This document shows, in pieces, positions 1-64,000 of a DNA stretch of 64,000 nt (position 1 is its first letter; every line of letters starts with the position of its first letter). Origin of the DNA: Actinopolymorpha singaporensis (GTDB lineage Bacteria; Actinomycetota; Actinomycetes; Propionibacteriales; Actinopolymorphaceae); the NCBI RefSeq assembly GCF_900104745.1, contig NZ_LT629732.1, positions 682,001-746,000 on the forward strand. The letters are read 5' to 3'. The notes beneath the pieces were generated by a model. That model saw only the letters and a program-made list of their open reading frames with translations, was not told the DNA's origin and ran no database searches. Position numbers and translations under genes: made by a program.

Positions 1-2
1 GC

Positions 3-209
3 GCCGAGAAGGTGGCCCGCTTCCTGGTCCGTACGGCTCGCAGTCTCGGCCCGGCGCAGCATCGGCACACGCTGGTCAACGGCCGGCCGGGCCTGCTGCG
101 CTCTCGCGCCGGCCGGCTGGACAGCGTCGTCGGCCTGACGGTCGCCGGCGGCCGGATCACCGAGCTCCACATCGTCCGCAATCCCGAGAAGCTGAGGAGC
201 GTCACGTGA
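3..209 (+). CDS. ECF41-type RNA polymerase sigma factor, C-terminal end (partial)
   Basis: Only the last 68 codons are in the window; the reading frame enters from the left edge. The fragment carries VNGRPG and ends with NPEKLRS, which match the C-terminal SnoaL-like extension of ECF41 sigma factors, where an NPDKL motif near the end tunes sigma activity. Its stop overlaps the GTG start of the next gene by 4 bp (GTGA), so the two are translationally coupled. The neighbour is an AhpD/carboxymuconolactone decarboxylase protein, the classic ECF41 partner. The sigma-2 and sigma-4 regions lie outside the window, so the family call rests on the tail and the neighbour. Confidence 0.8.
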   Translation, partial: AEKVARFLVRTARSLGPAQHRHTLVNGRPGLLRSRAGRLDSVVGLTVAGGRITELHIVRNPEKLRSVT

Positions 210-691
210 AGCGCCGCATCGACATCATGGAGCACTCCGGCGAGGCCGTCCGCGCCATGCGCCAGGTGGCGAAGTACGTCCACGAAAGCGGGTTGCCGCC
301 GGCCGTCTTCGAGCTGGTCAAGATCCGGTCCAGCCAGATCAACGGCTGCAGCTTCTGCCTGGACATGCACATGCGACAGGCGAAGGCGGCCGGCGAGACC
401 GACGAACGGCTGTGGTCGGTGGGCACCTGGCGGCACGCGCCGTACTTCACCGACGCCGAACGCGCGGCGCTCGCGCTGACCGAGGAGGCCACCCGGCTCG
501 CCGACCGCGGGGAGACCGTGCCCGACTCCGTGTGGGACGAGGCGACCCGCCACTTCGGCGAGCCCGAACTCGCCGGGCTGATCTTCGCGATCGCCCACAG
601 CAACGCCTGGAACCGGATCATGGCGATCACCCGGACACCCGCCGGGGCAGCACTGCGTGCCGCTGCCGCGAACCCGCTGTCCAGCGGCTGA
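206..691 (+). CDS. Carboxymuconolactone decarboxylase / AhpD-like protein, partner of ECF41 sigma
   Basis: The 161-residue protein has the all-helical AhpD core with the redox motif CSFC followed by DMH at about residues 49-55, as in alkylhydroperoxidase-like enzymes that use a CxxC pair and a nearby histidine. A second conserved block (FTDAERAALALTEEATRL) lies near residues 79-97. Such proteins are the usual gene partner, and probable physiological target, of ECF41 sigma factors. The GTG start overlaps the sigma stop by 4 bp. The physiological substrate cannot be read from sequence; a peroxide or quinone-related redox role is inferred. Confidence 0.85.
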   Translation: MKRRIDIMEHSGEAVRAMRQVAKYVHESGLPPAVFELVKIRSSQINGCSFCLDMHMRQAKAAGETDERLWSVGTWRHAPYFTDAERAALALTEEATRLADRGETVPDSVWDEATRHFGEPELAGLIFAIAHSNAWNRIMAITRTPAGAALRAAAANPLSSG

Positions 692-797
692 CATCGGGGG
701 CTGACTGTTCTGCGGTAGGGCCCGCGACGTGCGATCATCGGACCCCTCGTCGGCGTCGCGGGCCCCGCGCCCGCCCCGGAACAGGGAGCACAGGCAC

Positions 798-995
798 ATG
801 AAGATCGTCGGGGTCATCGTCGCCATCTGGCTGCTCATCGGCGTCGTCGCCGTTGCCCAGCGGGGCTACTTCGCCGGGTCCGACCAGAGCTGCGCCAAGG
901 CCGGCACCATCGCGGTGACCGTGGTCGCCGGTCCGCTCAACTACGTGGGCGCCAACCCCAAGGTGAAGTGCGAGCTGCCGCAGCCTTCCTCCTAG
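798..995 (+). CDS. Small single-pass membrane/exported protein, unknown function
   Basis: The ATG at 798 is chosen because AGGGAGC lies just upstream; an in-frame start further upstream gives an arginine-rich leader with no ribosome site. The 65-residue product starts MKIVGVIVAIWLLIGVVAVA, a single hydrophobic helix or uncleaved signal, and continues with a short polar domain carrying two cysteines (near residues 33 and 56) that could form a disulfide outside the membrane. It resembles a small conserved actinobacterial protein family of unknown role. No partner is evident from context. Confidence 0.65.
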   Translation: MKIVGVIVAIWLLIGVVAVAQRGYFAGSDQSCAKAGTIAVTVVAGPLNYVGANPKVKCELPQPSS

Positions 996-1053
996 GGTGT
1001 GTCCTGCAGGCGACGGCCCTGCGGGCGAACCAGCGGGCAGGGAGGCGATCGGC

Positions 1054-1782
1054 GTGGCGGACACGGAGGCCGGCGGCGGCACGGTCGCCAAGTACGCAGC
1101 GGTCCGCGCGCACCTGCTCGAACTGATCCGCGACCGGCTCGAACCGCACCAGCGGCTGCCCACCGAGCGCCAGTTGTGCGCCGACCTCGGGGTGAGCCGG
1201 TTGACCGTGCGCCGAGCCGTCGAACAACTCGTCGGCGAGGGCGTGGTCTACCGCATCCAGGGTTCGGGCACCTACGTCGCCGAGCCCGCCATCCGCAAGC
1301 GTGAGCTCCTGTCCTCGTTCAGCGACGACATGCGTACCCGCGGGCTCGCGCCGGGGGCGAAGCTGCTGCGCGCCGAGCAGACCGTTGCCGGCGCCCGGGA
1401 GGGCTGGCGCCTCGGGGTGAGCCCCGGCGAGCCACTCGTCCACCTTGTCCGGCTCCGGCTGGCCAACTCGGTGCCGATGTGCCTGGAGGACGTCTGGCTG
1501 GTGGCCGGGCTCGTCCCGGACCTGCTGGACTCACCGGTGGAGGGTTCGCTGTACGAGACGCTGCTCAGCCGCTACCGCATCGCCCTGGACCGGGCCGAGC
1601 AGGAGGTACGCGCCACCATCGTGGACCGCGAGCAGGCCGCGCTGCTGGAGGTGCCCGCGCTGACCCCCGCCCTGCTGGTGGAACGCGTCACCTACGACGT
1701 ACGCGGGCGCGCGGTCGAGTTCGCCCGGTCGCTGTACCGCGGCGACCGGTACAGCCTGGAGCAGACCCTCCGCCGCCAGTAG
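1054..1782 (+). CDS. GntR-family transcriptional regulator, HutC/UTRA type
   Basis: An N-terminal winged helix (about residues 10-75, with LPTERQLCADLGVSRLTVRR as the recognition part) is followed by a UTRA ligand-binding domain, the layout of the HutC subfamily that senses sugar phosphates or other small metabolites. The GTG at 1054 has GGAGG eight bases upstream; an earlier in-frame ATG lacks one. The gene faces the end of the kinase/DUF4127/nanE operon, so it is a plausible local regulator of amino-sugar use, by analogy with NagR/DasR. That link is inference: no operator was proven. Confidence 0.85.
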   Translation: MADTEAGGGTVAKYAAVRAHLLELIRDRLEPHQRLPTERQLCADLGVSRLTVRRAVEQLVGEGVVYRIQGSGTYVAEPAIRKRELLSSFSDDMRTRGLAPGAKLLRAEQTVAGAREGWRLGVSPGEPLVHLVRLRLANSVPMCLEDVWLVAGLVPDLLDSPVEGSLYETLLSRYRIALDRAEQEVRATIVDREQAALLEVPALTPALLVERVTYDVRGRAVEFARSLYRGDRYSLEQTLRRQ

Positions 1783-1830
1783 CCCCGCCGCCAGTAGCCC
1801 TGCCGCCGGTAGCCCCGCCGCCGGTAGCCC
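1771..1830. repeat. Four tandem 15-bp units at the 3' end of the GntR gene
   Basis: Unit CGCCGCCAGTAGCCC occurs at 1771 and 1786, with variants (TGCCGCCGGTAGCCC, CGCCGCCGGTAGCCC) at 1801 and 1816. The first unit encodes the last residues and stop codon of the GntR gene. Because the period is a multiple of three, each later copy places another TAG in the same frame. It fills the space between two convergent genes. Confidence 0.9.
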
Positions 1831-1852
1831 GCCCGACGCTTCGCCGGGTAGG

Positions 1853-2788
1853 TCACGCGTCCTCGGCCAGCAGGACCGCACCGTCCAGGCCGTCACCGGC
1901 GGGGTCGACCACATGGGCCCGCGGGATCTCCGTCTCCACCCGGCGACGCCACGGTTCCCGTACCAGATCCGCCACACCCATGAGCCCGCCCGCCCACGAC
2001 ACCGGCACAGTTGTGTCAGGTCGCGAGGCGGCCAGCTCCAGGTAGCGGCTCACGGCGGCGCGGGTCGTATCCACCAACGCGGTCACACCGTCGTGCCAGA
2101 TCGCCGCCGCCACCGGGTCACCGGCCCGGGCCACGTCGGCGACCTGCCGGCTGAACGACGCCACGTCGGCCACCGTGCCGCCCGTCCCGTAGAGCCGGCG
2201 CGGCAGCCCGTCCAGCGGGCCGAACCGGTCCGCCGCCGCGGCAGCGAGCAGGGTCCGCGGGCCCCGGCCGTCGTACGCGGCCAGCGCGGCTCGCAGCCCG
2301 TGCCGGCCCACCGCGAAACCGCCGCCCTCGTCCCCGAGCAGGTGGCCCCAGCCGTCGACGCGCGCGGTGGCGCCCGTGGTACCCGAACCCGTCCTCGCCA
2401 GCGCCACCACGCCGGTACCCGCCACCACGACGACGCCGGGCTTCCCGGCCAGCGCGCCGAGGTGCGCGGTCACCGAGTCGTGGGCGACACGTACCTCCGG
2501 CGCTCCCAGCAGGTCCGCGACTCCCGCCTCGATCCGGCGTACCTCGTCGGGCCGGTGGTCCCCGGTCAGGCCCATGCCGACCCGGGCGACCGGCCTTCGC
2601 TCCGCCGCGGGCAGCCGCGCCCAGGCCTGCTTCACCAGCGCCAGTATGGTCGCCGCGGGGTCACCCGCGTCGTAGTCGAACCCGCCGCTGGTCGCTGTCG
2701 CCGTACTTCCGTCCGGCCCTACCACCCGAAGACGCAGGCCGGTCTGCCCGCCGTCGACTCCCGCGATCCGCACGTCCGGAATCCTCAC
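1853..2788 (-). CDS. BadF/BadG/BcrA-type sugar kinase, probable N-acetylglucosamine kinase
   Basis: The protein has the actin-like ATPase fold of the BadF/NagK family. The phosphate-1 loop GVDGGQTG lies at the N-terminus, GTGVVAL in the adenosine/phosphate-2 region near the middle, and WGHLLGDEGGG follows. These motifs are typical of N-acetylglucosamine kinases, which make GlcNAc-6-P from ATP. The GTG start at 2788 is chosen because it overlaps the upstream DUF4127 stop (GTGA), implying coupled translation. With nanE in the same operon a role in GlcNAc/ManNAc salvage is likely. Substrate choice among amino sugars is inferred. Confidence 0.8.
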   Translation of the reverse strand: MRIPDVRIAGVDGGQTGLRLRVVGPDGSTATATSGGFDYDAGDPAATILALVKQAWARLPAAERRPVARVGMGLTGDHRPDEVRRIEAGVADLLGAPEVRVAHDSVTAHLGALAGKPGVVVVAGTGVVALARTGSGTTGATARVDGWGHLLGDEGGGFAVGRHGLRAALAAYDGRGPRTLLAAAAADRFGPLDGLPRRLYGTGGTVADVASFSRQVADVARAGDPVAAAIWHDGVTALVDTTRAAVSRYLELAASRPDTTVPVSWAGGLMGVADLVREPWRRRVETEIPRAHVVDPAGDGLDGAVLLAEDA

Positions 2789-4407
2789 GTCCGGGGCACC
2801 AGGTCGAAGTCGATCTCGAACGTCCGCCCCCACGGCAGCCGCGGCGAAGCGATCAGCCACCGGCGCGCGTCCGCCCCACCCAGTTCCTCCGCGACCTCCG
2901 GCAGCCGCTTCGCGCAGCGTTCGAGGTAGCTCGCGACGTCGGCCGGGTCGGGGAAGGGGACGGACATGTGGTCGGCGTACGGCCGCTCCTGCGCCAGCTC
3001 GCCGCGGACCACCGCCTGGTACGCGTAGTCCTCCACGATCCGGTGCCAGCGCAACCGGCTCTCCGCGGCCTCGTCGACGCCGCCGTGACGGTGGCCGACG
3101 GCGTGCGCGACCAGCGCGGCCACCACCGAACCGACCGTGTTGCCGGCGGTGTTCCAGCCGCCGTACGCCCGGATCCGGTCCAGGACGCCGCGTTCGGCGA
3201 GCGCCCGTACCAGGTTGGGGTCGGCACCGTTGACGTACCGGACGTCGGCCACCCCGACACTGCTGCCCGCCTCGACCAGTTCGGCCACCCGGTCCACCAC
3301 CGCCTCGACGACTGCCCGGTCGGTGCCCTCGCCGCGACGTGCCATGTCGCCCCGGTGGGGGTCCGGCGCGTGCACCACGATCACCGCATCCGCCACACGC
3401 TGCTCCCCACCATCCGGCACCTCGGCGCCGGCGGCGGCGATCTGCCGGGCGACGCCTGCTGCGATGGGGACGTTCTCGTACGGCGCGATCCGGTCCGCGC
3501 CGCCCTCCTCGCAGATCTCGACAGCGATCCGCACCGGCTCGTCCTGCCTCTCCGGCCCGTCCTGCGCGCGCGCTGTCGGCACCGCGTCGAGCGCACCCTT
3601 CTCTCCGGCCGCACTGCCGGCCGCACGCCCGGCCGCACGCCCGGCCGCACGCCCGGCCGCATTGTCGGCCAGGGCGCGCGCCACGAGCACCGACCCCACC
3701 TCGTCCGCGCCCGGATACATCAGCACCCGGGTGTCCAGCCCGGTCGCCGACACCCAGTGCCGCAGCCAGACCTGCTCCAGCGAACCCGCCGCCCGCGGCG
3801 CGGTGTCGTCGGCGGTCACCAGCAGGGTGTCCAGCGTTCCCCTCCCGGCCAGGCCGAGGGTGAACAGGTCGACCGTGTGGTTGCGCAGGCGGCGCAGCCA
3901 GAAGTCCGCCCGTACGTCCGTCGGCACCGCCGCGGTCAGCCGGTCACGTTCGTGCGGCTCGCCGAGGAACTCCCGGTGCAGCGCACCGCCCAGGTCGTGC
4001 AGTTCGACACCGTGCCGGGACCAGTACTCCGGCTCCTCGGCAGGGCTGTACGAACGCGACGCGCGCATCACCGTCGTCACCGCGGTGATCGGCAGCCGGG
4101 GGAAGCGCGACCGAATGCTCTCCAGCACCGCCAGCCGCTCCACGACGGCGGAGGCGGCGTCCTGCGTCGTCCGCGAACCGATCAGCCCGCCGTACCCCAG
4201 CATGTCCAGCGACACCACGAGCGCGTCGACTGCTCCGGCCACCTCCGCCAGCCAGCCGGCCAGCTCGTCGGCGCGTCCTGGTGTGCGCATCCGCGGCAGT
4301 AGCTCCGCCGGCGGGGTGAGCACCTCCACGCCCGCGATCGCCGCGATGTGCGTGGGCAAGGTCGCGTTGACAGGTCGTTCGTCCAGGGGCAACAACGCGA
4401 TGCGCAC
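2785..4407 (-). CDS. DUF4127 family protein
   Basis: The 540-residue protein begins VRIALLPLDERPVN, the diagnostic start of DUF4127, and ends with the conserved PWGRTFEIDF block. The GTG at 4407 is chosen because a GGAAGGGA site precedes it and it places the conserved start at residue 1. No catalytic role is established for the family. It sits between an amino-sugar kinase and nanE and overlaps the kinase start by 4 bp, so it probably acts in the same amino-sugar pathway. A low-complexity insert rich in AAGR repeats (from 3605-3664) and a following charged stretch interrupt the middle and are probably a surface loop. Confidence 0.85.
   Translation of the reverse strand: MRIALLPLDERPVNATLPTHIAAIAGVEVLTPPAELLPRMRTPGRADELAGWLAEVAGAVDALVVSLDMLGYGGLIGSRTTQDAASAVVERLAVLESIRSRFPRLPITAVTTVMRASRSYSPAEEPEYWSRHGVELHDLGGALHREFLGEPHERDRLTAAVPTDVRADFWLRRLRNHTVDLFTLGLAGRGTLDTLLVTADDTAPRAAGSLEQVWLRHWVSATGLDTRVLMYPGADEVGSVLVARALADNAAGRAAGRAAGRAAGSAAGEKGALDAVPTARAQDGPERQDEPVRIAVEICEEGGADRIAPYENVPIAAGVARQIAAAGAEVPDGGEQRVADAVIVVHAPDPHRGDMARRGEGTDRAVVEAVVDRVAELVEAGSSVGVADVRYVNGADPNLVRALAERGVLDRIRAYGGWNTAGNTVGSVVAALVAHAVGHRHGGVDEAAESRLRWHRIVEDYAYQAVVRGELAQERPYADHMSVPFPDPADVASYLERCAKRLPEVAEELGGADARRWLIASPRLPWGRTFEIDFDLVPRT
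3605..3664 (-). repeat. Five tandem 12-bp units inside the DUF4127 gene
   Basis: The unit CCGGCCGCACGC (plus strand) is repeated five times, with the first and last copies slightly diverged. It encodes AAGR repeats in the protein, keeping frame. This looks like slippage expansion in a tolerant loop. Confidence 0.9.
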
Positions 4408-4488
4408 GGGGAGTCCCTTCCAGGGTTGCGGATTCATGTTCTTCACCGACCACGGCTCGCTCGACCGCGAGCTTCGGAGACCACGGCT

Positions 4489-5190
4489 TCACCGACCACG
4501 GGGCACACCGGCCGCGTACCTGCGGGTGAGCGAGATCGGGTCGGTGATCGCCGTACCCACCACCACCGTCCACGCGCCCGCCTCGAACGCCGCCCGGACC
4601 TGTTCGGGCCGGTCCACCCGGCCCTCCAGGACGGCGCGTACCCCGTGGCTCGCGAGGTCGGCCACCAGGGCGAGGTCGGGGCCGACGCGGGACGCCGAGG
4701 CAAGGGTGTAGCCGGACAACGTCGTCCCCACCAGGTCCGCTCCGGCCGCCCACGCGGCCAGGCCCTCCTCCAGGGTGGCGACGTCGGCCATCACCGGGCG
4801 GCCGAGTTGCTCGTGAACGGCTCGGATCAGGTCCGCCGCCTCACCGGGGTCGGTCCGGTTGTCCGGAACCGCCTCCAGCGCGATGATGTCCGCGCCCGCC
4901 TCGGCGAGCGCCGCGCAGTCGGCCAGCGCCGGCGTGATGAACGGACGATGCGCGCCCACGTCGACCTTGCGGATGCCGATGATGGGCAGCCCGATCCGGC
5001 GCCGCACCGCGCGCACGTCCTCGGCCGACTCGATGCGTACGCCGACCGCCCCGCCGGCCTCGGCGCACGCCGCGAGCCGCGCGATGATCTCCGGGTCGGC
5101 CAGCGGATGTCCGGCACTCGCCTGACACGACACCACGAGCCCGCCCTCGAGGGCCTGCACCGCCGCGCTCACCTCGGGGCCGGTCGCCAT
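4489..5190 (-). CDS. nanE: Putative N-acetylmannosamine-6-phosphate 2-epimerase
   Basis: The protein is a TIM barrel of the NanE family, converting ManNAc-6-P to GlcNAc-6-P. Visible family features are GGLVVSCQA near the start, GIRKVD in strand 3, DIIALEAV, VMADVAT with its acidic residue, and the terminal phosphate-binding AWTVVVGTAI. ATG 5190 is chosen with GGAG eight bases upstream; an earlier in-frame ATG at 5250 has a poorer site and adds a non-conserved leader. It is the first gene of the leftward operon, 81 bp ahead of DUF4127. No sialic-acid lyase or nagA/nagB is visible, so those steps must be encoded elsewhere. Confidence 0.85.
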   Translation of the reverse strand: MATGPEVSAAVQALEGGLVVSCQASAGHPLADPEIIARLAACAEAGGAVGVRIESAEDVRAVRRRIGLPIIGIRKVDVGAHRPFITPALADCAALAEAGADIIALEAVPDNRTDPGEAADLIRAVHEQLGRPVMADVATLEEGLAAWAAGADLVGTTLSGYTLASASRVGPDLALVADLASHGVRAVLEGRVDRPEQVRAAFEAGAWTVVVGTAITDPISLTRRYAAGVPRGR

Positions 5191-5557
5191 CCGCACTCCG
5201 TTCACTCGCCGTCTGCTCGTCGTCTGCTCGTCCGCTTTCCTGCTCGTCATGACGAAGGGGACGAGACAAAGGACAGTACCAATGCCTGCGTCGCCAGGCT
5301 GCACTCGATGACAGCTCACCGTAGACAGCGAGCGTTGGGATCGATGATTGATCCGGACCTTTGAGCCAGTCTCCGCGACCTCGCAGCGTCACTTCGTCGC
5401 CCCGTATTCGCTACCAGGAGCCTCAAGCAGGTGCGCTCTGTCGGACTGGGCCGTTACGATGCCCGGACATTCGCGTCGCTCGCCAGGCCCGGTGCCGGCG
5501 CGGATCGAGGCCGCTGATCGACGCCCACGCGGCGCTGATCGACAGGAGAACCTTCCG
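5191..5557. promoter_or_regulatory. Divergent gap between nanE and an ECF sigma gene, with an inverted repeat
   Basis: This 367-bp non-coding stretch must hold the promoters of both the nanE operon (leftward) and the sigma gene (rightward). The clearest element is the inverted repeat GGATC-N7-GATCC at 5338-5354, a possible regulator site. No DasR-type TGGTCTAGACCA sequence was seen. AGGAG at about 5544 is the ribosome site of the sigma gene. Confidence 0.4.
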
Positions 5558-6574
5558 ATGACCGAAGCCGCGACCGATGTGACCGCCACTGACGTACGCG
5601 AGGTGCCGCGAAACGCCGCCGAGCTGGAGGCAAGCCTGGCGCACCACCGGACGGAGCTGACCGGCTACTGCTACCGCATGCTCGGCTCGGGGTTCGAGGC
5701 CGAGGACGCCGTGCAGGAGACGCTGGTACGGGCCTGGCGCGCGTTCGACCGCTTCGAGGGCCGGGCGGCCTTCCGGTCCTGGCTCTACCGCATCGCCACC
5801 AACGTCTGCCTCGACCTGCTGAACGGCCGCAACCGCCGGGCCCGGCCGATGGACCTCCAGGCCGCGGCCACCGCCTCCGCGCCGCTTCCCGGTGCGCTGC
5901 CCGAGGCGACCTGGCTGGAGCCGATCCCCGACGGGCGAGTGGTCCCCGAGGACGCCGATCCCGCCGAGGTGGCCGCCCGCCGGGAGACTGTCCGGCTGGC
6001 GTTCGTGTCCGCGTTGCAGCACCTGCCTCCCCGCCAGCGAGCCGTGCTGATCCTGCGAGAGGTGCTGGACTGGCGGGCCAACGAGGTCGCCGAGCTTCTC
6101 GGCACCACGGTCGCGTCGGTCAACAGCGCCCTCCAGCGCGCCCGCGCCACGCTGGCGACCGCCAACGTCACCGAGTCCGACGTGTACGCCCCGCTGAACG
6201 ACGAGCAACGCGACCTGCTCAAGCGGTACGTCGACGCGTTCGAGCGCTACGACCTGGAGTCCCTCACCTCGCTGTTGCGCGAGGACGCCACGCTCTCGAT
6301 GCCGCCGTACGACCTGTGGCTGCGGGGGCACGCGGAGATCCGGGCGTGGATGCTCGGCACGGGCTGCGGCTGCCGGGGATCGCGGCTCCTGCCGACCGTC
6401 GCCAACGGTTCACCCGCGTTCGGTCAGTACCGCCCGGCCGCCGACGGTGGCCACGAGCCGTGGGCGCTGCAGGTCATCGAGATTTCAGGGGGCCGGATCG
6501 TCGGGCTCAACAACTTCCTCGACACCGACCGGTGGTTCCCGCTGTTCGGACTGCCGCCCCGCCTCGATCCCTGA
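5558..6574 (+). CDS. ECF RNA polymerase sigma factor with C-terminal SnoaL-like domain (SigG-like)
   Basis: The 338-residue protein has sigma region 2 ([36 protein letters not shown]), sigma region 4 ([26 protein letters not shown]) and a C-terminal SnoaL-like domain (roughly residues 215-335), as in the SigG/TIGR02960 class. Such factors often have no classical anti-sigma, and the extra domain modulates activity. The ATG at 5558 is set by AGGAG upstream. A close paralogue runs in the opposite direction at 7760-8779. Its 3' end overlaps the convergent STAS gene by 90 bp. Confidence 0.9.
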
Positions 6575-6958
6575 ACCACCCGGGCATCCCAGAGCGGGAG
6601 TGCCCGCCGGTAAGGACGGCACCACGTCGGCCAGACCGGCCAGAGCGATCAGCTGCCGTAACCCGCACCCGGCATGGCGCAGCCAGAGGCGGCAGCCGAG
6701 CCGGCGCGCCGTCAACTGCAGCCGCGCCAACGCCTCGACCGCGACCGCGTCCGGTTCGGTGAGCCCGGCGACGTCACAGATGACGCGCCTCCCGGGCCGC
6801 TCACCCACCAGGTCCGCAAAACGCGCGCACAGGTCCGGAATCTCCGACCGCTCGATCGGCCCTTCCAGGAAGACCAGCAGCTCACCGCGCACATTCGTGT
6901 CGGGCGCCGGCTGCCTGTCCTCGCCGGGGCGTCCTCGTGTTCCCCACCTGTCGTTCAC
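6485..6958 (-). CDS. STAS-domain protein (anti-sigma factor antagonist-like)
   Basis: The central part reads as a STAS fold: [18 protein letters not shown], then [20 protein letters not shown] at the usual phospho-acceptor region, then [19 protein letters not shown]. There is no serine in the expected helix position (D-A-V-A), so classical SpoIIAA-type phosphorylation is doubtful. The start is GTG at 6958 with a modest GAAGAG site. Its last 30 codons lie antisense to the end of the upstream sigma gene, and that tail (rich in E, P and V) is probably unstructured. A link to one of the two flanking sigma factors is likely from context only. Confidence 0.75.
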
Positions 6959-7138
6959 GATCTCTTCGACCCGCGGGCAGTCCGCAACTCATCGGTCGCC
7001 GAGCCCGGATCCCCCTGGTCGGAAGTTCGCCCGCAGGTACCGATGAGTTCGCCGCGTCGCGGTCGTCAGAGCCCGTGGAAACACCCGCGTGACCGAAACA
7101 ACCGGCGCGGACGGCAGAACACGGAGCTGGAGACGACA

Positions 7139-7654
7139 GTGAGCACCCCGACGCACACGACAGACAACACCACGACCACGACAGACAACACCACGACCAC
7201 GAGAGCGAACACCACGATGAGCACGACAGAGAGCACCCACCCCTCGCAGACCCGTGCCGGCCACCGGCCCAGCCGCCGGATGAACGTCACGCTGTGGGTG
7301 GTGCAGGCACTCACAGCCGCCTTCTTCCTGGTGAGCGCGGTCCCGAAGCTCATCGCACACCCTTCCGCGACGGCCGTCTTCGACAAGATCGGCTTCGGCG
7401 ACTGGTTCATGTATCTCGTCGGCAGCCTCGAACTCGCCGGCGCGATCGCCCTGCTCGTCCCGCTGCTTGCAGGCTTGGCCGGACTGGCGTTCATCGGCCT
7501 GATGGTGGGCGCGTTCATCACCCAGATCACCGTCATGGACGGCAAGAACGCCGCCACCCCGGTGATCGTCGCGGTGGTCGTCGGCTTCATCGCCTGGGGG
7601 CGCCGCGGCCGGACCACCGAGCTCCTCAGCCGCCTGCTCCACCGCCGCGGCTGA
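7139..7654 (+). CDS. DoxX-family integral membrane protein
   Basis: After a 47-residue Thr/Asn-rich leader the protein has four predicted transmembrane helices: TLWVVQALTAAFFLVSAVPK, FMYLVGSLELAGAIALLVPL, AGLAFIGLMVGAFITQI and TPVIVAVVVGFIAWG. The first helix with its SAVPK turn and the GSLELAGA motif fit DoxX. Family members have been tied to redox and thiol-stress complexes. The GTG at 7139 has GGAG upstream; ATG codons at 7217 and 7280 are alternatives that would remove the repetitive leader. It lies between the two SigG-like genes and may be a target of one of them. Confidence 0.75.
   Translation: MSTPTHTTDNTTTTTDNTTTTRANTTMSTTESTHPSQTRAGHRPSRRMNVTLWVVQALTAAFFLVSAVPKLIAHPSATAVFDKIGFGDWFMYLVGSLELAGAIALLVPLLAGLAGLAFIGLMVGAFITQITVMDGKNAATPVIVAVVVGFIAWGRRGRTTELLSRLLHRRG
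7157..7219 (+). repeat. Three tandem 21-bp units in the DoxX leader
   Basis: The unit begins ACGACAGACAACACC at 7157 and 7178, with a diverged third copy at 7199. It codes for a TTDNTTT-like heptapeptide, in frame. If translation begins at 7217 instead, this becomes an upstream untranslated repeat. Confidence 0.85.
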
Positions 7655-7671
7655 GCCAGGCCGCGCCGCCT

Positions 7672-7743
7672 GCGCTGCCGCTCCGCCGGGTCGCCGCGCT
7701 GCCGCTCCGCCGGGTCGCCGCGCTGCCGCTCCGCCGGGTCGCC
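7672..7743. repeat. Three exact 24-bp tandem units between convergent genes
   Basis: Unit GCGCTGCCGCTCCGCCGGGT-CGCC starts at 7672, 7696 and 7720. It lies between the DoxX stop (7654) and the end of the leftward sigma gene (7760). Each unit is GC-rich but not a clear hairpin, so a terminator role is not obvious. Confidence 0.9.
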
Positions 7744-7759
7744 GTTCGGGCGACGACGG

Positions 7760-8779
7760 TCAGTCCCGGCGCAGCGGCAGACCGGCGAACGGGAACATCT
7801 TCTCGGTGTCGAGGAACGCGTTGATCGCCGTCACCGCACCGTCGGCGACCTCGATCACCTGCAGAGCGAAGGCGACGTGGCCACCCGCCGGGTCGCGACG
7901 GTACTGACCGAACGCCGGCGAGCCGTTCACCTCGACCGGGACCAGCAGGGAGCCCGCGCACCCGATGCCGGGGCCGCTCATCCAGGTCGCGATCTCCGCC
8001 GGACCATGCACCCACAGGGCGTACGGCGGCATGGACAGGGTGGCGTCCTCGTGCAGCAGGGCCACCAGGGCGTCCATGTCGTAGCGTTCGAACGCGTCGA
8101 CGTAGCGGGCCAGCAGCTTCTGCTGGCCTTCGTCGTCCACCCGCATCGGGTCGGCGGAGGTCACGTCGATCGCTTCCAGCGTGGCCCGGGCGCGCTGCAG
8201 CGCGCTGTTGACCGAGGCCACGCTGGTCTCGAGGAGTTCGGCGACCTCGCTCGCCCGCCAGCGCAGCACCTCCCGCAGGATCAGCACCGCGCGCTGGCGA
8301 GGCGGCAGATGCTGCAACGCCGCCACGAACGCCAGCCGGATCGACTCGCGGGCCACCGCCACCTCGGCCGGGTCACCCGAGGGGGGAAGCACCTGCCCGT
8401 CAACAACGGGTTGCACCCACGCTGCGTCCGGGAGCGGCTCACCGAGAGCGAAGTTGTCCGCCGTCTGCGCCGGCCCGAGATCCATCGGCCGGGCCCGCCG
8501 CTTGCGGCCCTCGAGCGCGTCGAGGCACACGTTGGTGGCGATGCGGTAGAGCCACGAGCGTAACGACGCCCTCCCGTCGTACCGGTCGTGGAAACGCCAG
8601 GCCCGCAGCATGGTCTCCTGCACGGCGTCCTCGGCCTCGAATCCCGAGCCGAGCATGCGGTAGCAGTAGCCGGTCAGCTCGACCCGGTGCCGGTCGAGCA
8701 GGTCGCCGAGCTCAGCTTGCTGGTCACTCGCCGCCAGGTCGCCGGCCGGCTGGTCGTTCGTCACCACGGGACTGGTCAT
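7760..8779 (-). CDS. ECF RNA polymerase sigma factor with C-terminal SnoaL-like domain (SigG-like), paralogue of 5558-6574
   Basis: The 339-residue protein is the same length and layout as the sigma factor at 5558-6574 and shares long blocks with it, such as [20 protein letters not shown] and [14 protein letters not shown]. Region 4 contains [20 protein letters not shown]. The C-terminal SnoaL domain includes [14 protein letters not shown], also shared with its partner. ATG 8779 (MTSPVV) is preceded by GGGGAG. The two genes converge on the STAS-DoxX pair, suggesting an ancient duplication with inversion. Target promoters are unknown. Confidence 0.9.
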   Translation of the reverse strand: MTSPVVTNDQPAGDLAASDQQAELGDLLDRHRVELTGYCYRMLGSGFEAEDAVQETMLRAWRFHDRYDGRASLRSWLYRIATNVCLDALEGRKRRARPMDLGPAQTADNFALGEPLPDAAWVQPVVDGQVLPPSGDPAEVAVARESIRLAFVAALQHLPPRQRAVLILREVLRWRASEVAELLETSVASVNSALQRARATLEAIDVTSADPMRVDDEGQQKLLARYVDAFERYDMDALVALLHEDATLSMPPYALWVHGPAEIATWMSGPGIGCAGSLLVPVEVNGSPAFGQYRRDPAGGHVAFALQVIEVADGAVTAINAFLDTEKMFPFAGLPLRRD

Positions 8780-8807
8780 GCGGGATGCTCCCCTCACCTC
8801 ACCGGCA

Positions 8808-10364
8808 TCACGTCGCCGGTGGGGAAACCGTAGGCGAGCCCACCGACAACCCGCTCTCCGACGGCTCGTGAACCGTGGCCCAGGCAGCCTCCGACGCGTC
8901 CTCGGGGCGGCCGGCGCAGTCGACCTCCACCGCCTCCGGCCACGGCGCGTATGTACGCGCCATCCGCCGCGCCACCTCCACCGTTGCCTCGGACAGGTCA
9001 CCCACCCGCTCACGGATCCGCTGCTCGGCGACCTCCACCGGCGCCACACACCGGACCTCCGTCAGCGTGCTGGAAGTGTCCCGGGCGAGCCGTCTGGCCG
9101 CGTCGCGCTGGGCGGCGTCGTTCCAGGTGGCGTCGAGAACGACCGAATCACCCCGAGCGAGGAGGCGGCGTGCACGGGTGAGCAGTTCCCGGTACGCGGC
9201 GTGCACCCGCGCCGGCGTGTACCGCCCACGCCCGTAGCCGCTCGGACCCCGGAGGGCGTCGGTGTCCCCACGTGGAGCGGGCAGCCGGGGGGTTCGCTGC
9301 TCGCGGCGGATCTGGTCGGTACGCAGCACAACCGCGCCCAGCCGGTTCGCGAGCGCCCCTGCGACGGTCGACTTGCCGGTACCCGGCAGGCCGCCCACCA
9401 TCACCAGCCGGACCTCCCCCGCCCGCAGGTGGTCGAGCGTCAGGGCGGCCAACTGCCGCGCCGTGGCCCGAGCCGGCGTCATTCCCTGCCGGTAGCGCAG
9501 GCAGGCCACCTTCGCCCGGACGAACGCCCGGTACGCGACGTAGTGGTGGACCAGGGACGCCACCGGCAGCCCACCGGTGAAGTCGCCGTACCAGCGGAGG
9601 AAGCTCTCGGCCAGTCCGGGTGATCCGAGGCGTTCCAGGTCCATCGCCAGGAACGCCGCGTCGTCCACCCCGTCCACGTACCGCAGGGCGTCGTCGAACT
9701 CCAGACAGTCCAGCACTCGCGGCCCGTCCGGGAGACAGAAGACGTCATCGGCCAGCAGGTCACCGTGTCCGTCGACGACGAGCCCCGACCGCGCCCGCGC
9801 GTCCAGCAGAGCGCTCCGCCCGGCGACGTACCGCTCCACGAGCCGGTCGATCTCGGCGACCGTCCCGGGATCCAGAACCTCGCCCACGAAAGGTTCGGTC
9901 CCGGCCAGGTTGTCACGCCACCGGTGCAGCAGCGCGGCGGGCCGGCCGGCGGCCGCGACCTTCGCACCGCGCCGACCGCGGGCGTGGAAGGCGGCCAGCA
10001 TCCGGGCGAGCTCCCGCAGGTCGTGGCGTACGTCCACGCCGGCTTCGACCAACGTCGACAACCTGCGCGCGGACGGCATCCGGCGCATGACCAGCACCCA
10101 GTCCCGGGTCTCGCCCGCGTCGTCGACGACGTGGCGAACGCCGAGGTAGACGTCCGGAGCGAGCCGCCGGTTGAGGTCCAACTCCCGGCGGCACGCGTCC
10201 TCCCGGGCACGCACCGTGGTGAAGTCGAGAAAGCCGAGGTCGACCGGCTTCTTCACCTTGTACGCCCGGTCACCGACGAACACCACCACCGCGGAGTGGC
10301 TCTCGGCCAGCGCGGCGGTGGCGAACTCGTCGGCCGTACCCTCCTCCTCCAATGCGCCGTCCAA
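8808..10364 (-). CDS. Aminoglycoside phosphotransferase-like kinase fused to an ATP-binding (zeta-toxin/PNK-like) domain; Rv2004c-like
   Basis: The N-terminal half is a protein-kinase-like APH domain (VFVGDRAYKVKKPVDLGFLDF; catalytic loop VDGHGDLLADDVF; metal-binding region DCLEFDD). The C-terminal third is a P-loop domain with Walker A GGLPGTGKST. This two-domain layout matches Mycobacterium Rv2004c, a DosR-regulon protein. The start is uncertain: the frame is open far upstream through the CBS gene, but conserved sequence begins just after the CBS stop, where TTG codons at 10364 and 10352 are the only sensible starts and neither has a strong ribosome site. Translational coupling to the CBS gene 8 bp upstream is likely. 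Substrate unknown. Confidence 0.8.
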   Translation of the reverse strand: MDGALEEEGTADEFATAALAESHSAVVVFVGDRAYKVKKPVDLGFLDFTTVRAREDACRRELDLNRRLAPDVYLGVRHVVDDAGETRDWVLVMRRMPSARRLSTLVEAGVDVRHDLRELARMLAAFHARGRRGAKVAAAGRPAALLHRWRDNLAGTEPFVGEVLDPGTVAEIDRLVERYVAGRSALLDARARSGLVVDGHGDLLADDVFCLPDGPRVLDCLEFDDALRYVDGVDDAAFLAMDLERLGSPGLAESFLRWYGDFTGGLPVASLVHHYVAYRAFVRAKVACLRYRQGMTPARATARQLAALTLDHLRAGEVRLVMVGGLPGTGKSTVAGALANRLGAVVLRTDQIRREQRTPRLPAPRGDTDALRGPSGYGRGRYTPARVHAAYRELLTRARRLLARGDSVVLDATWNDAAQRDAARRLARDTSSTLTEVRCVAPVEVAEQRIRERVGDLSEATVEVARRMARTYAPWPEAVEVDCAGRPEDASEAAWATVHEPSESGLSVGSPTVSPPAT

Positions 10365-10372
10365 GATCTGGC

Positions 10373-10795
10373 TCAGGTCTTCGCGGCCGAGACGACCTCG
10401 ACGAAGTGGCTCACCTGGTCCTCGCTCAGGTGGCGGCCGAGGTCCACCTCGCTGATCATGCCGACCAGCCGGTGGTTCTCGATCACCGGCAACCGGCGGA
10501 TGTGGTGTTCCTCCATCACCTGGAGGACGTTCTCGATGTCGTCGTCGGCGTTCACCGTGAACGTCGATCCCTGCGCCAGCTCGCCCGCCGTCATCAGCGC
10601 GGGGTCGCCACCGGCCGCCACGCACTTCACCACGATGTCCCGGTCGGTGAGGATTCCGTGCAGCCGGTCGTCGTCGCCACAGATCGGCAGCGCGCCCACG
10701 TTCTGCTGGCGCATCCTGCGGGCGGCGTTCTGCAGGTTCTCGTGCTCGCCGACACATTCGACTCCGGCGTGCATGATCTCCCGTGCGGTCGTCAT
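10373..10795 (-). CDS. Tandem CBS-domain protein, Hrp1-like
   Basis: The 140-residue protein consists of two CBS motifs (about residues 5-60 and 75-130) with typical GILTDRDIVV and RRLPVIENHRLVGMISEVDL blocks. CBS pairs bind adenosyl ligands and sense energy state. The size and pattern match Hrp1 (Rv2626c), among the strongest hypoxia-induced dormancy proteins of Mycobacterium. AAGGAGG lies six bases before the ATG. It sits between an HPF gene and an Rv2004c-like kinase, both also DosR-regulon types. Direct repeats TGTTCGTACGGCT at 10808 and 10828 lie in its leader. Confidence 0.85.
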   Translation of the reverse strand: MTTAREIMHAGVECVGEHENLQNAARRMRQQNVGALPICGDDDRLHGILTDRDIVVKCVAAGGDPALMTAGELAQGSTFTVNADDDIENVLQVMEEHHIRRLPVIENHRLVGMISEVDLGRHLSEDQVSHFVEVVSAAKT

Positions 10796-10855
10796 CTCGA
10801 ACCTCCTTGTTCGTACGGCTCCCTCTGTGTTCGTACGGCTTGTACGGCTCCTCGG

Positions 10856-11629
10856 TCACTCCGCGCTGATCAGTCCGTAGTGGCCGTCGTACCGCCAGTA
10901 CATGACCCGGCCCCGTCCGGTCTCGGGGTCCAGGTAGAAGACGAACGGTTCACCGCCCGCGTCCAGCCGTTCCCGCGCTGCCGCCTCGCTCAGGGTCGGC
11001 GGCTCCAGGTTCAGTGGCTCCAGGTCGACTCCATCCCGCACTCCGCTCCGCACGATCACGGCGTCCCGTCCGGTCTCCCGGTCCGTGTAGAGGTAGAAGT
11101 CGTGGTCGAGGACGTCCATCTCGTACGCCGCCTCCTCCGCCGTCAGCGGCACCAGCGCGAACGTCTTGCGGCGTACGACGGTCCTCTCCTCGACCGGGCG
11201 CGGGAAGTGCGGCTCCGGGCGACGGGGCTGGTCGCCGTGCCGCCACTCGTGCTCACTCGCCTCGCCGGTCCAACGGTGGCGGGTACGCTCCCGGTCCCGC
11301 AGGCGTACCAGCCGGCGACGCAACCGGTCCTTCATCAAGTCGGCGGCCTCGAAGGCGTCGTGCCCGCTGACCACAGCCCGTACGGGTACGCCGTCGACAT
11401 CCAGGCCCACCTCGACCCGAACCGGCTGGTCCTGGGCCGGGTTCTCTGAGACGACAACCACGACATGCGCGTACAGAGCACGTGCGCGGGTGGCCTCCAG
11501 GACACTCTCGACCTTGCGGACGGCGTACGCGGCGGCCTCCTCGGGCACCTCGCCCCGGACCGTCACCTCGACCGGCGTACTCTCCACAGCTCCCGGTGCC
11601 GCCGTCGACCTGTGTGCTGATCTGGCCAT
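10856..11629 (-). CDS. Long ribosome hibernation promoting factor (HPF/RaiA) with two C-terminal S30AE domains
   Basis: The N-terminal ~100 residues fit the S30AE ribosome-binding fold (PVEVTVRGEVPEEAAAYAVR, then VRVEVGLDVDGVPVRAVVSG). Two tandem C-terminal dimerisation domains follow, recognisable by VRRKTFALVPLTAEEAAYEM with DHDFYLYTDRETG and by the second copy DAGGEPFVFYLDPETGRG with VMYWRYDGHYGLI. It resembles the mycobacterial dormancy factor Rv0079 in function class: 70S dimerisation or silencing under stress. ATG 11629 has GAGGGGG upstream. It is the first gene of the leftward dormancy-type operon. Confidence 0.85.
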   Translation of the reverse strand: MARSAHRSTAAPGAVESTPVEVTVRGEVPEEAAAYAVRKVESVLEATRARALYAHVVVVVSENPAQDQPVRVEVGLDVDGVPVRAVVSGHDAFEAADLMKDRLRRRLVRLRDRERTRHRWTGEASEHEWRHGDQPRRPEPHFPRPVEERTVVRRKTFALVPLTAEEAAYEMDVLDHDFYLYTDRETGRDAVIVRSGVRDGVDLEPLNLEPPTLSEAAARERLDAGGEPFVFYLDPETGRGRVMYWRYDGHYGLISAE

Positions 11630-11994
11630 CGGTCCCCCTCGGCTCGCGTCCGATCCGGCCCGCCCCGGCACTCCCGCGACGCACGTGCCCCCACCAGCAC
11701 GCTCGCCGGTCCGCACGTCCCAGGCCAGGGACGAAGGTCACCCAGGATCAACGGCGCCACCCCGGCCCGAGATCGGCCCGAGCCCGGCCCGCGCCCGGCC
11801 CGAGCCCGGCCCGAGCCCGGCCCGAGGTCGGTACGGCTCGGTGACCGCTTGTCAGCGGCTCGCCGACGGACTTTCGCCACTGTGATTTCCCGCCGTACGG
11901 GCATTGGATCGAACTCGATCCCCGATCATGACCCCCACCGCGGTGGGTATGACCCGTTGGCTCAGAGGTCGTCCCGAGGTTGAGGAGGCTGACG
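11630..11994. promoter_or_regulatory. Divergent promoter region of the dormancy-like genes with three palindromes
   Basis: This 365-bp gap separates HPF (left) from the PRTase-hydrolase (right). Three inverted repeats stand out: CGTCCC-AGGCCA-GGGACG at 11717-11734, GGATCGA-AC-TCGATCC at 11906-11921, and the perfect 14-bp palindrome CCCACCGCGGTGGG at 11934-11947 about 50 bp before the rightward start. The first has GTCCC and GGGAC halves in the reverse order of the mycobacterial DosR box, so it is not a match to that box. A GC-rich run of GAGCCCGGCCC-like repeats fills about 11757-11826. Confidence 0.5.
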
Positions 11995-13377
11995 ATGCTC
12001 TTCGCGAACCGGAAGGAGGCCGGCCGACAGCTCGCCGATCGGCTGATGTCCCACAAAGGACCCGACGTGGTGGTTCTCGGGCTCCCTCGGGGCGGCGTGC
12101 CGGTGGCGTTCGAGGTAGCACGGGCACTCGACGCGCCGCTCGACGTCCTCGTCGTCCGCAAGCTGGGTGTGCCGACTCAGCCGGAGCTCGCGATGGGGGC
12201 GATCGGCGAGGGCGGCGTGCGGTTCGTGGACGAGTCGCTGGTACGAACGGCCGGCGTTCGACCGCAGGAGCTCCAGGCGGTCGAGGAACGTGAACGCGCC
12301 GAACTCACCCGGCGCGCGCAGGCGTTCCGCGGCAATCGCCCCCCGGCGCGGCTGGCCGGTCGTACGGTCATCGTCGTCGACGACGGGATCGCCACCGGGT
12401 CGACCGCCTGGGTCGCGTGCCAGGTGGCCCGCCAGCTCGGCGCGGCCCGCACGATTCTGGCCTCGCCGGTCGCCTCCCCACGCGCGGTCGAGCATCTCTC
12501 GAAGGCCGCCGACGAGGTCGTCTGCCTGGACACCCCGGAGTCGTTCTTCGCCATCGGGGAGTTCTACGCCGACTTCCGGCAGACGCCCGACAGCGAGGTC
12601 GTCGCGCTGCTGCACGAGGCGCAGGACGCGGCCCACGCTGCCCACACAGCCCCTGGCGACGATCCGCCCGCCCTGGACGAGGAGGTCACCATTCCGGCTG
12701 GCGGGCAGCACCTCGCCGGACATCTCACGCTGCCGGAGAACGCGACCGGCCTGGTGGTGTTCGCGCACGGCAGCGGCAGCAGCCGGCACAGTCCGCGTAA
12801 CCGGTACGTCGCCTCCGCGCTGAACGACGCCGGCCTGGGCACCCTGCTGTTCGACCTGCTTTCCTCCGCGGAAGAAAGCGATCGCACCAACGTCTTCGAC
12901 ATACCCCTGCTGGCCGGCCGGCTGGTGGAGGTCACCGGCTGGCTGCGCGAGCAGCCCGCGACGCGTGACCTGCCGATCGGCTACTTCGGCGCCAGCACCG
13001 GTGCCGCCGCGGCGCTGTCCGCGGCAGCCCTGTCGGCGGCCGGCGAGTCTGTGGCAGGCGAGTCTGTGGCAGGCGAGTCTGTGGCCGGCAGACCCCGGGC
13101 CGACATCGCGGCGGTGGTCTCCCGAGGTGGCCGACCCGACCTCGCCGCATCCGACCTCGAACTCGTCCAGGCGCCGACACTGCTGATCGTCGGCGGCCAC
13201 GACCCGCTCGTCGTCGACCTCAACCTCGACGCGGCCCGGCGCCTGCGCTGCGAGAAGTCCGTACACGTCGTACCCGGCGCCACCCACCTGTTCGAGGAAC
13301 CCGGCACCCTCGAGGCGGTCGCGGCCGAGGCCACCCGCTGGTTCACCAGCCACCTGCGCGCCAAGGCCTCCCACTGA
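11995..13377 (+). CDS. Phosphoribosyltransferase-domain / dienelactone-hydrolase-like fusion, Rv0571c-like
   Basis: The N-terminal domain (about residues 1-210) is a type I phosphoribosyltransferase with the PRPP loop VDDGIATGST at 129-138. The C-terminal domain is an alpha/beta hydrolase with an oxyanion-side HGSGSS, nucleophile elbow GASTGA, acid at GGHDPLV and histidine at GATHLFEE. This fusion is the layout of Rv0571c, part of the mycobacterial DosR regulon. GAGGAGG lies upstream of ATG 11995. Three in-frame 15-bp repeats (13042-13086, encoding GESVA) sit just after the nucleophile segment. Both substrates are unknown. Confidence 0.85.
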   Translation: MLFANRKEAGRQLADRLMSHKGPDVVVLGLPRGGVPVAFEVARALDAPLDVLVVRKLGVPTQPELAMGAIGEGGVRFVDESLVRTAGVRPQELQAVEERERAELTRRAQAFRGNRPPARLAGRTVIVVDDGIATGSTAWVACQVARQLGAARTILASPVASPRAVEHLSKAADEVVCLDTPESFFAIGEFYADFRQTPDSEVVALLHEAQDAAHAAHTAPGDDPPALDEEVTIPAGGQHLAGHLTLPENATGLVVFAHGSGSSRHSPRNRYVASALNDAGLGTLLFDLLSSAEESDRTNVFDIPLLAGRLVEVTGWLREQPATRDLPIGYFGASTGAAAALSAAALSAAGESVAGESVAGESVAGRPRADIAAVVSRGGRPDLAASDLELVQAPTLLIVGGHDPLVVDLNLDAARRLRCEKSVHVVPGATHLFEEPGTLEAVAAEATRWFTSHLRAKASH

Positions 13378-13499
13378 CGATCCGACCGCGCACGGGCGGC
13401 TTCCGCGGAAGAATCCGCGAGGAGTCCCCGCCGACTCGCCGAACGAGCCGGTTCCCGGAACCAGCCACCCTGTCGGCGGCCGGGTCTACCATCGAACAC

Positions 13500-15698
13500 A
13501 TGAGCGATTGCAATGCCTCCGCAGGGACTTTCACCGCTGTGTCGAAGGACGCCCCCGTGTCTGCCGCCGCGCCCGGGGCACGGATCCCCCGTCCAGCAGC
13601 ATCAGACCAGGCATGCGCCGGAGGAGGAGAGTCTCCGCCGGCATCCACCTCTGCGCCTCCAGACGGCCGCCGACCTTCGGATGCCCCAGATGCGCCGGCG
13701 CCGAGGGTGTCCGAGTCCAGCGCGATGGGCCGAGCTGCGACGGGCACCAGCACGGCCGGCCAGGGTGCCCCCAGGTCACTCGAGGGCCTGGAGGCCGAGA
13801 TCTGCGACCTCGCTTCCAGGATCGCCATCGCCACGCACGAGTGGTTGCGGCTGATCGGCGCCTTCGACCGGCGCGGGGGCTGGCGTGCGTCCGGGTGCAG
13901 ATCCGCCGCACAGTGGCTGTCCTGGCGTTGCGGCATGAGCCTGTCCGCCGCGTACGAACACCTCCGTGTCGGGCGGGCACTGGAGGACCTCCCGAAGATC
14001 GCCGCGGAGTTCGCCGCCGGTCGGCTGTCGTACTCCAAGGTGCGTGCCCTCACCAGGATCGCCGGCGCCGACCACCGTTCGTCCCCCGCAGATCGGGTCG
14101 GGTCCGGAGACGAGACCGCTCAGCCGACCTCCCCCTCCGATGGATCCACCAACGCCGACGCAGACGCCGAGGGCGAGGCCGGCATGGAGACCGCGGCAGA
14201 CGCCGAGGACGAGTTGCTCAACCTCGCGCGAAGTGCCACCGCTTCACAACTCGACCGGATCGCTCGGGGCTGTTCGGCAGCGCGCTCCCAGGAGCAGAAC
14301 CACCGGCGAGCCATGCGGCGCGGGGTCAGGTGGTTCTACGACGAGGACGGTTCACTGGTCATTCGCGGAAGGCTGGCCCCCGACGAAGGGGCGACGGTCG
14401 TCGCGGCGCTCGAAGCCGCACTGGACACCCTGCTCGCCAGGAAGCCCGCGCCACGGCCGACAACCGCACCACCAGCCTCACCAGTTCCGTCAGCCTCCCC
14501 TGCAGCACCTGCCCCGGTCCCCGAGACGACCGGTGCCCCGGGGACCATCAAGTCCACCGGCACCACCAAGCCCACCGGCACCACCAAGCCCACCGGCACC
14601 ACCAAGCCCACCGGCACCACCAAGCCCACCGGTCCGACCGACACCTGGGCAGCCCCGACTCCGGGAGTCCCGACTCCAGGTCCCGGCGACACCACCCCAG
14701 CCGGACCAGGCCGCCGGCCCGCGACAGACCATCCACGGTCGGATTCTTCCGCGGGGGAATCCCGGCGGCCGGGCCGGACCTCGGCCAACGGCGTACCACC
14801 AGGCGACATACCGCCAGCCGTCCCGCACCGCCACCGCGGGGCGCTGGCCGCCGATGCGCTCGTCCTGATGGCGGAGACCCTGCTGTCCAACACGCCGGCA
14901 TTCCTCAACTCCGCCGACAGGTACCGCGTCATCGTCCATCTGAACCCCGCGGCGGATCCGGGGAGGTTCACCCCGAGCGCCGTTCCTTCCCCCAGTCAAG
15001 AGACTCCGCGCCCCGATCCACACCGGGCCGACCACCTCGACGACGGCGTTCCGCTCGCGCCGGAGACCGCGGACCGCCTGGCCTGCGAGGCGACGGTGAC
15101 AGCCGTCCACCTCGGCGGTGACGGCCAGATCCGCGACCTCCGCGACCCCACCAGGTTTCCGCGAGCCGCCACCGCACGGGCGGTCAGGATCCGCGCGCAC
15201 CACGCCTGCCAGGCACCTGGATGCACCACCCGGCACGGACTCCAGGTCCACCACGTACGCCACTGGTGCCACGGCGGCGAGACCAGCTTGGGCAATCTCG
15301 TTCTGATCTGCCGGTTCCACCACTGGCTCGTCCACGAAGGTGGCCACACGTTCGCAGCCCGCCCCGGAGGAGCCTTCGGCTTCTACCGGCCGGACGGCAC
15401 CGAGGTTCCGGCGACGCCCTCGCTACCGGGCATCCCCGGCGCGGCGGCCGTCGGCAGGCCCACCGGCGCGGCCGCCCACGGGCCCACGAACACGCACCTC
15501 CGCGGGACCGGCGGCGCACACGTTCCCAGCGCAACCATTCCCGACGGCGATCTCGCCCGGTCCGTACTCGACCGCTGGGTCGACGTCCGGCGAGCACTCG
15601 GTGAGGACGTGCTCACTCCGCCCTGGTGGTCAGGCGACCCGTTGGACCTCGACTACGCCGTCAGCGTGATCCTCGATTCGCAGGCCGCGAGGAACTGA
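13500..15698 (+). CDS. DUF222 / HNH endonuclease-domain protein (13E12 repeat family)
   Basis: The 732-residue protein has a low-complexity N-terminus, then a DUF222 block (LRLIGAFDRRGGWRASG, LSYSKVRALTRIA), a proline/threonine-rich linker with TGTTKP repeats, and a C-terminal HNH nuclease motif (CQAPGCTTRHGLQVHHV, then LVLICRFHHWLVHEGG). The HNH cysteines and histidines appear intact. Such proteins are multi-copy in actinobacterial genomes, often near mobile DNA; their biological role is unsettled. The linker is much longer than in most relatives because of repeats. The ATG start has no strong ribosome site, so it may be leaderless. Confidence 0.85.
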   Translation: MSDCNASAGTFTAVSKDAPVSAAAPGARIPRPAASDQACAGGGESPPASTSAPPDGRRPSDAPDAPAPRVSESSAMGRAATGTSTAGQGAPRSLEGLEAEICDLASRIAIATHEWLRLIGAFDRRGGWRASGCRSAAQWLSWRCGMSLSAAYEHLRVGRALEDLPKIAAEFAAGRLSYSKVRALTRIAGADHRSSPADRVGSGDETAQPTSPSDGSTNADADAEGEAGMETAADAEDELLNLARSATASQLDRIARGCSAARSQEQNHRRAMRRGVRWFYDEDGSLVIRGRLAPDEGATVVAALEAALDTLLARKPAPRPTTAPPASPVPSASPAAPAPVPETTGAPGTIKSTGTTKPTGTTKPTGTTKPTGTTKPTGPTDTWAAPTPGVPTPGPGDTTPAGPGRRPATDHPRSDSSAGESRRPGRTSANGVPPGDIPPAVPHRHRGALAADALVLMAETLLSNTPAFLNSADRYRVIVHLNPAADPGRFTPSAVPSPSQETPRPDPHRADHLDDGVPLAPETADRLACEATVTAVHLGGDGQIRDLRDPTRFPRAATARAVRIRAHHACQAPGCTTRHGLQVHHVRHWCHGGETSLGNLVLICRFHHWLVHEGGHTFAARPGGAFGFYRPDGTEVPATPSLPGIPGAAAVGRPTGAAAHGPTNTHLRGTGGAHVPSATIPDGDLARSVLDRWVDVRRALGEDVLTPPWWSGDPLDLDYAVSVILDSQAARN
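14553..14624 (+). repeat. Four 18-bp tandem units in the HNH gene linker
   Basis: Unit CCCACCGGCACCACCAAG repeats at 14571, 14589 and 14607, with a first copy at 14553 starting TCC. It encodes TGTTKP hexapeptides in frame and forms a flexible linker between the DUF222 and HNH domains. Confidence 0.9.
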
Positions 15699-15735
15699 CG
15701 TGGCCAGGTGCCTCAACGCGCGGCCCGGTCACCGA

Positions 15736-16677
15736 TCACTGGTAGACCTCGAGTTCGACGATGCGGGAGTACGTCGCGTCGTTCGAAGCGATGACGAGCA
15801 CGCGCACCGCGGTCGTGGAGACCGGATCGAAGGTCGAGCTGACCAAGCCGGTGGCGTTTCCGCGCACGCTGGCGACCGTACGCCAGTCACCGCTGCCACC
15901 GTTGGCGCCGGCGTCCCACACCTGCACGTCCCAGTCGCGCAGGCCGTAGCGGGTCGCGGGGTAGCGAGTTGAGTTCAGCGTGTACATGTCGACGCGGCTC
16001 ACCTGGTGGGTCTGGGCGAACGTGACCGCCAGCCAGTCAGGGAAGACCCGCGAACTGCCGTCGTTCCACCCGGTGGCGGTCTGCCAGTCGGCGGAGTTGC
16101 TGTTCCCGTCGATCGCGCCGCAGGCCCTGAAGTTCGCGTGGGTGGACGACGCGCTCACCGTCGACGAGATCGCGAGGTTCGCCCCTGGCCCGCTCGGCGC
16201 CGCCTTCACCACGACCGGGACCGAGATCTGGGATCCGCGGCCGGTCCGGCCGGCCTTGACTGTGATCTGGGCGTCGGCGTCGCTGCTGCCCAACGGCGCG
16301 GACACCAGGACCGGCGTGTGCAGTGTGTATCCCGCCGGCAGGTAGCTGGAGATCACGTCGGGCGACGCGCTGAGCGGAGCGTCGGGGTAGAGCAGGACGT
16401 CAGCGTAGGTCGCCTGCGAGGAGTCGTTGCGTACGGCGACGTCGACCGTCCGCGCACCGCAGGGCACGGCCAGGATCTGCAGCGCGCTCGGCGTCGCCGT
16501 CAACGTCAGGTTGTCAGCACCCGGCGGCGCCGCGTTTCCGACCGAGGCCGAGGCCGGTGCGCTCACCGACCCGGCCAACGCGAGCACTCCGGTGACGCAC
16601 GCCGCGACGAGCGCCACCGGGTACCGAATTCGCCGCCGCGATCCGACCAGTGTTCGAGATCCCTTGCCCTCGTTCAC
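15736..16677 (-). CDS. Secreted protein with C-terminal discoidin (F5/8 type C) domain
   Basis: The GTG at 16677 is chosen because GGGAGGGGAGC lies just upstream. An N-terminal signal peptide (YPVALVAACVTGVLALAG followed by SAPASASVG) is followed by an immunoglobulin-like segment and, from about residue 170, a discoidin domain (TVSASSTHANFRACGAIDGN, then FPDWLAVTFAQTHQVSRVDM, and ending RIVELEVYQ). Discoidin/CBM32 domains bind sugars at the cell surface or on polymers. No catalytic domain is present, so it is probably an adhesive or carbohydrate-binding secreted protein. It is next to, and codirectional with, phoD. Confidence 0.8.
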   Translation of the reverse strand: MNEGKGSRTLVGSRRRIRYPVALVAACVTGVLALAGSVSAPASASVGNAAPPGADNLTLTATPSALQILAVPCGARTVDVAVRNDSSQATYADVLLYPDAPLSASPDVISSYLPAGYTLHTPVLVSAPLGSSDADAQITVKAGRTGRGSQISVPVVVKAAPSGPGANLAISSTVSASSTHANFRACGAIDGNSNSADWQTATGWNDGSSRVFPDWLAVTFAQTHQVSRVDMYTLNSTRYPATRYGLRDWDVQVWDAGANGGSGDWRTVASVRGNATGLVSSTFDPVSTTAVRVLVIASNDATYSRIVELEVYQ

Positions 16678-16718
16678 TTCGAGCTCCCCTCCCATTTGAC
16701 CGGGCCGTTCCTGGCCGG

Positions 16719-18404
16719 CTACTTGTCCGGCGGGTACTGCAGCGGCTCGGGCGGCTGGATGTTCTCCGAGTAGCGGAGGGCGCCCAGCGTCGGGTTGTCG
16801 GCAACCGGCTGCAGACCTGGGTGGCCGTCCTCGGTCACGAAGGTCGCCCTGGTCTGCACAGGCGCGCCGGGCTGGCGGATGTAGGGCACCACCCGGTAGT
16901 CCGACCGCAACTCCTGCTCGGTCAGGTCGAACCGCACATACCCGCGGAGCGCGCTGTAGAACTTCACGTGCTGGTTGGCCAGGAAAGGCTCGGCGTATTC
17001 GTCACGGTCCGCGCCGTCCATGCCGGAGCTGATCGACGTTCCCACGAACTCCGTCGCCACCGTGGCCGAGGCCGGATCGTCGAAGTCCGTCTTCACCTCC
17101 GCGGCCATGGCGCGGTGGAAGTCACCGGAGAGGATCACCGGGTTGGTGACGTGGCGTTCGGTGAGCCCGCCGACCACTCGGTCACGGGCGGGCTTGTAGC
17201 CGTCCCACAGGTCCATGCTGAACGCCCCGCCGGGATCGGTGGTGAAGTCCAGCTGCGACAGCATGATCTGCTGCGCGATCACGTTCCAGCGGGCCCGGGA
17301 GGCACCGAGGCCGTCCAGCAGCCACGCTTCCTGTTCGGCGCCGAGCAAAGTCCGCGACGGGTCGAGGCGCTCGGCGCAGTCGGTCCTCAGACCGTCGCCA
17401 CAGGCCTGGTCGGAGCGGTACTGCCGGGTGTCGAGCACGCTGAACTCCGCCAACCGGCCGTACGTGAACCGCCGGTACAACGCGGCGTCCGGGCCGACCG
17501 GCTGCTGCGGCAACCGCAACGGCATGTGTTCCCAGTACGCCCGGTAGGCGTTCGCCCGCCGCACCAGGAAGTCGGCCGGTGGCATGCTCGGGTGGTACTC
17601 GTCCGCGTAATTGTTGACCACCTCGTGGTCGTCCCAGGTGACGATCCACGGGAACGCCGCGTGGGCGGCCTGCAGGTCGGGGTCGAGCTTGTAGAGCGCA
17701 TACCGGTCCCGGTAGTCGCTGAGCAACGTGGTGACCCGGTTGTACTTGTCCGGCAGTGCGGGATAACCGGGGCGCCCACCGTTGGTCTGGACGCTGTACT
17801 CGTAGATGTAGTCACCCAGGTGGAAGACCACATCGAGGTCCTCGTCGGCGAGATGCTTGTACGCGGTGTAGTAACCGTCGAACCACGCCGCGCACGAGAC
17901 TGCCGCGAACCGGAGCCGGTCGAGGTTCGCGGTCGGTGCCGGAGCCGTACGAGTCCTGCCGACCGGGGAGATCCGCGGGCCGGTGCGGAAGCGGTAGAAG
18001 TACTCCCGGTCCGGCTGCAGGCCGTCCACGTCGACGTGAACCGAGTGGACGTACTCGGGCAGCGCGAGCACCGCGCCGTCCCGGACGACCTTACGGAACG
18101 CCTCGTCCTCGGCGACCTGCCACTCGACCGCGTACCTCGTCGGCTGCATCCCGCCGAAGGAGTCCATCGGATCCGGCGCGAGCCGGGTCCAGATCACCAC
18201 GGCGTTCGGCAGCGGGTCACCGGAGGCGACGCCGAGGGTGAACGGGTCGGTGCGGAACGACGGCGCCGCGGTGGTGTGCGTCGCCGTACGGTCGACCATG
18301 CTGAACGCGAGCCCGAACGCGCTGATTCCGCTCAGCCGCACGAACTCGCGCCGGTCCCAGAGTGCGTGTTCCTCGCGTTCCCAGTGACGTCGTAGGTTTG
18401 CCAA
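16719..18404 (-). CDS. phoD: PhoD-family alkaline phosphatase, Tat-exported
   Basis: The N-terminus carries a Tat-type motif DRREFVRLSGISAFGLAF. The mature part follows the PhoD family: a fibronectin-like N-domain (TLGVASGDPLPNAVVIWTRL) and a metallophosphatase core with VSCAAW, FHLGDYIYEY, TWDDHEVVNNYADE and ILSGDFHRA as metal-binding motifs. PhoD enzymes hydrolyse phosphomono- and diesters outside the cell using Ca2+ and Fe3+. Length (561 residues) is normal. A TTGACA-like -35 and three direct repeats lie upstream, compatible with PhoP control. Confidence 0.9.
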   Translation of the reverse strand: MANLRRHWEREEHALWDRREFVRLSGISAFGLAFSMVDRTATHTTAAPSFRTDPFTLGVASGDPLPNAVVIWTRLAPDPMDSFGGMQPTRYAVEWQVAEDEAFRKVVRDGAVLALPEYVHSVHVDVDGLQPDREYFYRFRTGPRISPVGRTRTAPAPTANLDRLRFAAVSCAAWFDGYYTAYKHLADEDLDVVFHLGDYIYEYSVQTNGGRPGYPALPDKYNRVTTLLSDYRDRYALYKLDPDLQAAHAAFPWIVTWDDHEVVNNYADEYHPSMPPADFLVRRANAYRAYWEHMPLRLPQQPVGPDAALYRRFTYGRLAEFSVLDTRQYRSDQACGDGLRTDCAERLDPSRTLLGAEQEAWLLDGLGASRARWNVIAQQIMLSQLDFTTDPGGAFSMDLWDGYKPARDRVVGGLTERHVTNPVILSGDFHRAMAAEVKTDFDDPASATVATEFVGTSISSGMDGADRDEYAEPFLANQHVKFYSALRGYVRFDLTEQELRSDYRVVPYIRQPGAPVQTRATFVTEDGHPGLQPVADNPTLGALRYSENIQPPEPLQYPPDK

Positions 18405-18710
18405 CGCCAGCCCCCTGACATGACCAACTGCAACCAGAAATCCGGACGACGACTCGCACAGTCACACGGGTACAGCTATCACGTGTCAATGCCAGGTCCT
18501 CGCCGGCAGAGGCCGACTTCGCTGACACAGACGGGTCTTCACTGGCAGCCGGGTGTTCACTGACAGAGATAGGGCCGAAAACTCCTCCCGGCAATTCGCC
18601 GGGCCGAGAATTTGCCTAGTCGAGACCATCATCGAATTGTTGCCGAAACCGCTCTACCCACGTCAGGAGAACGGAAGACGAACAACTCGGAAGTGAACTG
18701 TTCGGTGAAC
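18405..18710. promoter_or_regulatory. phoD promoter region with three direct repeats
   Basis: On the leftward strand TTGACA lies at 18489-18484, about 80 bp before phoD. Just upstream on the plus strand are three near repeats: CTTCGCTGACAC at 18517, CTTCACTGGCAG at 18537 and GTTCACTGACAG at 18555. The last contains GTTCAC, the core of the streptomycete PHO-box unit, but the spacing is 18-20 bp rather than 11. No gene was seen in the rest of this 306-bp stretch. Confidence 0.4.
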
Positions 18711-19661
18711 CTACTCGGCGAACCGGTCGTCCGCCGCTCTCGCGGACTGACTGTCCGCCCGGGCGAACTGGCGGAGCTTGGCGAAGAAGTCCTCGAGGAG
18801 GAAGCGGGAGTCGATCGTCTCGTAGACCCGGATCGGACGGTGCGTCCTGTCCAGGTCGTAGCTGCCGTTGGCGCGAAAGGTCGGCGCGGGGCGTTCGACG
18901 ATGCGGCCGCAGTTCTCGTTCAGGAGAACGCCGATCGCCGGTGAGTCGCCCAGGGAGCGGTACTCCATCGGACTATGCGCGTGGACGGCGTTCCACTCGA
19001 CCAGCTGGCGTACGAGGTACTCGCCGAGCTCACCGCACGGGGCCACCTTCTCGTCGAGTTCGGCGTAGCTCACGGCGGTCATGACGTACGTCGACCGCGG
19101 GATCTGCCACACCTCGAGGGCGGAGGCGAAGACGACGTTGGCGGCGACGATGTCATTGGCCAGATTGAACTCCGGCCGGTTCGCGGCGGGCTCCGGCCCG
19201 TAGGACGGTCCGCCGATCCAGACCACCGTGACGTCGCGATCGGCGATCCGTGGCTCGGCCAGCAGCGCGGCGGCCATGTCGGTCAGCGGCCCGAAGAACG
19301 CCACGTAGAGCGGCCCCTCGTCCTCGCGCATCGCCTCCTCGACGATCAGCTCGGCGCCCGGCGACGGGATCGGCGTCAGCTCGTCCGGCAGCGCGTACGG
19401 AGAACCGTTCTCGACCCTGACCTTGCCGGTCAGGCCCATCAGTTCGAGCAGCAGGTCGACTTCCTCGCGGCTGTCCAGCATGCTGCGCTCGCTGCGGCCG
19501 GGGCGCATGCCGAAGTGAGCGGCGACGATCCCGCGGACGTCCAGGCTGGGCGAGAGGAGACCGTGCACGATCGCGAACTGGTCGTCGGCCTCGTTCTTCG
19601 CGTCGGTGTCGATGATGACGCGGCGCTGGGACGGGAGGGTACGCGCGTGCACCGGAAGCAT
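18711..19661 (-). CDS. Inosine/uridine-preferring nucleoside hydrolase-like protein
   Basis: The N-terminal RRVIIDTDAKNEADDQFAIV holds the calcium-binding aspartate cluster (DxDxxxxxDD) of nucleoside hydrolases. Later FFGPLTDMAAAL, VVWIGG and EFNLANDIVAANVVF match the ribose-binding loops. The spacing DTDAKNEADD differs from the usual DTDPGxDD, placing it in the wider family, some of which act on other glycosides or are annotated DUF1593-like. The start at ATG 19661 lacks a clear ribosome site and lies 16 bp after the ParA-like gene, so the two are probably co-transcribed. Confidence 0.75.
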   Translation of the reverse strand: MLPVHARTLPSQRRVIIDTDAKNEADDQFAIVHGLLSPSLDVRGIVAAHFGMRPGRSERSMLDSREEVDLLLELMGLTGKVRVENGSPYALPDELTPIPSPGAELIVEEAMREDEGPLYVAFFGPLTDMAAALLAEPRIADRDVTVVWIGGPSYGPEPAANRPEFNLANDIVAANVVFASALEVWQIPRSTYVMTAVSYAELDEKVAPCGELGEYLVRQLVEWNAVHAHSPMEYRSLGDSPAIGVLLNENCGRIVERPAPTFRANGSYDLDRTHRPIRVYETIDSRFLLEDFFAKLRQFARADSQSARAADDRFAE

Positions 19662-19677
19662 GTGGCGAGCCTACGGG

Positions 19678-20286
19678 CTAACGAGCTCTGGCCGAGCGGG
19701 CGGCGGTCTGGGCTCGGCGCCACACCTGGCGGTACGCCTCCAGACCGTCGGGGCACAGCGGACCGTCAGGACCGGCTGTGATGGCGACGCGTTCGGGCAC
19801 CGTCCCCCACACCGTGATGCCGGACTCCGACCAGGACCCGAGCGCCTCCTGGTAGCTGCGGGTGTAGGTGCGGGCCGAACACACCACCAGCCCGGTGGGG
19901 GTGTCGGGGGGTACGACCTCGAGCACAGCCTCCACCCGGGACGTCTCGATGCCACCCACCCGGGTCGGGATCACCACGACGTCTGCTCTGCCGAGCGCCC
20001 TGGTGAGCAGTCGTTCATGTGCCGGAGGCGTGTCGACCACCACCACGTCGTCGGCGCCGGCGCGGTCCAGGGCCTTGCCGAGCAGGCGCTCGGTGGGCGC
20101 CTCCACGACGGAGACCTTCAGCAGCCGCTCGTCGGCGGCGTACTCGATCCACTCGGCGGCGCTGGCCTGCGGGTCGGCGTCCACGAGGGTGACCGAACGC
20201 CGGCCGGAGGCCGCGAGCGCGGCGAGGTAGACGGACGTGGTCGTCTTGCCGACCCCGCCCTTCAGTGCGGCTGATACCACGATCAC
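19678..20286 (-). CDS. ParA/MinD-type ATPase (orphan)
   Basis: The deviant Walker A ALKGGVGKTTTSVYLA at the N-terminus, LVDADPQASAAEW, and the Walker B VVVDTPP are diagnostic of ParA ATPases. GTG 20286 is chosen because it begins directly with the conserved core, VIVVSAALKGG. The 203-residue length is short, as in ParA proteins that position cargo other than chromosomes. No ParB or parS site is nearby. Its downstream neighbour is a nucleoside hydrolase, which gives no hint to its cargo. Confidence 0.85.
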   Translation of the reverse strand: MIVVSAALKGGVGKTTTSVYLAALAASGRRSVTLVDADPQASAAEWIEYAADERLLKVSVVEAPTERLLGKALDRAGADDVVVVDTPPAHERLLTRALGRADVVVIPTRVGGIETSRVEAVLEVVPPDTPTGLVVCSARTYTRSYQEALGSWSESGITVWGTVPERVAITAGPDGPLCPDGLEAYRQVWRRAQTAARSARAR

Positions 20287-20497
20287 CTGCCTGACGCTAC
20301 CTCGCCGAGGGCCCTCGGCACGAGACCCGCGCCCATGGACGTGTCTTGAAGTGGCCGCCGACGCGGTGCCGCCCGCCGGGGCCGGCCGGTAGCGTCGACG
20401 GACGGAAGGCGGCCCGGAGAGCGAACGGCACAGCGGACAGCCGAGCAAACGGCAGAACGAACGGCACAGCGAACGGCAGAGGACGGGAGCGAGGGCG

Positions 20498-22186
20498 ATG
20501 CGGGAGACGCGGACCGACGTGCTGGTGGTGGGCGGCGGCCTGGGCGGGGTCGCGGCCGCCCTGACCGCGCTGCGGCTGGGCCGGCGGGTGGTACTCACCG
20601 AGGAGAGCGGCTGGCTGGGCGGGCAGCTGACCAGCCAGGCCGTGCCGCCGGACGAGCACCCGTGGATCGAGAGCCGGTACGCCTCACCCAGCTACCGCGA
20701 CCTGCGCCGGCGGATCCGCGACTTCTACCGCCGCAACCTGCCGTTGACGAAGGAGGCGGCCGACGACCCGTTGCTCAACCCCGGGAAGGGTTCGGTGAGC
20801 CCGCTGTGCGCCGAACCAGCCGCCGCCGTCACCGCGATCCACGAACTGCTGGCGCCCTACCTCACGGCCGGGAGGCTGATCGTCCTGCTGCACCACGCGC
20901 CGGTGACGGTGCACGGGCGGGGCGACTCGGTGGAGGCGGTGACGTTGCGTGACTCCAAGGGCGGCGCCGGAGGCGAGGGCGGCGCCGGAGGCGAGGGCGG
21001 CGGGGGCGGTGAGGGTGGCGAGGTGACGGTCGCCGCCGCGTACGTCGTGGACGCCACCGAGCTCGGCGACCTGCTCGCGCTCGGCGGCGTCGAACACGTC
21101 GTGGGGGCGGAGGGACAGGACCAGACCGGCGAGCCGCATGCGCCCGCCACCGCGAACCCGCTCGACCAGCAGGCGATCACCTGGTGCTTCGCCATCGAGC
21201 ACCGGCCCGGCGAGGACCACACGGTCGAACCGCCGGCGAGCTACGAGCACTGGCGTACGCACGTCGCGCCGTTCTGGCCCGGCCCGCAGCTGTCCTGGAC
21301 GGACGTCGCCCCGGAAACACTCGAACCCCGCCACCGCCCGATCTTCGTCGGCGACTCCGACGCCGACGGCTCCCGTGACTTCTGGCACTACCGCCGGATC
21401 GTGGCCCGTACGCACTACCGCCGGGACTCCGGCGAGCCGCTGATCGACTCCGACGTGACGCTGGTCAACTGGCCCCAGAACGACTACTGGGAGACGCCGC
21501 TGCTGGGCGTCGACGACGCCGACCGGGCCCGCGCCCTGCGGGAAAGTCGGGAGCTGTCCCTGTCTCTGCTGCACTGGATGCAGACGAGCGCCCCGCGTGA
21601 GGACGGCGGCGAGGGGTATCCGGGGCTGCGGCTGCGCCCGGACGTCACGGGTACGGCCGACGGGCTGGCGATGCGGCCCTACGTCCGGGAGTCCCGCCGG
21701 ATCCGGGCGGAGTTCACCGTCACCGAACTGCACGTCGGGGTGGAGGCCGCCGGACCGGAGGGGCCCGCGCAGTTCGACGACTCCGTGGGCCTCGGCAACT
21801 ACCGGATCGACCTGCACCCGAGCACCGCCGGCCGGACGTACGTCGACATCGACTCCTACCCGTTCCAGATCCCGCTCGGCGCCCTTGTCCCGGTGCGGAT
21901 GGACAACCTGCTGCCCGCGAACAAGAACATCGGCTCCACCCACATCACCAACGGCTGTTACCGCCTGCATCCGGTGGAGTGGGCGATCGGCGAGGCGGTC
22001 GGCGCCCTGGTGGCGCACTGCCTGGACGACGGCCTGCGTCCCCGGCAGGTGTACGCGGAACCCGCGCGGCGAGGCGACTACCAGCGCCTGCTGGCCGACG
22101 GGCTCGGCATCGAGCTGGCCTGGCCCCGGGAGATCCGCACCCTGTCCACCAGCCGGCGCCCTCCGTACCCGCAACTGGTCGAGTAG
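20498..22186 (+). CDS. FAD-dependent oxidoreductase (PF12831-type)
   Basis: The N-terminal Rossmann motif VLVVGGGLGGVAAALTALRLG binds FAD and is followed by EESGWLGGQLTSQAVPPDEH, typical of the FAD_oxidored family. The C-terminal third (MDNLLPANKNIGSTHITNGCYRLH) closes the FAD site. A glycine-glutamate insert encoded by 18-bp repeats (about 20959-21020) sits in the middle. The function is not defined for this subgroup. Upstream, at about 20418-20480, is a set of degenerate GAACGGCACAGC repeats, which may be a promoter region or slippage tract. Confidence 0.8.
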   Translation: MRETRTDVLVVGGGLGGVAAALTALRLGRRVVLTEESGWLGGQLTSQAVPPDEHPWIESRYASPSYRDLRRRIRDFYRRNLPLTKEAADDPLLNPGKGSVSPLCAEPAAAVTAIHELLAPYLTAGRLIVLLHHAPVTVHGRGDSVEAVTLRDSKGGAGGEGGAGGEGGGGGEGGEVTVAAAYVVDATELGDLLALGGVEHVVGAEGQDQTGEPHAPATANPLDQQAITWCFAIEHRPGEDHTVEPPASYEHWRTHVAPFWPGPQLSWTDVAPETLEPRHRPIFVGDSDADGSRDFWHYRRIVARTHYRRDSGEPLIDSDVTLVNWPQNDYWETPLLGVDDADRARALRESRELSLSLLHWMQTSAPREDGGEGYPGLRLRPDVTGTADGLAMRPYVRESRRIRAEFTVTELHVGVEAAGPEGPAQFDDSVGLGNYRIDLHPSTAGRTYVDIDSYPFQIPLGALVPVRMDNLLPANKNIGSTHITNGCYRLHPVEWAIGEAVGALVAHCLDDGLRPRQVYAEPARRGDYQRLLADGLGIELAWPREIRTLSTSRRPPYPQLVE

Positions 22187-22280
22187 GGGCTCGACAGCCG
22201 GTGCGGTCCGGTGCAGGATCCTCGCCAGGACGGCGCCGCGTGACGGGACGGAGACCGGAGACCGGAGACCGGAGGTCAGG

Positions 22281-22667
22281 ATGGCCGACCAGGATGACGT
22301 ACGCCGGATCGCGCTGGCGCTGCCGGACACCTCCGAGGGAGAGGACCGGTTCGGGTTCTCCGTACGGAACAAGGGCAAGGACCGCGGCTTCGCCTGGGTG
22401 TGGATGGAGCGCGTCCACCCGAAGAAGGCCCGGGTGCCACAGCCGGAGGTGCTGGCGGTACGGGTGGCGAACGAGGGCGAGAAGCAGGCGCTGCTCGCCG
22501 CCGACAGCGAGAAGTACTTCACCGAGCCGCACTACAACGGATACCCGGCCGTGCTCGTCCGGCTGGCCAACGTACCGGTCGACGAGCTCGAGGAACTGCT
22601 GACCGACGCGTGGCGTTGCCAGGCACCGCGTCAACTGGTGAAGGAGTTCGACGCTGCCCGCGGCTAG
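22281..22667 (+). CDS. MmcQ/YjbR-like DNA-binding-fold protein
   Basis: The 128-residue protein matches the MmcQ/YjbR fold (CyaY-like): RRIALALPDTSEGEDRFGFS at the start, AWVWMER and later EPHYNGYPAVLVRLANVPVDELEELLTDAWR in shortened form. GGAGG lies directly before ATG 22281. The role of this family is unsettled. A 7-bp tandem repeat (GAGACCG three times at 22251-22271) lies in the leader. Confidence 0.8.
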   Translation: MADQDDVRRIALALPDTSEGEDRFGFSVRNKGKDRGFAWVWMERVHPKKARVPQPEVLAVRVANEGEKQALLAADSEKYFTEPHYNGYPAVLVRLANVPVDELEELLTDAWRCQAPRQLVKEFDAARG

Positions 22668-22821
22668 GGGTTCCGCGGGACGGGCGCGCGGCGTTGGACC
22701 GAACTGGCCCTGATTCACCCGATCGGGGTGAGGCGCAGTGCACGCCGCGATGTCTTGTGGGGTCTGTGGGGGGCGGCAGACATCAGTTCTGGGCCGCCCG
22801 GTCTGTCAGGAAGGAAACGCC

Positions 22822-23667
22822 ATGACGGCACAGACACCTGAAGGAACCTTGGGAGCCTTTTCGCACGGGGAGCACCCGATCTTCGCCCAGCTTGCCCAGA
22901 TGAACGTCGACACGTTGCCCAACTCCGAACTGGACGCACGCACGTACCACATCGCCCGACTTGCCGCACTGATCGCGATGGACGCGGCACCCGCGTCGTA
23001 CTTCGCCAACCTCGCAGTGGCCCGGGAAGCGGGCCTGACGGTACAGGACGCGCAGGGCGTCTGCGTCGCCATCGCGCCGATCGTCGGCAGCTCGCGCGTC
23101 GTCGACGCCGCGGGCAACGTGTTGCGGGCGTTCGGACTGGCCGACCTCGCAGCTGAGTACGTACGCGAGGAGGACCTCACCGAGGAGGGCATGGAAGAAG
23201 GCCCGGTAGGACGTCCCGTCGAAGGCGCCGGCGAGGGCGCTGCTGGCGGCCCGGCAGCAGGAGGAGCGGCAGCAGGAGGAGCGGCAGCAGGAGGAGCGGC
23301 AGGTGCGGGCACCGCAACCGCGATACCGGGGCAGCGCGGCGAGGGGGCAGTCACCGAGCCTGAGGAAGGACGGCTCGGGGAAAGCCGGCTCGGTGAGGAG
23401 AAGATCGAGGAAGGCCGACGCGAGGAAAGCAGGATCGAACAGGGCGGCCCGGCGGGTGGTGGTGCCGCGACGTACGAAGAGTCCAGGGAGGAACGCTTCG
23501 TCGGCGCCCCCGAGGGCGAACAGGGTGCGTCGGGCGTCACCGGCGCCCGCGAGGCCACTGAGGGACGTGTCGAGGAAGGCGCCGCGACAGGAGAGGGCGA
23601 GAAGGACGAGACCATCGAGGAGAAGCTGCGCGGAAAGGTCAGCGGCTGGATGAAGCGCGATCAGTAG
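22822..23667 (+). CDS. Carboxymuconolactone decarboxylase-like domain with long Gly/Glu-rich tail
   Basis: Residues 1-115 form an AhpD-like helical domain (ELDARTYHIARLAALIAMDA, then GVCVAIAPIVGSSRVVDAAG) without a CxxC pair. From about residue 120 the protein becomes a low-complexity tail of glycine, alanine, glutamate and arginine, including three exact 15-bp repeats at 23254-23298 (AAGGA units), ending with KLRGKVSGWMKRDQ. The tail is probably disordered and highly charged. AGGAAGGAAA precedes ATG 22822. A strong terminator hairpin follows the gene. Confidence 0.75.
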   Translation: MTAQTPEGTLGAFSHGEHPIFAQLAQMNVDTLPNSELDARTYHIARLAALIAMDAAPASYFANLAVAREAGLTVQDAQGVCVAIAPIVGSSRVVDAAGNVLRAFGLADLAAEYVREEDLTEEGMEEGPVGRPVEGAGEGAAGGPAAGGAAAGGAAAGGAAGAGTATAIPGQRGEGAVTEPEEGRLGESRLGEEKIEEGRREESRIEQGGPAGGGAATYEESREERFVGAPEGEQGASGVTGAREATEGRVEEGAATGEGEKDETIEEKLRGKVSGWMKRDQ

Positions 23668-23722
23668 GCCACCGCCGGCAGATCCGTCTGGCAGACCCTT
23701 CACCTGTCGGCCGGTCACCATC

Positions 23723-23757
23723 GGGCGCCGCGTCAAGGTCCACTTGACACGGCGCCC
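23723..23757. terminator. Bidirectional terminator hairpin
   Basis: GGGCGCCGCGTCAAG and CTTGACACGGCGCCC form a 15-bp stem with one mismatch around a 5-base loop. It lies between convergent genes ending at 23667 and 23831, where a shared terminator is expected. There is no U-tract. Confidence 0.8.
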
Positions 23758-23830
23758 TGGTCGTCTCCTGGCGGCGGGTCTGCCGGTCGAGCAGGCGGTT
23801 CAGTCGAGCACGCGGTTCAGGCAGGTTCCG

Positions 23831-25048
23831 TCAGGTAAGCAGATCTCTCCGCCGCTCCAGGAAGGCCCGCTCGGTGTTGTTGCCGCTGCGCGCGATGGCC
23901 GTGCCGTACGCGCGAATCGCCTCCTCGTCCCGGCCCAGCCGGCACAGCAGGTCCGCCCGGATGGCGTGGAACAGGTAGTAGCCGCCCAGGTCCAGCTCGT
24001 CGACCAGCGCGAGCGCCACCGCCGCACCCTCCACCTCGGCGACGGCGACCGCGCGGTTGAGCGCCGCGACCGGGTTCGGGCCGAGCGCCAGCAACTGGTC
24101 GTACAGCGCGACGATCTGCACCCAGTCCGTCGCGGCGGCAGTGGGCGCATCGCTGTGCACGGCGTTGATCGCCGCCTGGATCTGGTACGGCCCCGGTCGT
24201 CCGCGCCGCAGACACCGGCGTACGAGCGACTGGCCTTCGGTGACCAGTGCCCGGTCCCACAGTGAGCGGTCCTGGTCGGCCAGCCGGATCAGGTCGCCGT
24301 CCGCGCTCGTGCGTGCCGGCCGGCGGGACTCGACCAGGAGCATCAGCGCCAGCAGGCCGAGCGCCTCCGGTTCGTCCGGCATGAGGTCGGCGAGGACGCG
24401 GCCGAGCCGGATCCCCTCCGCGCACAGCTCCGCCCGGACGAGATGCTCGCCGCCGCTCGCGGCGTACCCCTCGTTGAAGATGAGGTAGAGGACGGCCAGC
24501 ACCGCCCGCACCCGCTCCGGGAGATCGGCCTCGTTCGGCACGCGGTACGGGATCCGGGCGTCGCGGATCTTGCCCTTCGCCCGCACGAGGCGCTGCGCCA
24601 TGGTGGATTCGGGCACCAGGAACGCCCGGGCGATCTCGGCGGTGGTGAGGCCGCCCAGCAGCCGCAGCGTGAGCGCCACCCGCGCGGCGGGCGCGAGCGC
24701 CGGGTGGCAACAGGTGAAGATGAGGCGCAGCCGTTCGTCACGCACGGCACCCTCCTCCGACGGTTCGGTGGCCGCGTGCAGCAGGGCGGCCTGGGCGTGC
24801 CGGTCCGCGCGGGACGACTCCCGCCGAAGCCGGTCGATCGCGCGGTTGCGGGCGGTGGTGATGATCCAGCCCGCGGGGCTCGGCGGAAGCCCGGCGGCCG
24901 GCCAGCGTTCCACTGCCGCGACGAACGCGTCCTGGACCGCCTCCTCGGCGAGTTCGATGTCGCCGAGGACGCGGACCAGCACCGCGACCGCGCGGCCGTA
25001 CTCCGCGCGGAACACGCGTTCGATGTCCGCCGTGGTGATCGCCGGCAT
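23831..25048 (-). CDS. ECF42-type RNA polymerase sigma factor with C-terminal TPR-like extension
   Basis: Region 2 ([39 protein letters not shown]) and region 4 ([20 protein letters not shown]) are followed by an extension of about 200 residues with helical repeats ([20 protein letters not shown]; then [20 protein letters not shown] and [10 protein letters not shown]), as in the ECF42 group. ECF42 factors are paired with YCII/DGPF proteins, exactly as here (gene ends 25085). ATG 25048 is chosen; a TTG at 25075 would add nine residues. Signal and targets are unknown. Confidence 0.85.
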
Positions 25049-25084
25049 CAACAGGGACCCGAGGGCTCGTGGCAACCCGGGGAT

Positions 25085-25447
25085 CTAGAGGTGGTCGTCC
25101 GGCTCGCCCTGGAAGGGGCGCACCTCGATCGGCAGCCGGGTCGCCCGGGCCAGCTTTCGGCCCCATTCCAGAGCCTCGTCCAGATCCTCCGCCGCGAGGA
25201 TCGACAGGCCGCCGACGTGCTCCTTGCCCTCGACGTACGGGCCGTCGGTGGTGAGCAGTTCGCCGTCGTCGTAACGGACCACGGTGGCCGTGGTCGGCTC
25301 GTGCAGCCCGCCGGCGAAGACCCAGGCGCCCGCTTCGCGGAGTTCGTCGTTGAACTTCGCGACGTCGGTCATGATCGGCTCCAGGATCTCCGGGGCGGGC
25401 GGCCCCCCGTCGGGCTGCTGGATGCTGAGCAGGTAGTGCTTCGTCAC
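25085..25447 (-). CDS. YCII-related (DGPF) protein, partner of ECF42 sigma
   Basis: The 120-residue protein carries the DGPYVEGKE signature and a YCII-like fold (KHYLLSIQQPDG at the start, SILAAEDLDEALEWGRKL near the end). GTG 25447 is set by CGGAGG eight bases upstream. The gene is 36 bp before the ECF42 sigma gene and co-oriented, the standard sigma-DGPF arrangement. The proteins are thought to be sigma targets or modulators; their activity is unknown. Confidence 0.85.
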   Translation of the reverse strand: MTKHYLLSIQQPDGGPPAPEILEPIMTDVAKFNDELREAGAWVFAGGLHEPTTATVVRYDDGELLTTDGPYVEGKEHVGGLSILAAEDLDEALEWGRKLARATRLPIEVRPFQGEPDDHL

Positions 25448-25523
25448 GGTGTCCTCCGGTTCTCCTCGTTCGGTCTCACCGGCTCCTGGTCGGATGACCA
25501 CTCCTGGCCAGTCTCGGCGCCGG

Positions 25524-26528
25524 TCACCGTCTAAACGAACTCGACCCGCCCGGATCGACATCCGCGCCCGCCCGATCTTCACGGGCTTTCCGTACGTCTT
25601 CTCCTCGACCGCGGGAGGCGAAGTATCCGCATCCGAGGATCAGTACGCAGCCCAGCAACTGCGCCGCGGTGGGGCGTTCGTGCAGGACCAGCGCGCCCAG
25701 CGCCACCGCGCCCACGGGGGTGAACAGCAGGAGGATCGCCCCGATGTGGCTGGGCAGCCGCGGGGAGGCGAGGGCCACCAGCAGCCAGCCGATCACCTGC
25801 CCACACACCGACACCAGGGCCAGCCAGCCGATCGCGGTCCAGCCCGGCGAGAGATCCACGCCGTGCCAGACCGCACCCAGCACGAGCGAGACGACCGCGG
25901 CGGTCGCGATGACGTCGCCGTACGCCGCGATCACCGGACCGCCGTGGCCTCCGCGCCGGAGCAGGAAGAGGTACCCCGAGTAACACAGCGCGGCCAGCCC
26001 GGCGTGCACCGCGCCGGCCACCGGCCTGCTCCCGGCCGCCCCGCCGTCGACGACGCCGGCCGTCAGCGCCACCCCCACCAGCAGCAGCGGAAGGACCACC
26101 AGGAACCGTGAAGTGACGCGTTCGCGGTCGACGAGCCAGGCGAGCAGGGGCACGAACACGACCTGCAGATTGACCAGCACGGTCGACAGCCCGGCGCCGA
26201 CCTCGGCGATCGCCTGCGTCCACAACAACATGTCGCCCGCGAACAGCACGCCGGCCGCCATGGCGAACAGGTGCAGGCGCCGCGACAGCACACCCGAGCG
26301 CCGGCGCTCCAGCGCGACCAGCGGGGCGAGCAGCGGCAGGGCGAGCAGGCAGCGGTAGAAGGACGCGGTGCCCGGTGACGTGCGGGACAGGTCGATGAGG
26401 ACCGCCGAGCCGGATACACCGAGCGCGCCGGCGGCCAGTACCGGCCCCGGATGACGTCCCAGCCACGTCCTGTCCCGCGCCGTGTGACCCGCCGTGGGAC
26501 CCGCCGTGGGACCCGCTGCCTCGCTCAC
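25524..26528 (-). CDS. EamA/DMT-family membrane transporter
   Basis: About ten transmembrane helices in two EamA repeats are visible, for example VLAAGALGVSGSAVLIDLSR, HLFAMAAGVLFAGDMLLWTQ and IGAILLLFTPVGAVALGALV, the last with the usual ALGALVLHERPT ending of the second repeat. Such carriers export metabolites or drugs. GTG 26528 is preferred (GGGAGG upstream); ATG 26558 is an alternative. A 12-bp repeat (GTGGGACCCGCC) falls in the N-terminal codons. Substrate unknown. Confidence 0.8.
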   Translation of the reverse strand: MSEAAGPTAGPTAGHTARDRTWLGRHPGPVLAAGALGVSGSAVLIDLSRTSPGTASFYRCLLALPLLAPLVALERRRSGVLSRRLHLFAMAAGVLFAGDMLLWTQAIAEVGAGLSTVLVNLQVVFVPLLAWLVDRERVTSRFLVVLPLLLVGVALTAGVVDGGAAGSRPVAGAVHAGLAALCYSGYLFLLRRGGHGGPVIAAYGDVIATAAVVSLVLGAVWHGVDLSPGWTAIGWLALVSVCGQVIGWLLVALASPRLPSHIGAILLLFTPVGAVALGALVLHERPTAAQLLGCVLILGCGYFASRGRGEDVRKAREDRAGADVDPGGSSSFRR

Positions 26529-26619
26529 AACGTCGTCGCCTCCCGGTCGTCTCGGCATCGTCCCGCGTCTGCCCGGCGGCCCACACTAGTTGTCCGAGCT
26601 GACTGGTACGTTCCCCCAC

Positions 26620-27900
26620 ATGTCGCGGCTGACCGTGGACCCGTCGGGCACTCACCTGCGTCTGGGTGAGGCGTTCTTTCCGCTGGTCATGGACACGGCA
26701 TGGAGCAGCTTCGCCGACCCCGGCGAGGAGGAGTGGCGCAGCTATCTCGCCACCCGCCGCCTGCAGGGTTTCACCTGTGTGGCCGTGTCGGTGCTGCCGA
26801 TCCTGCACGACCGGGACGAGCGGGCCGGTTCGCGCGAGCCGTTCGCCCTCGACGGCGCCGGACACCCCGACTTCGGCCGGCCCGACGAGGGCTACTTCGC
26901 CCAGGCGCGGGAGTTCACCCGGATCGCGCACGAGGAGTACGGCCTCCGGCTGCTGCTCGTCGTGCTGTGGAACAACTACGTTCCGGGCACCTGGGCCGCG
27001 GCCCGCACGCCCTACGCCGTGATGCCCGACAGGCATCGGCGCGCGTACGTCGAGCGCGTGGCCCGCACGTTCGGTGACCTGGAGCCGGTCATCGCCGTCG
27101 GCGGGGACGACAACTACCGCGTCCCGGAGGCGAACTCGGCCTATGTCGAGGCGGCCGCCCACCTGCGCGAGACCGCGCCACGCTGCCTGCTCACCACCCA
27201 CTCGGCTCCGCATGCCGACCTGCCGGACGACCTCGCCGACGCGCTGGACTTCTTCTGCCACCAGTCCGGCCACGACGTACGCAACGTCGACCTGGCATGG
27301 CAGCAGGCCGTGCCCTACCTCGCTCGTTCCCCTCGCAAGCCGCTGCTCGCCGCCGAACCGGCGTACGAGCAGCACGGCAGGGTCAACGGGCACGGCCGGT
27401 GGAGCCGCGACGACGTACGCCGGGCGAGCTGGACGAGCGTGCTGGCGGGTGCCGCCGCGGGGATCGGGTACGGCGCGCACGGCATGTGGATGTGGCATTC
27501 ACCGAGCGCGCGGTTCACCTCCGGCGGCGCGTCGCTGGAGCCGTACCCGTGGCCGACCGCGCTGGGCTTCCCAGGCGCGCTGGACATCTCGCTGATGGCT
27601 CGGCTGTTCGTCGACCACCGGCTCTACCGCCTCACGCCCGCGCAGGAGTTGCTCGCCGACGGCGCCGGTGAGGTGCTCCGGCTGGGGGCGAGTCCCGAAC
27701 GGGACCTCCTCGTGCTCTACCTGCCGTACAGCCGGGACGCCGAGGTGCTGTTCGATCTGCGCGGCCACCGCCTCACCGGCTGGGACCTCGCCGAACGCGC
27801 CCCGGTCACCGTCGACCCGGTTTTCGGGAACGGCCGGACGCGGCTGCGACAGCTGCCGAGCCTGTCCGACCAACTAGTCGTCGCCGAGCGGACCCGCTGA
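26620..27900 (+). CDS. DUF4038 / apiosidase-like TIM-barrel glycoside hydrolase family protein
   Basis: The protein has the DUF4038 barrel signature: FFPLVMDTAWSSF near the N-terminus, LLLVVLWNNYVPG for a barrel strand, VIAVGGDDNY, and DALDFFCHQSGHD and KPLLAAEPAYEQ later with acidic candidates for catalysis. A small C-terminal beta domain follows. Enzymes with this fold hydrolyse plant side-chain sugars such as apiose; the exact sugar cannot be inferred here. ATG 26620 follows GTTCCCCCAC with no ribosome site, so translation may be leaderless or start at TTG 26590. Confidence 0.75.
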   Translation: MSRLTVDPSGTHLRLGEAFFPLVMDTAWSSFADPGEEEWRSYLATRRLQGFTCVAVSVLPILHDRDERAGSREPFALDGAGHPDFGRPDEGYFAQAREFTRIAHEEYGLRLLLVVLWNNYVPGTWAAARTPYAVMPDRHRRAYVERVARTFGDLEPVIAVGGDDNYRVPEANSAYVEAAAHLRETAPRCLLTTHSAPHADLPDDLADALDFFCHQSGHDVRNVDLAWQQAVPYLARSPRKPLLAAEPAYEQHGRVNGHGRWSRDDVRRASWTSVLAGAAAGIGYGAHGMWMWHSPSARFTSGGASLEPYPWPTALGFPGALDISLMARLFVDHRLYRLTPAQELLADGAGEVLRLGASPERDLLVLYLPYSRDAEVLFDLRGHRLTGWDLAERAPVTVDPVFGNGRTRLRQLPSLSDQLVVAERTR

Positions 27901-27901
27901 C

Positions 27902-28630
27902 ATGGCCGTTGCGTTCCGGCCCGGGCAGGTGGTCGTCCGGCGGTGTCTGCATCCCGACGGCCGGTTGGCGGCCGTGCAGTGCGCACGGGTCGTCGCCGAC
28001 GACGAGCGCGGGCTGGCGATCTGGATCGGTGCGGGCTCCACCACCATGCGCCGGGTCGACCTGCACGGCGAGCCCACCAGGCACCTGCCGTACGCCGAGG
28101 AACTCGCGATGCCGACCATGCTTGCGCCCACCCCGCACGAGCGCTTCGGCACGCTCATCCTCACCCCGGCCGACGCCGGGCACTCGGTTGCGTGGGCCTT
28201 CGACACTCCCGGCGAGTTGCTCGGGTGGTACGTCAACCTCGAGTCCCCTGTGCTGCGATGGAGCGGTGGCATCGACGTGTTCGACTTCGCCCTGGACGTC
28301 CTCGTCCGGCCCGATCGCCGGTGGGAGTGGAAGGACGAGGACGACTTCGCCGACCAGACCGGTCATCCGTTGTTCTGGACCGCGGCGGAGGCGAAGGTGA
28401 TCCGGGCGCGGGCGGAGGCGGTCACGGAGGCGATCGACCGAGGCGAGTTCCCGTTCGACGGCACGTGGTGCGACTACCTCCCCGAGCCGGGCTGGGGCCC
28501 GACACCGCTGCCGACCTGGTGGGACCTCCCTACCCTGGCAGCGCCACGCGTCGACATGACCGCGGTCGGGCTGGAACAGCTCGCGCTCCCGAGGCGGGAC
28601 AGCCCGGGCACCTGGTCGACGGCGACGTGA
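27902..28630 (+). CDS. DUF402-domain protein
   Basis: The start is 1 bp after the previous stop. The fold is marked by FDTPGELLGWYVNLESPVLR and DVLVRPDRRWEWKDEDDF, typical of DUF402 proteins, some of which act as nucleoside phosphatases or as RNase E/G-linked FAU-1 domains. The last ~30 residues (after PTPLPTWWDLP) do not look like the family and read into DNA that, in another frame, belongs to the acetyltransferase remnant that follows. The C-terminus may therefore be an artefact of a deletion. Confidence 0.75.
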   Translation: MAVAFRPGQVVVRRCLHPDGRLAAVQCARVVADDERGLAIWIGAGSTTMRRVDLHGEPTRHLPYAEELAMPTMLAPTPHERFGTLILTPADAGHSVAWAFDTPGELLGWYVNLESPVLRWSGGIDVFDFALDVLVRPDRRWEWKDEDDFADQTGHPLFWTAAEAKVIRARAEAVTEAIDRGEFPFDGTWCDYLPEPGWGPTPLPTWWDLPTLAAPRVDMTAVGLEQLALPRRDSPGTWSTAT

Positions 28631-28956
28631 TCGCGGGCGAGTTCACCTTGTCCACGATCATTCTGGGCGCGTTCCGGAGCGCGACGCTCGGGTACTGGAT
28701 CGACGTCGGCTACACCCGCCGCGGCCTGGCGACTCGCGGTGTGCAGCAGGTCTGTCAGGCGGCCCGGGACGAGATGGGCCTGCATCGCGTCGAGGCGTCC
28801 ACCATCGTCGCGAACGCCGCCTCCCAGGGCGTGCTGCGCAAGTCCGGGTTCGAGCAGATCGGTACCGCACCGCGCTACCTGCACGTCGGTGGCGAGTGGC
28901 AGGACTGCCATCTGTTCCAGCGGATCCTGCACGACGAAGCGCTGCCGGGGCTCTGA
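28627..28956 (+). pseudogene. N-terminally truncated GNAT acetyltransferase (RimJ-like)
   Basis: The 109-residue frame starts at GTG overlapping the DUF402 stop (GTGA). It holds the C-terminal half of a RimJ-type GNAT: LGYWIDVGYTRRGLATRGV for the acetyl-CoA region, then HRVEASTIVANAASQGVLRK and GFEQIGTAPRYLHVGGEWQD. The N-terminal 70 or so residues of a normal GNAT are missing. It is most likely a remnant created by a deletion that also gave the DUF402 gene a new tail; expression as a short protein is possible. Confidence 0.65.
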
Positions 28957-29108
28957 CCGAGTTCACCGGCGGCGTGCTGGGGAGTCAAGGGGCGTACGCG
29001 CGGAATGCGGTGCGCCGGTAGCGGGTTGCCGAATGGCGTACGTACTCCTTTGAAGGGACCGACCGCGCAACTCCCGGCCGGCCCGTCCGCCGTGGTGAGG
29101 AGCCCGCC

Positions 29109-29513
29109 ATGACCGCCGTTCTGCCCGAGGAACTGAAGAAACTCGTCGACGAGGAGAAGGTGTTCGCCACCGTGGCGACCCTGCTGCCGGACGGACAGCC
29201 GCACCTCACCGTCGTCTGGGTGAAGCGCGATGGTGACGAGCTGCTCTTCTCCACCATCGACGATCGTGTCCAGGGCAGGAACCTCGCCCGCGATCCGCGG
29301 ATCAGCATGCTGATCAGCCCACCCGACGAGCCCTACACGTACACCGAGATTCGCGGTACGGCCGGCATCGTCCCGGACCCCGACAGTCGCCTTCCGCACG
29401 AGCTCTTGCTGAAGTACCTGGGAGGCGCCCCCGCCGAGGGCGCCTCGGAGACCGGTCGGATCATCGTGCGCGTGACTCCGGAGAGAATCACCCGCTGGCC
29501 GAAGTCCGCCTGA
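29109..29513 (+). CDS. PPOX-class F420-dependent oxidoreductase
   Basis: The 134-residue split-barrel protein contains FATVATLLPDGQPHLTVVWV, DELLFSTIDDRVQGRNLARD and ISMLISPPDEPYTYTEIRG, the pattern of F420-dependent FDOR enzymes of the pyridoxamine 5'-phosphate oxidase superfamily. GAGGAGCCC lies before the ATG. F420 use is actinobacterial; the substrate is not predictable. Confidence 0.85.
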   Translation: MTAVLPEELKKLVDEEKVFATVATLLPDGQPHLTVVWVKRDGDELLFSTIDDRVQGRNLARDPRISMLISPPDEPYTYTEIRGTAGIVPDPDSRLPHELLLKYLGGAPAEGASETGRIIVRVTPERITRWPKSA

Positions 29514-29720
29514 GTGTCGAAGCCTGTCTGGGCATCGGAGTGAGCGCGCGCCGAGGACCTGGCGGGCGAGGTCAACCACGGCCCATTCTTGCTTTCACAA
29601 AGAAACTTTCAAAAGCTTCGCAACCTGTTGGGTCGCTCACGACTTCTGCTCACTGGGTCCGGACGAGATCCGGTCCTGGCGCCTCTCGGAGGACGCCAAG
29701 CACTCAGTGGGGGACCAACC

Positions 29721-30068
29721 TTGTACAAGAAGATTGCGGCCGTTCTGGCCACCTGCGTTCTGGCTACGCTCGGTCTTGTCGGCATCGCCACCGCGGACGA
29801 CGACAAGTACAACTGTGACGACTTCCGTTATCAGGAAGACGCGCAGGCGGTCTACAACCAGGACCGGTCCGACCCGAACGACCTCGACCGGGACAACGAC
29901 GGGATCGCCTGCGAGACGCTGCCGCACCGCCCCAAGGGCAGCAGTGGCGGGAGCGACAGCGGCAAGAGCAACGACGACAGCAACAGCAACAGCCGCCAAG
30001 ACGCCGACGACAACGGTGGCATCCGGCTGCCGTCGCTGATCCACACCGGCGGCGGGGCGACCGCCTGA
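29721..30068 (+). CDS. Secreted excalibur calcium-binding domain protein
   Basis: The TTG at 29721 is chosen because GGGGGACC precedes it and it begins a clean signal peptide (LYKKIAAVLATCVLATLGLV ending GIATADDD). The mature part is an excalibur domain: YNCDDFRYQEDAQAVY, then DPNDLDRDNDGIACETL, whose DxDxDG loop binds calcium and whose two cysteines form a disulfide. A serine/asparagine/aspartate-rich tail follows. It is extracellular. A class F sortase gene follows, though no sorting motif is obvious here. Confidence 0.85.
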   Translation: MYKKIAAVLATCVLATLGLVGIATADDDKYNCDDFRYQEDAQAVYNQDRSDPNDLDRDNDGIACETLPHRPKGSSGGSDSGKSNDDSNSNSRQDADDNGGIRLPSLIHTGGGATA

Positions 30069-30084
30069 CAAGCCGAAACGTGCA

Positions 30085-30117
30085 CGGGCGGGCGTGGGCG
30101 ATCCCCACGCCCGCCCG
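30085..30117 (+). terminator. Perfect 14-bp stem terminator
   Basis: CGGGCGGGCGTGGG and CCCACGCCCGCCCG pair perfectly around the 5-base loop CGATC, 17 bp after the excalibur gene. It separates that gene from the sortase gene, which begins at 30166. Confidence 0.85.
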
Positions 30118-30165
30118 GCGTCAACTCAACCTTGTCAGTCCTCAGGTCCCGGAAAGCCAGCCCAC

Positions 30166-30789
30166 ATGCGCCGCTTCGTCACGTGCATCTTTGTCGTACT
30201 GCTCACCTCAGCACTTCTCGCGAGCTGTGGTGGTGCACCCGCATCAGTCGCCGCACCCGGATCCGCGAAGCACGGCGCGACCACGCAGGCCGCTCCGTCC
30301 GCCAAGCCGGTCACCACTTCCAGGGCATCAGCGAATGCCGCTCGAGGTCAGGTCGCCGACCCGGCGTTCCTCACCATCCCCGCCATTGACGTGGATGCCA
30401 CCGTGGTCGGTGTCGGGCTGCTACCGGACGGGGAGATGGAGACTCCGGCGTACGACTCCAACCAGGCCGGTTGGTACGTCGAAGGAGCACGGCCCGGCGA
30501 GCCCGGACCGGCGGTCATCGTTGCCCACGTCGACTCCAGGACCGGCCGAGACGTCTTCTACCGGCTCCGGGAACTCCAACCCGGCGATCGGATCACCGTG
30601 ACCGACCTGGCCGACGCGCGTCACACCTTCACCGTCGAACGACTCGAACGCGCCGACAGGGATGCGCTTCCGTACGGGCGGATCTGGAACAGGGACAAGC
30701 ATCCAGTCCTCCGGTTGATCACCTGCGCCGGCTCCTACGACCGCTCCAACGGCGGATACCAGCAGAACCTCATCGTGTACGCAAGCTGA
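30166..30789 (+). CDS. Class F sortase, predicted lipoprotein
   Basis: ATG 30166 begins a signal sequence (MRRFVTCIFVVLLTSALL) that ends in ASCGG, a lipobox-like site, so the enzyme may be lipid-anchored. After a linker, the sortase barrel shows FLTIPAIDVDATVVGVGLL, the catalytic histidine in AVIVAHVDSRTG and the catalytic cysteine in RLITCAGSYDRSNGGY. The region where many relatives have RDN reads QQN, so the catalytic arginine assignment is uncertain. Class F sortases are mostly single-gene housekeeping or orphan enzymes; substrate unknown. Confidence 0.85.
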   Translation: MRRFVTCIFVVLLTSALLASCGGAPASVAAPGSAKHGATTQAAPSAKPVTTSRASANAARGQVADPAFLTIPAIDVDATVVGVGLLPDGEMETPAYDSNQAGWYVEGARPGEPGPAVIVAHVDSRTGRDVFYRLRELQPGDRITVTDLADARHTFTVERLERADRDALPYGRIWNRDKHPVLRLITCAGSYDRSNGGYQQNLIVYAS

Positions 30790-30828
30790 GCTTGCAGTCG
30801 GTAAACCTCTGGGTACCAGCGCGGGCAC

Positions 30829-31329
30829 GTGGAAGACTGTGCGCTCGTGAACGACGTTCCTGTGCTACCGGTGAAGAACGCCGACGGGTCGGTGCTGGTG
30901 AGTCTCGAGCGGCTCGCCGAGGAGGATCTCGTCCGCCTGGACCCATCCGTACCGTTGACGGCTTCGCTGGTGGTGCTCTGGCACGGCGGCACCTGTCTGA
31001 TGGTCTTCAACCGGTTCCGGCAGCTGTGGGAGTTGCCGGGCGGCATGATCGATCCGGGTGAGACTCCTCGCGAGGCCGCCGTACGCGAACTCGAGGAGGA
31101 GAGCGGGCAGCGGACGCACGACCTCGACCTCGCGGGCGTGGCCCGGGTGACCTGCGCACCCGACGACCGGAGCGAGTTCCTCGCCGTCTACCGAGGCCGG
31201 GTGGATACGCCGCTCCCGTTCGTACCGAACGCCGAGATGTCCGGCGCGACGTGGTGGCACCCGGCTACGGAACTCCCCGACCTGACGCCCATCGACGCTG
31301 CCCTCGCCCGGCTGTGCCCCGCGGAGTAG
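30829..31329 (+). CDS. Nudix hydrolase
   Basis: The Nudix box GGMIDPGETPREAAVREL with EEESGQ following is complete (GX5EX7REUXEEXGU). The barrel is otherwise typical of ADP-ribose/NTP pyrophosphohydrolases: PLTASLVVLWHGGTCLMV before the box. GTG 30829 is the longest sensible start; GTG 30847, six codons in, is an alternative with GGAAG 12 bases upstream. Substrate unknown. Confidence 0.85.
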   Translation: MEDCALVNDVPVLPVKNADGSVLVSLERLAEEDLVRLDPSVPLTASLVVLWHGGTCLMVFNRFRQLWELPGGMIDPGETPREAAVRELEEESGQRTHDLDLAGVARVTCAPDDRSEFLAVYRGRVDTPLPFVPNAEMSGATWWHPATELPDLTPIDAALARLCPAE

Positions 31330-31334
31330 GCCGG

Positions 31335-32135
31335 TCAGGCTTCGTTCGCGGCTACGACGGTGGCGAGGAAGTCCCGGGTTTCGCGGTGTCGATGCAGCAG
31401 GTCCGCGTACGTCGACGGCCCGTCGTCGCCGTACCTGATCCGCAGCGCCTCGGTGAGGATCGGCCGCCAGTGTGGCCCGAACGCCTCGGTTTCCACTGCC
31501 CATCGGCCGGCACCGCCCTTGGAGTGCAGCCGTCCGGTGACCAGCAGTGCGTGCAGTCGAACGGAGCCGAGTACGCACCACTCCACGAACCACGGATCGA
31601 CCGCCCGGTCCGGCGCCGTCTCGGCGAGCCGATCCAGCTTGTTCACCCACCTCCTCCAATATGTCCGCAGGTTGTTGCCGGTGTTGGCGAGCAGCGTGGC
31701 CTTGTCCGTCCACACGCCGAGCTCCGCGACCGCGGGCCCGCGTACCGCCACGCCGTGCTCGTGCAACTCGTGCCACGTCACCAGGGACACGGTGATTCGC
31801 CCACTCGGCTCGAACTTGGTTTCGAGGCAGCCCGGAACGTTCGGGCACCGGTCGGGATCGGCGGCGAGATCTGCACGCAGCAGGTATCCCCCGTCGAAGT
31901 AGGGACGCGGGTACAGCCGGTCCAGCTCCTCGTGGACGGTGGCGAGTGCGGTGACCTCGGGCTCGGTGGGTCGGTGGGACGTCAGAGCCACGAAGTCGAT
32001 GTCGCTGTGACTCGGGCAGAAGTCCCCCAGCGCCGTGGACCCGTGCAGGTAGAGGCCCCGGACGAGACCCGGAACGGCCGCGTCGACGAGTCGGAGATAG
32101 GTGTCCGTCACTTCGTGCACCTGCGCAGGCAACAT
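31335..32135 (-). CDS. Aminoglycoside adenylyltransferase-like nucleotidyltransferase (DUF4111-type)
   Basis: The nucleotidyltransferase motif LYLHGSTALGDFCPSHSDID holds the Gly-Ser and two aspartates that bind Mg-ATP, as in AadA/ANT(9) enzymes. The C-terminal helical part (WTDKATLLANTGNNLRTYWR and later) fits a DUF4111-like region. ATG 32135 follows GGATGGGGC. A drug-modifying role is possible, but chromosomal relatives often have no known resistance role, so substrate is unassigned. Confidence 0.75.
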   Translation of the reverse strand: MLPAQVHEVTDTYLRLVDAAVPGLVRGLYLHGSTALGDFCPSHSDIDFVALTSHRPTEPEVTALATVHEELDRLYPRPYFDGGYLLRADLAADPDRCPNVPGCLETKFEPSGRITVSLVTWHELHEHGVAVRGPAVAELGVWTDKATLLANTGNNLRTYWRRWVNKLDRLAETAPDRAVDPWFVEWCVLGSVRLHALLVTGRLHSKGGAGRWAVETEAFGPHWRPILTEALRIRYGDDGPSTYADLLHRHRETRDFLATVVAANEA

Positions 32136-32234
32136 GCCGCCCCATCCTATTGGTGTTGAGCGCGCCGAGCCCGCGTGGTAACGATTGCCGAAGGCCGTCG
32201 CGGCGTCTGACACAGCAGGCAGGTAGGCGAGCAC

Positions 32235-32729
32235 ATGCCCGGTGAGTACGAGGTCCGACCGCCCGTCCTAGCCGACGCCGACGCGCTCGGTGAGGTGCAC
32301 GTTCGGGTCTGGCGGGAGGCGTACCCGGGCCTGATGCCACAGGAGTATCTCGACCAACTGGATCCCCGACGGTCGGCCGAGCGGTGGCGAGCCACGCTGA
32401 CCGATGGGTCCGCCGAACAGCTCGTACGACTGGTCGGGCTGCACGCGGGAGAGATCGCCGGGTTCGTCGTCGTCGGGCCGGCTCGCGACGACAATCCGCC
32501 GGCGCCACGGGAACTCCAGGCCATCAACGTACTGGCTGCCCACCATGGCACCGGCCTGGCCGACCTGCTCCTGGCCACGGCCCTCGGAGACTCGCCGGCC
32601 TACCTGTGGGTCCTGGAAGGCAACGAGCGCGCCATCGCGTTCTATCGCCGGCACGGCTTCACGACCGACGGGGCGACGACGACACACGAGTCCACCGGGA
32701 AGCCCCTGCACCGGATGGTTCGGCAATAA
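32235..32729 (+). CDS. GNAT-family N-acetyltransferase
   Basis: The 164-residue protein shows GNAT features: an N-terminal VRPPVLADADALGEVHVRVW helix, a central AINVLAAHHGTGLADLLLAT acetyl-CoA loop, and the C-terminal AYLWVLEGNERAIAFYRRHG typical of the family. The pyrophosphate loop (HHGTGLAD) is slightly degenerate. ATG 32235 is 100 bp from the divergent nucleotidyltransferase. Substrate unknown. Confidence 0.8.
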   Translation: MPGEYEVRPPVLADADALGEVHVRVWREAYPGLMPQEYLDQLDPRRSAERWRATLTDGSAEQLVRLVGLHAGEIAGFVVVGPARDDNPPAPRELQAINVLAAHHGTGLADLLLATALGDSPAYLWVLEGNERAIAFYRRHGFTTDGATTTHESTGKPLHRMVRQ

Positions 32730-32801
32730 AGGGCCTCACGCGCGTACCGCCGACCCCGCGCGGTTTGGCCAGAACTCTGTGACGTCTTGTCCCTCTGGAG
32801 G

Positions 32802-32831
32802 GATATACATCGAACTGGTTTGATGTATATC
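32802..32831. promoter_or_regulatory. Palindromic operator upstream of the ArsR-phosphatase gene
   Basis: GATATACATC and GATGTATATC are perfect 10-bp inverted arms with a 10-bp centre that is itself partly symmetric. The site ends 8 bp before the GTG start at 32840, so it overlaps the expected transcription start or leader. Its AT-richness in GC-rich DNA and symmetry match ArsR-family operators; autoregulation by the adjacent gene is inferred. Confidence 0.8.
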
Positions 32832-32839
32832 GTGGGGAC

Positions 32840-33658
32840 GTGGCTGCCGGGTCGAAGCATGCGGACGTCTCCCCGCCCGTCTTTCTCCAGCTGGCGGGCA
32901 ACCCCGTGCGCTGGCGACTCCTCACCGAGCTGGCGCGCAGCGACCTGCGAGTCGGGGAGCTCGTCGCCGCGATCGACCAACCCCAGAACACGGTTTCGTA
33001 CCACCTCGGACGCCTGCGCGCCGCGGGTCTCGTCTCCATGCGACGCAGCTCCGCCGATCATCGCGACAGCTACTACCACGCGGACCTCAACCGATGCGGG
33101 GAACTGCTCGCGTCGACGGGCGCCGCGCTTCATCCCGGGCTGAGCACCGCAGTCCAGCCAGCCTTGACAGTACGCCGGACCCGCATCCGGAATCGAAACG
33201 CTCGGAAGGTCCGGGTGCTGTTCCTCTGCACCGGCAACAGTGCACGGTCGCAGATGGCCGAAGCGCTGCTCGCGCGGGCGGCCGGTGAGTACGCCGAGGT
33301 CGCCAGTGCCGGCAGCCACCCCAAAGAGCTGCACCCGAATGCCGTACGCGCCATGCGGGCGTACGACATCGACCTCACCGGTCGGCGGAGCAAGCATCTC
33401 GACGAGTTCGCCGGACGACGGTTCCACCACGTCATCACGTTGTGCGACAAGCTTCGCGAGATCTGCCCGGAGTTCACCGGGAGCCCCGAGACCGCCCACT
33501 GGAGCATCGCCGATCCCGCAGCGGAGGGCGGCTATGCCGCGTTCAGACGGGTCGCAGCCGACCTTCACACCCGCATCGTGTTCCTCACCCACTACCTGGG
33601 CATACCTACGACCACTGCGACACCAACGACACCAACGACACCAACGACAAGGGAGTGA
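32840..33658 (+). CDS. ArsR-type HTH fused to low-molecular-weight protein tyrosine phosphatase (arsenate-reductase-like)
   Basis: Residues 10-95 form a winged helix (PVRWRLLTELARSDLRVGEL, then PQNTVSYHLGRLRAAGLV). Residues 124-260 form an LMW-PTP/ArsC domain with the CX5R loop CTGNSAR at 130-136 and an aspartate in WSIADPAAEGG. The ELCVC arsenite-binding motif of classical ArsR is absent, so the regulator may not sense metalloid directly. The tail contains three 9-bp repeats (33621-33647, TPT). GTG 32840 lies just after a palindromic operator. The enzyme could be an arsenate reductase or a tyrosine phosphatase. Confidence 0.85.
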   Translation: MAAGSKHADVSPPVFLQLAGNPVRWRLLTELARSDLRVGELVAAIDQPQNTVSYHLGRLRAAGLVSMRRSSADHRDSYYHADLNRCGELLASTGAALHPGLSTAVQPALTVRRTRIRNRNARKVRVLFLCTGNSARSQMAEALLARAAGEYAEVASAGSHPKELHPNAVRAMRAYDIDLTGRRSKHLDEFAGRRFHHVITLCDKLREICPEFTGSPETAHWSIADPAAEGGYAAFRRVAADLHTRIVFLTHYLGIPTTTATPTTPTTPTTRE

Positions 33659-33665
33659 GCCCGCC

Positions 33666-34055
33666 ATGACCGAGACCGCGGACAACGTCGTCAGCGTCCG
33701 CTACGTCGTCGACGACGTACAGGCAGCGATCGACTTCTACACGACCCACCTCGGGTTCACGGTGCACACCGCACACGTGCCCGCCTTCGCCGACGTGACC
33801 CGCGGCTCCCTGCGACTGTTGTTGTCCGGCGAGCAGAGCTCCGGCGCCCGCGCCACCCCGCAGGACGCCAAGGGCCCCGGTCGCAACCGGATCCACCTCA
33901 TCGTCGACGACCTCGACGCCGAGATCGAGCGGCTGCGCGCGGCCGGGCTGTCCTTCCGCAGCGACCTGGTGACGGGGCCAGGCGGCCGGCAGATCCTCCT
34001 GGCCGACCCTTCCGGGAACCTCGTCGAACTGTTCGCCGCTGCAGGACGCGGCTGA
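33666..34055 (+). CDS. Glyoxalase/VOC-family protein
   Basis: The 129-residue protein is a single VOC domain: VSVRYVVDDVQAAIDFYTTH, a central RIHLIVDDLDAEIERLRAAG and the terminal ILLADPSGNLVELF carrying the metal-ligand glutamate. GGGAGTGAG precedes the ATG. It starts 7 bp after the ArsR-phosphatase stop, so the two are an operon. It has no cysteines, which argues against an ArsI-type organoarsenical lyase. Substrate unknown. Confidence 0.85.
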   Translation: MTETADNVVSVRYVVDDVQAAIDFYTTHLGFTVHTAHVPAFADVTRGSLRLLLSGEQSSGARATPQDAKGPGRNRIHLIVDDLDAEIERLRAAGLSFRSDLVTGPGGRQILLADPSGNLVELFAAAGRG

Positions 34056-34092
34056 CCAGGCGGACTGGTCGGACTGGTCGGGCTGGGCGGAT

Positions 34093-34905
34093 TCAGTCGC
34101 GATCGTCGGCTCGGAGTCGCAGCAACGCCGGGAGTTCCGCCAGCGAACTGATCACCTGGATGCCCCGCTCGCTCGCCGGGCCCGCACTCGCACCCGTACG
34201 GTCGAGCCAGTACGCCTGCAGACCGGCATCCCGCGCACCCACCGCGTCCACGGCGTACTTGTCCCCGACGTAGGCGACCTCGTGGGGCGGCAGACCGAGC
34301 AGCGCACAACCGGCCCGGAAGATGCTCGGATGCGGCTTCGCCGTCCCGTGTGACTCCGAGCAGACGATCGCGGCGCCGAAGTACGCCAGCAGGCCGATCC
34401 GTTCCAGCTTGCGCAACTGGTGGTCGTGCGAGGAGTTGGAGATCACACCGAGGCGGTAGGCGGAGGCGAGGGATTCCAGCAGCGGCGCGGCGTCCGGGAA
34501 CGCCGCCCAGCGCGCGTCGCGGTGGGACACATAACCGGCGAACCACGCGGCCGCCTCCGAGTCGGAGATCCCCTCGGCCGGAAGGCAGCCGAGGTGGGAG
34601 AGGAAGCGTCTGGTTCGGGAAAGCTGCTGCTCGGTGAAGGTCTGCTCGCCCGCCAGGAAGCGCGCGTGCTCCTCGTCCACGAATCGTCTCCAGACGGCGA
34701 CGAGTTCCTCCGAGTCGGGAAAGCGGTCCAGGAGGTCGAGGGCGGCCAGGTGCGCGAGCAGACCGGACCGCTCCGAGGACGAGTAGTCGAAGAGGGTGTC
34801 GTCGATGTCGAACAGCACTCCCCGGACGGGCGCCGATCCGGAGAGCGCCGGTCCAGAGAGCGCCGATCCGGAGGGTGCGGGTGAGGTCGGCAGGTCGCTT
34901 GTCAT
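34093..34905 (-). CDS. HAD-superfamily hydrolase
   Basis: Motif I GVLFDIDDTLFDYS, motif II GVISNSSHD, motif III around GTAKPHPSIF and motif IV YVGDKYAVDAVGARDAG are all present, so this is an intact HAD phosphatase, probably acting on small phosphorylated metabolites (HAD-IA type). ATG 34905 follows GAGGGGCG. Three 15-bp repeats (34831-34875) code for a SGSAL-type linker just before motif I. Confidence 0.85.
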   Translation of the reverse strand: MTSDLPTSPAPSGSALSGPALSGSAPVRGVLFDIDDTLFDYSSSERSGLLAHLAALDLLDRFPDSEELVAVWRRFVDEEHARFLAGEQTFTEQQLSRTRRFLSHLGCLPAEGISDSEAAAWFAGYVSHRDARWAAFPDAAPLLESLASAYRLGVISNSSHDHQLRKLERIGLLAYFGAAIVCSESHGTAKPHPSIFRAGCALLGLPPHEVAYVGDKYAVDAVGARDAGLQAYWLDRTGASAGPASERGIQVISSLAELPALLRLRADDRD

Positions 34906-35005
34906 CGCGGCGGCGCCCCTCACGTGTGGCTGACGTCGCGAAGCGCAGGTCAGCGTCGGATCAGCGTGGGCACAGCGCCGGATCCCGGTCCGGATCGGCG
35001 CCGGC

Positions 35006-35182
35006 TCAGCCCCATCCTGACATGTCGGCGTGGTCAGGCGGCGTGGAGTTCTCCGCGCCGCTGCCGCCACCCGCGGTCCGGGCCTGCCGCGCCTGCTCCA
35101 GCGCCTCCTCGCCCTTGAACCCGTAGGTCAGCCCGAAGAGCGCCAGCAGGGTGATGATGCTGAACACGATCCACCATCCCAT
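35006..35182 (-). CDS. Small single-pass membrane protein, unknown function
   Basis: ATG 35182 begins MGWWIVFSIITLLALFGLTY, one transmembrane helix, followed by a short charged tail (GEEALEQARQART) and an acidic end. No family was recognised. The frame is open upstream into a remnant of another gene, so the independent start rests on the helix and lack of homology above it. No strong ribosome site is seen. Confidence 0.45.
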   Translation of the reverse strand: MGWWIVFSIITLLALFGLTYGFKGEEALEQARQARTAGGGSGAENSTPPDHADMSGWG

Positions 35183-35385
35183 GACCGCAGTGTGAGGATC
35201 GTTGCGCACACTGGCAACAGCCGGCCCGGATCGGTGATCCGATCGTGTCCAGCCGTACACCATCGGTCGATCCGTAGGTCGCTGATCAACGGTCAGTTGG
35301 CGTCGCGAGCTGTCCGCGCAGCCTTGGTCAACCCCCAGCAGGCCATACGCGGCGAACGCTGGTGTCAGGGGAGCCCACTCATGCG

Positions 35386-35641
35386 GCCCACCACAGAACA
35401 CCACCCGCGACGACGGCGCGGCAGGATCGACCGACCGCAGGCCCGCCCGCGCCCTCCAGCGGTTCATCGCGTTCGCCCGCGACTCGTCCGGGTTGCGGTA
35501 GCCGAGTACGACGACGGCCTCCGTCCCTTCGCGATCGGGGTTGGTGAGGCGGCGCGACGCCCGCCAGTGAACCGCCTCCGCCCATGCCATGGCGAGCGCG
35601 ACAGGCACGAGGAACCCCAAGGTCCCGCGAAGTGAGACCAC
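35386..35641 (-). pseudogene. Truncated YdcF/DUF218-like gene
   Basis: GTG 35641 keeps a strong AGGAGG site. The first 85 residues resemble a YdcF-like membrane-linked protein (LVPVALAMAWAEAVHW, EAVVVLGYRNP, RANAMNRWRARAGLRS, RVVFCGG). Homology stops after the GG turn where the catalytic region should continue, and the frame runs on into the small membrane protein. The distal part of the gene is missing, so it is read as a remnant. Confidence 0.6.
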
Positions 35642-35766
35642 ACGTCCTCCTGGGAGATCCTCTGCGTCGTCCCATCATCCACCCTGCTCGCGTCCCCGCC
35701 CGGCGTGTCCTTGTTCGGTGTGGCGAGGGACGTTGGAAGGCCTTCCTCAACCCGCAGCGTCACAGG

Positions 35767-36126
35767 TCACTCGTCCCGGTGGCTGTTGACGTTGATCACG
35801 TTGCCGTCAGGAGCGCGTACGAAGAACCTCCGAATGCCCCATGGTTCGGTGGTGAGCGGGTAGACGATCTCGTAGCCGCGCCGTTGCGCGTCCTCGTACG
35901 CCGCCTCGATGTCGTCGCCGACCGCGGCCGAGATCACCGAGTCGACCGGAGCAGTGGCGTCGCGGGTGACGAGCTGGACGACGGCCCGGCCGTCCGGGGA
36001 CCGGAAGTTGGCGACCCAGCCCATGTTGAACGCCTCGACGCTCAGCCCGAGGTAGTCCGTGTAGAAGTCGCGGGCCTTGCCGATGTCCGGGACGGACAGG
36101 TTGGCCCTGATCTCGGTGACCTGCAT
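35767..36126 (-). CDS. Glyoxalase/VOC-family protein
   Basis: The 119-residue single VOC domain begins VTEIRANLSVPDIGKARDFY and ends FFVRAPDGNVINVNSH. GGAG lies six bases before ATG 36126. The terminal ligand position reads N rather than the usual E (NVINVNSH), so metal binding, if any, may differ. Many such proteins are of unknown function or bind antibiotics; no partner is evident. Confidence 0.8.
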   Translation of the reverse strand: MQVTEIRANLSVPDIGKARDFYTDYLGLSVEAFNMGWVANFRSPDGRAVVQLVTRDATAPVDSVISAAVGDDIEAAYEDAQRRGYEIVYPLTTEPWGIRRFFVRAPDGNVINVNSHRDE

Positions 36127-36230
36127 GGGAGGCTCCTTTTCTCGGCAGCGGTACGACCCAGTCATTCTGTTCCGGTCCGACTCGCCGATCCAGCACAGCA
36201 CGACAAGACCTGCGGCGTGTCCGGACTCAG

Positions 36231-36671
36231 CTACCTGCGCACGGGCCGGGTCCAGTAGAGCCAGGGGCCGGAGCAGGGCTTGAAACCCGCCGATGCGTAG
36301 AAGCCCACCACGTCCTCGTCGAGAGCGGACACGAAGACGACCTCGGCGCCGGCCGCAGCAAGCCAGGACAGGCTGCGGTCGAGCAGCGAGCGGCCAACTC
36401 CCCGGCCACGAGATGCCGGCTCGACGAGGAGTTCCTCCACCGTTCCGTACGCCTCGATGCCGTAGTCGACGAACGTGGCGACCACCAGGCCGGCAACCTG
36501 CTCGCCGTTCGTCGCGACGAACGTCTGTGCTTCCTGACGTACGCGGGGAAGCGTCGTGCCATCAGCTCCTTCAGCGTGCAGATGGCGCAGGAGCCACGTG
36601 ATGCCGTTGCGATCAGCGACCGTCGCCGGGCGAACGACGGCGCCGTCACGGCCCTCTTCATGTCCGGTCAA
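36231..36671 (-). CDS. GNAT-family N-acetyltransferase
   Basis: The TTG at 36671 is chosen because GAGGAGGTGG lies upstream. The protein has VRPATVADRNGITWLLRHLH at the start and a full acetyl-CoA loop EELLVEPASRGRGVGRSLLD (RGRGVG), then VVFVSALDEDVVGFYASAGF at the C-terminus, all typical of GNAT. Substrate unknown. Confidence 0.85.
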   Translation of the reverse strand: MTGHEEGRDGAVVRPATVADRNGITWLLRHLHAEGADGTTLPRVRQEAQTFVATNGEQVAGLVVATFVDYGIEAYGTVEELLVEPASRGRGVGRSLLDRSLSWLAAAGAEVVFVSALDEDVVGFYASAGFKPCSGPWLYWTRPVRR

Positions 36672-36851
36672 CGTCCCACCTCCTCAGGTCCCCGGTGAGC
36701 GACCGTAGCTCCGGTTTCACGTGCATCCCATGGACTCCGAAGATCTTCCTCCCGGGGGTACGCATCGCTCCAACCCACAAATATTCGCTCGCCATGCAGC
36801 GGGCGCGCCCGTAACCTCGGCGCGACTGGCTGAGCAGAGGGGTCGGACCAG

Positions 36852-37928
36852 ATGGACGGTGCTGCCGAGGTCGAACGCGGGGAGCGGGCGACGACAACCG
36901 GTGAACTGCTGCGTGCCGTCCGTACAACGTTCGAACTTGATGACGAACCCCCTCTCGGCACCTCGTCGGGAACGCCTGGAGACCTCGGCATCCGTGACCT
37001 CGGTGGCAGTTCGAATCTCAACCTGCTCGCCAAGCGTGCCGGACGTCCCGTGGTCGTTCGCGTGTATCTGCCGTGGGTCGACTCGACGAGGCTGGCCGAC
37101 CTGCAGCGGATCCGCGACCTGTTGCGGGACGCGGGCGTCCCCACCCCCCGCACCCTTCCTACCGCGGACGGTCGGCCCTGGGCGTCGTTCGACGGACGTC
37201 TCGTGGAGATGGAGGAGTACGTCGAACACGACGCCGACATGGACACCTGGAATCGCTTGGACGCGGGGACGCCTGCGCTCGGCCGTATCCACTCCGTCCT
37301 GGACGGCGTCGACGCCGCGCCCGGAACGCGACGCCCGGCGTTCGCGAACGCGGTCGACGCCGCTGATGCTCAAGCAATGACGGCTCGTGGAGTCGCGCGC
37401 ATCCGTTCGTGGGGCGAGATCAGCACCGACGTAGCCAGCATGTGTGACGAAGCCGAGGAAATCGCCGAGATCGTCGCGTCTGCCGAAGCCGCTGTCCCGC
37501 CTACGCATCCTCAACTGGTGCACGGCGACTTCTGGGACAACAACGTCCTGTTCCGCTCGGGACTGGTAGCCGGGGTCATCGACCTCGACTTCCTCGGTCG
37601 CCGGCCGCGTGTCGACGACCTCGCGCTGACGCTCTTCTTCGCGGACCAGACGCTCTTGCCAGCGATGGATGACCGAATTCGCCTGTTGCGTAGGTTGGTC
37701 GACCGCTATGAGAGCGGGCTCGACCAACCGCTGACATCCGATGAACGCGTGGCTGTCCCGGCCGCGCTCGCACGTCAACAGCTGTGGGCATTCGGGCATG
37801 TCGCCAACCTCGACGAGAAGTCTGCGAGGAGTCTCGTGAGCGTCATGGTCGGCGAGGTCCGTCGTACGCTTCCGATCGCGCGTGACCTGCCCGGCTGGCG
37901 CACTGCCTTTGCAAGGGCGGGATCGTGA
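36852..37928 (+). CDS. Aminoglycoside phosphotransferase-like kinase
   Basis: The protein has the APH/choline-kinase fold: the N-lobe DLGGSSNLNLLAKRAGRPVV with an ATP loop and the catalytic loop LVHGDFWDNNVLF followed by VIDLDFLGRRPRVDDLAL. HxDxxxxN and DxD are intact. It probably phosphorylates a small hydroxylated compound. ATG 36852 lies within a stretch without a clear strong ribosome site. Drug resistance cannot be claimed from sequence. Confidence 0.8.
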   Translation: MDGAAEVERGERATTTGELLRAVRTTFELDDEPPLGTSSGTPGDLGIRDLGGSSNLNLLAKRAGRPVVVRVYLPWVDSTRLADLQRIRDLLRDAGVPTPRTLPTADGRPWASFDGRLVEMEEYVEHDADMDTWNRLDAGTPALGRIHSVLDGVDAAPGTRRPAFANAVDAADAQAMTARGVARIRSWGEISTDVASMCDEAEEIAEIVASAEAAVPPTHPQLVHGDFWDNNVLFRSGLVAGVIDLDFLGRRPRVDDLALTLFFADQTLLPAMDDRIRLLRRLVDRYESGLDQPLTSDERVAVPAALARQQLWAFGHVANLDEKSARSLVSVMVGEVRRTLPIARDLPGWRTAFARAGS

Positions 37929-38211
37929 GCGACTCTCGCTTCTGAAGAAGTACGGACGGCACACTGACTTTCCTGCCGTCTGGTCAAGATCTCGACGCGT
38001 GGGTAGGGCCGCCGGAACGTCGACCTGGACCACGCCCGAACGAGCCGAGCCGCCGAACAACCCGATCGACGAACGCGCCGCCCCTCGGTACGGCGCTCAT
38101 GCGCCCGTGAAGTACGCGTTGATGACGTCTTGACGAACTCTGAGAACGTCCGCGTGCGTAAGCCGGCTGGGCGGTAGGCGCGCGGCGCAGAGCGCGGCGC
38201 GTTCGGAGTAC
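37929..38211. other. Intergenic stretch without recognisable gene
   Basis: A 283-bp convergent gap between the phosphotransferase and the immunity-like gene. No coding frame with family resemblance, no RNA gene and no strong hairpin was seen. Confidence 0.5.
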
Positions 38212-38727
38212 TCAGCAGTCGAACACCGACCAGCAGATGTCGTTTCTCAACCGCTGGTCGTCGAGGACGAGCTCGCGGATCGCCTGCGGGAGCTGGGCAC
38301 GCTGCCACTGGCACTCCCGTCGCCCAGCGGTCTCGCCCTCGCCTTCCGGGGCGGCGGCACGTACGGCCTTGATCGCGTAGGCGGCCGCGCCGAGTTCGTG
38401 CGCCGCGACATGTGCGACGACCGCGGCCTGACCCGCGGCGTACGCGGCGTGTCGTGCGGCCCCACGCAGGTCCCGGGCCGCGCCCATCGCGTGGCCGCCC
38501 GCCGCGCGGGCGTGCATCATCTTCACCTCACCACGCACCCAGGCGCGGGCGTGCTCGATCGCCCGACGCGGTCGTGGGTCCTCGGGCCGCACCGACTCGA
38601 AGAGGCCGAGGACGTGCTCCGCACACGACGCCGCCCACAGAGCGAGGAGCTGGTGGTCGGAGTCGGTGAGGGTTCCGCCGCGGCGGATCGTCACGAAGCG
38701 AAGGTCCCTGACCTTCGGGAGGATCAT
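38212..38727 (-). CDS. Putative immunity protein (Imm-5-like), orphan
   Basis: The 171-residue protein is helix- and alanine-rich: ALWAASCAEHVLGLFESVRP, RPRRAIEHARAWVRGEVKM, then AARHAAYAAGQAAVVAHVAA. This pattern matches a set of proteins annotated as putative immunity proteins in polymorphic-toxin loci. No toxin gene is adjacent, so it may be a stand-alone defence gene or leftover from a lost toxin. The function is inferred only from pattern recall. Confidence 0.55.
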   Translation of the reverse strand: MILPKVRDLRFVTIRRGGTLTDSDHQLLALWAASCAEHVLGLFESVRPEDPRPRRAIEHARAWVRGEVKMMHARAAGGHAMGAARDLRGAARHAAYAAGQAAVVAHVAAHELGAAAYAIKAVRAAAPEGEGETAGRRECQWQRAQLPQAIRELVLDDQRLRNDICWSVFDC

Positions 38728-38916
38728 GGTCTGCGCTCCTGCATGTGGTGGCGACGGGTAGACCTCGCAAACCGCGGATTTCGCGAATGATGGTAACGAG
38801 GCATGGCCTTCTTGCTCTCGGTTGCCGGGCGTACTGTTGGCCGACGATCGGCAGCCCCGCCGGGCTCGTACCCATGTCGCGCGCCCACCGAGGGGAACGG
38901 CCGCCGATCCCTTCGT

Positions 38917-38973
38917 GGAGCTCTCGTCCTGCCGCGGAGCTCTCGCCCTGCCGCGGAGCTCTCGTCCTGCCGT
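38917..38973 (+). repeat. Three tandem 19-bp units ahead of the serine hydrolase gene
   Basis: Unit GGAGCTCTCGTCCTGCCGC starts at 38917, 38936 (one change) and 38955 (one change). The array ends 11 bp before ATG 38985. The period is not a multiple of three and each unit contains the palindrome GAGCTC, so a protein-binding or translational role is possible. Confidence 0.9.
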
Positions 38974-38984
38974 AGAGTCTCGGC

Positions 38985-40349
38985 ATGCAGGATCAGGCGA
39001 CCGTTCTCGACGAGGTGGCGGAGGCGGCCCGGGAGCTTGGTGTTCCCGGCGTCGCGGTGGGTGTCGATCACGGCGGGAAGCGCGAGATCGCCACGTACGG
39101 CGTCACCAGCGTCGAGCATGGCCGGCCGGTCGACGAGACGACGTTGTTCCAGATCGGTTCGACGGCCAAGACGTTCACCGCCACGGCGATCATGGTCCTG
39201 GTCGACCAGGGGCGGGTCGAGCTCGACCAGCCGGTCCGCCGCTACCTCCCCGAGCTGCGGTTGCAGGACGACAGCACGACCGGAACCCTGACCGTCGGTC
39301 AGCTGCTCAACCACACCGCGGGCTGGGACGGCGGTGACGTCTGGACCGACACCGGCGAGGGTGACGACGCGCTGGAACGCTCCGTCGCGCTGCTCGCCGA
39401 GCTACCTCAGCAGTTCGCCCCGGGCACGGCCGCGTCGTACAACAACGCGGCCTTCCTGCTCGCCGGCCGCGTGGTGGAGAAGGTTACCGGCGAGACCTTC
39501 GAGCGGGCGCTGGCCGGGCTGGTCCTCGACCCCCTCGGACTGCGCCAGACGTCGACGTCGCTGAACGAGATCATGACGCGGCCGTTCGCGCACGGCCACC
39601 GGGCGGCGGGCACGGGCGACGGGGCGCTGTCGGTCTGCCGACCGTGGAGTGACCCGCGCGGTTACCTGCCCGCCGGGGCGCGACTTGCGTCCAGCCTCGG
39701 CGACCAGCTGACCTGGGCACGATTCCAGCTGGGCGACGGCCGCTCGCCGGACGGCACCCGGCTGCTGGCGGAGCAACGGTTGCGGGCGATGCACTCGCCG
39801 ACGACGAACCACGAGCTGTGGCCCGGCGTCCGGGTGGGGATCGCGTGGCTGCTCCGCGAGATCGACGGCGTACGCCTGATCGAGCATCACGGCGACGTCG
39901 CCGGTCAGCACTCGACGGTCACGGCGGTGCCCGAGCACGACTTCGCGATCGTCGTACTCACCAACGCCACCCCGTCCGGCCGGGAACTGTCGGAGCGGAT
40001 CGTGCGCGAAACCCTGGAGACCCGGCTCGGGCTGGTCGAGCGTCCGCCCGAGCCGCTCTCGCTCAGTCCCGGCGAGTTGGCTCCCTACGCCGGTGCCTAC
40101 CGCACCGAGGGTCTCGAGCTGCGGGTCGTCGTCGACGGCGCCGGGCTGGTCATCCACGGCACCCTGACCGACGACGGTGTTGCGGAGACGCTGGAGTTCC
40201 CGTCGAGGCTGCTGCCCGACGAACGGTTCCTGGTCGTCGGCGGCCCGTTCGCCGGCCTGCAAGGGGAGTTCGTCCGTGACGCGGGCGCGGTCGTCGCGGT
40301 CAAGCACGTCGGCCGGCTGGTGCCGCGGGCCGCGGAGCCTTCTGCCTGA
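38985..40349 (+). CDS. Serine hydrolase, class C beta-lactamase/esterase family
   Basis: The SxxK motif is in QIGSTAKTFTATAIM (Ser-Thr-Ala-Lys), the second motif YNN in AASYNNAAFLLAGRVVEKVT, and a third-motif-like HHGDVAGQHS. A C-terminal lipocalin-like extension follows (LSPGELAPYAGAYRTEGLEL). No signal peptide is visible, so it is probably a cytosolic esterase or D-peptidase rather than a drug-resistance enzyme. Three 19-bp repeats directly precede the start. Confidence 0.85.
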   Translation: MQDQATVLDEVAEAARELGVPGVAVGVDHGGKREIATYGVTSVEHGRPVDETTLFQIGSTAKTFTATAIMVLVDQGRVELDQPVRRYLPELRLQDDSTTGTLTVGQLLNHTAGWDGGDVWTDTGEGDDALERSVALLAELPQQFAPGTAASYNNAAFLLAGRVVEKVTGETFERALAGLVLDPLGLRQTSTSLNEIMTRPFAHGHRAAGTGDGALSVCRPWSDPRGYLPAGARLASSLGDQLTWARFQLGDGRSPDGTRLLAEQRLRAMHSPTTNHELWPGVRVGIAWLLREIDGVRLIEHHGDVAGQHSTVTAVPEHDFAIVVLTNATPSGRELSERIVRETLETRLGLVERPPEPLSLSPGELAPYAGAYRTEGLELRVVVDGAGLVIHGTLTDDGVAETLEFPSRLLPDERFLVVGGPFAGLQGEFVRDAGAVVAVKHVGRLVPRAAEPSA

Positions 40350-40403
40350 CCTGGTCCACCGCCAGCAAGCCCGGTCCACCGACGGCAAGGAAGGCTACTC
40401 GCC

Positions 40404-40853
40404 ATGGCATACGACATTCACCTCGTCTTCGACTGCAGGGACGTCGACAAGGTGTCGCGGTTCTGGCTGACGGCGCTCGAGGGGTACAACTACCCGGGCA
40501 GTCCGCCGGACCAGCCGGCCGGTAGTCCGCCGGAGGGCTTCGACAGCTGGGAGGCATGGGCCGACGCCAACGGCATACCCGAGGACCAGCGTCATACCAT
40601 GCGAACGATCGTCGACACGCAAGGCAACCGGCCGGACATCTTCTTCATCGCCGTGCCCGAAGGCAAGGTCGTCAAGAACCGCTTGCACCTGGACATCAAA
40701 GCTTCCAAGGGGTTGCCGGCCGATCAGGTACGCGCACGGCAGGATGCCGAGGTGGAGCGACTGGTCTTGGCCGGAGCGAAGGTCGTCGCGCGCCCGGCCG
40801 CCGGCGCCGTCGTCATGCAGGACGTCGAAGGAAACGAGTTCTGCATCACGTAG
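40404..40853 (+). CDS. Glyoxalase-like (VOC) domain protein
   Basis: The 149-residue protein matches the PF18029-type VOC domain: IHLVFDCRDVDKVSRFWLTA at the start, KNRLHLDIKASKGLPADQV, and a terminal MQDVEGNEFCIT. Two 15-bp tracts of CCGGACCAGCCGGCC lie in a PPDQPAGSPPEG loop. It is probably transcribed with the serine hydrolase 54 bp upstream. Substrate unknown. Confidence 0.8.
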   Translation: MAYDIHLVFDCRDVDKVSRFWLTALEGYNYPGSPPDQPAGSPPEGFDSWEAWADANGIPEDQRHTMRTIVDTQGNRPDIFFIAVPEGKVVKNRLHLDIKASKGLPADQVRARQDAEVERLVLAGAKVVARPAAGAVVMQDVEGNEFCIT

Positions 40854-40933
40854 TTCAGCTCAGGCGGGCCCCTCCACTGGTTGGTCTGGCCGTCGATCGC
40901 CTCGCTTCGTCCCGTTGCCGGTAGCATCCCGGC

Positions 40934-42253
40934 GTGCGCGTGCTGTTCACGTTCGTCGGCGGTCCCGGCCACTTCCGGCCGCTGGTACCGATCGCGCGGT
41001 CGGTCGTCGCCGAGGGCCACACCGTCGCCGTCGCGGGCAGTGGCTCGATGGTGCGGGCAATGGAAACCAGCGGCTTCGCCGCGTTCGCCACCGAGCCTGC
41101 CCGTGAACACGTACGACCGCGGCTGCCGTTGCTCGAGCCAGACAACGAACGTGCCGAGATGGAGTTGCGGGAGATCTTCGCCAGGTCCGAAGCGCCCGCG
41201 CGTGCCAAGGCGATTCTCGAGCTGGGCCGAGAATGGAAGCCGGACGTCCTCGTGTGCGACGAGGTTGACTTCGGGGGCATGGTCGCGGCGGAGCGGCTGG
41301 GCATCCCCCACGCCAGCGTGGTCGTCCTTGCCGCAGGATCGCTCCTGCGCAAGGAGACCGTCGCTGCACCGCTGTCGGAGTTGCGGGATGCGCACGGGTT
41401 GCCATCGGACCCGGAACTCACGATGCTCGACAGGCACCTCGTACTGTCACCAGTCCCGCCGAGCTTCCGCCATCCCGACTTCCCGCTACCGGCGACCGCT
41501 CATTCCATCCGCCCTGTGGACGCGCCGCCTCCAGTGGCCACCCGACCGAACGGTCGACTCGTCTACTTCACGCTCGGCACGGAGTTCAACACCGAGTCGG
41601 GCGACCTCTTCTCCCGCGTGCTCGCCGGACTCGGACCGCTGCCCCTCACCACCGTGGCCACGGTGGGCGAACACATCGACCCGGCCGAGTTGGGCCCGCA
41701 ACCGCCCAATGTGCGGCTACGCCAGTACGTCCCCCAGGGCGAGATCCTGCCGAGCTGCGACCTGGTCGTCTCGCACGGCGGCTCGGGCACCGTCATCGGC
41801 GCACTCGCCCACGGGGTACCCTCGCTGGTGATTCCGATGGGGGCCGACCAACCGCACAACGCGGCCAGGTGCGCGGCCCTCGGGGCCGGAGAGGTGCTCG
41901 CCCCGACGTCGACCACGCCTGAGATGGTGCGGCGTACGGCATCCGCGATGCTGTCCGATCCGCGCTACCGCAACGCGGCCGAAGCCGTACGACGCGAGAT
42001 CGCCAACCTTCCCGGACCCGAGTCCGCGGTACCACTGCTCGAGCGGTTGGCCACAGGCCAACGTACGGATGTCGTACACGTTGAGGACGAGACCGCCGGC
42101 CGCGACGCCGACATTGGCGCTCGCGTTCAGCCAGGCGCCGGAGATCTCCGGTGCCATGGCGTCGGATCGGATCGCAGCACTCTGGAACAGCGAGGGCGCC
42201 GGGCCGAATGCCGCGTTCCACACGTCCCCGAAGACGACCACCAGCAGCAGTGA
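40934..42253 (+). CDS. MGT-family glycosyltransferase (GT1/GT-B), with atypical C-terminal tail
   Basis: GTG 40934 begins VRVLFTFVGGPGHFRPLVPI, the N-terminal GT-B domain. The C-terminal domain includes the nucleotide-sugar signature VVSHGGSGTVIGALAHGVPS with QPHNAARC. It most likely transfers a sugar to a small lipophilic acceptor. Family resemblance ends at about VPLLERLATG (near 42058); the last 65 codons read antisense through a fragment of an MFS transporter and are probably not ancestral, suggesting loss of the native end by rearrangement. Confidence 0.8.
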   Translation: MRVLFTFVGGPGHFRPLVPIARSVVAEGHTVAVAGSGSMVRAMETSGFAAFATEPAREHVRPRLPLLEPDNERAEMELREIFARSEAPARAKAILELGREWKPDVLVCDEVDFGGMVAAERLGIPHASVVVLAAGSLLRKETVAAPLSELRDAHGLPSDPELTMLDRHLVLSPVPPSFRHPDFPLPATAHSIRPVDAPPPVATRPNGRLVYFTLGTEFNTESGDLFSRVLAGLGPLPLTTVATVGEHIDPAELGPQPPNVRLRQYVPQGEILPSCDLVVSHGGSGTVIGALAHGVPSLVIPMGADQPHNAARCAALGAGEVLAPTSTTPEMVRRTASAMLSDPRYRNAAEAVRREIANLPGPESAVPLLERLATGQRTDVVHVEDETAGRDADIGARVQPGAGDLRCHGVGSDRSTLEQRGRRAECRVPHVPEDDHQQQ

Positions 42254-42330
42254 GGGGAATCCGACGCTGACCGCGATCATTCCGGCGACGCTGACGAGCA
42301 GGACGATCAGGGCCGCTCTCCCGGTGGTGG
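42064..42330 (-). pseudogene. Fragment of an MFS (DHA1-type) transporter gene
   Basis: On the minus strand the sequence reads RAALIVLLVSVAGMIAVSVG, then FGDVWNAAFGPAPSLFQSAA and GAWLNASANVGVAAGGLVLN, the helix pattern of a late part of a 12-helix major facilitator. Both ends are missing: the glycosyltransferase frame covers one side and the methyltransferase gene begins near the other. It is a dead remnant. Confidence 0.65.
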
Positions 42331-42340
42331 GCGCCGCAGA

Positions 42341-43009
42341 TCAGGCGTCGGCCGGCTTGGTCTGGGTGATGCGCCAGAGGCGGCGTGGAAGGTCGCCCTC
42401 CTCGAACGCGTGGACTTCCTGCAGGGTCCAGCCTTCGGCGAGTTGGTCGACCAGGTTGCGGTCGAAGAAGTGGACGGCGAAACCGCCGTGTTCGAAAATG
42501 TTGTCGCCGTGGTCTCGTCCGGTGCCGTAGTGAGCGTCGCCTGTGTGTCGGACGGTGTAGACGAAGGCACCGCCTGGACGTAGAACTCGGCGGATCTCGT
42601 CGACCAAGGCGTGGATCTGTGCAGAGGACAGCGCCATGCACAACAGCATGTGGGCGAACACGCCGTCGGCACTGCGATCAGGCTGTCGGAGCGGTTCACG
42701 TACGTCGTGCAGCTCGGTCGTGACTCGGTTGGCGACTCCCTGCTCCTCCGCGGCTCGGGCGAGCTGGTCGAGCGCAGCGACACTGAAGTCGGTGGCGTGC
42801 ACGGTGTAGCCCTCGCGGGCGAGGAAGAGAGCGTCGCGGCCGTGTCCGGCACCGAGCTCGATCAGGTCGGTGGCGCCGGCGTCGGCGAAGACTCGGGCAG
42901 CGTGGATCGCGGGCTCGGACGGGGTGTCGCCGTACAGGCCGGGATGAGCGCGATAGGTGTCCTGCCAGTGTTGGCGCTGGCTTCCCGCCAGGTCGTCCGG
43001 GCTGCTCAC
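42341..43009 (-). CDS. Class I SAM-dependent methyltransferase
   Basis: GTG 43009 has GGAGG four bases upstream. Motif I is LIELGAGHGRDALFLAREGY (ExGxGxG), motif II VHATDFSVAALDQL and the post-motif DGVFAHMLLCMAL, so the SAM site looks complete. Length is 222 residues. The substrate is not identifiable. It diverges from the sulfotransferase gene and abuts the MFS fragment. Confidence 0.85.
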   Translation of the reverse strand: MSSPDDLAGSQRQHWQDTYRAHPGLYGDTPSEPAIHAARVFADAGATDLIELGAGHGRDALFLAREGYTVHATDFSVAALDQLARAAEEQGVANRVTTELHDVREPLRQPDRSADGVFAHMLLCMALSSAQIHALVDEIRRVLRPGGAFVYTVRHTGDAHYGTGRDHGDNIFEHGGFAVHFFDRNLVDQLAEGWTLQEVHAFEEGDLPRRLWRITQTKPADA

Positions 43010-43165
43010 GGCGCCTCCAGGCCAGCCCTCGGCCGAATCGTTCGTCGCGCTGTCGAGCGTACGCCGACCCCGGGGATCGCCAGGTGCGTGCCCTGTTTTG
43101 AGTGCTCGACTGGTCCTGCGGAATTCGGTTGGGGCGCAGCCTGGCGCTTCGTTACGTTTGCCACC

Positions 43166-43900
43166 GTGACCGACCCAGGCATCGATTCGTACCTGATCTG
43201 CGCGACGCCCCGCACTGGAAGCACCCTGCTGTGCGGACTGCTGAAGTCGTCCGGAATCGCCGGCCGCCCCGCCTCCTACTTCAACCGTAGGGGCCTGCAC
43301 GACTACGCCGATGGCTGGCGGATAGCTCGCCCTCGTGACGGACGGATCGACGAAGCGTACGTTCGAGCGGCGCTGGCCGCCGGAAGGACATCCAATGGTG
43401 TCTTCGGCGGAAGGATCATGGCTGAGACGTTGCCGGAACTGATCGGTGACCTTGCCGCCGCCAACTCTGGATCAGCGGCGACCGACGTGGAGCTGTTGAG
43501 CGCCCAGTTCGGTCGGCTCAAGTTCGTTCACCTGCGACGACGTGATGTCGTGGCCCAGGCGGTGTCGTGGGCGAAGGCTCTGCAAACCCACTATTGGCAT
43601 CCGGACGAGACCGTCGAACCCGGAGGCCGACCTCCTCACTATGACGAGGAACTGATCGGACGGCTGGTCACCGCAATCGAGAAGTTCGAGGCCGACTGGA
43701 CCCTCTGGTTCGCCTCGAACGACATCGTGCCCCATGAGGTTGTCTATGAGGAGTTGGCGGCCGACCCGCTAAGCACTGCACATAAGGTGCTCGACCATCT
43801 CGGGCTCCACCTTCCGCCGGACCGGCAACTGGTGATCGGACACCGTCGGCAGGCCGATCAGGTCAATGCCGAGTGGGCTGCGAGATTCAGGGGTCGCTGA
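43166..43900 (+). CDS. Stf0-family sulfotransferase
   Basis: The PAPS-binding loop CATPRTGSTLLCGLL lies at the N-terminus, followed by AGRPASYFNRRGLHDY, KFVHLRRRDVVAQAVSWAKA and EVVYEELAADPLSTAHKVLD, all characteristic of the Stf0 (trehalose 2-sulfotransferase) family. GTG 43166 starts directly at the core; no ribosome site is seen, so it may be leaderless. The sugar acceptor is unknown. Confidence 0.85.
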   Translation: MTDPGIDSYLICATPRTGSTLLCGLLKSSGIAGRPASYFNRRGLHDYADGWRIARPRDGRIDEAYVRAALAAGRTSNGVFGGRIMAETLPELIGDLAAANSGSAATDVELLSAQFGRLKFVHLRRRDVVAQAVSWAKALQTHYWHPDETVEPGGRPPHYDEELIGRLVTAIEKFEADWTLWFASNDIVPHEVVYEELAADPLSTAHKVLDHLGLHLPPDRQLVIGHRRQADQVNAEWAARFRGR

Positions 43901-44189
43901 ACCATCGGACCCGAGCGACGCGTTGCCGGCCGTGGAGGCTCTGTTGCGCGATCGGCCCGCGGTGTACCGCCTGGCCAGATGAGGCGGTAGGGTGCGGGCA
44001 GCGAGTGACCCGCGAGGAGCTGAGGAATGCCCGGTCGTTCAAGCGCGCGCTGACGTTGTAGGTCGTGAGTGACCTGTCATCGCGTGCTGCCCTTGATCTG
44101 CGGCACAGCGAGCCTTGTCCGCCTGCACTGCCGGTATGCCTGTCGTGCGCCGGCAGTGGCCTCGTTCTCGTTAACTCAAAGGGGTCCCT
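43901..44189. other. Intergenic stretch without recognisable gene
   Basis: A 289-bp gap between codirectional genes. No family-like frame, RNA or clear hairpin was seen; it should contain the promoter of the P-loop gene, whose ribosome site is AAAGGGG near 44180. Confidence 0.5.
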
Positions 44190-44792
44190 GTGTCGTCTAC
44201 GTCCTCAGCTGTATCCGATCCTGCTCAAACTGTGCCGCCAGGACGCCGCATCATCGTGACAGGACAGGCCGGGTCCGGGAAATCCACGTTCTCACACGCC
44301 CTTGCGGCCAAGTCCGGCTTGCCCCTCATACATCTCGACCTGCAGTTCTGGAAGCCCGGCTGGGTCGAACCGTCGGAGGCCGAGTGGCGCGAGAAGCAAC
44401 GTCGCATCCTTGCGGGCGACGCGTGGATCGCCGATGGCAACTACAAGGAGACGCTCGATCTCCGTCTCGAACGCGCCGACACCGTGGTAGTCCTCGCCAC
44501 GCCGTGGTGGCGGTGCGCGGGACGAGCGTTCCTGCGCGGCTTCCGAATGCCGGGCCAGCTACCAGAAGGATGTGAATACTCGGCCTGGCAACGGTTGCGC
44601 GATGAATGGCGCCTGATCCCGGCCATCTGGCGGGACCGGCGCGCGAACGAAGACGAGCTCGCGATCATTGCCCAGCACGGGCGACACGTGTCTCGGCACG
44701 TGTTCAAGTCCAAACGGGCGATCAGGGAGTTCCTCGACGGATTCGACGCCGGCCACCGCCCAGCGGGACCGCCATCGTGCGGCTGCCGATGA
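44190..44792 (+). CDS. P-loop NTPase/adenylate-kinase-like (topology-modulation, FlaR-type) protein
   Basis: Walker A GQAGSGKSTFSHALAAK and a following LPLIHLDLQFWKPGWVEPSE are typical of the FlaR/topology modulation group of small P-loop kinases. Later DGNYKETLDLRLERADTVVV and LATPWWRCAGRAFLRG complete the fold. It probably phosphorylates a small substrate or nucleotide; no role is established for these proteins. GTG 44190 is preceded by AAAGGGGTCC. Confidence 0.8.
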   Translation: MSSTSSAVSDPAQTVPPGRRIIVTGQAGSGKSTFSHALAAKSGLPLIHLDLQFWKPGWVEPSEAEWREKQRRILAGDAWIADGNYKETLDLRLERADTVVVLATPWWRCAGRAFLRGFRMPGQLPEGCEYSAWQRLRDEWRLIPAIWRDRRANEDELAIIAQHGRHVSRHVFKSKRAIREFLDGFDAGHRPAGPPSCGCR

Positions 44793-44932
44793 CGCCGTGA
44801 TCGGCCTCGACGCCAACTGACGGGAGCGGCGGGTGCAAGTCCCGCGCCGGACGCCGGGCGTCCGCGCACGGCCCCCAGGGCCGCCCGCCGCGCCAACCCG
44901 CTGGGACGACCGGTCGGCTGTACATTGCGCTC

Positions 44933-45484
44933 GTGTCCGGTACGCGCATGCTCATCGTCGGTGGGGCAGCCGTCGCGGTTGCTGTCCTGGTCTCCGCCTG
45001 CGGCCCACCAGTGACCGGAACCATAGGTGTCGGGGTCGATGCCGCTCGAAGGCCCGTCGCCTATCTGCGCGTGTGTTCCGGCGACCACCTGGACCTGGCC
45101 TTCTTGGACGCCGAGCCACTCAGAGACAGCACCCCCAGCGCCGCCGCATGGGACGCGCGGCCTGCGGCCACCGGCTCGACGTCGTGGTCGTTCGACCGGC
45201 CCGATCACGGCTGGGTCGCCAAAGGGTCCGCGCCGCAGCTGGAACCAGGTGTCATCTACCACCTCGCAGCGGGAGCCAAGGACGGCTCAGGGACAAGCAG
45301 TTACGTCCTCTTCACCACCGAAGACCTGCAAGCGATGAAGCCGGGACAGGTGCGCATCTACGACACCACCCGTGAGGTACCAGCGGCCGAACCCACCGGC
45401 ACCCTTGAACAACAAGCCCGCGACGAGAACGACAACTTCATGCGCGTCGTAAGCCAGCACCAATTCGAGCAAGCCTGCTGCTGA
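44933..45484 (+). CDS. Predicted lipoprotein, unknown function
   Basis: The N-terminus MLIVGGAAVAVAVLVSACGP (from ATG 44948) carries a lipobox (LVSAC), so it is predicted to be lipid-anchored on the outside. GTG 44933 adds five residues. The remaining 150 residues are not recognised; the C-terminus is acidic and glutamine/asparagine-rich. Upstream at about 44850 is a short hairpin-like palindrome (CGGACGC-CGG-GCGTCCG). Confidence 0.65.
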   Translation: MSGTRMLIVGGAAVAVAVLVSACGPPVTGTIGVGVDAARRPVAYLRVCSGDHLDLAFLDAEPLRDSTPSAAAWDARPAATGSTSWSFDRPDHGWVAKGSAPQLEPGVIYHLAAGAKDGSGTSSYVLFTTEDLQAMKPGQVRIYDTTREVPAAEPTGTLEQQARDENDNFMRVVSQHQFEQACC

Positions 45485-45758
45485 CAGTGCTCATTGCGCC
45501 ATCGAGAGGGCCAACGCAGATGTCCGCTCATGCCGTTGTCCGCGCGCGTCCTAGATGTCGCACATCAGTTGACGTCTTTCACCTGAGGCCGGGCTACATG
45601 CTTGCGTACGGCGGGAGATAGGAGTGCCGCCATCTGAGCGGCGATGGCCAGCAGGAGCTAAACCATGTGATGTGTCTTGTCGTTGATCCAAAGGCGGACC
45701 GGACATTACTTCCAGCAGCTATCTTCTGAGCACTACATGGACCTATCCGGGAGCCGCC

Positions 45759-46385
45759 GTGACGTTGGAGCAGAGTGCCGTGCGGAGGAGTGGACCACGC
45801 AAGCGCGCGACTGGGATCGTGCGCGGCATTGTCCTGGTCGTGATTGCCGTCATCGCGGTGTGGCTTGTGTACTCGTCGCTGTACTCGCCACTGTCCACGG
45901 GGACCTTCTCGGCTCCGGAGACTCGCTCGGTCAAAGCGTTGACCGATGGCGTGGCACCGACCCGCTACATCGTGGACGCATCAACTGGGCAGCACGGCCG
46001 GATCGCCTACGACCTGGCGAACGACGGCAGGTTCCCCGTTCGTGTCGATGGGCTGGCGTCCGACCACGCCTACGGCATCACGGCTGTGGGCTGGGTGCCG
46101 GATCAAGGCAACGGTGAGCTGATGGGCGGCTATGCAAGCGATGTGCGGGCGTTCCCCGTCACGATCAAGCCAGGCGAGTGGGTCGTGGTGTGGGTGACGG
46201 TGACCAAACCTCCCTGTCAGGCAGGGCAGATCACCACTGTCGAGGAGATTCCCCTGAGGTGGTCAGCGCTCGGACGGCACCACGTCTACAGGCTCCCGCT
46301 CAGCGACACGGCCGGGGGCATACGCGAGATAGCGCTCTGCCACCCTCCCGAGGCGCTCAAGCACCTCGAGTTCCCCGAGAGCTAG
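45759..46385 (+). CDS. Single-pass membrane protein with extracytoplasmic domain, unknown function
   Basis: GTG 45759 follows GGGAGCC. After a basic N-terminus a single helix (IVRGIVLVVIAVIAVWLVYS) anchors a ~160-residue outer domain with two cysteines. The domain shows beta-rich segments (RIAYDLANDGRFPVRVDGLA, VVVWVTVTKPPCQAGQI) but no family is recognised. The gap to the lipoprotein upstream (274 bp) shows no gene. Confidence 0.6.
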   Translation: MTLEQSAVRRSGPRKRATGIVRGIVLVVIAVIAVWLVYSSLYSPLSTGTFSAPETRSVKALTDGVAPTRYIVDASTGQHGRIAYDLANDGRFPVRVDGLASDHAYGITAVGWVPDQGNGELMGGYASDVRAFPVTIKPGEWVVVWVTVTKPPCQAGQITTVEEIPLRWSALGRHHVYRLPLSDTAGGIREIALCHPPEALKHLEFPES

Positions 46386-46579
46386 ATCACCCGACATCGG
46401 GGCTGTACGCCAGCGATGTACAGCAACGTCGACGACCAGAGCCAACCCGTCCCGACCCAAGACGGCGTGGCCCACAGGTGGAGGCTGCGAGCCAGTCGGC
46501 GTCTGGTGGGGTGACGATGACCTCGCCAACGTCATCCGAGGGTTGGGCTCGTCGGCTTTGGTCAGGGGCCTTCCGAAAA

Positions 46580-46624
46580 GTGCGCGCTCGGAGGGATTCG
46601 AACCCCCAACCTTCTGATCCGTAG
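46580..46624 (-). repeat. attL: 45-bp copy of the tRNA-Arg 3' part
   Basis: These 45 bases are identical to 55203-55247, which is the 3' portion of the intact tRNA-Arg gene (anticodon loop edge through acceptor stem). On this side the tRNA 5' part is absent. Exact terminal duplication of a tRNA 3' end is the usual mark of tyrosine-integrase insertion. Confidence 0.9.
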
Positions 46625-46750
46625 GACTCGACAGACCATGATCGGGACCATCTGGATGCGGGCCGACCTGGGTGTTTGCAGATCTGCCCGCATGATCGTC
46701 TGACGTTGGTTGACGGCTTGTGTGCGGCCAGAATGCGGCCACTTTCGCGC

Positions 46751-47047
46751 TCACTCGGGAGCATCAGGCGGGAGGACGTCGAAGCCGCCGTGGCGCCACA
46801 GCCATACGTGGGCGAACCGGTCGAGCCATGGTGTCCAGAACCAGATCCGCGCCCATCGCGGCACTCGCTCGAGGTGCGGTTCGACGCCATCGGGTGGCAT
46901 CCAGTTCCAGCCGGGTCGTACTCCTGCTGGCGGTGTCCACCTACCTGGTGATGGGCGAGCGTAGGTCATCCAGCGGACACGCTGCTTGTCGTGCTCGCTC
47001 CAGTCGTCACCAGCATCGTCGCTCGGGCTCACTGCAGTTCGGGTCAC
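46751..47047 (-). CDS. Small protein of unknown function, Trp/Pro-rich
   Basis: GTG 47047 overlaps the stop of the small membrane-protein gene upstream (GTGA), so translation is coupled. The 98-residue product has RWTPPAGVRPGWNWMPPDGV and FWTPWLDRFAHVWLWRHGGF blocks. It resembles small actinobacterial conserved hypotheticals. It lies inside the integrative element near its left end. Confidence 0.5.
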   Translation of the reverse strand: MTRTAVSPSDDAGDDWSEHDKQRVRWMTYARPSPGRWTPPAGVRPGWNWMPPDGVEPHLERVPRWARIWFWTPWLDRFAHVWLWRHGGFDVLPPDAPE

Positions 47048-47310
47048 CAGGGCGCGGGTGTAACCAGCTCGACCAGCAGGAAGACCAGGAAGAACACGGC
47101 CGCGACGCCGTACAGGAGGTGGAACACTTCGCGCTTGTATCCGCGCTTCTTGGCGACGATGCCAGAGATCAGCGCGACGAGGGCGAAGGCGAGTGGACCG
47201 AACGGCGCCAGCAGTATGGAGATCCCAAGCAGCAAGACCGCGGCCAGGAGGATCATTCCGATCCCAAGGATCCGCACGTTGCCGTTCGTGTTGCTGCCTG
47301 GTTCGGACAT
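47044..47310 (-). CDS. Small integral membrane protein, unknown function
   Basis: ATG 47310 follows GAGAGGCG. The 88-residue protein has two or three helices (VRILGIGMILLAAVLLLGIS, LAFALVALISGIVAKKRG, LLYGVAAVFFLVFLLVELV). It is coupled by a 4-bp overlap to the downstream small gene. No family was recognised. Confidence 0.6.
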   Translation of the reverse strand: MSEPGSNTNGNVRILGIGMILLAAVLLLGISILLAPFGPLAFALVALISGIVAKKRGYKREVFHLLYGVAAVFFLVFLLVELVTPAPW

Positions 47311-47867
47311 CCGACGCCTCTCCCGTGCCATCGCCATGGTGACGGGCAGAGCATGGCAGGTCGACAAAGGTCGCGCAGCAGATCGGAGACCTGGAAGCCC
47401 ACCGAACCGGTCCCCGTACTTCGGCTGGGGTGACCTGCCTGAGCATTACGGGCGCCAGTGGGATGGCGACGACGGTGACCTTCCGGTATCGCAGCAGCCG
47501 ACGCAGTCCCTCGCCGAGCTACCGCCGATCCTCCCGTGGTGGGGCAACCCGAACACAGAGATTAGCTACGACTCGCTTCCGCGAAGCATGACGTCCTTGT
47601 GCAGGTTCAGCGGTACCACTGTGCGAGCCAGCCCACAACAACAGCTGATGAGCCACACCGGTCGTGACCGTACGCAGGGCCGACTCGCTAACGCCTTCAT
47701 TGCTGCGATGGCTCTGATGTATCAAGGCGCCGCTGACGCGGCGCGACCGCCCGGCCGCCCTGCGGGCGGCGCTGGGGCGCAGTGGCCGAAGGCATCCGGG
47801 CGCCCCTCCGGACATACGTGGAGGCGCGGGCTGCGCCTCGACGGCTTGTCCAGCACGCCTGGGGAGG
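47311..47867. other. Non-coding stretch with one copy of an inverted short repeat
   Basis: A 557-bp gap without a convincing gene. Repeat copy A at 47722-47780 (TCAAGGCGCCGCTGACGCGG and onwards) is matched on the opposite strand at 51341-51396. The rest shows no family-like frame. Confidence 0.55.
47722..47780 (+). repeat. Short GC-rich repeat, copy A
   Basis: It begins TCAAGGCGCCGCTGACGCGG and runs through CCGCCCGGCCG and GCGGGCGGCGCTGG. The copy at 51341-51396 is its reverse complement with a few differences. Both lie in gene-free parts of the element and each contains internal hairpins, suggesting a short non-autonomous or structural repeat. Confidence 0.75.
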
Positions 47868-48608
47868 TCATTTGCTGGTGAGCTTGAACAGGGCCATGCC
47901 GGTCAGGCCGATGGGGAACCAGATCGGCGTGAGGCTAGGGCCCTTCCGTTCGAGAAACCTGATCGCGTCAGGGACCATGATCTCGGCCACGGCGGTGATC
48001 AGGAAGCCCCCACTGGCCGCGGTCAGTGTCAAGATGACGGTCTCGGACTGGTTATTCAGCACCAGGTAGCCGACCAGTACGCCCACCAGGATGATCGCGA
48101 AGAAGGCCGCGATCAGTAATCGACGCCGGTTGGTGGGCATCCCCTGTGCCTTGGCGGTTGCGATGGCGACGAAGGCCAGTGGTGCCTGGGCGATAGCCAT
48201 TCCGGTCGCCAGGAGTAGTCCGGTGCCCAGGTCAAGGGCTGCCCCGATGCCGATGACGACGGCATCTATGAGGAAGTCACCAACGACACCCACGAACAGG
48301 CCGGCCGAGCCGGTAGACGACTCTCCCTTCCCACGTCTGGCGGTGTGCCATGCCGAGGCGTAGTCGAAGACCACGAACAGGGCGCTTCCAACAAAGAACG
48401 CGAGCACGACTCGACCCAGCACCAGGCCCCTCACCGCCGGCGGTAGCAGGTCAACGAAAACGATGGCGACCAGGACGCCCGCGGCGAGCTGCAGTGCACC
48501 GCTCACAACGCGGTTGGACAGCGTAAGCAGCTCGCCTAGGACAGCACCCACCCCGGTGATTGCTGCCGCTAACCCAGCGATCCCGAGAACCTGCAACACA
48601 CTGCCCAC
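47868..48608 (-). CDS. ZIP-like metal transporter
   Basis: The 246-residue protein has about eight helices. The metal-site region of helix IV reads GVVGDFLIDAVVIGIGAALD where ZIP carriers usually have HNxxDG; the first histidine is absent but an aspartate and the D-A/I spacing remain, so metal choice is uncertain. The C-terminal half repeats the pattern (FLITAVAEIMVPDAIRFLER). GTG 48608 is the start. It is cargo of the element. Confidence 0.65.
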   Translation of the reverse strand: MGSVLQVLGIAGLAAAITGVGAVLGELLTLSNRVVSGALQLAAGVLVAIVFVDLLPPAVRGLVLGRVVLAFFVGSALFVVFDYASAWHTARRGKGESSTGSAGLFVGVVGDFLIDAVVIGIGAALDLGTGLLLATGMAIAQAPLAFVAIATAKAQGMPTNRRRLLIAAFFAIILVGVLVGYLVLNNQSETVILTLTAASGGFLITAVAEIMVPDAIRFLERKGPSLTPIWFPIGLTGMALFKLTSK

Positions 48609-49461
48609 AGGGCGTGACTACCCGGACAAGAGGCAACCAGAACGTGACACCGTTCCCTTCGCCACGCCAGATCGAACAAGGTCGTTGTGCCCGTGCCTCA
48701 AGGTGGGCCACAGGACCCGTAGACATACATTCCCAAGCTTGGCCGGTGAGCACCCCGGAGCCTAGGGCACACCGAAGAGTCACCAGAGTCGAACGGTCCC
48801 GCTTCCACCGTCGCTGTGCGAGGAGCTCGCCGTCGTCCTGGAGGGCCGTGACCGGGATGCCCTCGTCTCCACCTCCCAGGGGTGGTCCGCTGTGGTTGAC
48901 GAACTTCCGGCGTTCGGTGTGGCACCCGACCGTCGCCGCGCGGGCTGACGATCCACGGCATGCGGCACAGGGCGGCGTCGCTCTACATCTCGGCCGGCAC
49001 TCCGCCCAAGGTCGTCCATAATCCTCGGCCATGCTTCGATCACGATGGATCTGTACGGCCACCTGTACGCCGACGAGATGGACACGTGGGCGGCGCGGCT
49101 CGACGACACGGCCCGGCAGTTCGACGTGTGGCCAGAACGTGGCCAAACGGCGTTTCCGAGGTGGTTGAGTCCAAGATCGTCCACTTCACGCGGGGCCACA
49201 GATCCACCGCCGACCGTTTCGTCGGCTGGTGTCCGTGATCATCCAGCGGTCCTGTTAGCAACTGTGTTAGCAACGAGCGACGCATTACGAGTGGGTTCTC
49301 GTGTGCAGGTCACCCGTCAGTTGGTGCATCGCTAACCGTCGGGTGCTGCTTGTTGATGTGGGTTGTTGAGGGCTGCTGACGGCCGTTCGGGGCACCTCAG
49401 GGGCATCGCCGTCACGCGACGGCCTCGGCCTCCTGTCCCATGGATGGCCCGAGTCCGTGCA
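48609..49461. other. Non-coding stretch holding the integrase remnant
   Basis: Apart from the integrase fragment (48790-49155), this 853-bp gap shows no gene. Sequence between 49160 and 49461 has no recognisable feature. Confidence 0.5.
48790..49155 (+). pseudogene. Remnant of a second tyrosine integrase (C-terminal part)
   Basis: Pieces of an integrase catalytic domain appear in shifting frames: RTVPLPPSLCEELAVVLEGR (48790), GMRHRAASLYISAGTPPKVV (48957) and ILGHASITMDLYGHLYADEM (after a frameshift near 49018), the last carrying the catalytic tyrosine. At least two frameshifts and a lost N-terminus make it non-functional. It indicates that another element has been in this site. Confidence 0.7.
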
Positions 49462-50016
49462 TCACGGGCGGCCTAGGCTCGGGCGTGGATCTGCTGATGA
49501 CCGCGTGCCCTGGTCAGCTCGGACTGCCCGCTGCATCTCGACGGACGGCCACTTCTCTCCGTCAACAACGGCAGTGCGGCCGGGCTTCTGTGTTGCCTTG
49601 AAGCCCAGGCTCTCGTACAGGGCGCGTGCGGCCGCGTTGCGCTGGTAAACGCCGAGGCGGATCAAGCGCACGTGAGGCCGCGCCGACACCTCTTCAATGA
49701 GGGCCTGCATGATCGATCGTCCGAAGCCTTCGCCCCGGCGGGCTGGATCTACTAGTACTCTGCCGATACGTGCGCACTCTTGCGAGGTGATGAGGATCGA
49801 TCCGGTCGCCACCGGCTGATCTTCGGTGTCTAGAAGCACACGCACGTCGCGCCCTGGCTCCTGCGTCATCGCGAGAAAAGCGTCAGCGCTCACTGGCCAC
49901 GGAAAGCTCGCACCCGCGAACAGGGTCGCATCCATGCGCGATCGCACCCAGCGCGCGAGCACGCGTGCGAAGTCACCATTGAGCGCGACGAGGTTCGCCG
50001 AAGACACGCCCGACAT
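49462..50016 (-). CDS. GNAT-family N-acetyltransferase
   Basis: ATG 50016 (MSGVSS) starts a 184-residue protein with GNAT features: GRVLVDPARRGEGFGRSIMQ as the acetyl-CoA loop (RRGEGFG) and LIRLGVYQRNAAARALYESL near the end. An upstream in-frame start would add an arginine-rich leader without family resemblance. Substrate unknown; element cargo. Confidence 0.8.
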   Translation of the reverse strand: MSGVSSANLVALNGDFARVLARWVRSRMDATLFAGASFPWPVSADAFLAMTQEPGRDVRVLLDTEDQPVATGSILITSQECARIGRVLVDPARRGEGFGRSIMQALIEEVSARPHVRLIRLGVYQRNAAARALYESLGFKATQKPGRTAVVDGEKWPSVEMQRAVRADQGTRSSADPRPSLGRP

Positions 50017-50403
50017 CACATCATGGTGGAGATGCAGCGGTCGCGGGAGGGTACAGGACCGCCGCCGCGCCACTCGGAGCGCTCCCCTTCCCTCCCGAGA
50101 CTCCCACAGAGGCTAAGCGCCAAGATCCTGGTGACCTCTCTATCCGTAGAGGCAGGCAGTCCGATCGCGACCTGCCCTTCCGCGCTTGGGCGGTCGTCGA
50201 CCTGGTGCTCATCGTCGTCCTGCATTGCAGGTCGTTGGGGTCACGCTGGGGTCAGTGAGGTGATCGCCCGGATGAATATCTGGTGGACGTCACTGGCTGC
50301 GTGATCGTACGGTCGTCCGACTCGAGGGTTCCGACGTTCGAAGGGGTGACCCTGGTGGTCCGCGCAGCCGCGGTCGATGTTCACATGACCGCTCACCGTC
50401 ACC
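50017..50403. other. Divergent gap without recognised features
   Basis: A 387-bp gap between divergent GNAT and methyltransferase genes. No family-like frame was seen. It should hold both promoters, but no clear -35/-10 pair or operator stood out. Confidence 0.45.
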
Positions 50404-51189
50404 ATGACCTCTTCGACCGAAGGATACGACCCAGAAATGGACGACCCCGCACTTCGTAGCTTCACCATCAGTGAAAGCACTCACCGCATCAACAACCCGC
50501 TAACCAGCGAGAAGTTGGCAACGCTGGGCCGCGCACTCGATCTGCGACCCGGCTCGCGCATACTCGACCTCGCCTGCGGCTCAGGCGAAATGCTGTGCAC
50601 CTGGGCCCACGACCATGCCATCACCGGGATCGGGATGGACATCAGCACATTCTTCATCGGCAAAGCCAGCGCACGCGCAGATGAGCTGGGCGTTTCGGCC
50701 AAGACCGAGTTCGTGCATGGCGACGCCTCCGGATACGTCGCCGACACGGCTGTCGATATCGCGGCATGCATCGGCGCGAGCTGGGTCGGCAACGGCGTCG
50801 CGGGCACTGTCGACCCACTTCGGCGCAGCACCATACCCGGCGGCATGATGCTGATCGGCGAACCGTTCTGGCGCCAGGACCCTCCAGACCAGGCCAGCGT
50901 CGAGGGCTGTTACGTCACGAGCAAGGACGTGTTCCTTCCGCTGCCGGAGTTGCTCGAGCACGTCGGCGAACTGGATTGTGATGTCGTGGAGATGGTCCTT
51001 GCCGACCAGGACGGTTGGGATCGCTACGCAGCAGCTCAGTGGCTCAACATTCGCCGCTGGCTGGACGCGAACCCCAACGACGAGCTGGCCGGCGAGATGC
51101 GGTCATCGCTCGCCACTTCGCCTGCCCGCCACGCCAGGTACGTGCGGGAGTACCTCGGATTCGGCATCTTCGCCGTGATGAACCGCTAG
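50404..51189 (+). CDS. SAM-dependent methyltransferase
   Basis: Motif I is ILDLACGSGEMLCTWAHDHA and motif II GIGMDISTFFIGKASARADE, with FVHGDASGYV following, so the SAM site is intact. The 261-residue length is typical. ATG 50404 lacks a clear ribosome site; ATG 50437 is an alternative with AAGGA upstream. No substrate can be named. Confidence 0.85.
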   Translation: MTSSTEGYDPEMDDPALRSFTISESTHRINNPLTSEKLATLGRALDLRPGSRILDLACGSGEMLCTWAHDHAITGIGMDISTFFIGKASARADELGVSAKTEFVHGDASGYVADTAVDIAACIGASWVGNGVAGTVDPLRRSTIPGGMMLIGEPFWRQDPPDQASVEGCYVTSKDVFLPLPELLEHVGELDCDVVEMVLADQDGWDRYAAAQWLNIRRWLDANPNDELAGEMRSSLATSPARHARYVREYLGFGIFAVMNR

Positions 51190-51676
51190 CGGCCGCCGGC
51201 CACCTTTCGCGGAGCGACGCCGCAGGCGCACTTGACGCGCGAAGAGGAGGCCGGAGACTGGCGTGCGAGGACGGCGGGGCGGTCAGAATCCTTGCCAGCT
51301 CGGGCACCGGCATCCTCCGCCCGGTGAGCCCGAGGACGGCGCGCCAGCGCCGCCCGCAAGACGGCCGGGCGGCTGCGCCGCGTCAGCGGCGCCTTGACTC
51401 GTAAGAGCCGGAATCGTCAAAGTAGAGATTCGCTCGTTGTCCTCCGTCGGGTGAGGCGCGACACCCGGGGCGCTAGGGGCTGTGCGACACCGGCGTGCAG
51501 AAGCGACGCGTGCGCATGCACGATCTCGGCGCGGCACGCATCAACAAGGACGCCTCGGATCGACCCGCCCGTCCCGCGTATGTACGACGACGGGTGTCGG
51601 CCGTGACGGACTTGAGCCAGCTCACGCGCCCAGATTCGGGGGTCACGATGTCCCGTGTAGGTGCGAAGACGACGAC
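51190..51676. other. Non-coding stretch with copy B of the inverted repeat
   Basis: A 487-bp convergent gap. It contains repeat copy B at 51341-51396 and nothing else recognisable. Confidence 0.5.
51341..51396 (-). repeat. Short GC-rich repeat, copy B (inverted)
   Basis: On the minus strand this reads TCAAGGCGCCGCTGACGCGG then GCAGCCGCCCGGCCG and GCGGGCGGCGCTGG, matching copy A at 47722-47780 with few differences. The two copies flank about 3.6 kb holding the transporter, integrase remnant, GNAT and methyltransferase. Confidence 0.75.
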
Positions 51677-52714
51677 CTACCAGATGAGTCCTTCTAGATG
51701 GTTGTGGCCGGAGAGCAGGCGAGTGATGCGGTCCTGCGCCGCTTCGCGTTCGTCAGGCTGGGGGTGGCGTGCGTATAGCACGAGCTCCCCGTACATGTCA
51801 TAGAAGTTCAACCGCTCGCGCAGATGCTCGCGCTCGAACAGCTCCGGATATGCGCCGTGCAGCCATCCGGGAACCTCTGTGAGTATGGTCTCGTCGAGCC
51901 CCTGTTCATCGGGTGTGGGTGGGAACTCTCGCGCCCTCGCACACCAGCGCAGGATGGTATCGAGCTCGACATCCGCCGGCTGAGCCAACGCCTCGGCGAA
52001 GTCGATGAGACCGGTGACACGTCCACGGTCGACGATCACATTAGATCCATGCAAATCGCCGTGGACAAGGACGGGTTCGTCGGCGGCGAACAACACCAAC
52101 CGCTCCTGGACCCAATCGGCCACGTCCGCGACCAGGCGCGAGTCATGACCGGGCAGTCGCCGGGCAGCCTCGACCTGCTCGAGCGCCGCACCCACCACGG
52201 GTGGGTGGAACGCAGCCCACGACTTGCCGGCGAGCGCGGCGGCCAGCCAGGGCGGCAGCAAGCCTGCCGGGACAGGAACCCGGTGGAGGGCGCGCAACGC
52301 AGCACCAAGGCTCTCGATGATTGCTTGGCGCGTGTGCGAGTCCGCCGTCGGCCATGCCTCGTACAGGGTTTGGCCGGGCAGGCGTTCGGAGATGTACCAC
52401 GGCCCGTCCGGGCCGTCGCCGTGGGCGATGTGCCGGGCGTGTGGGACCTCGCTGCCGGCGAGCAGGTCGACGACTGCAGCCTCGTGGCGATACGCGTCGC
52501 GGTGCCGTTCGTCGGTATTCAGTCGTACGACGTATTCGTCGCCGATCCACGCGCGGCTAACCCAGCCAGCCTTTCGAATAAAGCGCCCGGTTGCCGGCAG
52601 ACCAGCGGCCGCCAAGATCCTCAGCAACGCCGGATCGGTAGCCGGCTCGTCGACGACCGGTGTTGATTGGTCACACACGTACCAAGTCTCACACCACACC
52701 AGGGTGATCTGCAC
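51677..52714 (-). CDS. Aminoglycoside phosphotransferase-family kinase
   Basis: Catalytic loop VLVHGDLHGSNVIV and the metal region LIDFAEALAQPADVELD (D-F-A-E) are intact; RFIRKAGWVSRAWIGDEYVV forms the N-lobe. GTG 52714 gives 345 residues; GTG 52678 is a possible later start. It is element cargo next to the control region. Whether it modifies a drug or a cell metabolite is unknown. Confidence 0.8.
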   Translation of the reverse strand: MQITLVWCETWYVCDQSTPVVDEPATDPALLRILAAAGLPATGRFIRKAGWVSRAWIGDEYVVRLNTDERHRDAYRHEAAVVDLLAGSEVPHARHIAHGDGPDGPWYISERLPGQTLYEAWPTADSHTRQAIIESLGAALRALHRVPVPAGLLPPWLAAALAGKSWAAFHPPVVGAALEQVEAARRLPGHDSRLVADVADWVQERLVLFAADEPVLVHGDLHGSNVIVDRGRVTGLIDFAEALAQPADVELDTILRWCARAREFPPTPDEQGLDETILTEVPGWLHGAYPELFEREHLRERLNFYDMYGELVLYARHPQPDEREAAQDRITRLLSGHNHLEGLIW

Positions 52715-52752
52715 ACAGGATTAATCACCGGTTCCGTGTGCTCGGTGCACCG

Positions 52753-53187
52753 CTAGTTTGTGACGCGTTCGCCGTCGTGACTGCGGATGGCTGGCCGGGG
52801 CTCTTCTGTAGGAAGGGCGTCGAGGAGGCGGATGGCGTAGGCCTCGCTCATGCGGTCGCGGATCTGATCTGGTGTGAGCCAGGCGACGCGGTCGGTCTCG
52901 ACGCTGGTCTGCTCGGTTCCGCCGGCGAGGTGGCAGCGGAAGACGAGGGCGACGATTCCGCGGTTCATGTTCTTGTAGACGCCGGTGAGTGCGTCGGGTT
53001 CGACGCGGAGGCCGGTCTCCTCTTTGACCTCTCTGCGGAGGCCGTCGTGGATGGATTCCTCGAGCTCGAGGACGCCGCCGGGTGGTTCCCAGTGGCCGTT
53101 GTCGCGGCGTCGGATGGCCAGGACCCGTCCTTGTGGGTCGAGGACGGCTGCGGCGACGCTGACGGAGTGGAGCGGGGCTGGGGACAT
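52753..53187 (-). CDS. Nudix hydrolase (Pif-like) of the element's control region
   Basis: ATG 53187 follows GAGGAGCTCCC. The Nudix box is GGVLELEESIHDGLRREV with KEETGL, complete. Position beside a KorSA-type GntR gene and a Pra-like segment is as in pSAM2, whose pif gene encodes a Nudix-motif immunity factor. The identity as Pif is inferred from context. Confidence 0.75.
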   Translation of the reverse strand: MSPAPLHSVSVAAAVLDPQGRVLAIRRRDNGHWEPPGGVLELEESIHDGLRREVKEETGLRVEPDALTGVYKNMNRGIVALVFRCHLAGGTEQTSVETDRVAWLTPDQIRDRMSEAYAIRLLDALPTEEPRPAIRSHDGERVTN

Positions 53188-53253
53188 GGGAGCTCCTCGG
53201 GACTCCAGTGACCCAGAGTGTACGAAGTCAGGTAGAGGAGTACAGGAGGCGGC

Positions 53254-54022
53254 ATGGTCACGGGCGGCGTGGACACGGCCAGTGACCGGCCTGTCTACAA
53301 GCAGATCGCCGACTTGCTCCGGTCCTCGATCGAGCGAGGCGATCTCGGTCCCGGTGAGCGGTTGCCGAGTGAGACCGAGTTGATGAAGCGGTACGGCGTG
53401 GCGCAGGGGACTGTGCGCCAGGCTGTGGGCCTGCTGCGGAGTGAGGGTGTGGTGATCGCCGAACACGGTCGTGGCGTGTTCGTCCGTGCGCGTCCTCGGT
53501 TGCGTCGCTTGGCGCATGACCGGTTCGCTCGTCGGCACCGAGGCGGGTCACTCTGCCTACGACGCTGAGGCGGAGAAGGTGACGCCCTTCGTCGACTCGA
53601 TCCGTGTCTACCCCGACAAGGCCCCGGCTGACATCGCGCAGCGCCTGGGCCTGCGCAAGGGTGCCGAGGTGCTCGTTCGTAGCCGGCGGTACCTCAGCGA
53701 CGGCCAGCCCACGGAGACGGCGACCTCCTACATTCCGTGGGAACTGGCCAAGGGCACGCCGATGGTGGAGACCAACCCAGGCCCGGGCGGTATCTACGCC
53801 CGGATCGAGGAAGGCGGCCACCAGCTCGGCCGGTTCACAGAGGACGTTACGGCGAGGATGCCGACGCCGGACGAGGTGAAGGTCCTTCGCCTTGCACCTG
53901 GCTCGCCGGTGATCGGCCTGGTTCGCACGGCCTACGACGTCGACGACCAGGCGGTGGAGGTCTGCGACACGGTGATGTCGGCCGACCTGTACGTCCTCAG
54001 CTACGAACTTCCCGCCTCCTGA
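53254..54022 (+). pseudogene. GntR-family regulator (KorSA-like), frameshifted
   Basis: Frame one (from ATG 53254) gives the winged helix: PVYKQIADLLRSSIERGDLG, LPSETELMKRYGVAQGTVRQ and up to LRRLAHDRFARRHR. Frame two then continues a UTRA domain: SAYDAEAEKVTPFVDSIRVY through VIGLVRTAYDVDDQAVEV. The switch occurs near 53530-53550, so a +1-type frameshift breaks the gene unless bypassed. In pSAM2 relatives the KorSA repressor controls pra and so replication and excision. The GTGTAC...GAGTAC pair upstream (about 53219-53244) is a candidate operator. Confidence 0.75.
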
Positions 54023-54071
54023 CGCCCCGGCGCCAGGGTTTCCTTACCGCCGACTGGAGACACGGATTCCG

Positions 54072-54482
54072 GTGGCGAACGAGCACGCGTTCCCGCATGG
54101 GGTGTACGCGTTCACCTCTACGGAGGTGAAGCCCGCCAGGGACTTTGAGAAGTCCACGCGGGACAGCCCGGTGCAGATGATCGACCGGGACACCGATCTT
54201 CCGGTGTGGACGTTCGACGTGCTGGATGCGGATCCGAACGCGGAGGGCAAGAACGCCGCGATCACGGTGCGGATCCTGTCGAAGTATCAGCCGACGTTGC
54301 CGGAGGCGCCGGCTGGGTCGCCGTTCCGGCCGGTGGAGTTCGAGTGCCTGACCGGTACCCCGTACGTGGACTCCCAGCGGTGCACCGGCAACGGCCCGGG
54401 CCCGCACCGCTGCAGGTCGAGGCTGGCGTGGTCGTGGCGGGCGAGCGCGATCGTTGCGCCCCAGCCGACGAGTGCGGCGCGT
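54072..54482 (+). pseudogene. Pra-like element activator segment, fused to integrase
   Basis: GTG 54072 begins VANEHAFPHGVYAFTSTEVK, then VPVWTFDVLDADPN-like and FRPVEFECLTGTPYVDSQRC, recognisable as the replication/integration/excision activator (Pra) family of pSAM2-type elements. The frame does not stop where Pra normally does but runs straight into integrase sequence, so the gene junction and whatever lay between pra and int have been deleted. Confidence 0.65.
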
Positions 54483-55022
54483 GGCCCGATTGTCCGTAAG
54501 GCCCTCACGGATGCGGTGCGCGTCGACGAGGTTCTTGCGTCCAACCCGGCGGAGCGGGCCAAGCGGCCACGCAGGACCCGGCCCCCGGTTGGGTCGGTGT
54601 GGTCGGCCGAGGAGTTGCGGATCTTCCTTCGAGCGACGTCTGCGCATCGCCTGTCGGCGTTCTTTCATCTGGCCGCGTACACCGGTGCTCGTCGCGGCGA
54701 GTTGCTCAACCTGCGGTGGTCAGACGTCGACCTCGACGGGTCGGAGATCAGGATCCGGGGATCCGCGGCGGTCATCGCGGGTGAGCGTGTCGAGGGAACG
54801 ACGAAGGGTGGGCGCGCGAGCGCCTCGTGAGCATCGACGCTCGGACAGTCCGCGTCCTCCGAGAGGACCGATCGAGGCAGGCACAGGAGCAGCTTGTGGC
54901 TGGCGCGGCGTGGTCGAGCGACGGCCACGTGTTCACGACAGGGCTGGGGTCACCGGTGTACCCCGACACCGTGTCCCAGCTCATGCCGAAATTGATCAGT
55001 GCGCACAACAAGTCGGCGGGCA
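54483..55022 (+). pseudogene. Site-specific tyrosine integrase, broken
   Basis: The first part, in frame with the Pra segment, reads RKALTDAVRVDEVLASNPAE, then AAYTGARRGELLNLRWSDVD with the first catalytic arginine, to EGTTKGGRA. A frameshift near 54825 leads to SIDARTVRVLRE and HVFTTGLGSPVYPDTVSQLM. After SAHNKSAG (about 55022) homology stops, so the HxxR and tyrosine motifs are missing. The N-terminal domain is also lost. The enzyme cannot function. Confidence 0.8.
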
Positions 55023-55146
55023 TCCAGCCTCCGCTGCCGCGGACCAGGCGCTCGACGAGGCCGATCCGCTGCCCCTCGCGACGACCTCGTGTTGGCAGAA
55101 GCGTTAGCAAACCGGCCGCCAGATGGGAACGGTTGTCAAATGACGA

Positions 55147-55183
55147 AGGCCCCTGCTCAGGCGTTGTGCCTGGTCAGGGGCCT
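55147..55183. terminator. Hairpin terminator downstream of tRNA-Arg
   Basis: AGGCCCCTG and CAGGGGCCT are perfect 9-bp arms with further AGGC/GCCT pairing inside. It lies just beyond the tRNA 3' end (leftward), between the integrase remnant and the tRNA. Its half sequence GGTCAGGGGCCT also sits beside attL at about 46560. Confidence 0.75.
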
Positions 55184-55202
55184 CTTGTCTAGGTGCCACC
55201 AT

Positions 55203-55247
55203 GTGCGCGCTCGGAGGGATTCGAACCCCCAACCTTCTGATCCGTAG
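55203..55247 (-). repeat. attR: 45-bp tRNA-Arg 3' part shared with attL
   Basis: Identical to 46580-46624. It lies inside the complete tRNA gene, so the tRNA was restored at this end on integration. Confidence 0.9.
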
Positions 55248-55278
55248 TCAGATGCTCTATCCGTTGAGCTACGAGCGC
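55206..55278 (-). tRNA. tRNA-Arg (anticodon ACG)
   Basis: The minus strand folds as a cloverleaf: acceptor GCGCTCG with CGAGCGC, D-arm GCTC/GAGC, anticodon stem TCTGA/TCAGA with loop CTACGGA (anticodon ACG, read as ICG), and T-arm GGGGG-TTCGAAT-CCCTC with one G-T pair. The discriminator is G and CCA is not encoded. It is the attachment site of the element to its left. Confidence 0.95.
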
Positions 55279-55553
55279 CGGGAACGGTTGGAGAGTCTAC
55301 AGGTACCCCTCCGGTGCCGCCGAACCAGTTACCCCTCAGCGTACCGAGTGCCCGTTCCGGGCCGGTTCGGACGGATCCTCCGTGGGATGAATCCGCAGGT
55401 CAGAGGCATTGCGGGCAAAGACCGAGCGAGCAAGGCCCGGCCGGAGCGAAGTCGGGAGTACTCAAGGATCGGGTTTCAGTGCTAAAACTGACTCCAACAC
55501 CGGTGGACCTCCCAGCCCCCGAGCCACCGGTGCACGCGGAGGAGGGACGCGAC

Positions 55554-56879
55554 ATGGCGAACGGCTCGGCTGCCGACCCGGCTCGCACGACCGCGTCCGC
55601 CACCGATCGTGCCCCCGCCCGCCTCCGGCGACCGTCGGTCACCTGCGTTGTCGTCGGCGGCGGGCCGGGCGGCATGATCGCCGCCTACCTCCTCGCCCGG
55701 GCGGGAGTCCGGGTGACCCTGCTGGAGGCGCACGCCGACTTCGACCGCAACTTCCGCGGCGACACCCTCCACCCGGCCACCCTGGAGCTCCTGGACACCC
55801 TCGGCCTGGCCGACGAGCTCCTCCGGCTCGACCACTACCGCGCCCGGTACTTCCGCTTCCACACCCCCACCGCGACGATCACCACCACCGACTACGGCCG
55901 CCTGCGCACCCGCTTCCCGTACGTCGCGCTGATGCCACAGGACCGCTTCCTCGACTTCATGGCCGCCAAGGCGGCGGAGTTGCCGACGTTCACGTTGCGG
56001 AGGCAGGCCCGGGTCACCGGCCTGCTGGAGGACGAGGACGGCGTGGTCCAGGGTGTGCGCTACCGCGGACCGGACGGAGAGCACGAGCTTCCGGCCCGGC
56101 TGGTGATCGGCGCGGACGGCAGGTTCTCCCGGCTGCGGAGGCTGGCCGACATGCCCGCGGAGTCGTTCGGCGCCGGCGCGGACGTGCTGTGGTTCGAGCT
56201 GCCCCGCCGACCGCGGAGCGACCCGCCGGACGCGGACGTCTCGCTGTACTTCGGCGTCGGCGGGTACGTCGGAGTCCTCGGCCGCACCGAGACCTGGCAG
56301 GTCGGCTACACGATCCCCAAGGGGAAGTACGCGCAGGCCCGTGAGGCAGGCGTCGTACCCATCCAGGACTTCATCCGCCGCTGGGTGCCGTGGCTGGCCG
56401 ACCGGGCACATCTGCTCGCCGACTGGTCCCGGCTGACGCTGCTGTCGGTCGACATCGCCCGCGTGGAGCGCTGGCACCGCCCGGGACTGCTGCTCATCGG
56501 CGACGCCGCACACGTGATCTCACCGGTCGGCGGCAACGGCATCCTGATGGCCATCCAGGACGCGGTGACGGTGGCCAACGTGCTGGCCCGCCCGCTCCGC
56601 CAACGGGGGCTTGTCAGCGACGCCGAACTCGCCCGCGTCCAGGAGAACCGTGAGCCCGCGATCATCTCCGTCCAGCGCCAGCAGATCCGCACCGAACGCC
56701 GGTCGGCGGCCACCCTGCGCGCGGACAAGGCGTTCCGGCCACCGCTGCCGCTGCGCCTGATCACCGAGGTTCCGTTGGTGCGCTGGCTGAGCGCCCGGTC
56801 CAACGCCTACGGCCCGCGAACACCCCGCCTGGACGAGTCCGTCCTGACGTCGCCCCCGGTCGGCAGGGGGGCGTCGTGA
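55554..56879 (+). CDS. FAD-dependent monooxygenase (UbiH/PHBH-like) of the carotenoid operon
   Basis: ATG 55554 follows GGAGGGACGC. Motifs are VVVGGGPGGMIAAYLLARAG (FAD dinucleotide site), ARLVIGADGRFSRLRRLADM (DG motif) and GLLLIGDAAHVISPVGGNGI (GD motif), the full set of class A flavoprotein monooxygenases. It is the first gene of a five-gene operon and overlaps crtE by 4 bp. Its role in a carotenoid pathway is not established; it may hydroxylate or dehydrate a product, or act on a quinone. Confidence 0.8.
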   Translation: MANGSAADPARTTASATDRAPARLRRPSVTCVVVGGGPGGMIAAYLLARAGVRVTLLEAHADFDRNFRGDTLHPATLELLDTLGLADELLRLDHYRARYFRFHTPTATITTTDYGRLRTRFPYVALMPQDRFLDFMAAKAAELPTFTLRRQARVTGLLEDEDGVVQGVRYRGPDGEHELPARLVIGADGRFSRLRRLADMPAESFGAGADVLWFELPRRPRSDPPDADVSLYFGVGGYVGVLGRTETWQVGYTIPKGKYAQAREAGVVPIQDFIRRWVPWLADRAHLLADWSRLTLLSVDIARVERWHRPGLLLIGDAAHVISPVGGNGILMAIQDAVTVANVLARPLRQRGLVSDAELARVQENREPAIISVQRQQIRTERRSAATLRADKAFRPPLPLRLITEVPLVRWLSARSNAYGPRTPRLDESVLTSPPVGRGAS

Positions 56880-57988
56880 AGGTGGGGGCCGAGCCCGGCC
56901 GGGCAGGGATCGAAGTACGTCCGGGCCGTTTGACCGACGACTTCGACCGCGCGGTCGACGCCTACCTGCGGGACCTGCTTGCCGCCGAGGCGACGCCGTG
57001 GACGGACGGGCTCGCCGTACGGTTGACCGACCGGGCAGGTGACCGGCTGGGCGAGCTGCTCGCCGACCTGTGTGCCAGCCTTACCGGCGGCAAGCGGTTG
57101 CGGCCGGCGTTCTGCCACTGGGGTTTCGTGGGCGTGGACGGTACGCCACCGGGCGACACGGCAGTCCGCGCCGCCGCCGCCCTCGAACTCCTGCACACGT
57201 TCGCGCTCGTCCACGACGACGTGATGGACGGCTCATCCTCACGGCGCGGCGCACCCGCGCTGCACGCCACCCTGCTCGCCCGGCACTCCTGCCACGGCTG
57301 GCGCGGCGACCCGCGGCGGTTCGGCGCGGGCCTGGCGGTGCTGGTCGGCGACCTCGCGTTCACGCTGGCCCACCGGATCGCCGCCGGCCTGCCCGATTCG
57401 GCCGCGCGGACCTGGCACCAGATGTGTACCGAACTCGTGGTCGGGCAGCACCTGGACATGCTGGGCAGCGCAACCGGCGAACGCGACGCCGACTACGCCA
57501 CGTCCGTCGCGACCCTGAAGTCCGGTCGCTACACAGTCGTCCGTCCGCTGCAGCTCGGGGCCTGCCTCGCGGGTGGATCGAGGTCGCTCATGGCGGCGTA
57601 CGCCGAGTACGGAGGTCCGCTCGGCGTCGCGTTCCAGCTGCGGGACGACCTGCTCGGCGCGTTCGGCGACAGCGCCGCCACCGGAAAACCGGTCGGTGAG
57701 GATCTGCGGGAGGGCCGGCCGACCCTGCTGCTGGCGGTAGCCGCCGAACGCGCCGGGCCCACCGACCGCCGGTTGCTGGACCGCGTGGGCGACCCCGACC
57801 TGGACGACGACGAGGTCGCCGCGCTGACCGCCGTACTCCGCCGAACCGGCGCCGATGTCGAGGTCGAGCAGCAGGTCAAGCTGGCCGTCGACCGCGCACT
57901 GCTGGCCCTGGAGCGGGGGCCGGTCCACCCGAGGGCGGTGCCCGCCCTGCGCGCGCTCGCCGAGGAGGCCGCGTGGCGGCAGCGATGA
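56876..57988 (+). CDS. crtE: Geranylgeranyl diphosphate synthase (polyprenyl synthetase)
   Basis: The first aspartate-rich motif DDVMD lies at residues 114-118 and the second DDLLGAFGD at 257-265, with GGKRLRPAF and LVGDLAFTLAHR in the expected places. The enzyme condenses isopentenyl units to the C20 precursor used by CrtB. GTG 56876 overlaps the monooxygenase stop (GTGA). The chain-length specificity is inferred from context with crtI/crtB. Confidence 0.85.
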   Translation: MKVGAEPGRAGIEVRPGRLTDDFDRAVDAYLRDLLAAEATPWTDGLAVRLTDRAGDRLGELLADLCASLTGGKRLRPAFCHWGFVGVDGTPPGDTAVRAAAALELLHTFALVHDDVMDGSSSRRGAPALHATLLARHSCHGWRGDPRRFGAGLAVLVGDLAFTLAHRIAAGLPDSAARTWHQMCTELVVGQHLDMLGSATGERDADYATSVATLKSGRYTVVRPLQLGACLAGGSRSLMAAYAEYGGPLGVAFQLRDDLLGAFGDSAATGKPVGEDLREGRPTLLLAVAAERAGPTDRRLLDRVGDPDLDDDEVAALTAVLRRTGADVEVEQQVKLAVDRALLALERGPVHPRAVPALRALAEEAAWRQR

Positions 57989-59547
57989 ACGACGCACCGG
58001 CCCTGGTCACCGGCGTCACCGGGTACGTCGGCGGACGGCTGGTCCCCGAAATCCTCCAGCGCGGACACCGGGTCCGCGTGCTCACCCGGTCGGTCGACCG
58101 GATCCGCGAGCGCACCTGGTTCGCCGACGTCGAGGCCGTGGAGGGCGACGCCGGCGACCCCGACGTACTGTCCCGGGCCCTCGACGGCGTGTCCGTGGCG
58201 TACTACCTCATCCACGCGATGGGCACGTCGGCGAAGTTCGAGGAGCGCGACCGCGGCACCGCCACCGAGTTCGCCCGGGCCGCCGAGCGGGCGCGGGCGG
58301 GCCGGATCGTCTATCTCGGCGGCATCACTCCCCTGGACGAGAACGGCCGCCCCGCAACCGACCTGTCGCCGCACCTGCGCTCGCGGGAGGAGGTCGGGCG
58401 CATCTTCCTGGACTCCTCGGTTCCGGCCGCGGTGATGCAGGCGGCGGTGATCATCGGGTCGGGCTCGGTGTCGTTCGAGATGCTGCGCTACCTCACCGAG
58501 CGGTTGCCGGCGATGGTGGCGCCGTCGTGGGTGCGTACGCGGATCCAGCCGATCGCGATCCGGGACGTGCTCTGGTATCTCGCCGAGACGCCGAGGCTGG
58601 CGCCGGACGTCAACCGCACGTTCGACATCGGCGGCACCGACGTCCTCACGTACGAGCAGATGATGAAGCGGTTCGCCGCCGTGGCCGGGCTGCCCCGGCG
58701 GGTGATCGTCCCGGTGCCGGTGCTCACGCCGCGGCTGTCCAGCCACTGGGTCGGCCTGGTGACGCCGGTGCCGAGCGGGATCGCCAAGCCGCTGGTGGAG
58801 TCGCTGCGGTACGAGGTGGTGTGCCGCGAGAACGACGTCGCCGACCTCATCGGCGAACCACCCGCTGGCCGGCTCGGGTTCGACGAGTCCGTTTCCCTTG
58901 CGCTGCAACGGATCCGGGAGGCCAACGTGACGACCCGGTGGTCGTCGGCGTCGGTGCCGGGCGCGCCCAGCGACCCGCTGCCCACCGACCCGGACTGGGC
59001 CGGCGGCAGCCTGTACGTCGACGAGCGCCGGCGCCGGGTGCACGCGTCGCGGGACACACTGTGGTCGGTGATCGAGGGGATCGGCGGCGAGCGCGGGTGG
59101 TACTCCGTCAACATGCCCTGGCGGATACGCGGGCTGATGGACCGCGCCGTCGGCGGTGTGGGACTGCGGCGCGGGCGCCGCGACCCGAACAGGCTTCAGG
59201 TCGGTGACGCCCTGGACTGGTGGCGGGTGGAGGCCCGCGAACCCGGCCGGCTGCTTCGACTGCGCGCGGAGATGCGGCTGCCCGGCCTTGCCTGGCTGGA
59301 GTTCCGCCTGGAGGAGGACGAGGGCGACGACGAGGTGACCCTCGTGCAGCGCGCGTTGTTCCATCCGCGCGGACTGCTCGGTCAGGCGTACTGGTGGGGC
59401 ATCATGCCCTTCCACGGCCAGGTCTTCGGGACAATGATCGCCAACATCGTCCAGGCCGCCGAACGCGGTCGGCCGCGTCCGCTGCGCAAGCACGAGCAGT
59501 GGCGCCGGGAGGTAGCCGCACGGCGAGACGAAGGAGACCACCGATGA
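57985..59547 (+). CDS. SDR-family oxidoreductase with DUF2867 domain
   Basis: The N-terminal NAD(P)-binding motif is ALVTGVTGYVGGRLVPEILQ; the SDR/NmrA part runs to about residue 290. The C-terminal DUF2867 domain shows GERGWYSVNMPWRIRGLMDR and VTLVQRALFHPRGLLGQAYW. ATG 57985 overlaps the crtE stop (ATGA); a GTG four codons earlier is an alternative. No role in carotenoid synthesis is known for this fusion; co-location implies one. Confidence 0.8.
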   Translation: MNDAPALVTGVTGYVGGRLVPEILQRGHRVRVLTRSVDRIRERTWFADVEAVEGDAGDPDVLSRALDGVSVAYYLIHAMGTSAKFEERDRGTATEFARAAERARAGRIVYLGGITPLDENGRPATDLSPHLRSREEVGRIFLDSSVPAAVMQAAVIIGSGSVSFEMLRYLTERLPAMVAPSWVRTRIQPIAIRDVLWYLAETPRLAPDVNRTFDIGGTDVLTYEQMMKRFAAVAGLPRRVIVPVPVLTPRLSSHWVGLVTPVPSGIAKPLVESLRYEVVCRENDVADLIGEPPAGRLGFDESVSLALQRIREANVTTRWSSASVPGAPSDPLPTDPDWAGGSLYVDERRRRVHASRDTLWSVIEGIGGERGWYSVNMPWRIRGLMDRAVGGVGLRRGRRDPNRLQVGDALDWWRVEAREPGRLLRLRAEMRLPGLAWLEFRLEEDEGDDEVTLVQRALFHPRGLLGQAYWWGIMPFHGQVFGTMIANIVQAAERGRPRPLRKHEQWRREVAARRDEGDHR

Positions 59548-61139
59548 GCCCGACCGGCTCCCGCTCCGGCGGCAGGTCCGGCCGCTCCGGCACCGGCAAC
59601 GACACCGCCGACGGCAACGGCACCGGCCTGTCCGGCACCCGCCCGAGACGCCGGGTGGTCGTCGTCGGCGCCGGCCTGGGCGGGTTGTCTGCCGCCTGTC
59701 ACCTCGCCGGTGCGGGCCACCAGGTCACCGTCGTCGAACAGGCCGCGCGGCCTGGTGGCCGGGCCGGTCGGATCGTGTCCGACGGCTTCACGTTCGACAC
59801 CGGGCCGACGGTGCTCACCATGCCGGACCTGCTGGAGGCGACCTTCGCCGCGGCCGGAACGCCGATGGCCGACCTGCTGACGCTGCGCCCGCTCGACCCG
59901 TCGTACCGCGCGAACTTCGCCGACGGATCGACCATCGCGCTCCGGCACGGCCGGGAGGCGATGGCGGCCGAGATCCGGGAGAAGTGCGGACCGGCCGAGG
60001 AGGCCGGCTTCGTCCGCATGTGCGACTGGCTGGAATCGCTGTACCAGTTGGAGATGCCGGCGTTCATCGACCGCAACTACGACCACTTCTGGGACCTCGC
60101 CCGGCCCCTTGCGCCGGCGCTCGGGCTGTTCCGGCTGGGCGCGCTGCGACGGCTGGAGAGCGCGATCCGGCGGTACTTCACCGACGAGCGACTGGTGCGG
60201 CTGTTCAGTTTCCAGGCGATGTACGCCGGGCTCGCACCCCAGCAGGCTCTCGCCGTGTTCGCGGTGATCACCTACATGGACTCCGTACGCGGGGTGTACT
60301 TCCCCGAGGGCGGCATCGGCGCGGTGCCGGCGGCGATGGCTGCCGCCGCACAGAAGGCCGGCGCCACGTTCGTCCACGACGCCCGGGTCGAACGCGTGCT
60401 GCACGACGGCGCGGTGCCCGGGTCGGTGGGCTCCGGGCGCGCCGCGCAGGTGCGCGGCGTACGACTCGCCGACGGCACCGAGATCCCCGCCGACGCGGTG
60501 GTCGTCAACGCCGACCTGCCGACGGCCTACCGCACCCTGCTGCCCGAGCTCGCGGCACCCGTCGCCGCGCGCAAGGGCCGCTACTCGCCGTCGGCGTTCG
60601 TGTGGCACGTCGGGGTGCGCGGCCTGCCGCCGCCGGAGGCGACCCACCACAACATCCACTTCGGCAAGGAGTGGTCGTCGTCGTTCCGTACCCTGCTTCG
60701 CGACGGACGGCGGATGCCCGACCCGTCCGTGCTGGTCACCGTGCCCACGTTGACCGACCCGGGCCTGGCACCGGACGGTTCCTCGGTGCTGTACGTCCTG
60801 GAGCCGGTGCCGAACCTCTCCGGCAAGGTCGACTGGACGGTCGAACGCCGCGCCACCCGCGACCGGCTGGCCGGCCTCGTCGAGAAGTGGGGCTACCCGA
60901 GCGACGTGGTGGTCGAGGAGACCGTCGACCCGACCGACTGGGCCCACCAGGGGATGGCCAGGGGCACACCGTTCGCGTTGGCCCACACGTTCTTCCAGTC
61001 CGGGCCGTTCCGGCCGCCGAACGTCGACCGCCGGATGCGCGGCCTGGTCTTCGTCGGCAGCGGAACCGTCCCGGGAGTCGGCGTTCCCATGGTGCTCGTC
61101 TCCGGCCGGTTGGCCGCCGAACGCGTGGAGGAGTTGTGA
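59544..61139 (+). CDS. crtI: Phytoene desaturase
   Basis: ATG 59544 overlaps the SDR stop (ATGA). The FAD-binding VVVVGAGLGGLSAACHLAGA is followed by GGRAGRIVSDGFTFDTGPTV, then GGIGAVPAAMAAAAQKAGAT and the terminal LVFVGSGTVPGVGVPMVLVS, all CrtI signatures. It converts phytoene toward lycopene by stepwise dehydrogenation. A 36-residue Gly/Ser/Thr-rich leader precedes the core. Desaturation number is not predictable from sequence. Confidence 0.9.
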   Translation: MSPTGSRSGGRSGRSGTGNDTADGNGTGLSGTRPRRRVVVVGAGLGGLSAACHLAGAGHQVTVVEQAARPGGRAGRIVSDGFTFDTGPTVLTMPDLLEATFAAAGTPMADLLTLRPLDPSYRANFADGSTIALRHGREAMAAEIREKCGPAEEAGFVRMCDWLESLYQLEMPAFIDRNYDHFWDLARPLAPALGLFRLGALRRLESAIRRYFTDERLVRLFSFQAMYAGLAPQQALAVFAVITYMDSVRGVYFPEGGIGAVPAAMAAAAQKAGATFVHDARVERVLHDGAVPGSVGSGRAAQVRGVRLADGTEIPADAVVVNADLPTAYRTLLPELAAPVAARKGRYSPSAFVWHVGVRGLPPPEATHHNIHFGKEWSSSFRTLLRDGRRMPDPSVLVTVPTLTDPGLAPDGSSVLYVLEPVPNLSGKVDWTVERRATRDRLAGLVEKWGYPSDVVVEETVDPTDWAHQGMARGTPFALAHTFFQSGPFRPPNVDRRMRGLVFVGSGTVPGVGVPMVLVSGRLAAERVEEL

Positions 61140-62083
61140 GCGGGGGCCCCGGCAAGAGCGGGTTGACACCGGAACTCGAGCGGTCGTACGACCTGTGCCG
61201 CAAGATCGCCCGCGCTCATGGCAAGACGTACTCGATGGCGGCCCGGCTGCTCGACGCCGAGCAACGCCGGCACGTGCACGCGGTGTACGCGTTCTGCCGC
61301 GTCGCCGACGACATCGTGGACGAGGCCGGCGAGCGCGACCTGGCGCAGACCCGGGCGGCCCTCGCGGAGTTCGGCCGGAGGTTCGACGCCGACCTCGCCG
61401 CCGGGTACTCCGACCATCCCGTACTCGCCGCCGTCGTGCACACCGCACACACCCTGCACATCGATCCGGACTGCTTCACCAGGTTCATGCGGTCGATGTC
61501 GATGGACCTGGACACCGCGAAGTACGACACCTGGGCCGACCTGATGGACTACATGGATGGTTCGGCCGCGGTGATCGGCGAGATGATGCTGCCGGTGCTG
61601 CGTCCTCGTGACAAGGCTGCCTTGCGCCCGGCCCGCGACCTCGGGGTGGCGTTCCAGCTCACCAACTTCCTGCGCGACGTCGGCGAGGACCTCGAGCGCG
61701 GCCGGGTCTACCTGCCGCAGGAGGATCTGTGGCGGTTCGGCGCCGACCCGCAGGCCCGCACGGTCACGCCGGAGTGGCGGGCGCTGATGAGGTTCGAGAT
61801 CGCCCGCAACCGGGAGATCTACGCCGCCGCCGACACCGGAATCCCCATGCTGGCAGGGCGTTCGGCGCGCTGTGTGCACACCGCGCGGGTGCTGTACAGC
61901 CAGATCCTGGAACGCATCGAGGCCGCCGACTACGACGTGTTCACCGCTCGCGCGCGGGTGCCCGGCCGCCGGAAGCTGGCGGTTGCTGCGCGGTCGATGC
62001 TCGGTCGCGCTCCCGGCCACCGCTCTGGTCATGGCCCTGGCCGCGCTCCCGGGAGCCCAGCCGATCCCACAGCAGCAACGTGA
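61136..62083 (+). CDS. crtB: Phytoene synthase
   Basis: GTG 61136 overlaps the crtI stop (GTGA). The substrate-Mg motifs are VYAFCRVADDIVDE (DDIVD at 58-62) and NFLRDVGEDLERGRVYLPQE (177 onward), diagnostic of squalene/phytoene synthases. It joins two GGPP molecules into phytoene. The last ~45 residues (RSMLGRAPGHRSGHGPGRAP) are low complexity and lie antisense to the end of crtYd, so the true stop may have moved by extension. Confidence 0.9.
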   Translation: MSGGPGKSGLTPELERSYDLCRKIARAHGKTYSMAARLLDAEQRRHVHAVYAFCRVADDIVDEAGERDLAQTRAALAEFGRRFDADLAAGYSDHPVLAAVVHTAHTLHIDPDCFTRFMRSMSMDLDTAKYDTWADLMDYMDGSAAVIGEMMLPVLRPRDKAALRPARDLGVAFQLTNFLRDVGEDLERGRVYLPQEDLWRFGADPQARTVTPEWRALMRFEIARNREIYAAADTGIPMLAGRSARCVHTARVLYSQILERIEAADYDVFTARARVPGRRKLAVAARSMLGRAPGHRSGHGPGRAPGSPADPTAAT

Positions 62084-62348
62084 GCGTCATGAGGCTGAAG
62101 CCGAACGCGAAGTCCTCCACCGGGATGTCCCACGGCATCCGAATGCCGCTGGCGTGGCTCTCGGCGTACAACACGATCGGTGCGCTGAGCTTGGTGAGCC
62201 AGCCGTCCACCGGGATCTGGAAGCCGAACACGATCACGGCGGTGATCCAGTACGCCGGACGGCGGAACATCCCGGTGCGCAGCCAGGCCAGCTCCAACGC
62301 CACGACGAGGCCCACCGACACCACCGCGGCCAGGGTGTACTCAGGCAT
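61941..62348 (-). CDS. crtYd: Heterodimeric lycopene cyclase subunit (CrtYd-like)
   Basis: The 135-residue protein has about three helices and the conserved MPWDIPVEDFAFGFSLMTLT block of CrtYc/CrtYd-type cyclases, with FGFQIPVDGWLTKLSAPIVL in the middle. It pairs with the other subunit to cyclise lycopene ends, commonly to beta or epsilon rings. ATG 62348 overlaps the stop of the upstream subunit by 8 bp. The C-terminus is antisense to crtB over 143 bp. Confidence 0.85.
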   Translation of the reverse strand: MPEYTLAAVVSVGLVVALELAWLRTGMFRRPAYWITAVIVFGFQIPVDGWLTKLSAPIVLYAESHASGIRMPWDIPVEDFAFGFSLMTLTLLLWDRLGSRERGQGHDQSGGRERDRASTAQQPPASGGRAPARER

Positions 62349-62748
62349 GCTCGGCTCCCTGCGGCTCGCCGGACCGCGGGTCGCGCCGCACGCGGCGGCG
62401 GTCGGCGAGGTAGCCGAGCATGGTGCTCACCGACTCGTACGTCAGCAGTGCACAGATCGGGATCGCCAGGAAGAACGCGAACTCCTCCACCGGGATGTTC
62501 AGCGGAAGCAGCCATCCAGTGGTGTAGCGGTCGCTGAAGTGCCAGTGGCCGCGAGCGACCGCCACCGCGTCCCAGGCGAGGAACACCACCAGCACCGGGA
62601 CGAGCGTGCGCACCAGCCGGCTCGGGCGACGGTAGACCCGGGCACGGAACACGAACTCCAACGGCAGGGTCAACACCAGGCACGCCGCCATCAGCAGGAG
62701 GTACTGGAACCTGTCGATCTGCGGACTCCTCAGCACTCGGCGCGACAC
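62341..62748 (-). CDS. crtYc: Heterodimeric lycopene cyclase subunit (CrtYc-like)
   Basis: GTG 62748 is chosen with GAGGGGCG upstream; GTG 62736 is an alternative. The protein begins with FQYLLLMAACLVLTLPLEFV and contains PLNIPVEEFAFFLAIPICAL, the PLE and PVEE motifs of this membrane cyclase family. It is the first gene of the leftward pair and its downstream partner overlaps by 8 bp. It diverges from the light regulator across only 65 bp. Confidence 0.85.
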   Translation of the reverse strand: MSRRVLRSPQIDRFQYLLLMAACLVLTLPLEFVFRARVYRRPSRLVRTLVPVLVVFLAWDAVAVARGHWHFSDRYTTGWLLPLNIPVEEFAFFLAIPICALLTYESVSTMLGYLADRRRVRRDPRSGEPQGAEHA

Positions 62749-62813
62749 GGGAACGCCCCTCGGGTCCGGCCGGGCGTACGCGCGGACAGACCACCTGCGA
62801 GGGTAGTAACGAG
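62749..62813. promoter_or_regulatory. Divergent promoter between crtYc and the B12-binding regulator
   Basis: This 65-bp gap is the only space for promoters of both the cyclase pair and the litR-phr pair. Elements seen are GGGTAGTAAC close to the rightward start and GAGGGGC, the leftward ribosome site. No clear operator repeat was identified, but a LitR/CarH site is expected here. Confidence 0.5.
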
Positions 62814-63713
62814 ATGAACGGCACCCAGGGTTCCGGGGGCCGCGACCGCGAAGACGATCCCGCCGACCCGGCGGAATCGGTGCGTTCGGGACACCCTCTC
62901 GACCTCGCCGAGGTGGCTCGGCGGCTGGGCGTGCACTACATGACGGCCTACCGCTACGTCCGCCTCGGCCGGCTGCCCGCTGCCCACCGCGGCGGCCGCT
63001 GGTGGGTTGATCCGGCCGATGTGGACAGGTTCGTCGCGCAGCGTACTGCCGCACCGCCCGCCCGGCGCGGCGACTGGCGGCCGGAGGCCTACCGCACCCG
63101 GCTCGGCGAACGCATGCTCGAGGGCGACGAGGCGGGTGCCTGGTCGGTGGTGGAGTCCGCACTGGTGTCCGGCGTCGCGCCGAAGGAAGTGATCCTCGGT
63201 GTGCTCGCCCCGGCGATGCGGGCCCTCGGCGACGGCTGGGAGGAGGGCCGGCACACGGTGGCCGAGGAACACAGAGCCAGTACCGTCGCCCTGCGCCTGG
63301 TCGGGCGGCTCGGCCCGCTCTTCGCCCGCCGGGGACGCCCCCGCGGCACCGTCGTACTCGCCGCGGTCGCCGGCGACCCGCACAGCCTCCCCACCGCGAT
63401 GGTCGCCGACGTGCTGCGAGGGGAGGGGTACGCGCTGGTCGACCTCGGCGCCGACACGCCTGTCCGGTCGGTGGTCGAGGCGGTCGGCAGGACACCGCGG
63501 CCGCTCGCGCTCGGGCTGAGCGCCGGCGCCGACCAGCACCTGGCCGCCGTACGCCGAACCGTCGGTGCCGTCCGCGCGGAGCGGCCCGACCTGCCGATCT
63601 ACGTCGGCGGCCCGGCGGTGGTCTCCGCCGACCAGGCGTCCGACCTCGGCGCGGACGGCTGGGCCGCCGACGCGGGCGGGTTCGCCGACCTGCTGGAAGG
63701 ACTGACTCCTTGA
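62814..63713 (+). CDS. litR: B12-binding light-responsive regulator, LitR/CarH-like (MerR/excisionase-type HTH)
   Basis: Residues 28-75 form an excisionase/MerR-like HTH (DLAEVARRLGVHYMTAYRYV). A B12-binding helical domain carries the W-x9-EH motif exactly (W142, E152, H153). The Rossmann B12 domain shows AGDPHSLP with H190 as the likely lower axial ligand; the usual DxHxxG ends in proline here (DPHSLP). Such regulators bind adenosylcobalamin in the dark and release DNA in light, inducing carotenoid genes and photolyase. It overlaps the photolyase start by 4 bp. Confidence 0.85.
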   Translation: MNGTQGSGGRDREDDPADPAESVRSGHPLDLAEVARRLGVHYMTAYRYVRLGRLPAAHRGGRWWVDPADVDRFVAQRTAAPPARRGDWRPEAYRTRLGERMLEGDEAGAWSVVESALVSGVAPKEVILGVLAPAMRALGDGWEEGRHTVAEEHRASTVALRLVGRLGPLFARRGRPRGTVVLAAVAGDPHSLPTAMVADVLRGEGYALVDLGADTPVRSVVEAVGRTPRPLALGLSAGADQHLAAVRRTVGAVRAERPDLPIYVGGPAVVSADQASDLGADGWAADAGGFADLLEGLTP

Positions 63714-64000
63714 GCAACGCCGAGGTCCCCGCCACGGGAGCCCCCGGCACCCCCGCCACGGGGACCGCCGGGGACCACACCACGGTGGTGCTGTTCACCC
63801 GTGACCTGCGGGTCCGCGACCACCCGGCGCTGGCCGCGGCGTGCCGGGGGTCGGCGCGGGTGGTGCCGCTGTTCGTCGTGGACGACCGGATCGTGCGGGG
63901 CCGGTACGCCTCGCCCAACCGGGGCGCGTTCCTGGGCGAGGCGCTGGCCGACCTGCGGGACAGCCTGCGCCAACGCGGCGGTGACCTGGTGGTCCGGTCC
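63710..64000 (+). CDS. phr: Deoxyribodipyrimidine photolyase (N-terminal part)
   Basis: The frame runs off the window. TTG 63710 overlaps the regulator stop (TTGA). After a proline/glycine-rich start, VVLFTRDLRVRDHPALAAAC and RVVPLFVVDDRIVRGRYASP mark the alpha/beta antenna-binding domain of CPD photolyases. Catalysis is by light-driven repair of pyrimidine dimers via FAD. Coupling to the light regulator and location next to carotenoid genes fit a light-protection regulon. Confidence 0.9.
   Translation, partial: MSNAEVPATGAPGTPATGTAGDHTTVVLFTRDLRVRDHPALAAACRGSARVVPLFVVDDRIVRGRYASPNRGAFLGEALADLRDSLRQRGGDLVVRS

Follow-up and report, generated by a model that had tools for sequence, protein, structure and literature searches.

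The tRNA-Arg(ACG) locus and its direct repeat

The window analysed here is a stretch of 64,000 nucleotides from the soil actinobacterium Actinopolymorpha singaporensis. ARAGORN places one tRNA gene in it, tRNA-Arg(ACG), at 55205–55278 on the minus strand, and the Rfam tRNA model matches this gene with 70.5 bits (40–60 kb part examined). A direct repeat of 45 bp is present in two exact copies, at 46580–46624 and 55203–55247, spaced by 8623 bp; the right-hand copy makes up the 3' end of the tRNA gene and forms the proximal att, giving the tRNA 3'-end integration with direct repeats by which AICEs are recognised. Across the 6,403,569-base genome the 45-mer occurs in these 2 exact copies, and its reversed pattern in none. 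The initial annotation had described an identical repeat of the tRNA 3' part 8.6 kb away, which proved exact; it had also named a second tRNA-Arg array as a possible source of the repeat, and with a single tRNA gene in the window no such array is present.

GC content is 64–68% within the interval and 71–74% to the right of the tRNA. To the left it stays at 64–70% throughout from 46.5 to 40 kb, so composition gives no sharp left boundary and does not fix the outer limit of foreign DNA. Nine records of a plasmid collection matched, each over about 1% of the query, which by position is the tRNA/att stretch. Directly left of the distal repeat, 46559–46579 (plus strand) resembles the right half of an integrase terminator, and 46559–46624, flank included, aligns to terminator–att junctions in the relatives G005 (91%) and G003 (89%) among the matches listed. 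This half-terminator may be the relic of a yet older element.

AICE-derived genes and cargo next to the tRNA

The Nudix, GntR, Pra-like and integrase sequences previously proposed for the tRNA-proximal end were borne out by family and homologue matches. An intact Nudix hydrolase gene, Pif-like by position, lies at 52753–53187 on the minus strand (PF00293, E 1.3e-18), followed on the plus strand by a KorSA-like GntR/UTRA repressor (53254–54022). The latter is frameshifted at about 53540 and corresponds in two frames to residues 1–96 (97%) and 97–258 (88%) of the A. pittospori KorSA; PHROG 10724 was likewise matched in two pieces. The Pra-like gene (54054–54487, plus), for which there is no Pfam family, is 84–90% identical to A. 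pittospori Pra, and its DNA homology stops at 54487. The middle part of an integrase (integrase B, about residues 165–357 of 418) then begins at 54489 and runs to 55048 (plus) in two frames, with 68–70% and 45–56% identity to full-length relatives. As read from the sequence, Pra is fused by its C-terminus to mid-integrase through a deletion. Integrase B has neither its N-terminal part nor its HDLRH, LGHADPS and YAH blocks; past a second deletion, the end of its frame is found at 55077–55139 (plus; 90% over 21 residues to an integrase tail of the relative G002). The GntR frameshift, the Pra/integrase fusion and the lost catalytic end were additions to the initial annotation, as was a second integrase tail at 48.89–49.17 kb.

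Three cargo genes lie farther from the tRNA, encoding a GNAT acetyltransferase (49462–50073, minus; PF00583, E 5.6e-14), a SAM-dependent methyltransferase (50404–51189, plus; PF13649, E 1.3e-8) and an APH-family phosphotransferase (51677–52714, minus; PF01636, E 7e-27). The phosphotransferase matches NCBIfam resistance models far under their cut-offs.

The nearest homologue of the Nudix(−)/KorSA(+)/Pra(+) block, at 84–97% protein identity, is a pSAM2-type AICE of A. pittospori (8099722–8107100) with the order Nudix–KorSA–Pra–FtsK/Tra–RepSA–Xis–Int, whose Rep matches the Pfam RepSA (pSAM2) family with E 2.8e-93. No convincing direct repeat marking the ends of that element was seen in 12.3 kb. 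Both loci have a tyrosine integrase, but the two enzymes differ (about 30–37% identity), and in the window the integrase is dead and Tra, Rep and Xis are lacking. For this last point, tblastn queries with TraB, Rep and Xis of A. pittospori found none of the three in the window at E ≤ 1e-3, nor did the RepSA fragment of G002 or 22 forward AICE ORFs of G226; these searches matched only Nudix, KorSA and Pra there. Hence neither an FtsK/SpoIIIE-type Tra (TraB and G226 queries) nor a Rep initiator (A. pittospori Rep, G002 fragment and G226 queries) was detected, in line with the absence of Rep, Xis and Tra noted earlier, at a threshold that highly diverged remnants could escape.

In the terms of PMC3218068, an AICE comprises int, rep and tra between att sites, and a remnant retains two or fewer of those components; in PMC9513070, a DAICE is a defective AICE that has kept traB, with other modules missing. 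The window holds an intact Nudix gene, a frameshifted KorSA, a fused Pra and a truncated integrase, and no complete site-specific integrase. Since no traB match was obtained, the locus is classed as a remnant rather than a DAICE.

A second integrase tail in the distal segment

The second tail (integrase A; 48891–49174, plus) is broken into two frames and is 85–91% identical to residues 20–92 of 96 of a tRNA-adjacent integrase tail in G002. Its DNA matches G002, G004 and G005; in G002 and G004 the related tails adjoin the tRNA, and in G005 the tail lies next to a partial att. Between this tail and the distal repeat lie a small membrane protein ORF (47044–47367, minus), with no family above cut-off, and a ZIP-like membrane protein (47868–48608, minus) with a weak PF02535 match below cut-off (E 3e-4).

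Two families of putative integrase arm sites were spotted by eye and tested afterwards. The A motif, GYGGCCA-N4-GYGGCCA, occurs at 46724–46741 (plus), 100 bp inside the 46580 repeat copy, and at 49128–49145 (plus), within the integrase A tail; the left site has 3 mismatches to the tail-side copy. For this motif, picked after viewing, the window has 2 pattern matches, compared with 0.075 per Markov resample. The right site is identical in the integrase A tails of G002, G004 and G005. The left site recurs in G005 (4 mismatches), where an adjoining att is lacking, and a search around a candidate left site in G004 yielded no att either. The B motif, GTTAGCA-N5-GTTAGCA, is exact at 49254–49272 (plus) and has 1 mismatch at 55091–55109 (plus).

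For integrase B, 37 loci of the family were scanned, with tRNA-Arg(ACG) in 10 and tRNA-Thr in 17; for 14 of these 27 loci, no more than 100 bp separate the end of the integrase ORF from the tRNA. Members from Thermomonospora, Actinomadura and Streptomonospora share 68–70% identity with the middle part, the tRNA-Arg(ACG) target and a terminator-like hairpin preceding att, but are full-length, unlike the truncated copy in the window. A distal repeat (43 bp or longer) was detected in six B relatives, and in 5 of these 6 loci the B motif lies 98–109 bp inside it; in the sixth (L126) the left arm was not found, and 5 of 22 loci gave no arm match at all. The left B arm of the window lies 2.63 kb inside the distal repeat.

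Two probable stacked relics at one tRNA gene

From the second integrase tail and the positions of the two arm-site families, we conclude that the interval is very probably made up of two dead AICE relics stacked at tRNA-Arg. The arm sites place element A at about 46580–49174, with the distal repeat as its left att, and element B, to which the three cargo genes are assigned, at about 49175–55247; the integrase tails, one per element, and both arm-site families thus occur in order, as in an accretion array lacking its middle att. The evidence supports descent from AICEs, insertion in tRNA-Arg, degradation and the absence of Rep, Xis and Tra through loss. The initial reading of a degraded AICE with cargo therefore stands in these respects; the single element that it drew between the repeats does not.

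A single AICE spanning 46580–55247, with the inner integrase tail as acquired cargo, would account for the survival of only two exact att copies: a short blastn search with the tRNA 3' end revealed no copy between the outer repeats. Such an element should, however, carry its B arm about 0.1 kb inside the distal repeat rather than at 2.63 kb, and the arm at the proper distance is that of A; moreover, the integrase of the inner tail occupies this very tRNA in G002 and G004. We consider this reading quite improbable. With two elements, an att would be expected at the junction (49175–49253, plus), where it is absent. Compared with G004 and the B relatives, which predict an A-arm to B-arm spacing of 228–239, about 100–115 bp are missing here, which suggests that the att between A and B was deleted.

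Under the two-relic model, element A would have arrived first and B would later have integrated between A and the tRNA gene, an order that rests on the accretion model; from established AICE biology, each insertion would rebuild the tRNA and push the older att outward. B would subsequently have lost the stretch from the end of pra to mid-integrase, with Tra, Rep, Xis and the integrase N-terminus; its repressor frame would have been broken and its integrase deprived of the catalytic end. A would have lost nearly all its core, and a small deletion would have removed the att between the two, leaving the cargo (GNAT, methyltransferase and APH-family kinase) and the intact Nudix gene. Given the missing integrase parts, excision by its own enzyme should be impossible for either relic. 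An incoming AICE whose specificity matches might still mobilise the block in cis through the outer repeats and the arm sites.

Accretion and decay of AICEs at tRNA-Arg are already published and an ordinary kind of event. AICEs and defective AICEs accrete at a Streptomyces tRNA-Arg (PMC9513070), where several elements whose integrases differ share one tRNA-Arg and where direct repeats and a traB-less trace likewise resemble the present locus; unlike that array as described, both elements here are dead and the intervening att is gone. In S. avermitilis, a tRNA-Arg carries Sav3708/Sav3728 in tandem, also with integrases of different sub-families, but PMC3218068 counts them as AICEs, whereas the window holds remnants. 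What is unusual here is the detail in which a known kind of event is legible: a decayed array without its middle att can be split by using the arm sites of integrase families as a ruler.

The same site in relatives

A clean empty tRNA-Arg site, proposed earlier as a check, was not found in the other five Actinopolymorpha genomes, all of which show integrase tails, additional att copies or both at this tRNA; in G018, of the same family, the tRNA is present with no AICE protein match within the 16 kb searched. A relative with the same gene order and no duplicate, which would have told against insertion, was not encountered as such; G005 comes partly near, having two stretches in common with segment A and no att at their left end. 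In G002 the order is reversed, with A next to the tRNA, a RepSA fragment retained beside its A tail, and the B tail farther out.

The genes of the interval recur elsewhere in relatives in differing orders, and dispersed repeats lie inside the interval among the matches listed. Both would be compatible with ordinary chromosome shuffled by recombination, the distal tRNA fragment being a segmental duplication. Against this, AICE genes sit at the tRNA-proximal end, each segment has putative arm sites close to its two ends, and the homologous AICE together with the tRNA-Arg target of the integrase family largely refutes the proposal, which we find hardly credible.

Persistence of the Nudix gene

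The Nudix hydrolase of the window has kept its Nudix box, read by eye against the box consensus, and its singleton changes are 8 synonymous and 4 non-synonymous. Its domain and its position beside korSA agree with a possible role as a Pif-like immunity factor, Pif being a Nudix protein that keeps the same element from entering. Seven full-length copies (at least 85% identity) occur in 5 of the 6 genus genomes, and one of them lies within the A. pittospori element; KorSA and Pra, by contrast, are each intact in a single copy. These counts are genome-wide with all first-look candidates scored, which is fairer than counting neighbours of loci found through Nudix. Such persistence of Nudix against loss of KorSA and Pra was unexpected.

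One explanation, compatible with the two-relic model, is that a Pif-like Nudix gene outlasts the dead AICE that brought it, stays functional and under selection, and still blocks the entry of related AICEs, so that hosts keep the relic as inherited, domesticated immunity. The copy counts speak for it, as do the purifying pattern seen in 4 of the 5 copies tested and a parallel relic in G009, where a full-length Nudix likewise lies at this tRNA. Conversely, four Nudix fragments exist, both G002 copies lack the same start codon, one of the five tested copies shows no significant constraint, and selection may be older than the decay; Nudix genes are also widespread, and these may simply serve the cell. 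We therefore regard relic immunity as unlikely. If true, tRNA-Arg relics would act as vaccination scars against further AICEs. Titles and abstract openings of the literature searched held no description of immunity from dead AICEs, and PMC3218068 treats the mechanism and range of conjugal immunity as an open question; the present gene offers a concrete test case of whether Pif-like genes outlive their elements. The orphan Nudix genes of G004 (6.53 Mb) and G002 (1.00 Mb) were also considered as one vertically inherited locus, which was rejected because their 20-kb surroundings differ beyond the Nudix gene.

Two probable stacked element remnants at tRNA-Arg(ACG)

The interval 46580-55247 had been annotated initially as one integrative element bounded by an exact 45-bp repeat that includes the 3′ end of tRNA-Arg(ACG). 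The repeat was confirmed: there are two copies in the window (46580-46624 and 55203-55247) and two in the whole 6.40-Mb genome, and the proximal copy makes up the 3′ portion of the window's sole tRNA gene, tRNA-Arg(ACG). The single element was not, because a second integrase tail and two families of putative arm sites were found between the repeats. PMC3218068 already describes AICEs in tandem in a tRNA-Arg, and PMC9513070 their accretion at a Streptomyces tRNA-Arg, together with decayed traces lacking traB.

The integration target was examined with ARAGORN over 37 loci holding integrase relatives, of which 10 contained tRNA-Arg(ACG), 17 tRNA-Thr, 2 only another tRNA, and 8 none. The integrase ORF ended less than 100 bp from the tRNA in 14 of the 27 tRNA-Arg(ACG) and tRNA-Thr loci; in L103-L105 it ended 69-77 bp ahead of tRNA-Arg, with a terminator-like hairpin in between. 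Based on these counts and distances, tRNA-Arg(ACG) is a usual target of the integrase B family.

Of 22 integrase B-relative loci examined, 17 have the motif GTTAGCA-N5-GTTAGCA 3′ of the integrase gene. A distal repeat of ≥43 bp was found in six of the loci; a second motif copy was observed 98-109 bp inside it in five (L106, L112, L117, L120, and L130), and none was found inside that of L126. Other loci gave only 2 matches in 1.85 million strand-bases, one of which (L184) is itself at an integrase end beside tRNA-like sequence. In the window the motif occurs at 49254 (exact) and 55091 (one mismatch), with no others at up to 3 mismatches. Positions 48891-49174, in turn, match an integrase tail (IntA) directly at the tRNA in G002 and G004, two of the other five Actinopolymorpha genomes (G001-G005); in G005 this type of tail adjoins a 27-bp att fragment. 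The tail carries GTGGCCA-N4-GTGGCCA, with the same sequence in G002, G004, and G005. At up to 4 mismatches this motif occurs in four places in the window: 49128 (0), 46724 (3), 47193 (4), and minus-strand position 29735 (4). A stricter pattern matched only 49128 and 46724, the latter lying 100 bp inward of the distal repeat, vs 0.075 matches per resampled 64 kb; candidate left copies are present in G004 (704643) and G005 (139628). "Arm site" is a putative label, given by analogy. From the positions of the second tail and the two motifs, element A would span ∼46580-49174 and element B ∼49175-55247. The right A arm and left B arm are 126 bp apart, whereas the spacing in G004 and the B relatives predicts ∼228-239 bp; by arithmetic, ∼100-115 bp, including a whole att, would thus be missing between them.

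To the right of the left B arm, 49273-49440 has 73-83% matches in loci of G001, G002, G004, and G009 (another genus of the family); the 12-mer GCATTACGAGTG near its start is also found in tRNA-Thr(CGT) of L117. Two dispersed repeats were also noted. One, of ∼80-112 bp, has opposite-orientation copies at 47710-47783 and 51316-51427 and at least 65 matches across all six genus genomes, one of them (77%) being ∼80 bp away from Nudix in the A. pittospori AICE. The other (50130-50262, ∼130 bp) has at least 55 matches in five of six genomes, none being in G002; single copies lie close to the A. pittospori AICE and next to the G005 att fragment.

Ancestry and decay of element B

The AICE of A. pittospori (G003) has the order Nudix, KorSA (258 aa; Pfam GntR and UTRA), Pra (158 aa), Tra (525 aa; FtsK_SpoIIIE, E 4.2e-8), Rep (571 aa; RepSA of pSAM2, E 2.8e-93), Xis (73 aa, so named here for a small HTH_17 protein), and Int (394 aa; Phage_integrase, E 2.7e-16). 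Pra gave no match in the Pfam search and is a putative identity, named from its position and the lead of the initial annotation. An att for this AICE was looked for and not identified. Its first three genes share ∼84-97% protein identity with the block at 52753-54487 before the likeness breaks, bearing out the AICE origin proposed for the Nudix, GntR, Pra-like, and integrase sequences. A phosphotransferase-like gene adjoins Nudix both there (L067 8214-9239, G003 C1:8098214-8099239) and in the window (51677-52714); the sequences differ by eye.

The window KorSA is split over two frames. Pra DNA homology stops at 54487 and integrase homology begins at 54489, which argues that a single deletion joined pra to mid-integrase. 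What is left of the integrase, in two frames, corresponds to residues ∼165-357 of a 418-residue relative, without the HDLRH, LGHADPS, and YAH blocks (residues 359, 383, and 395 of that relative). The loss of Rep, Xis, and Tra noted initially also stood: at E ≤ 1e-3 no match to Tra, Rep, or Xis was found in the window with the A. pittospori proteins, a RepSA fragment of G002, or 22 forward-strand ORFs from the G226 element.

Retention of the Nudix gene

Full-length Nudix at ≥85% identity was found as seven copies in five of the six genus genomes, one of them within the A. pittospori AICE, along with one further full-length copy at 65% and four fragments at 73-91%. At ≥80%, the same genomes have two KorSA copies, an intact one in G003 and the window's own with its frameshift; the match that follows in score is at 34%, with HTH-part-only matches up to 50%. 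Pra has one intact copy; the others are the fused one of the window and two fragments. Across 245 genomes of the order, at least 11 Nudix copies (E ≤ 1e-35) occur in at least eight genomes. As a lower bound, a KorSA match (E ≤ 1e-35) lies near Nudix in G003, G226, and G007, and is broken in G009 and the window's own genome; no KorSA match was among those listed near the remaining six copies. In G007, KorSA and Nudix share a strand and are 0.9 kb apart; no further AICE match was found there in 20 kb.

Five close Nudix copies outside any intact AICE gave pairwise dN/dS of 0.06-0.23. Synonymous/non-synonymous singletons (five tests, p values uncorrected) were 8/4 in the window (p 0.006), 7/2 (p 0.003) and 6/3 (p 0.02) in G004, 13/2 in G001 (p 5e-6), and 8/11 in G002 (p 0.14), where an altered start inflates the non-synonymous count. 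pSAM2 Pif is described in PMC3218068 as a Nudix protein active in the recipient. Relic immunity, whereby a Pif-like Nudix would still block related AICEs, is offered only as a hypothesis, since the Nudix branches may include time in live elements.

The same tRNA site in related genomes

Empty sites in close relatives had been suggested as a check, and no clean one was found among the other five genus genomes; G018, from another genus of the family, has the tRNA and no AICE protein match in the 16 kb searched. G002 and G004 have IntA tails at the tRNA; in G002 there is also, 8 kb farther out, an IntB tail with 15 bp of att, and G002 has the RepSA fragment as well. In G005 the site holds an IntA tail and part of an att, and in G003 an IntB-like tail; G001 has two further partial att copies, without AICE protein match. 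G009 carries its own, independent relic at this tRNA (L199, C1:1833761-1839357), with att copies 5.5 kb apart, a full-length Nudix, and a KorSA match that runs to residue 139 and then into the C-terminal half of an integrase; this join is via another internal deletion than that of the window.

An insertion older still than A and B is possible to the left of the distal att, where 21 bp resemble half of an integrase terminator. The interval has a GC content of 64-68%; values are 64-70% leftward as far as 40 kb and 71-74% on the right side of the tRNA. Left of the distal att, the gene at 45759-46385 is reversed relative to the tRNA in G002, G004, and G005; G004 has another copy of it (90%) at a different location. 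Also outside the element is a gene at 44933-45484, lipoprotein-like by eye and with no family match; its 91% homologue in G002 directly adjoins a full-length Nudix copy (5118973-5120028), a neighborhood that hints at older AICE remains left of att.
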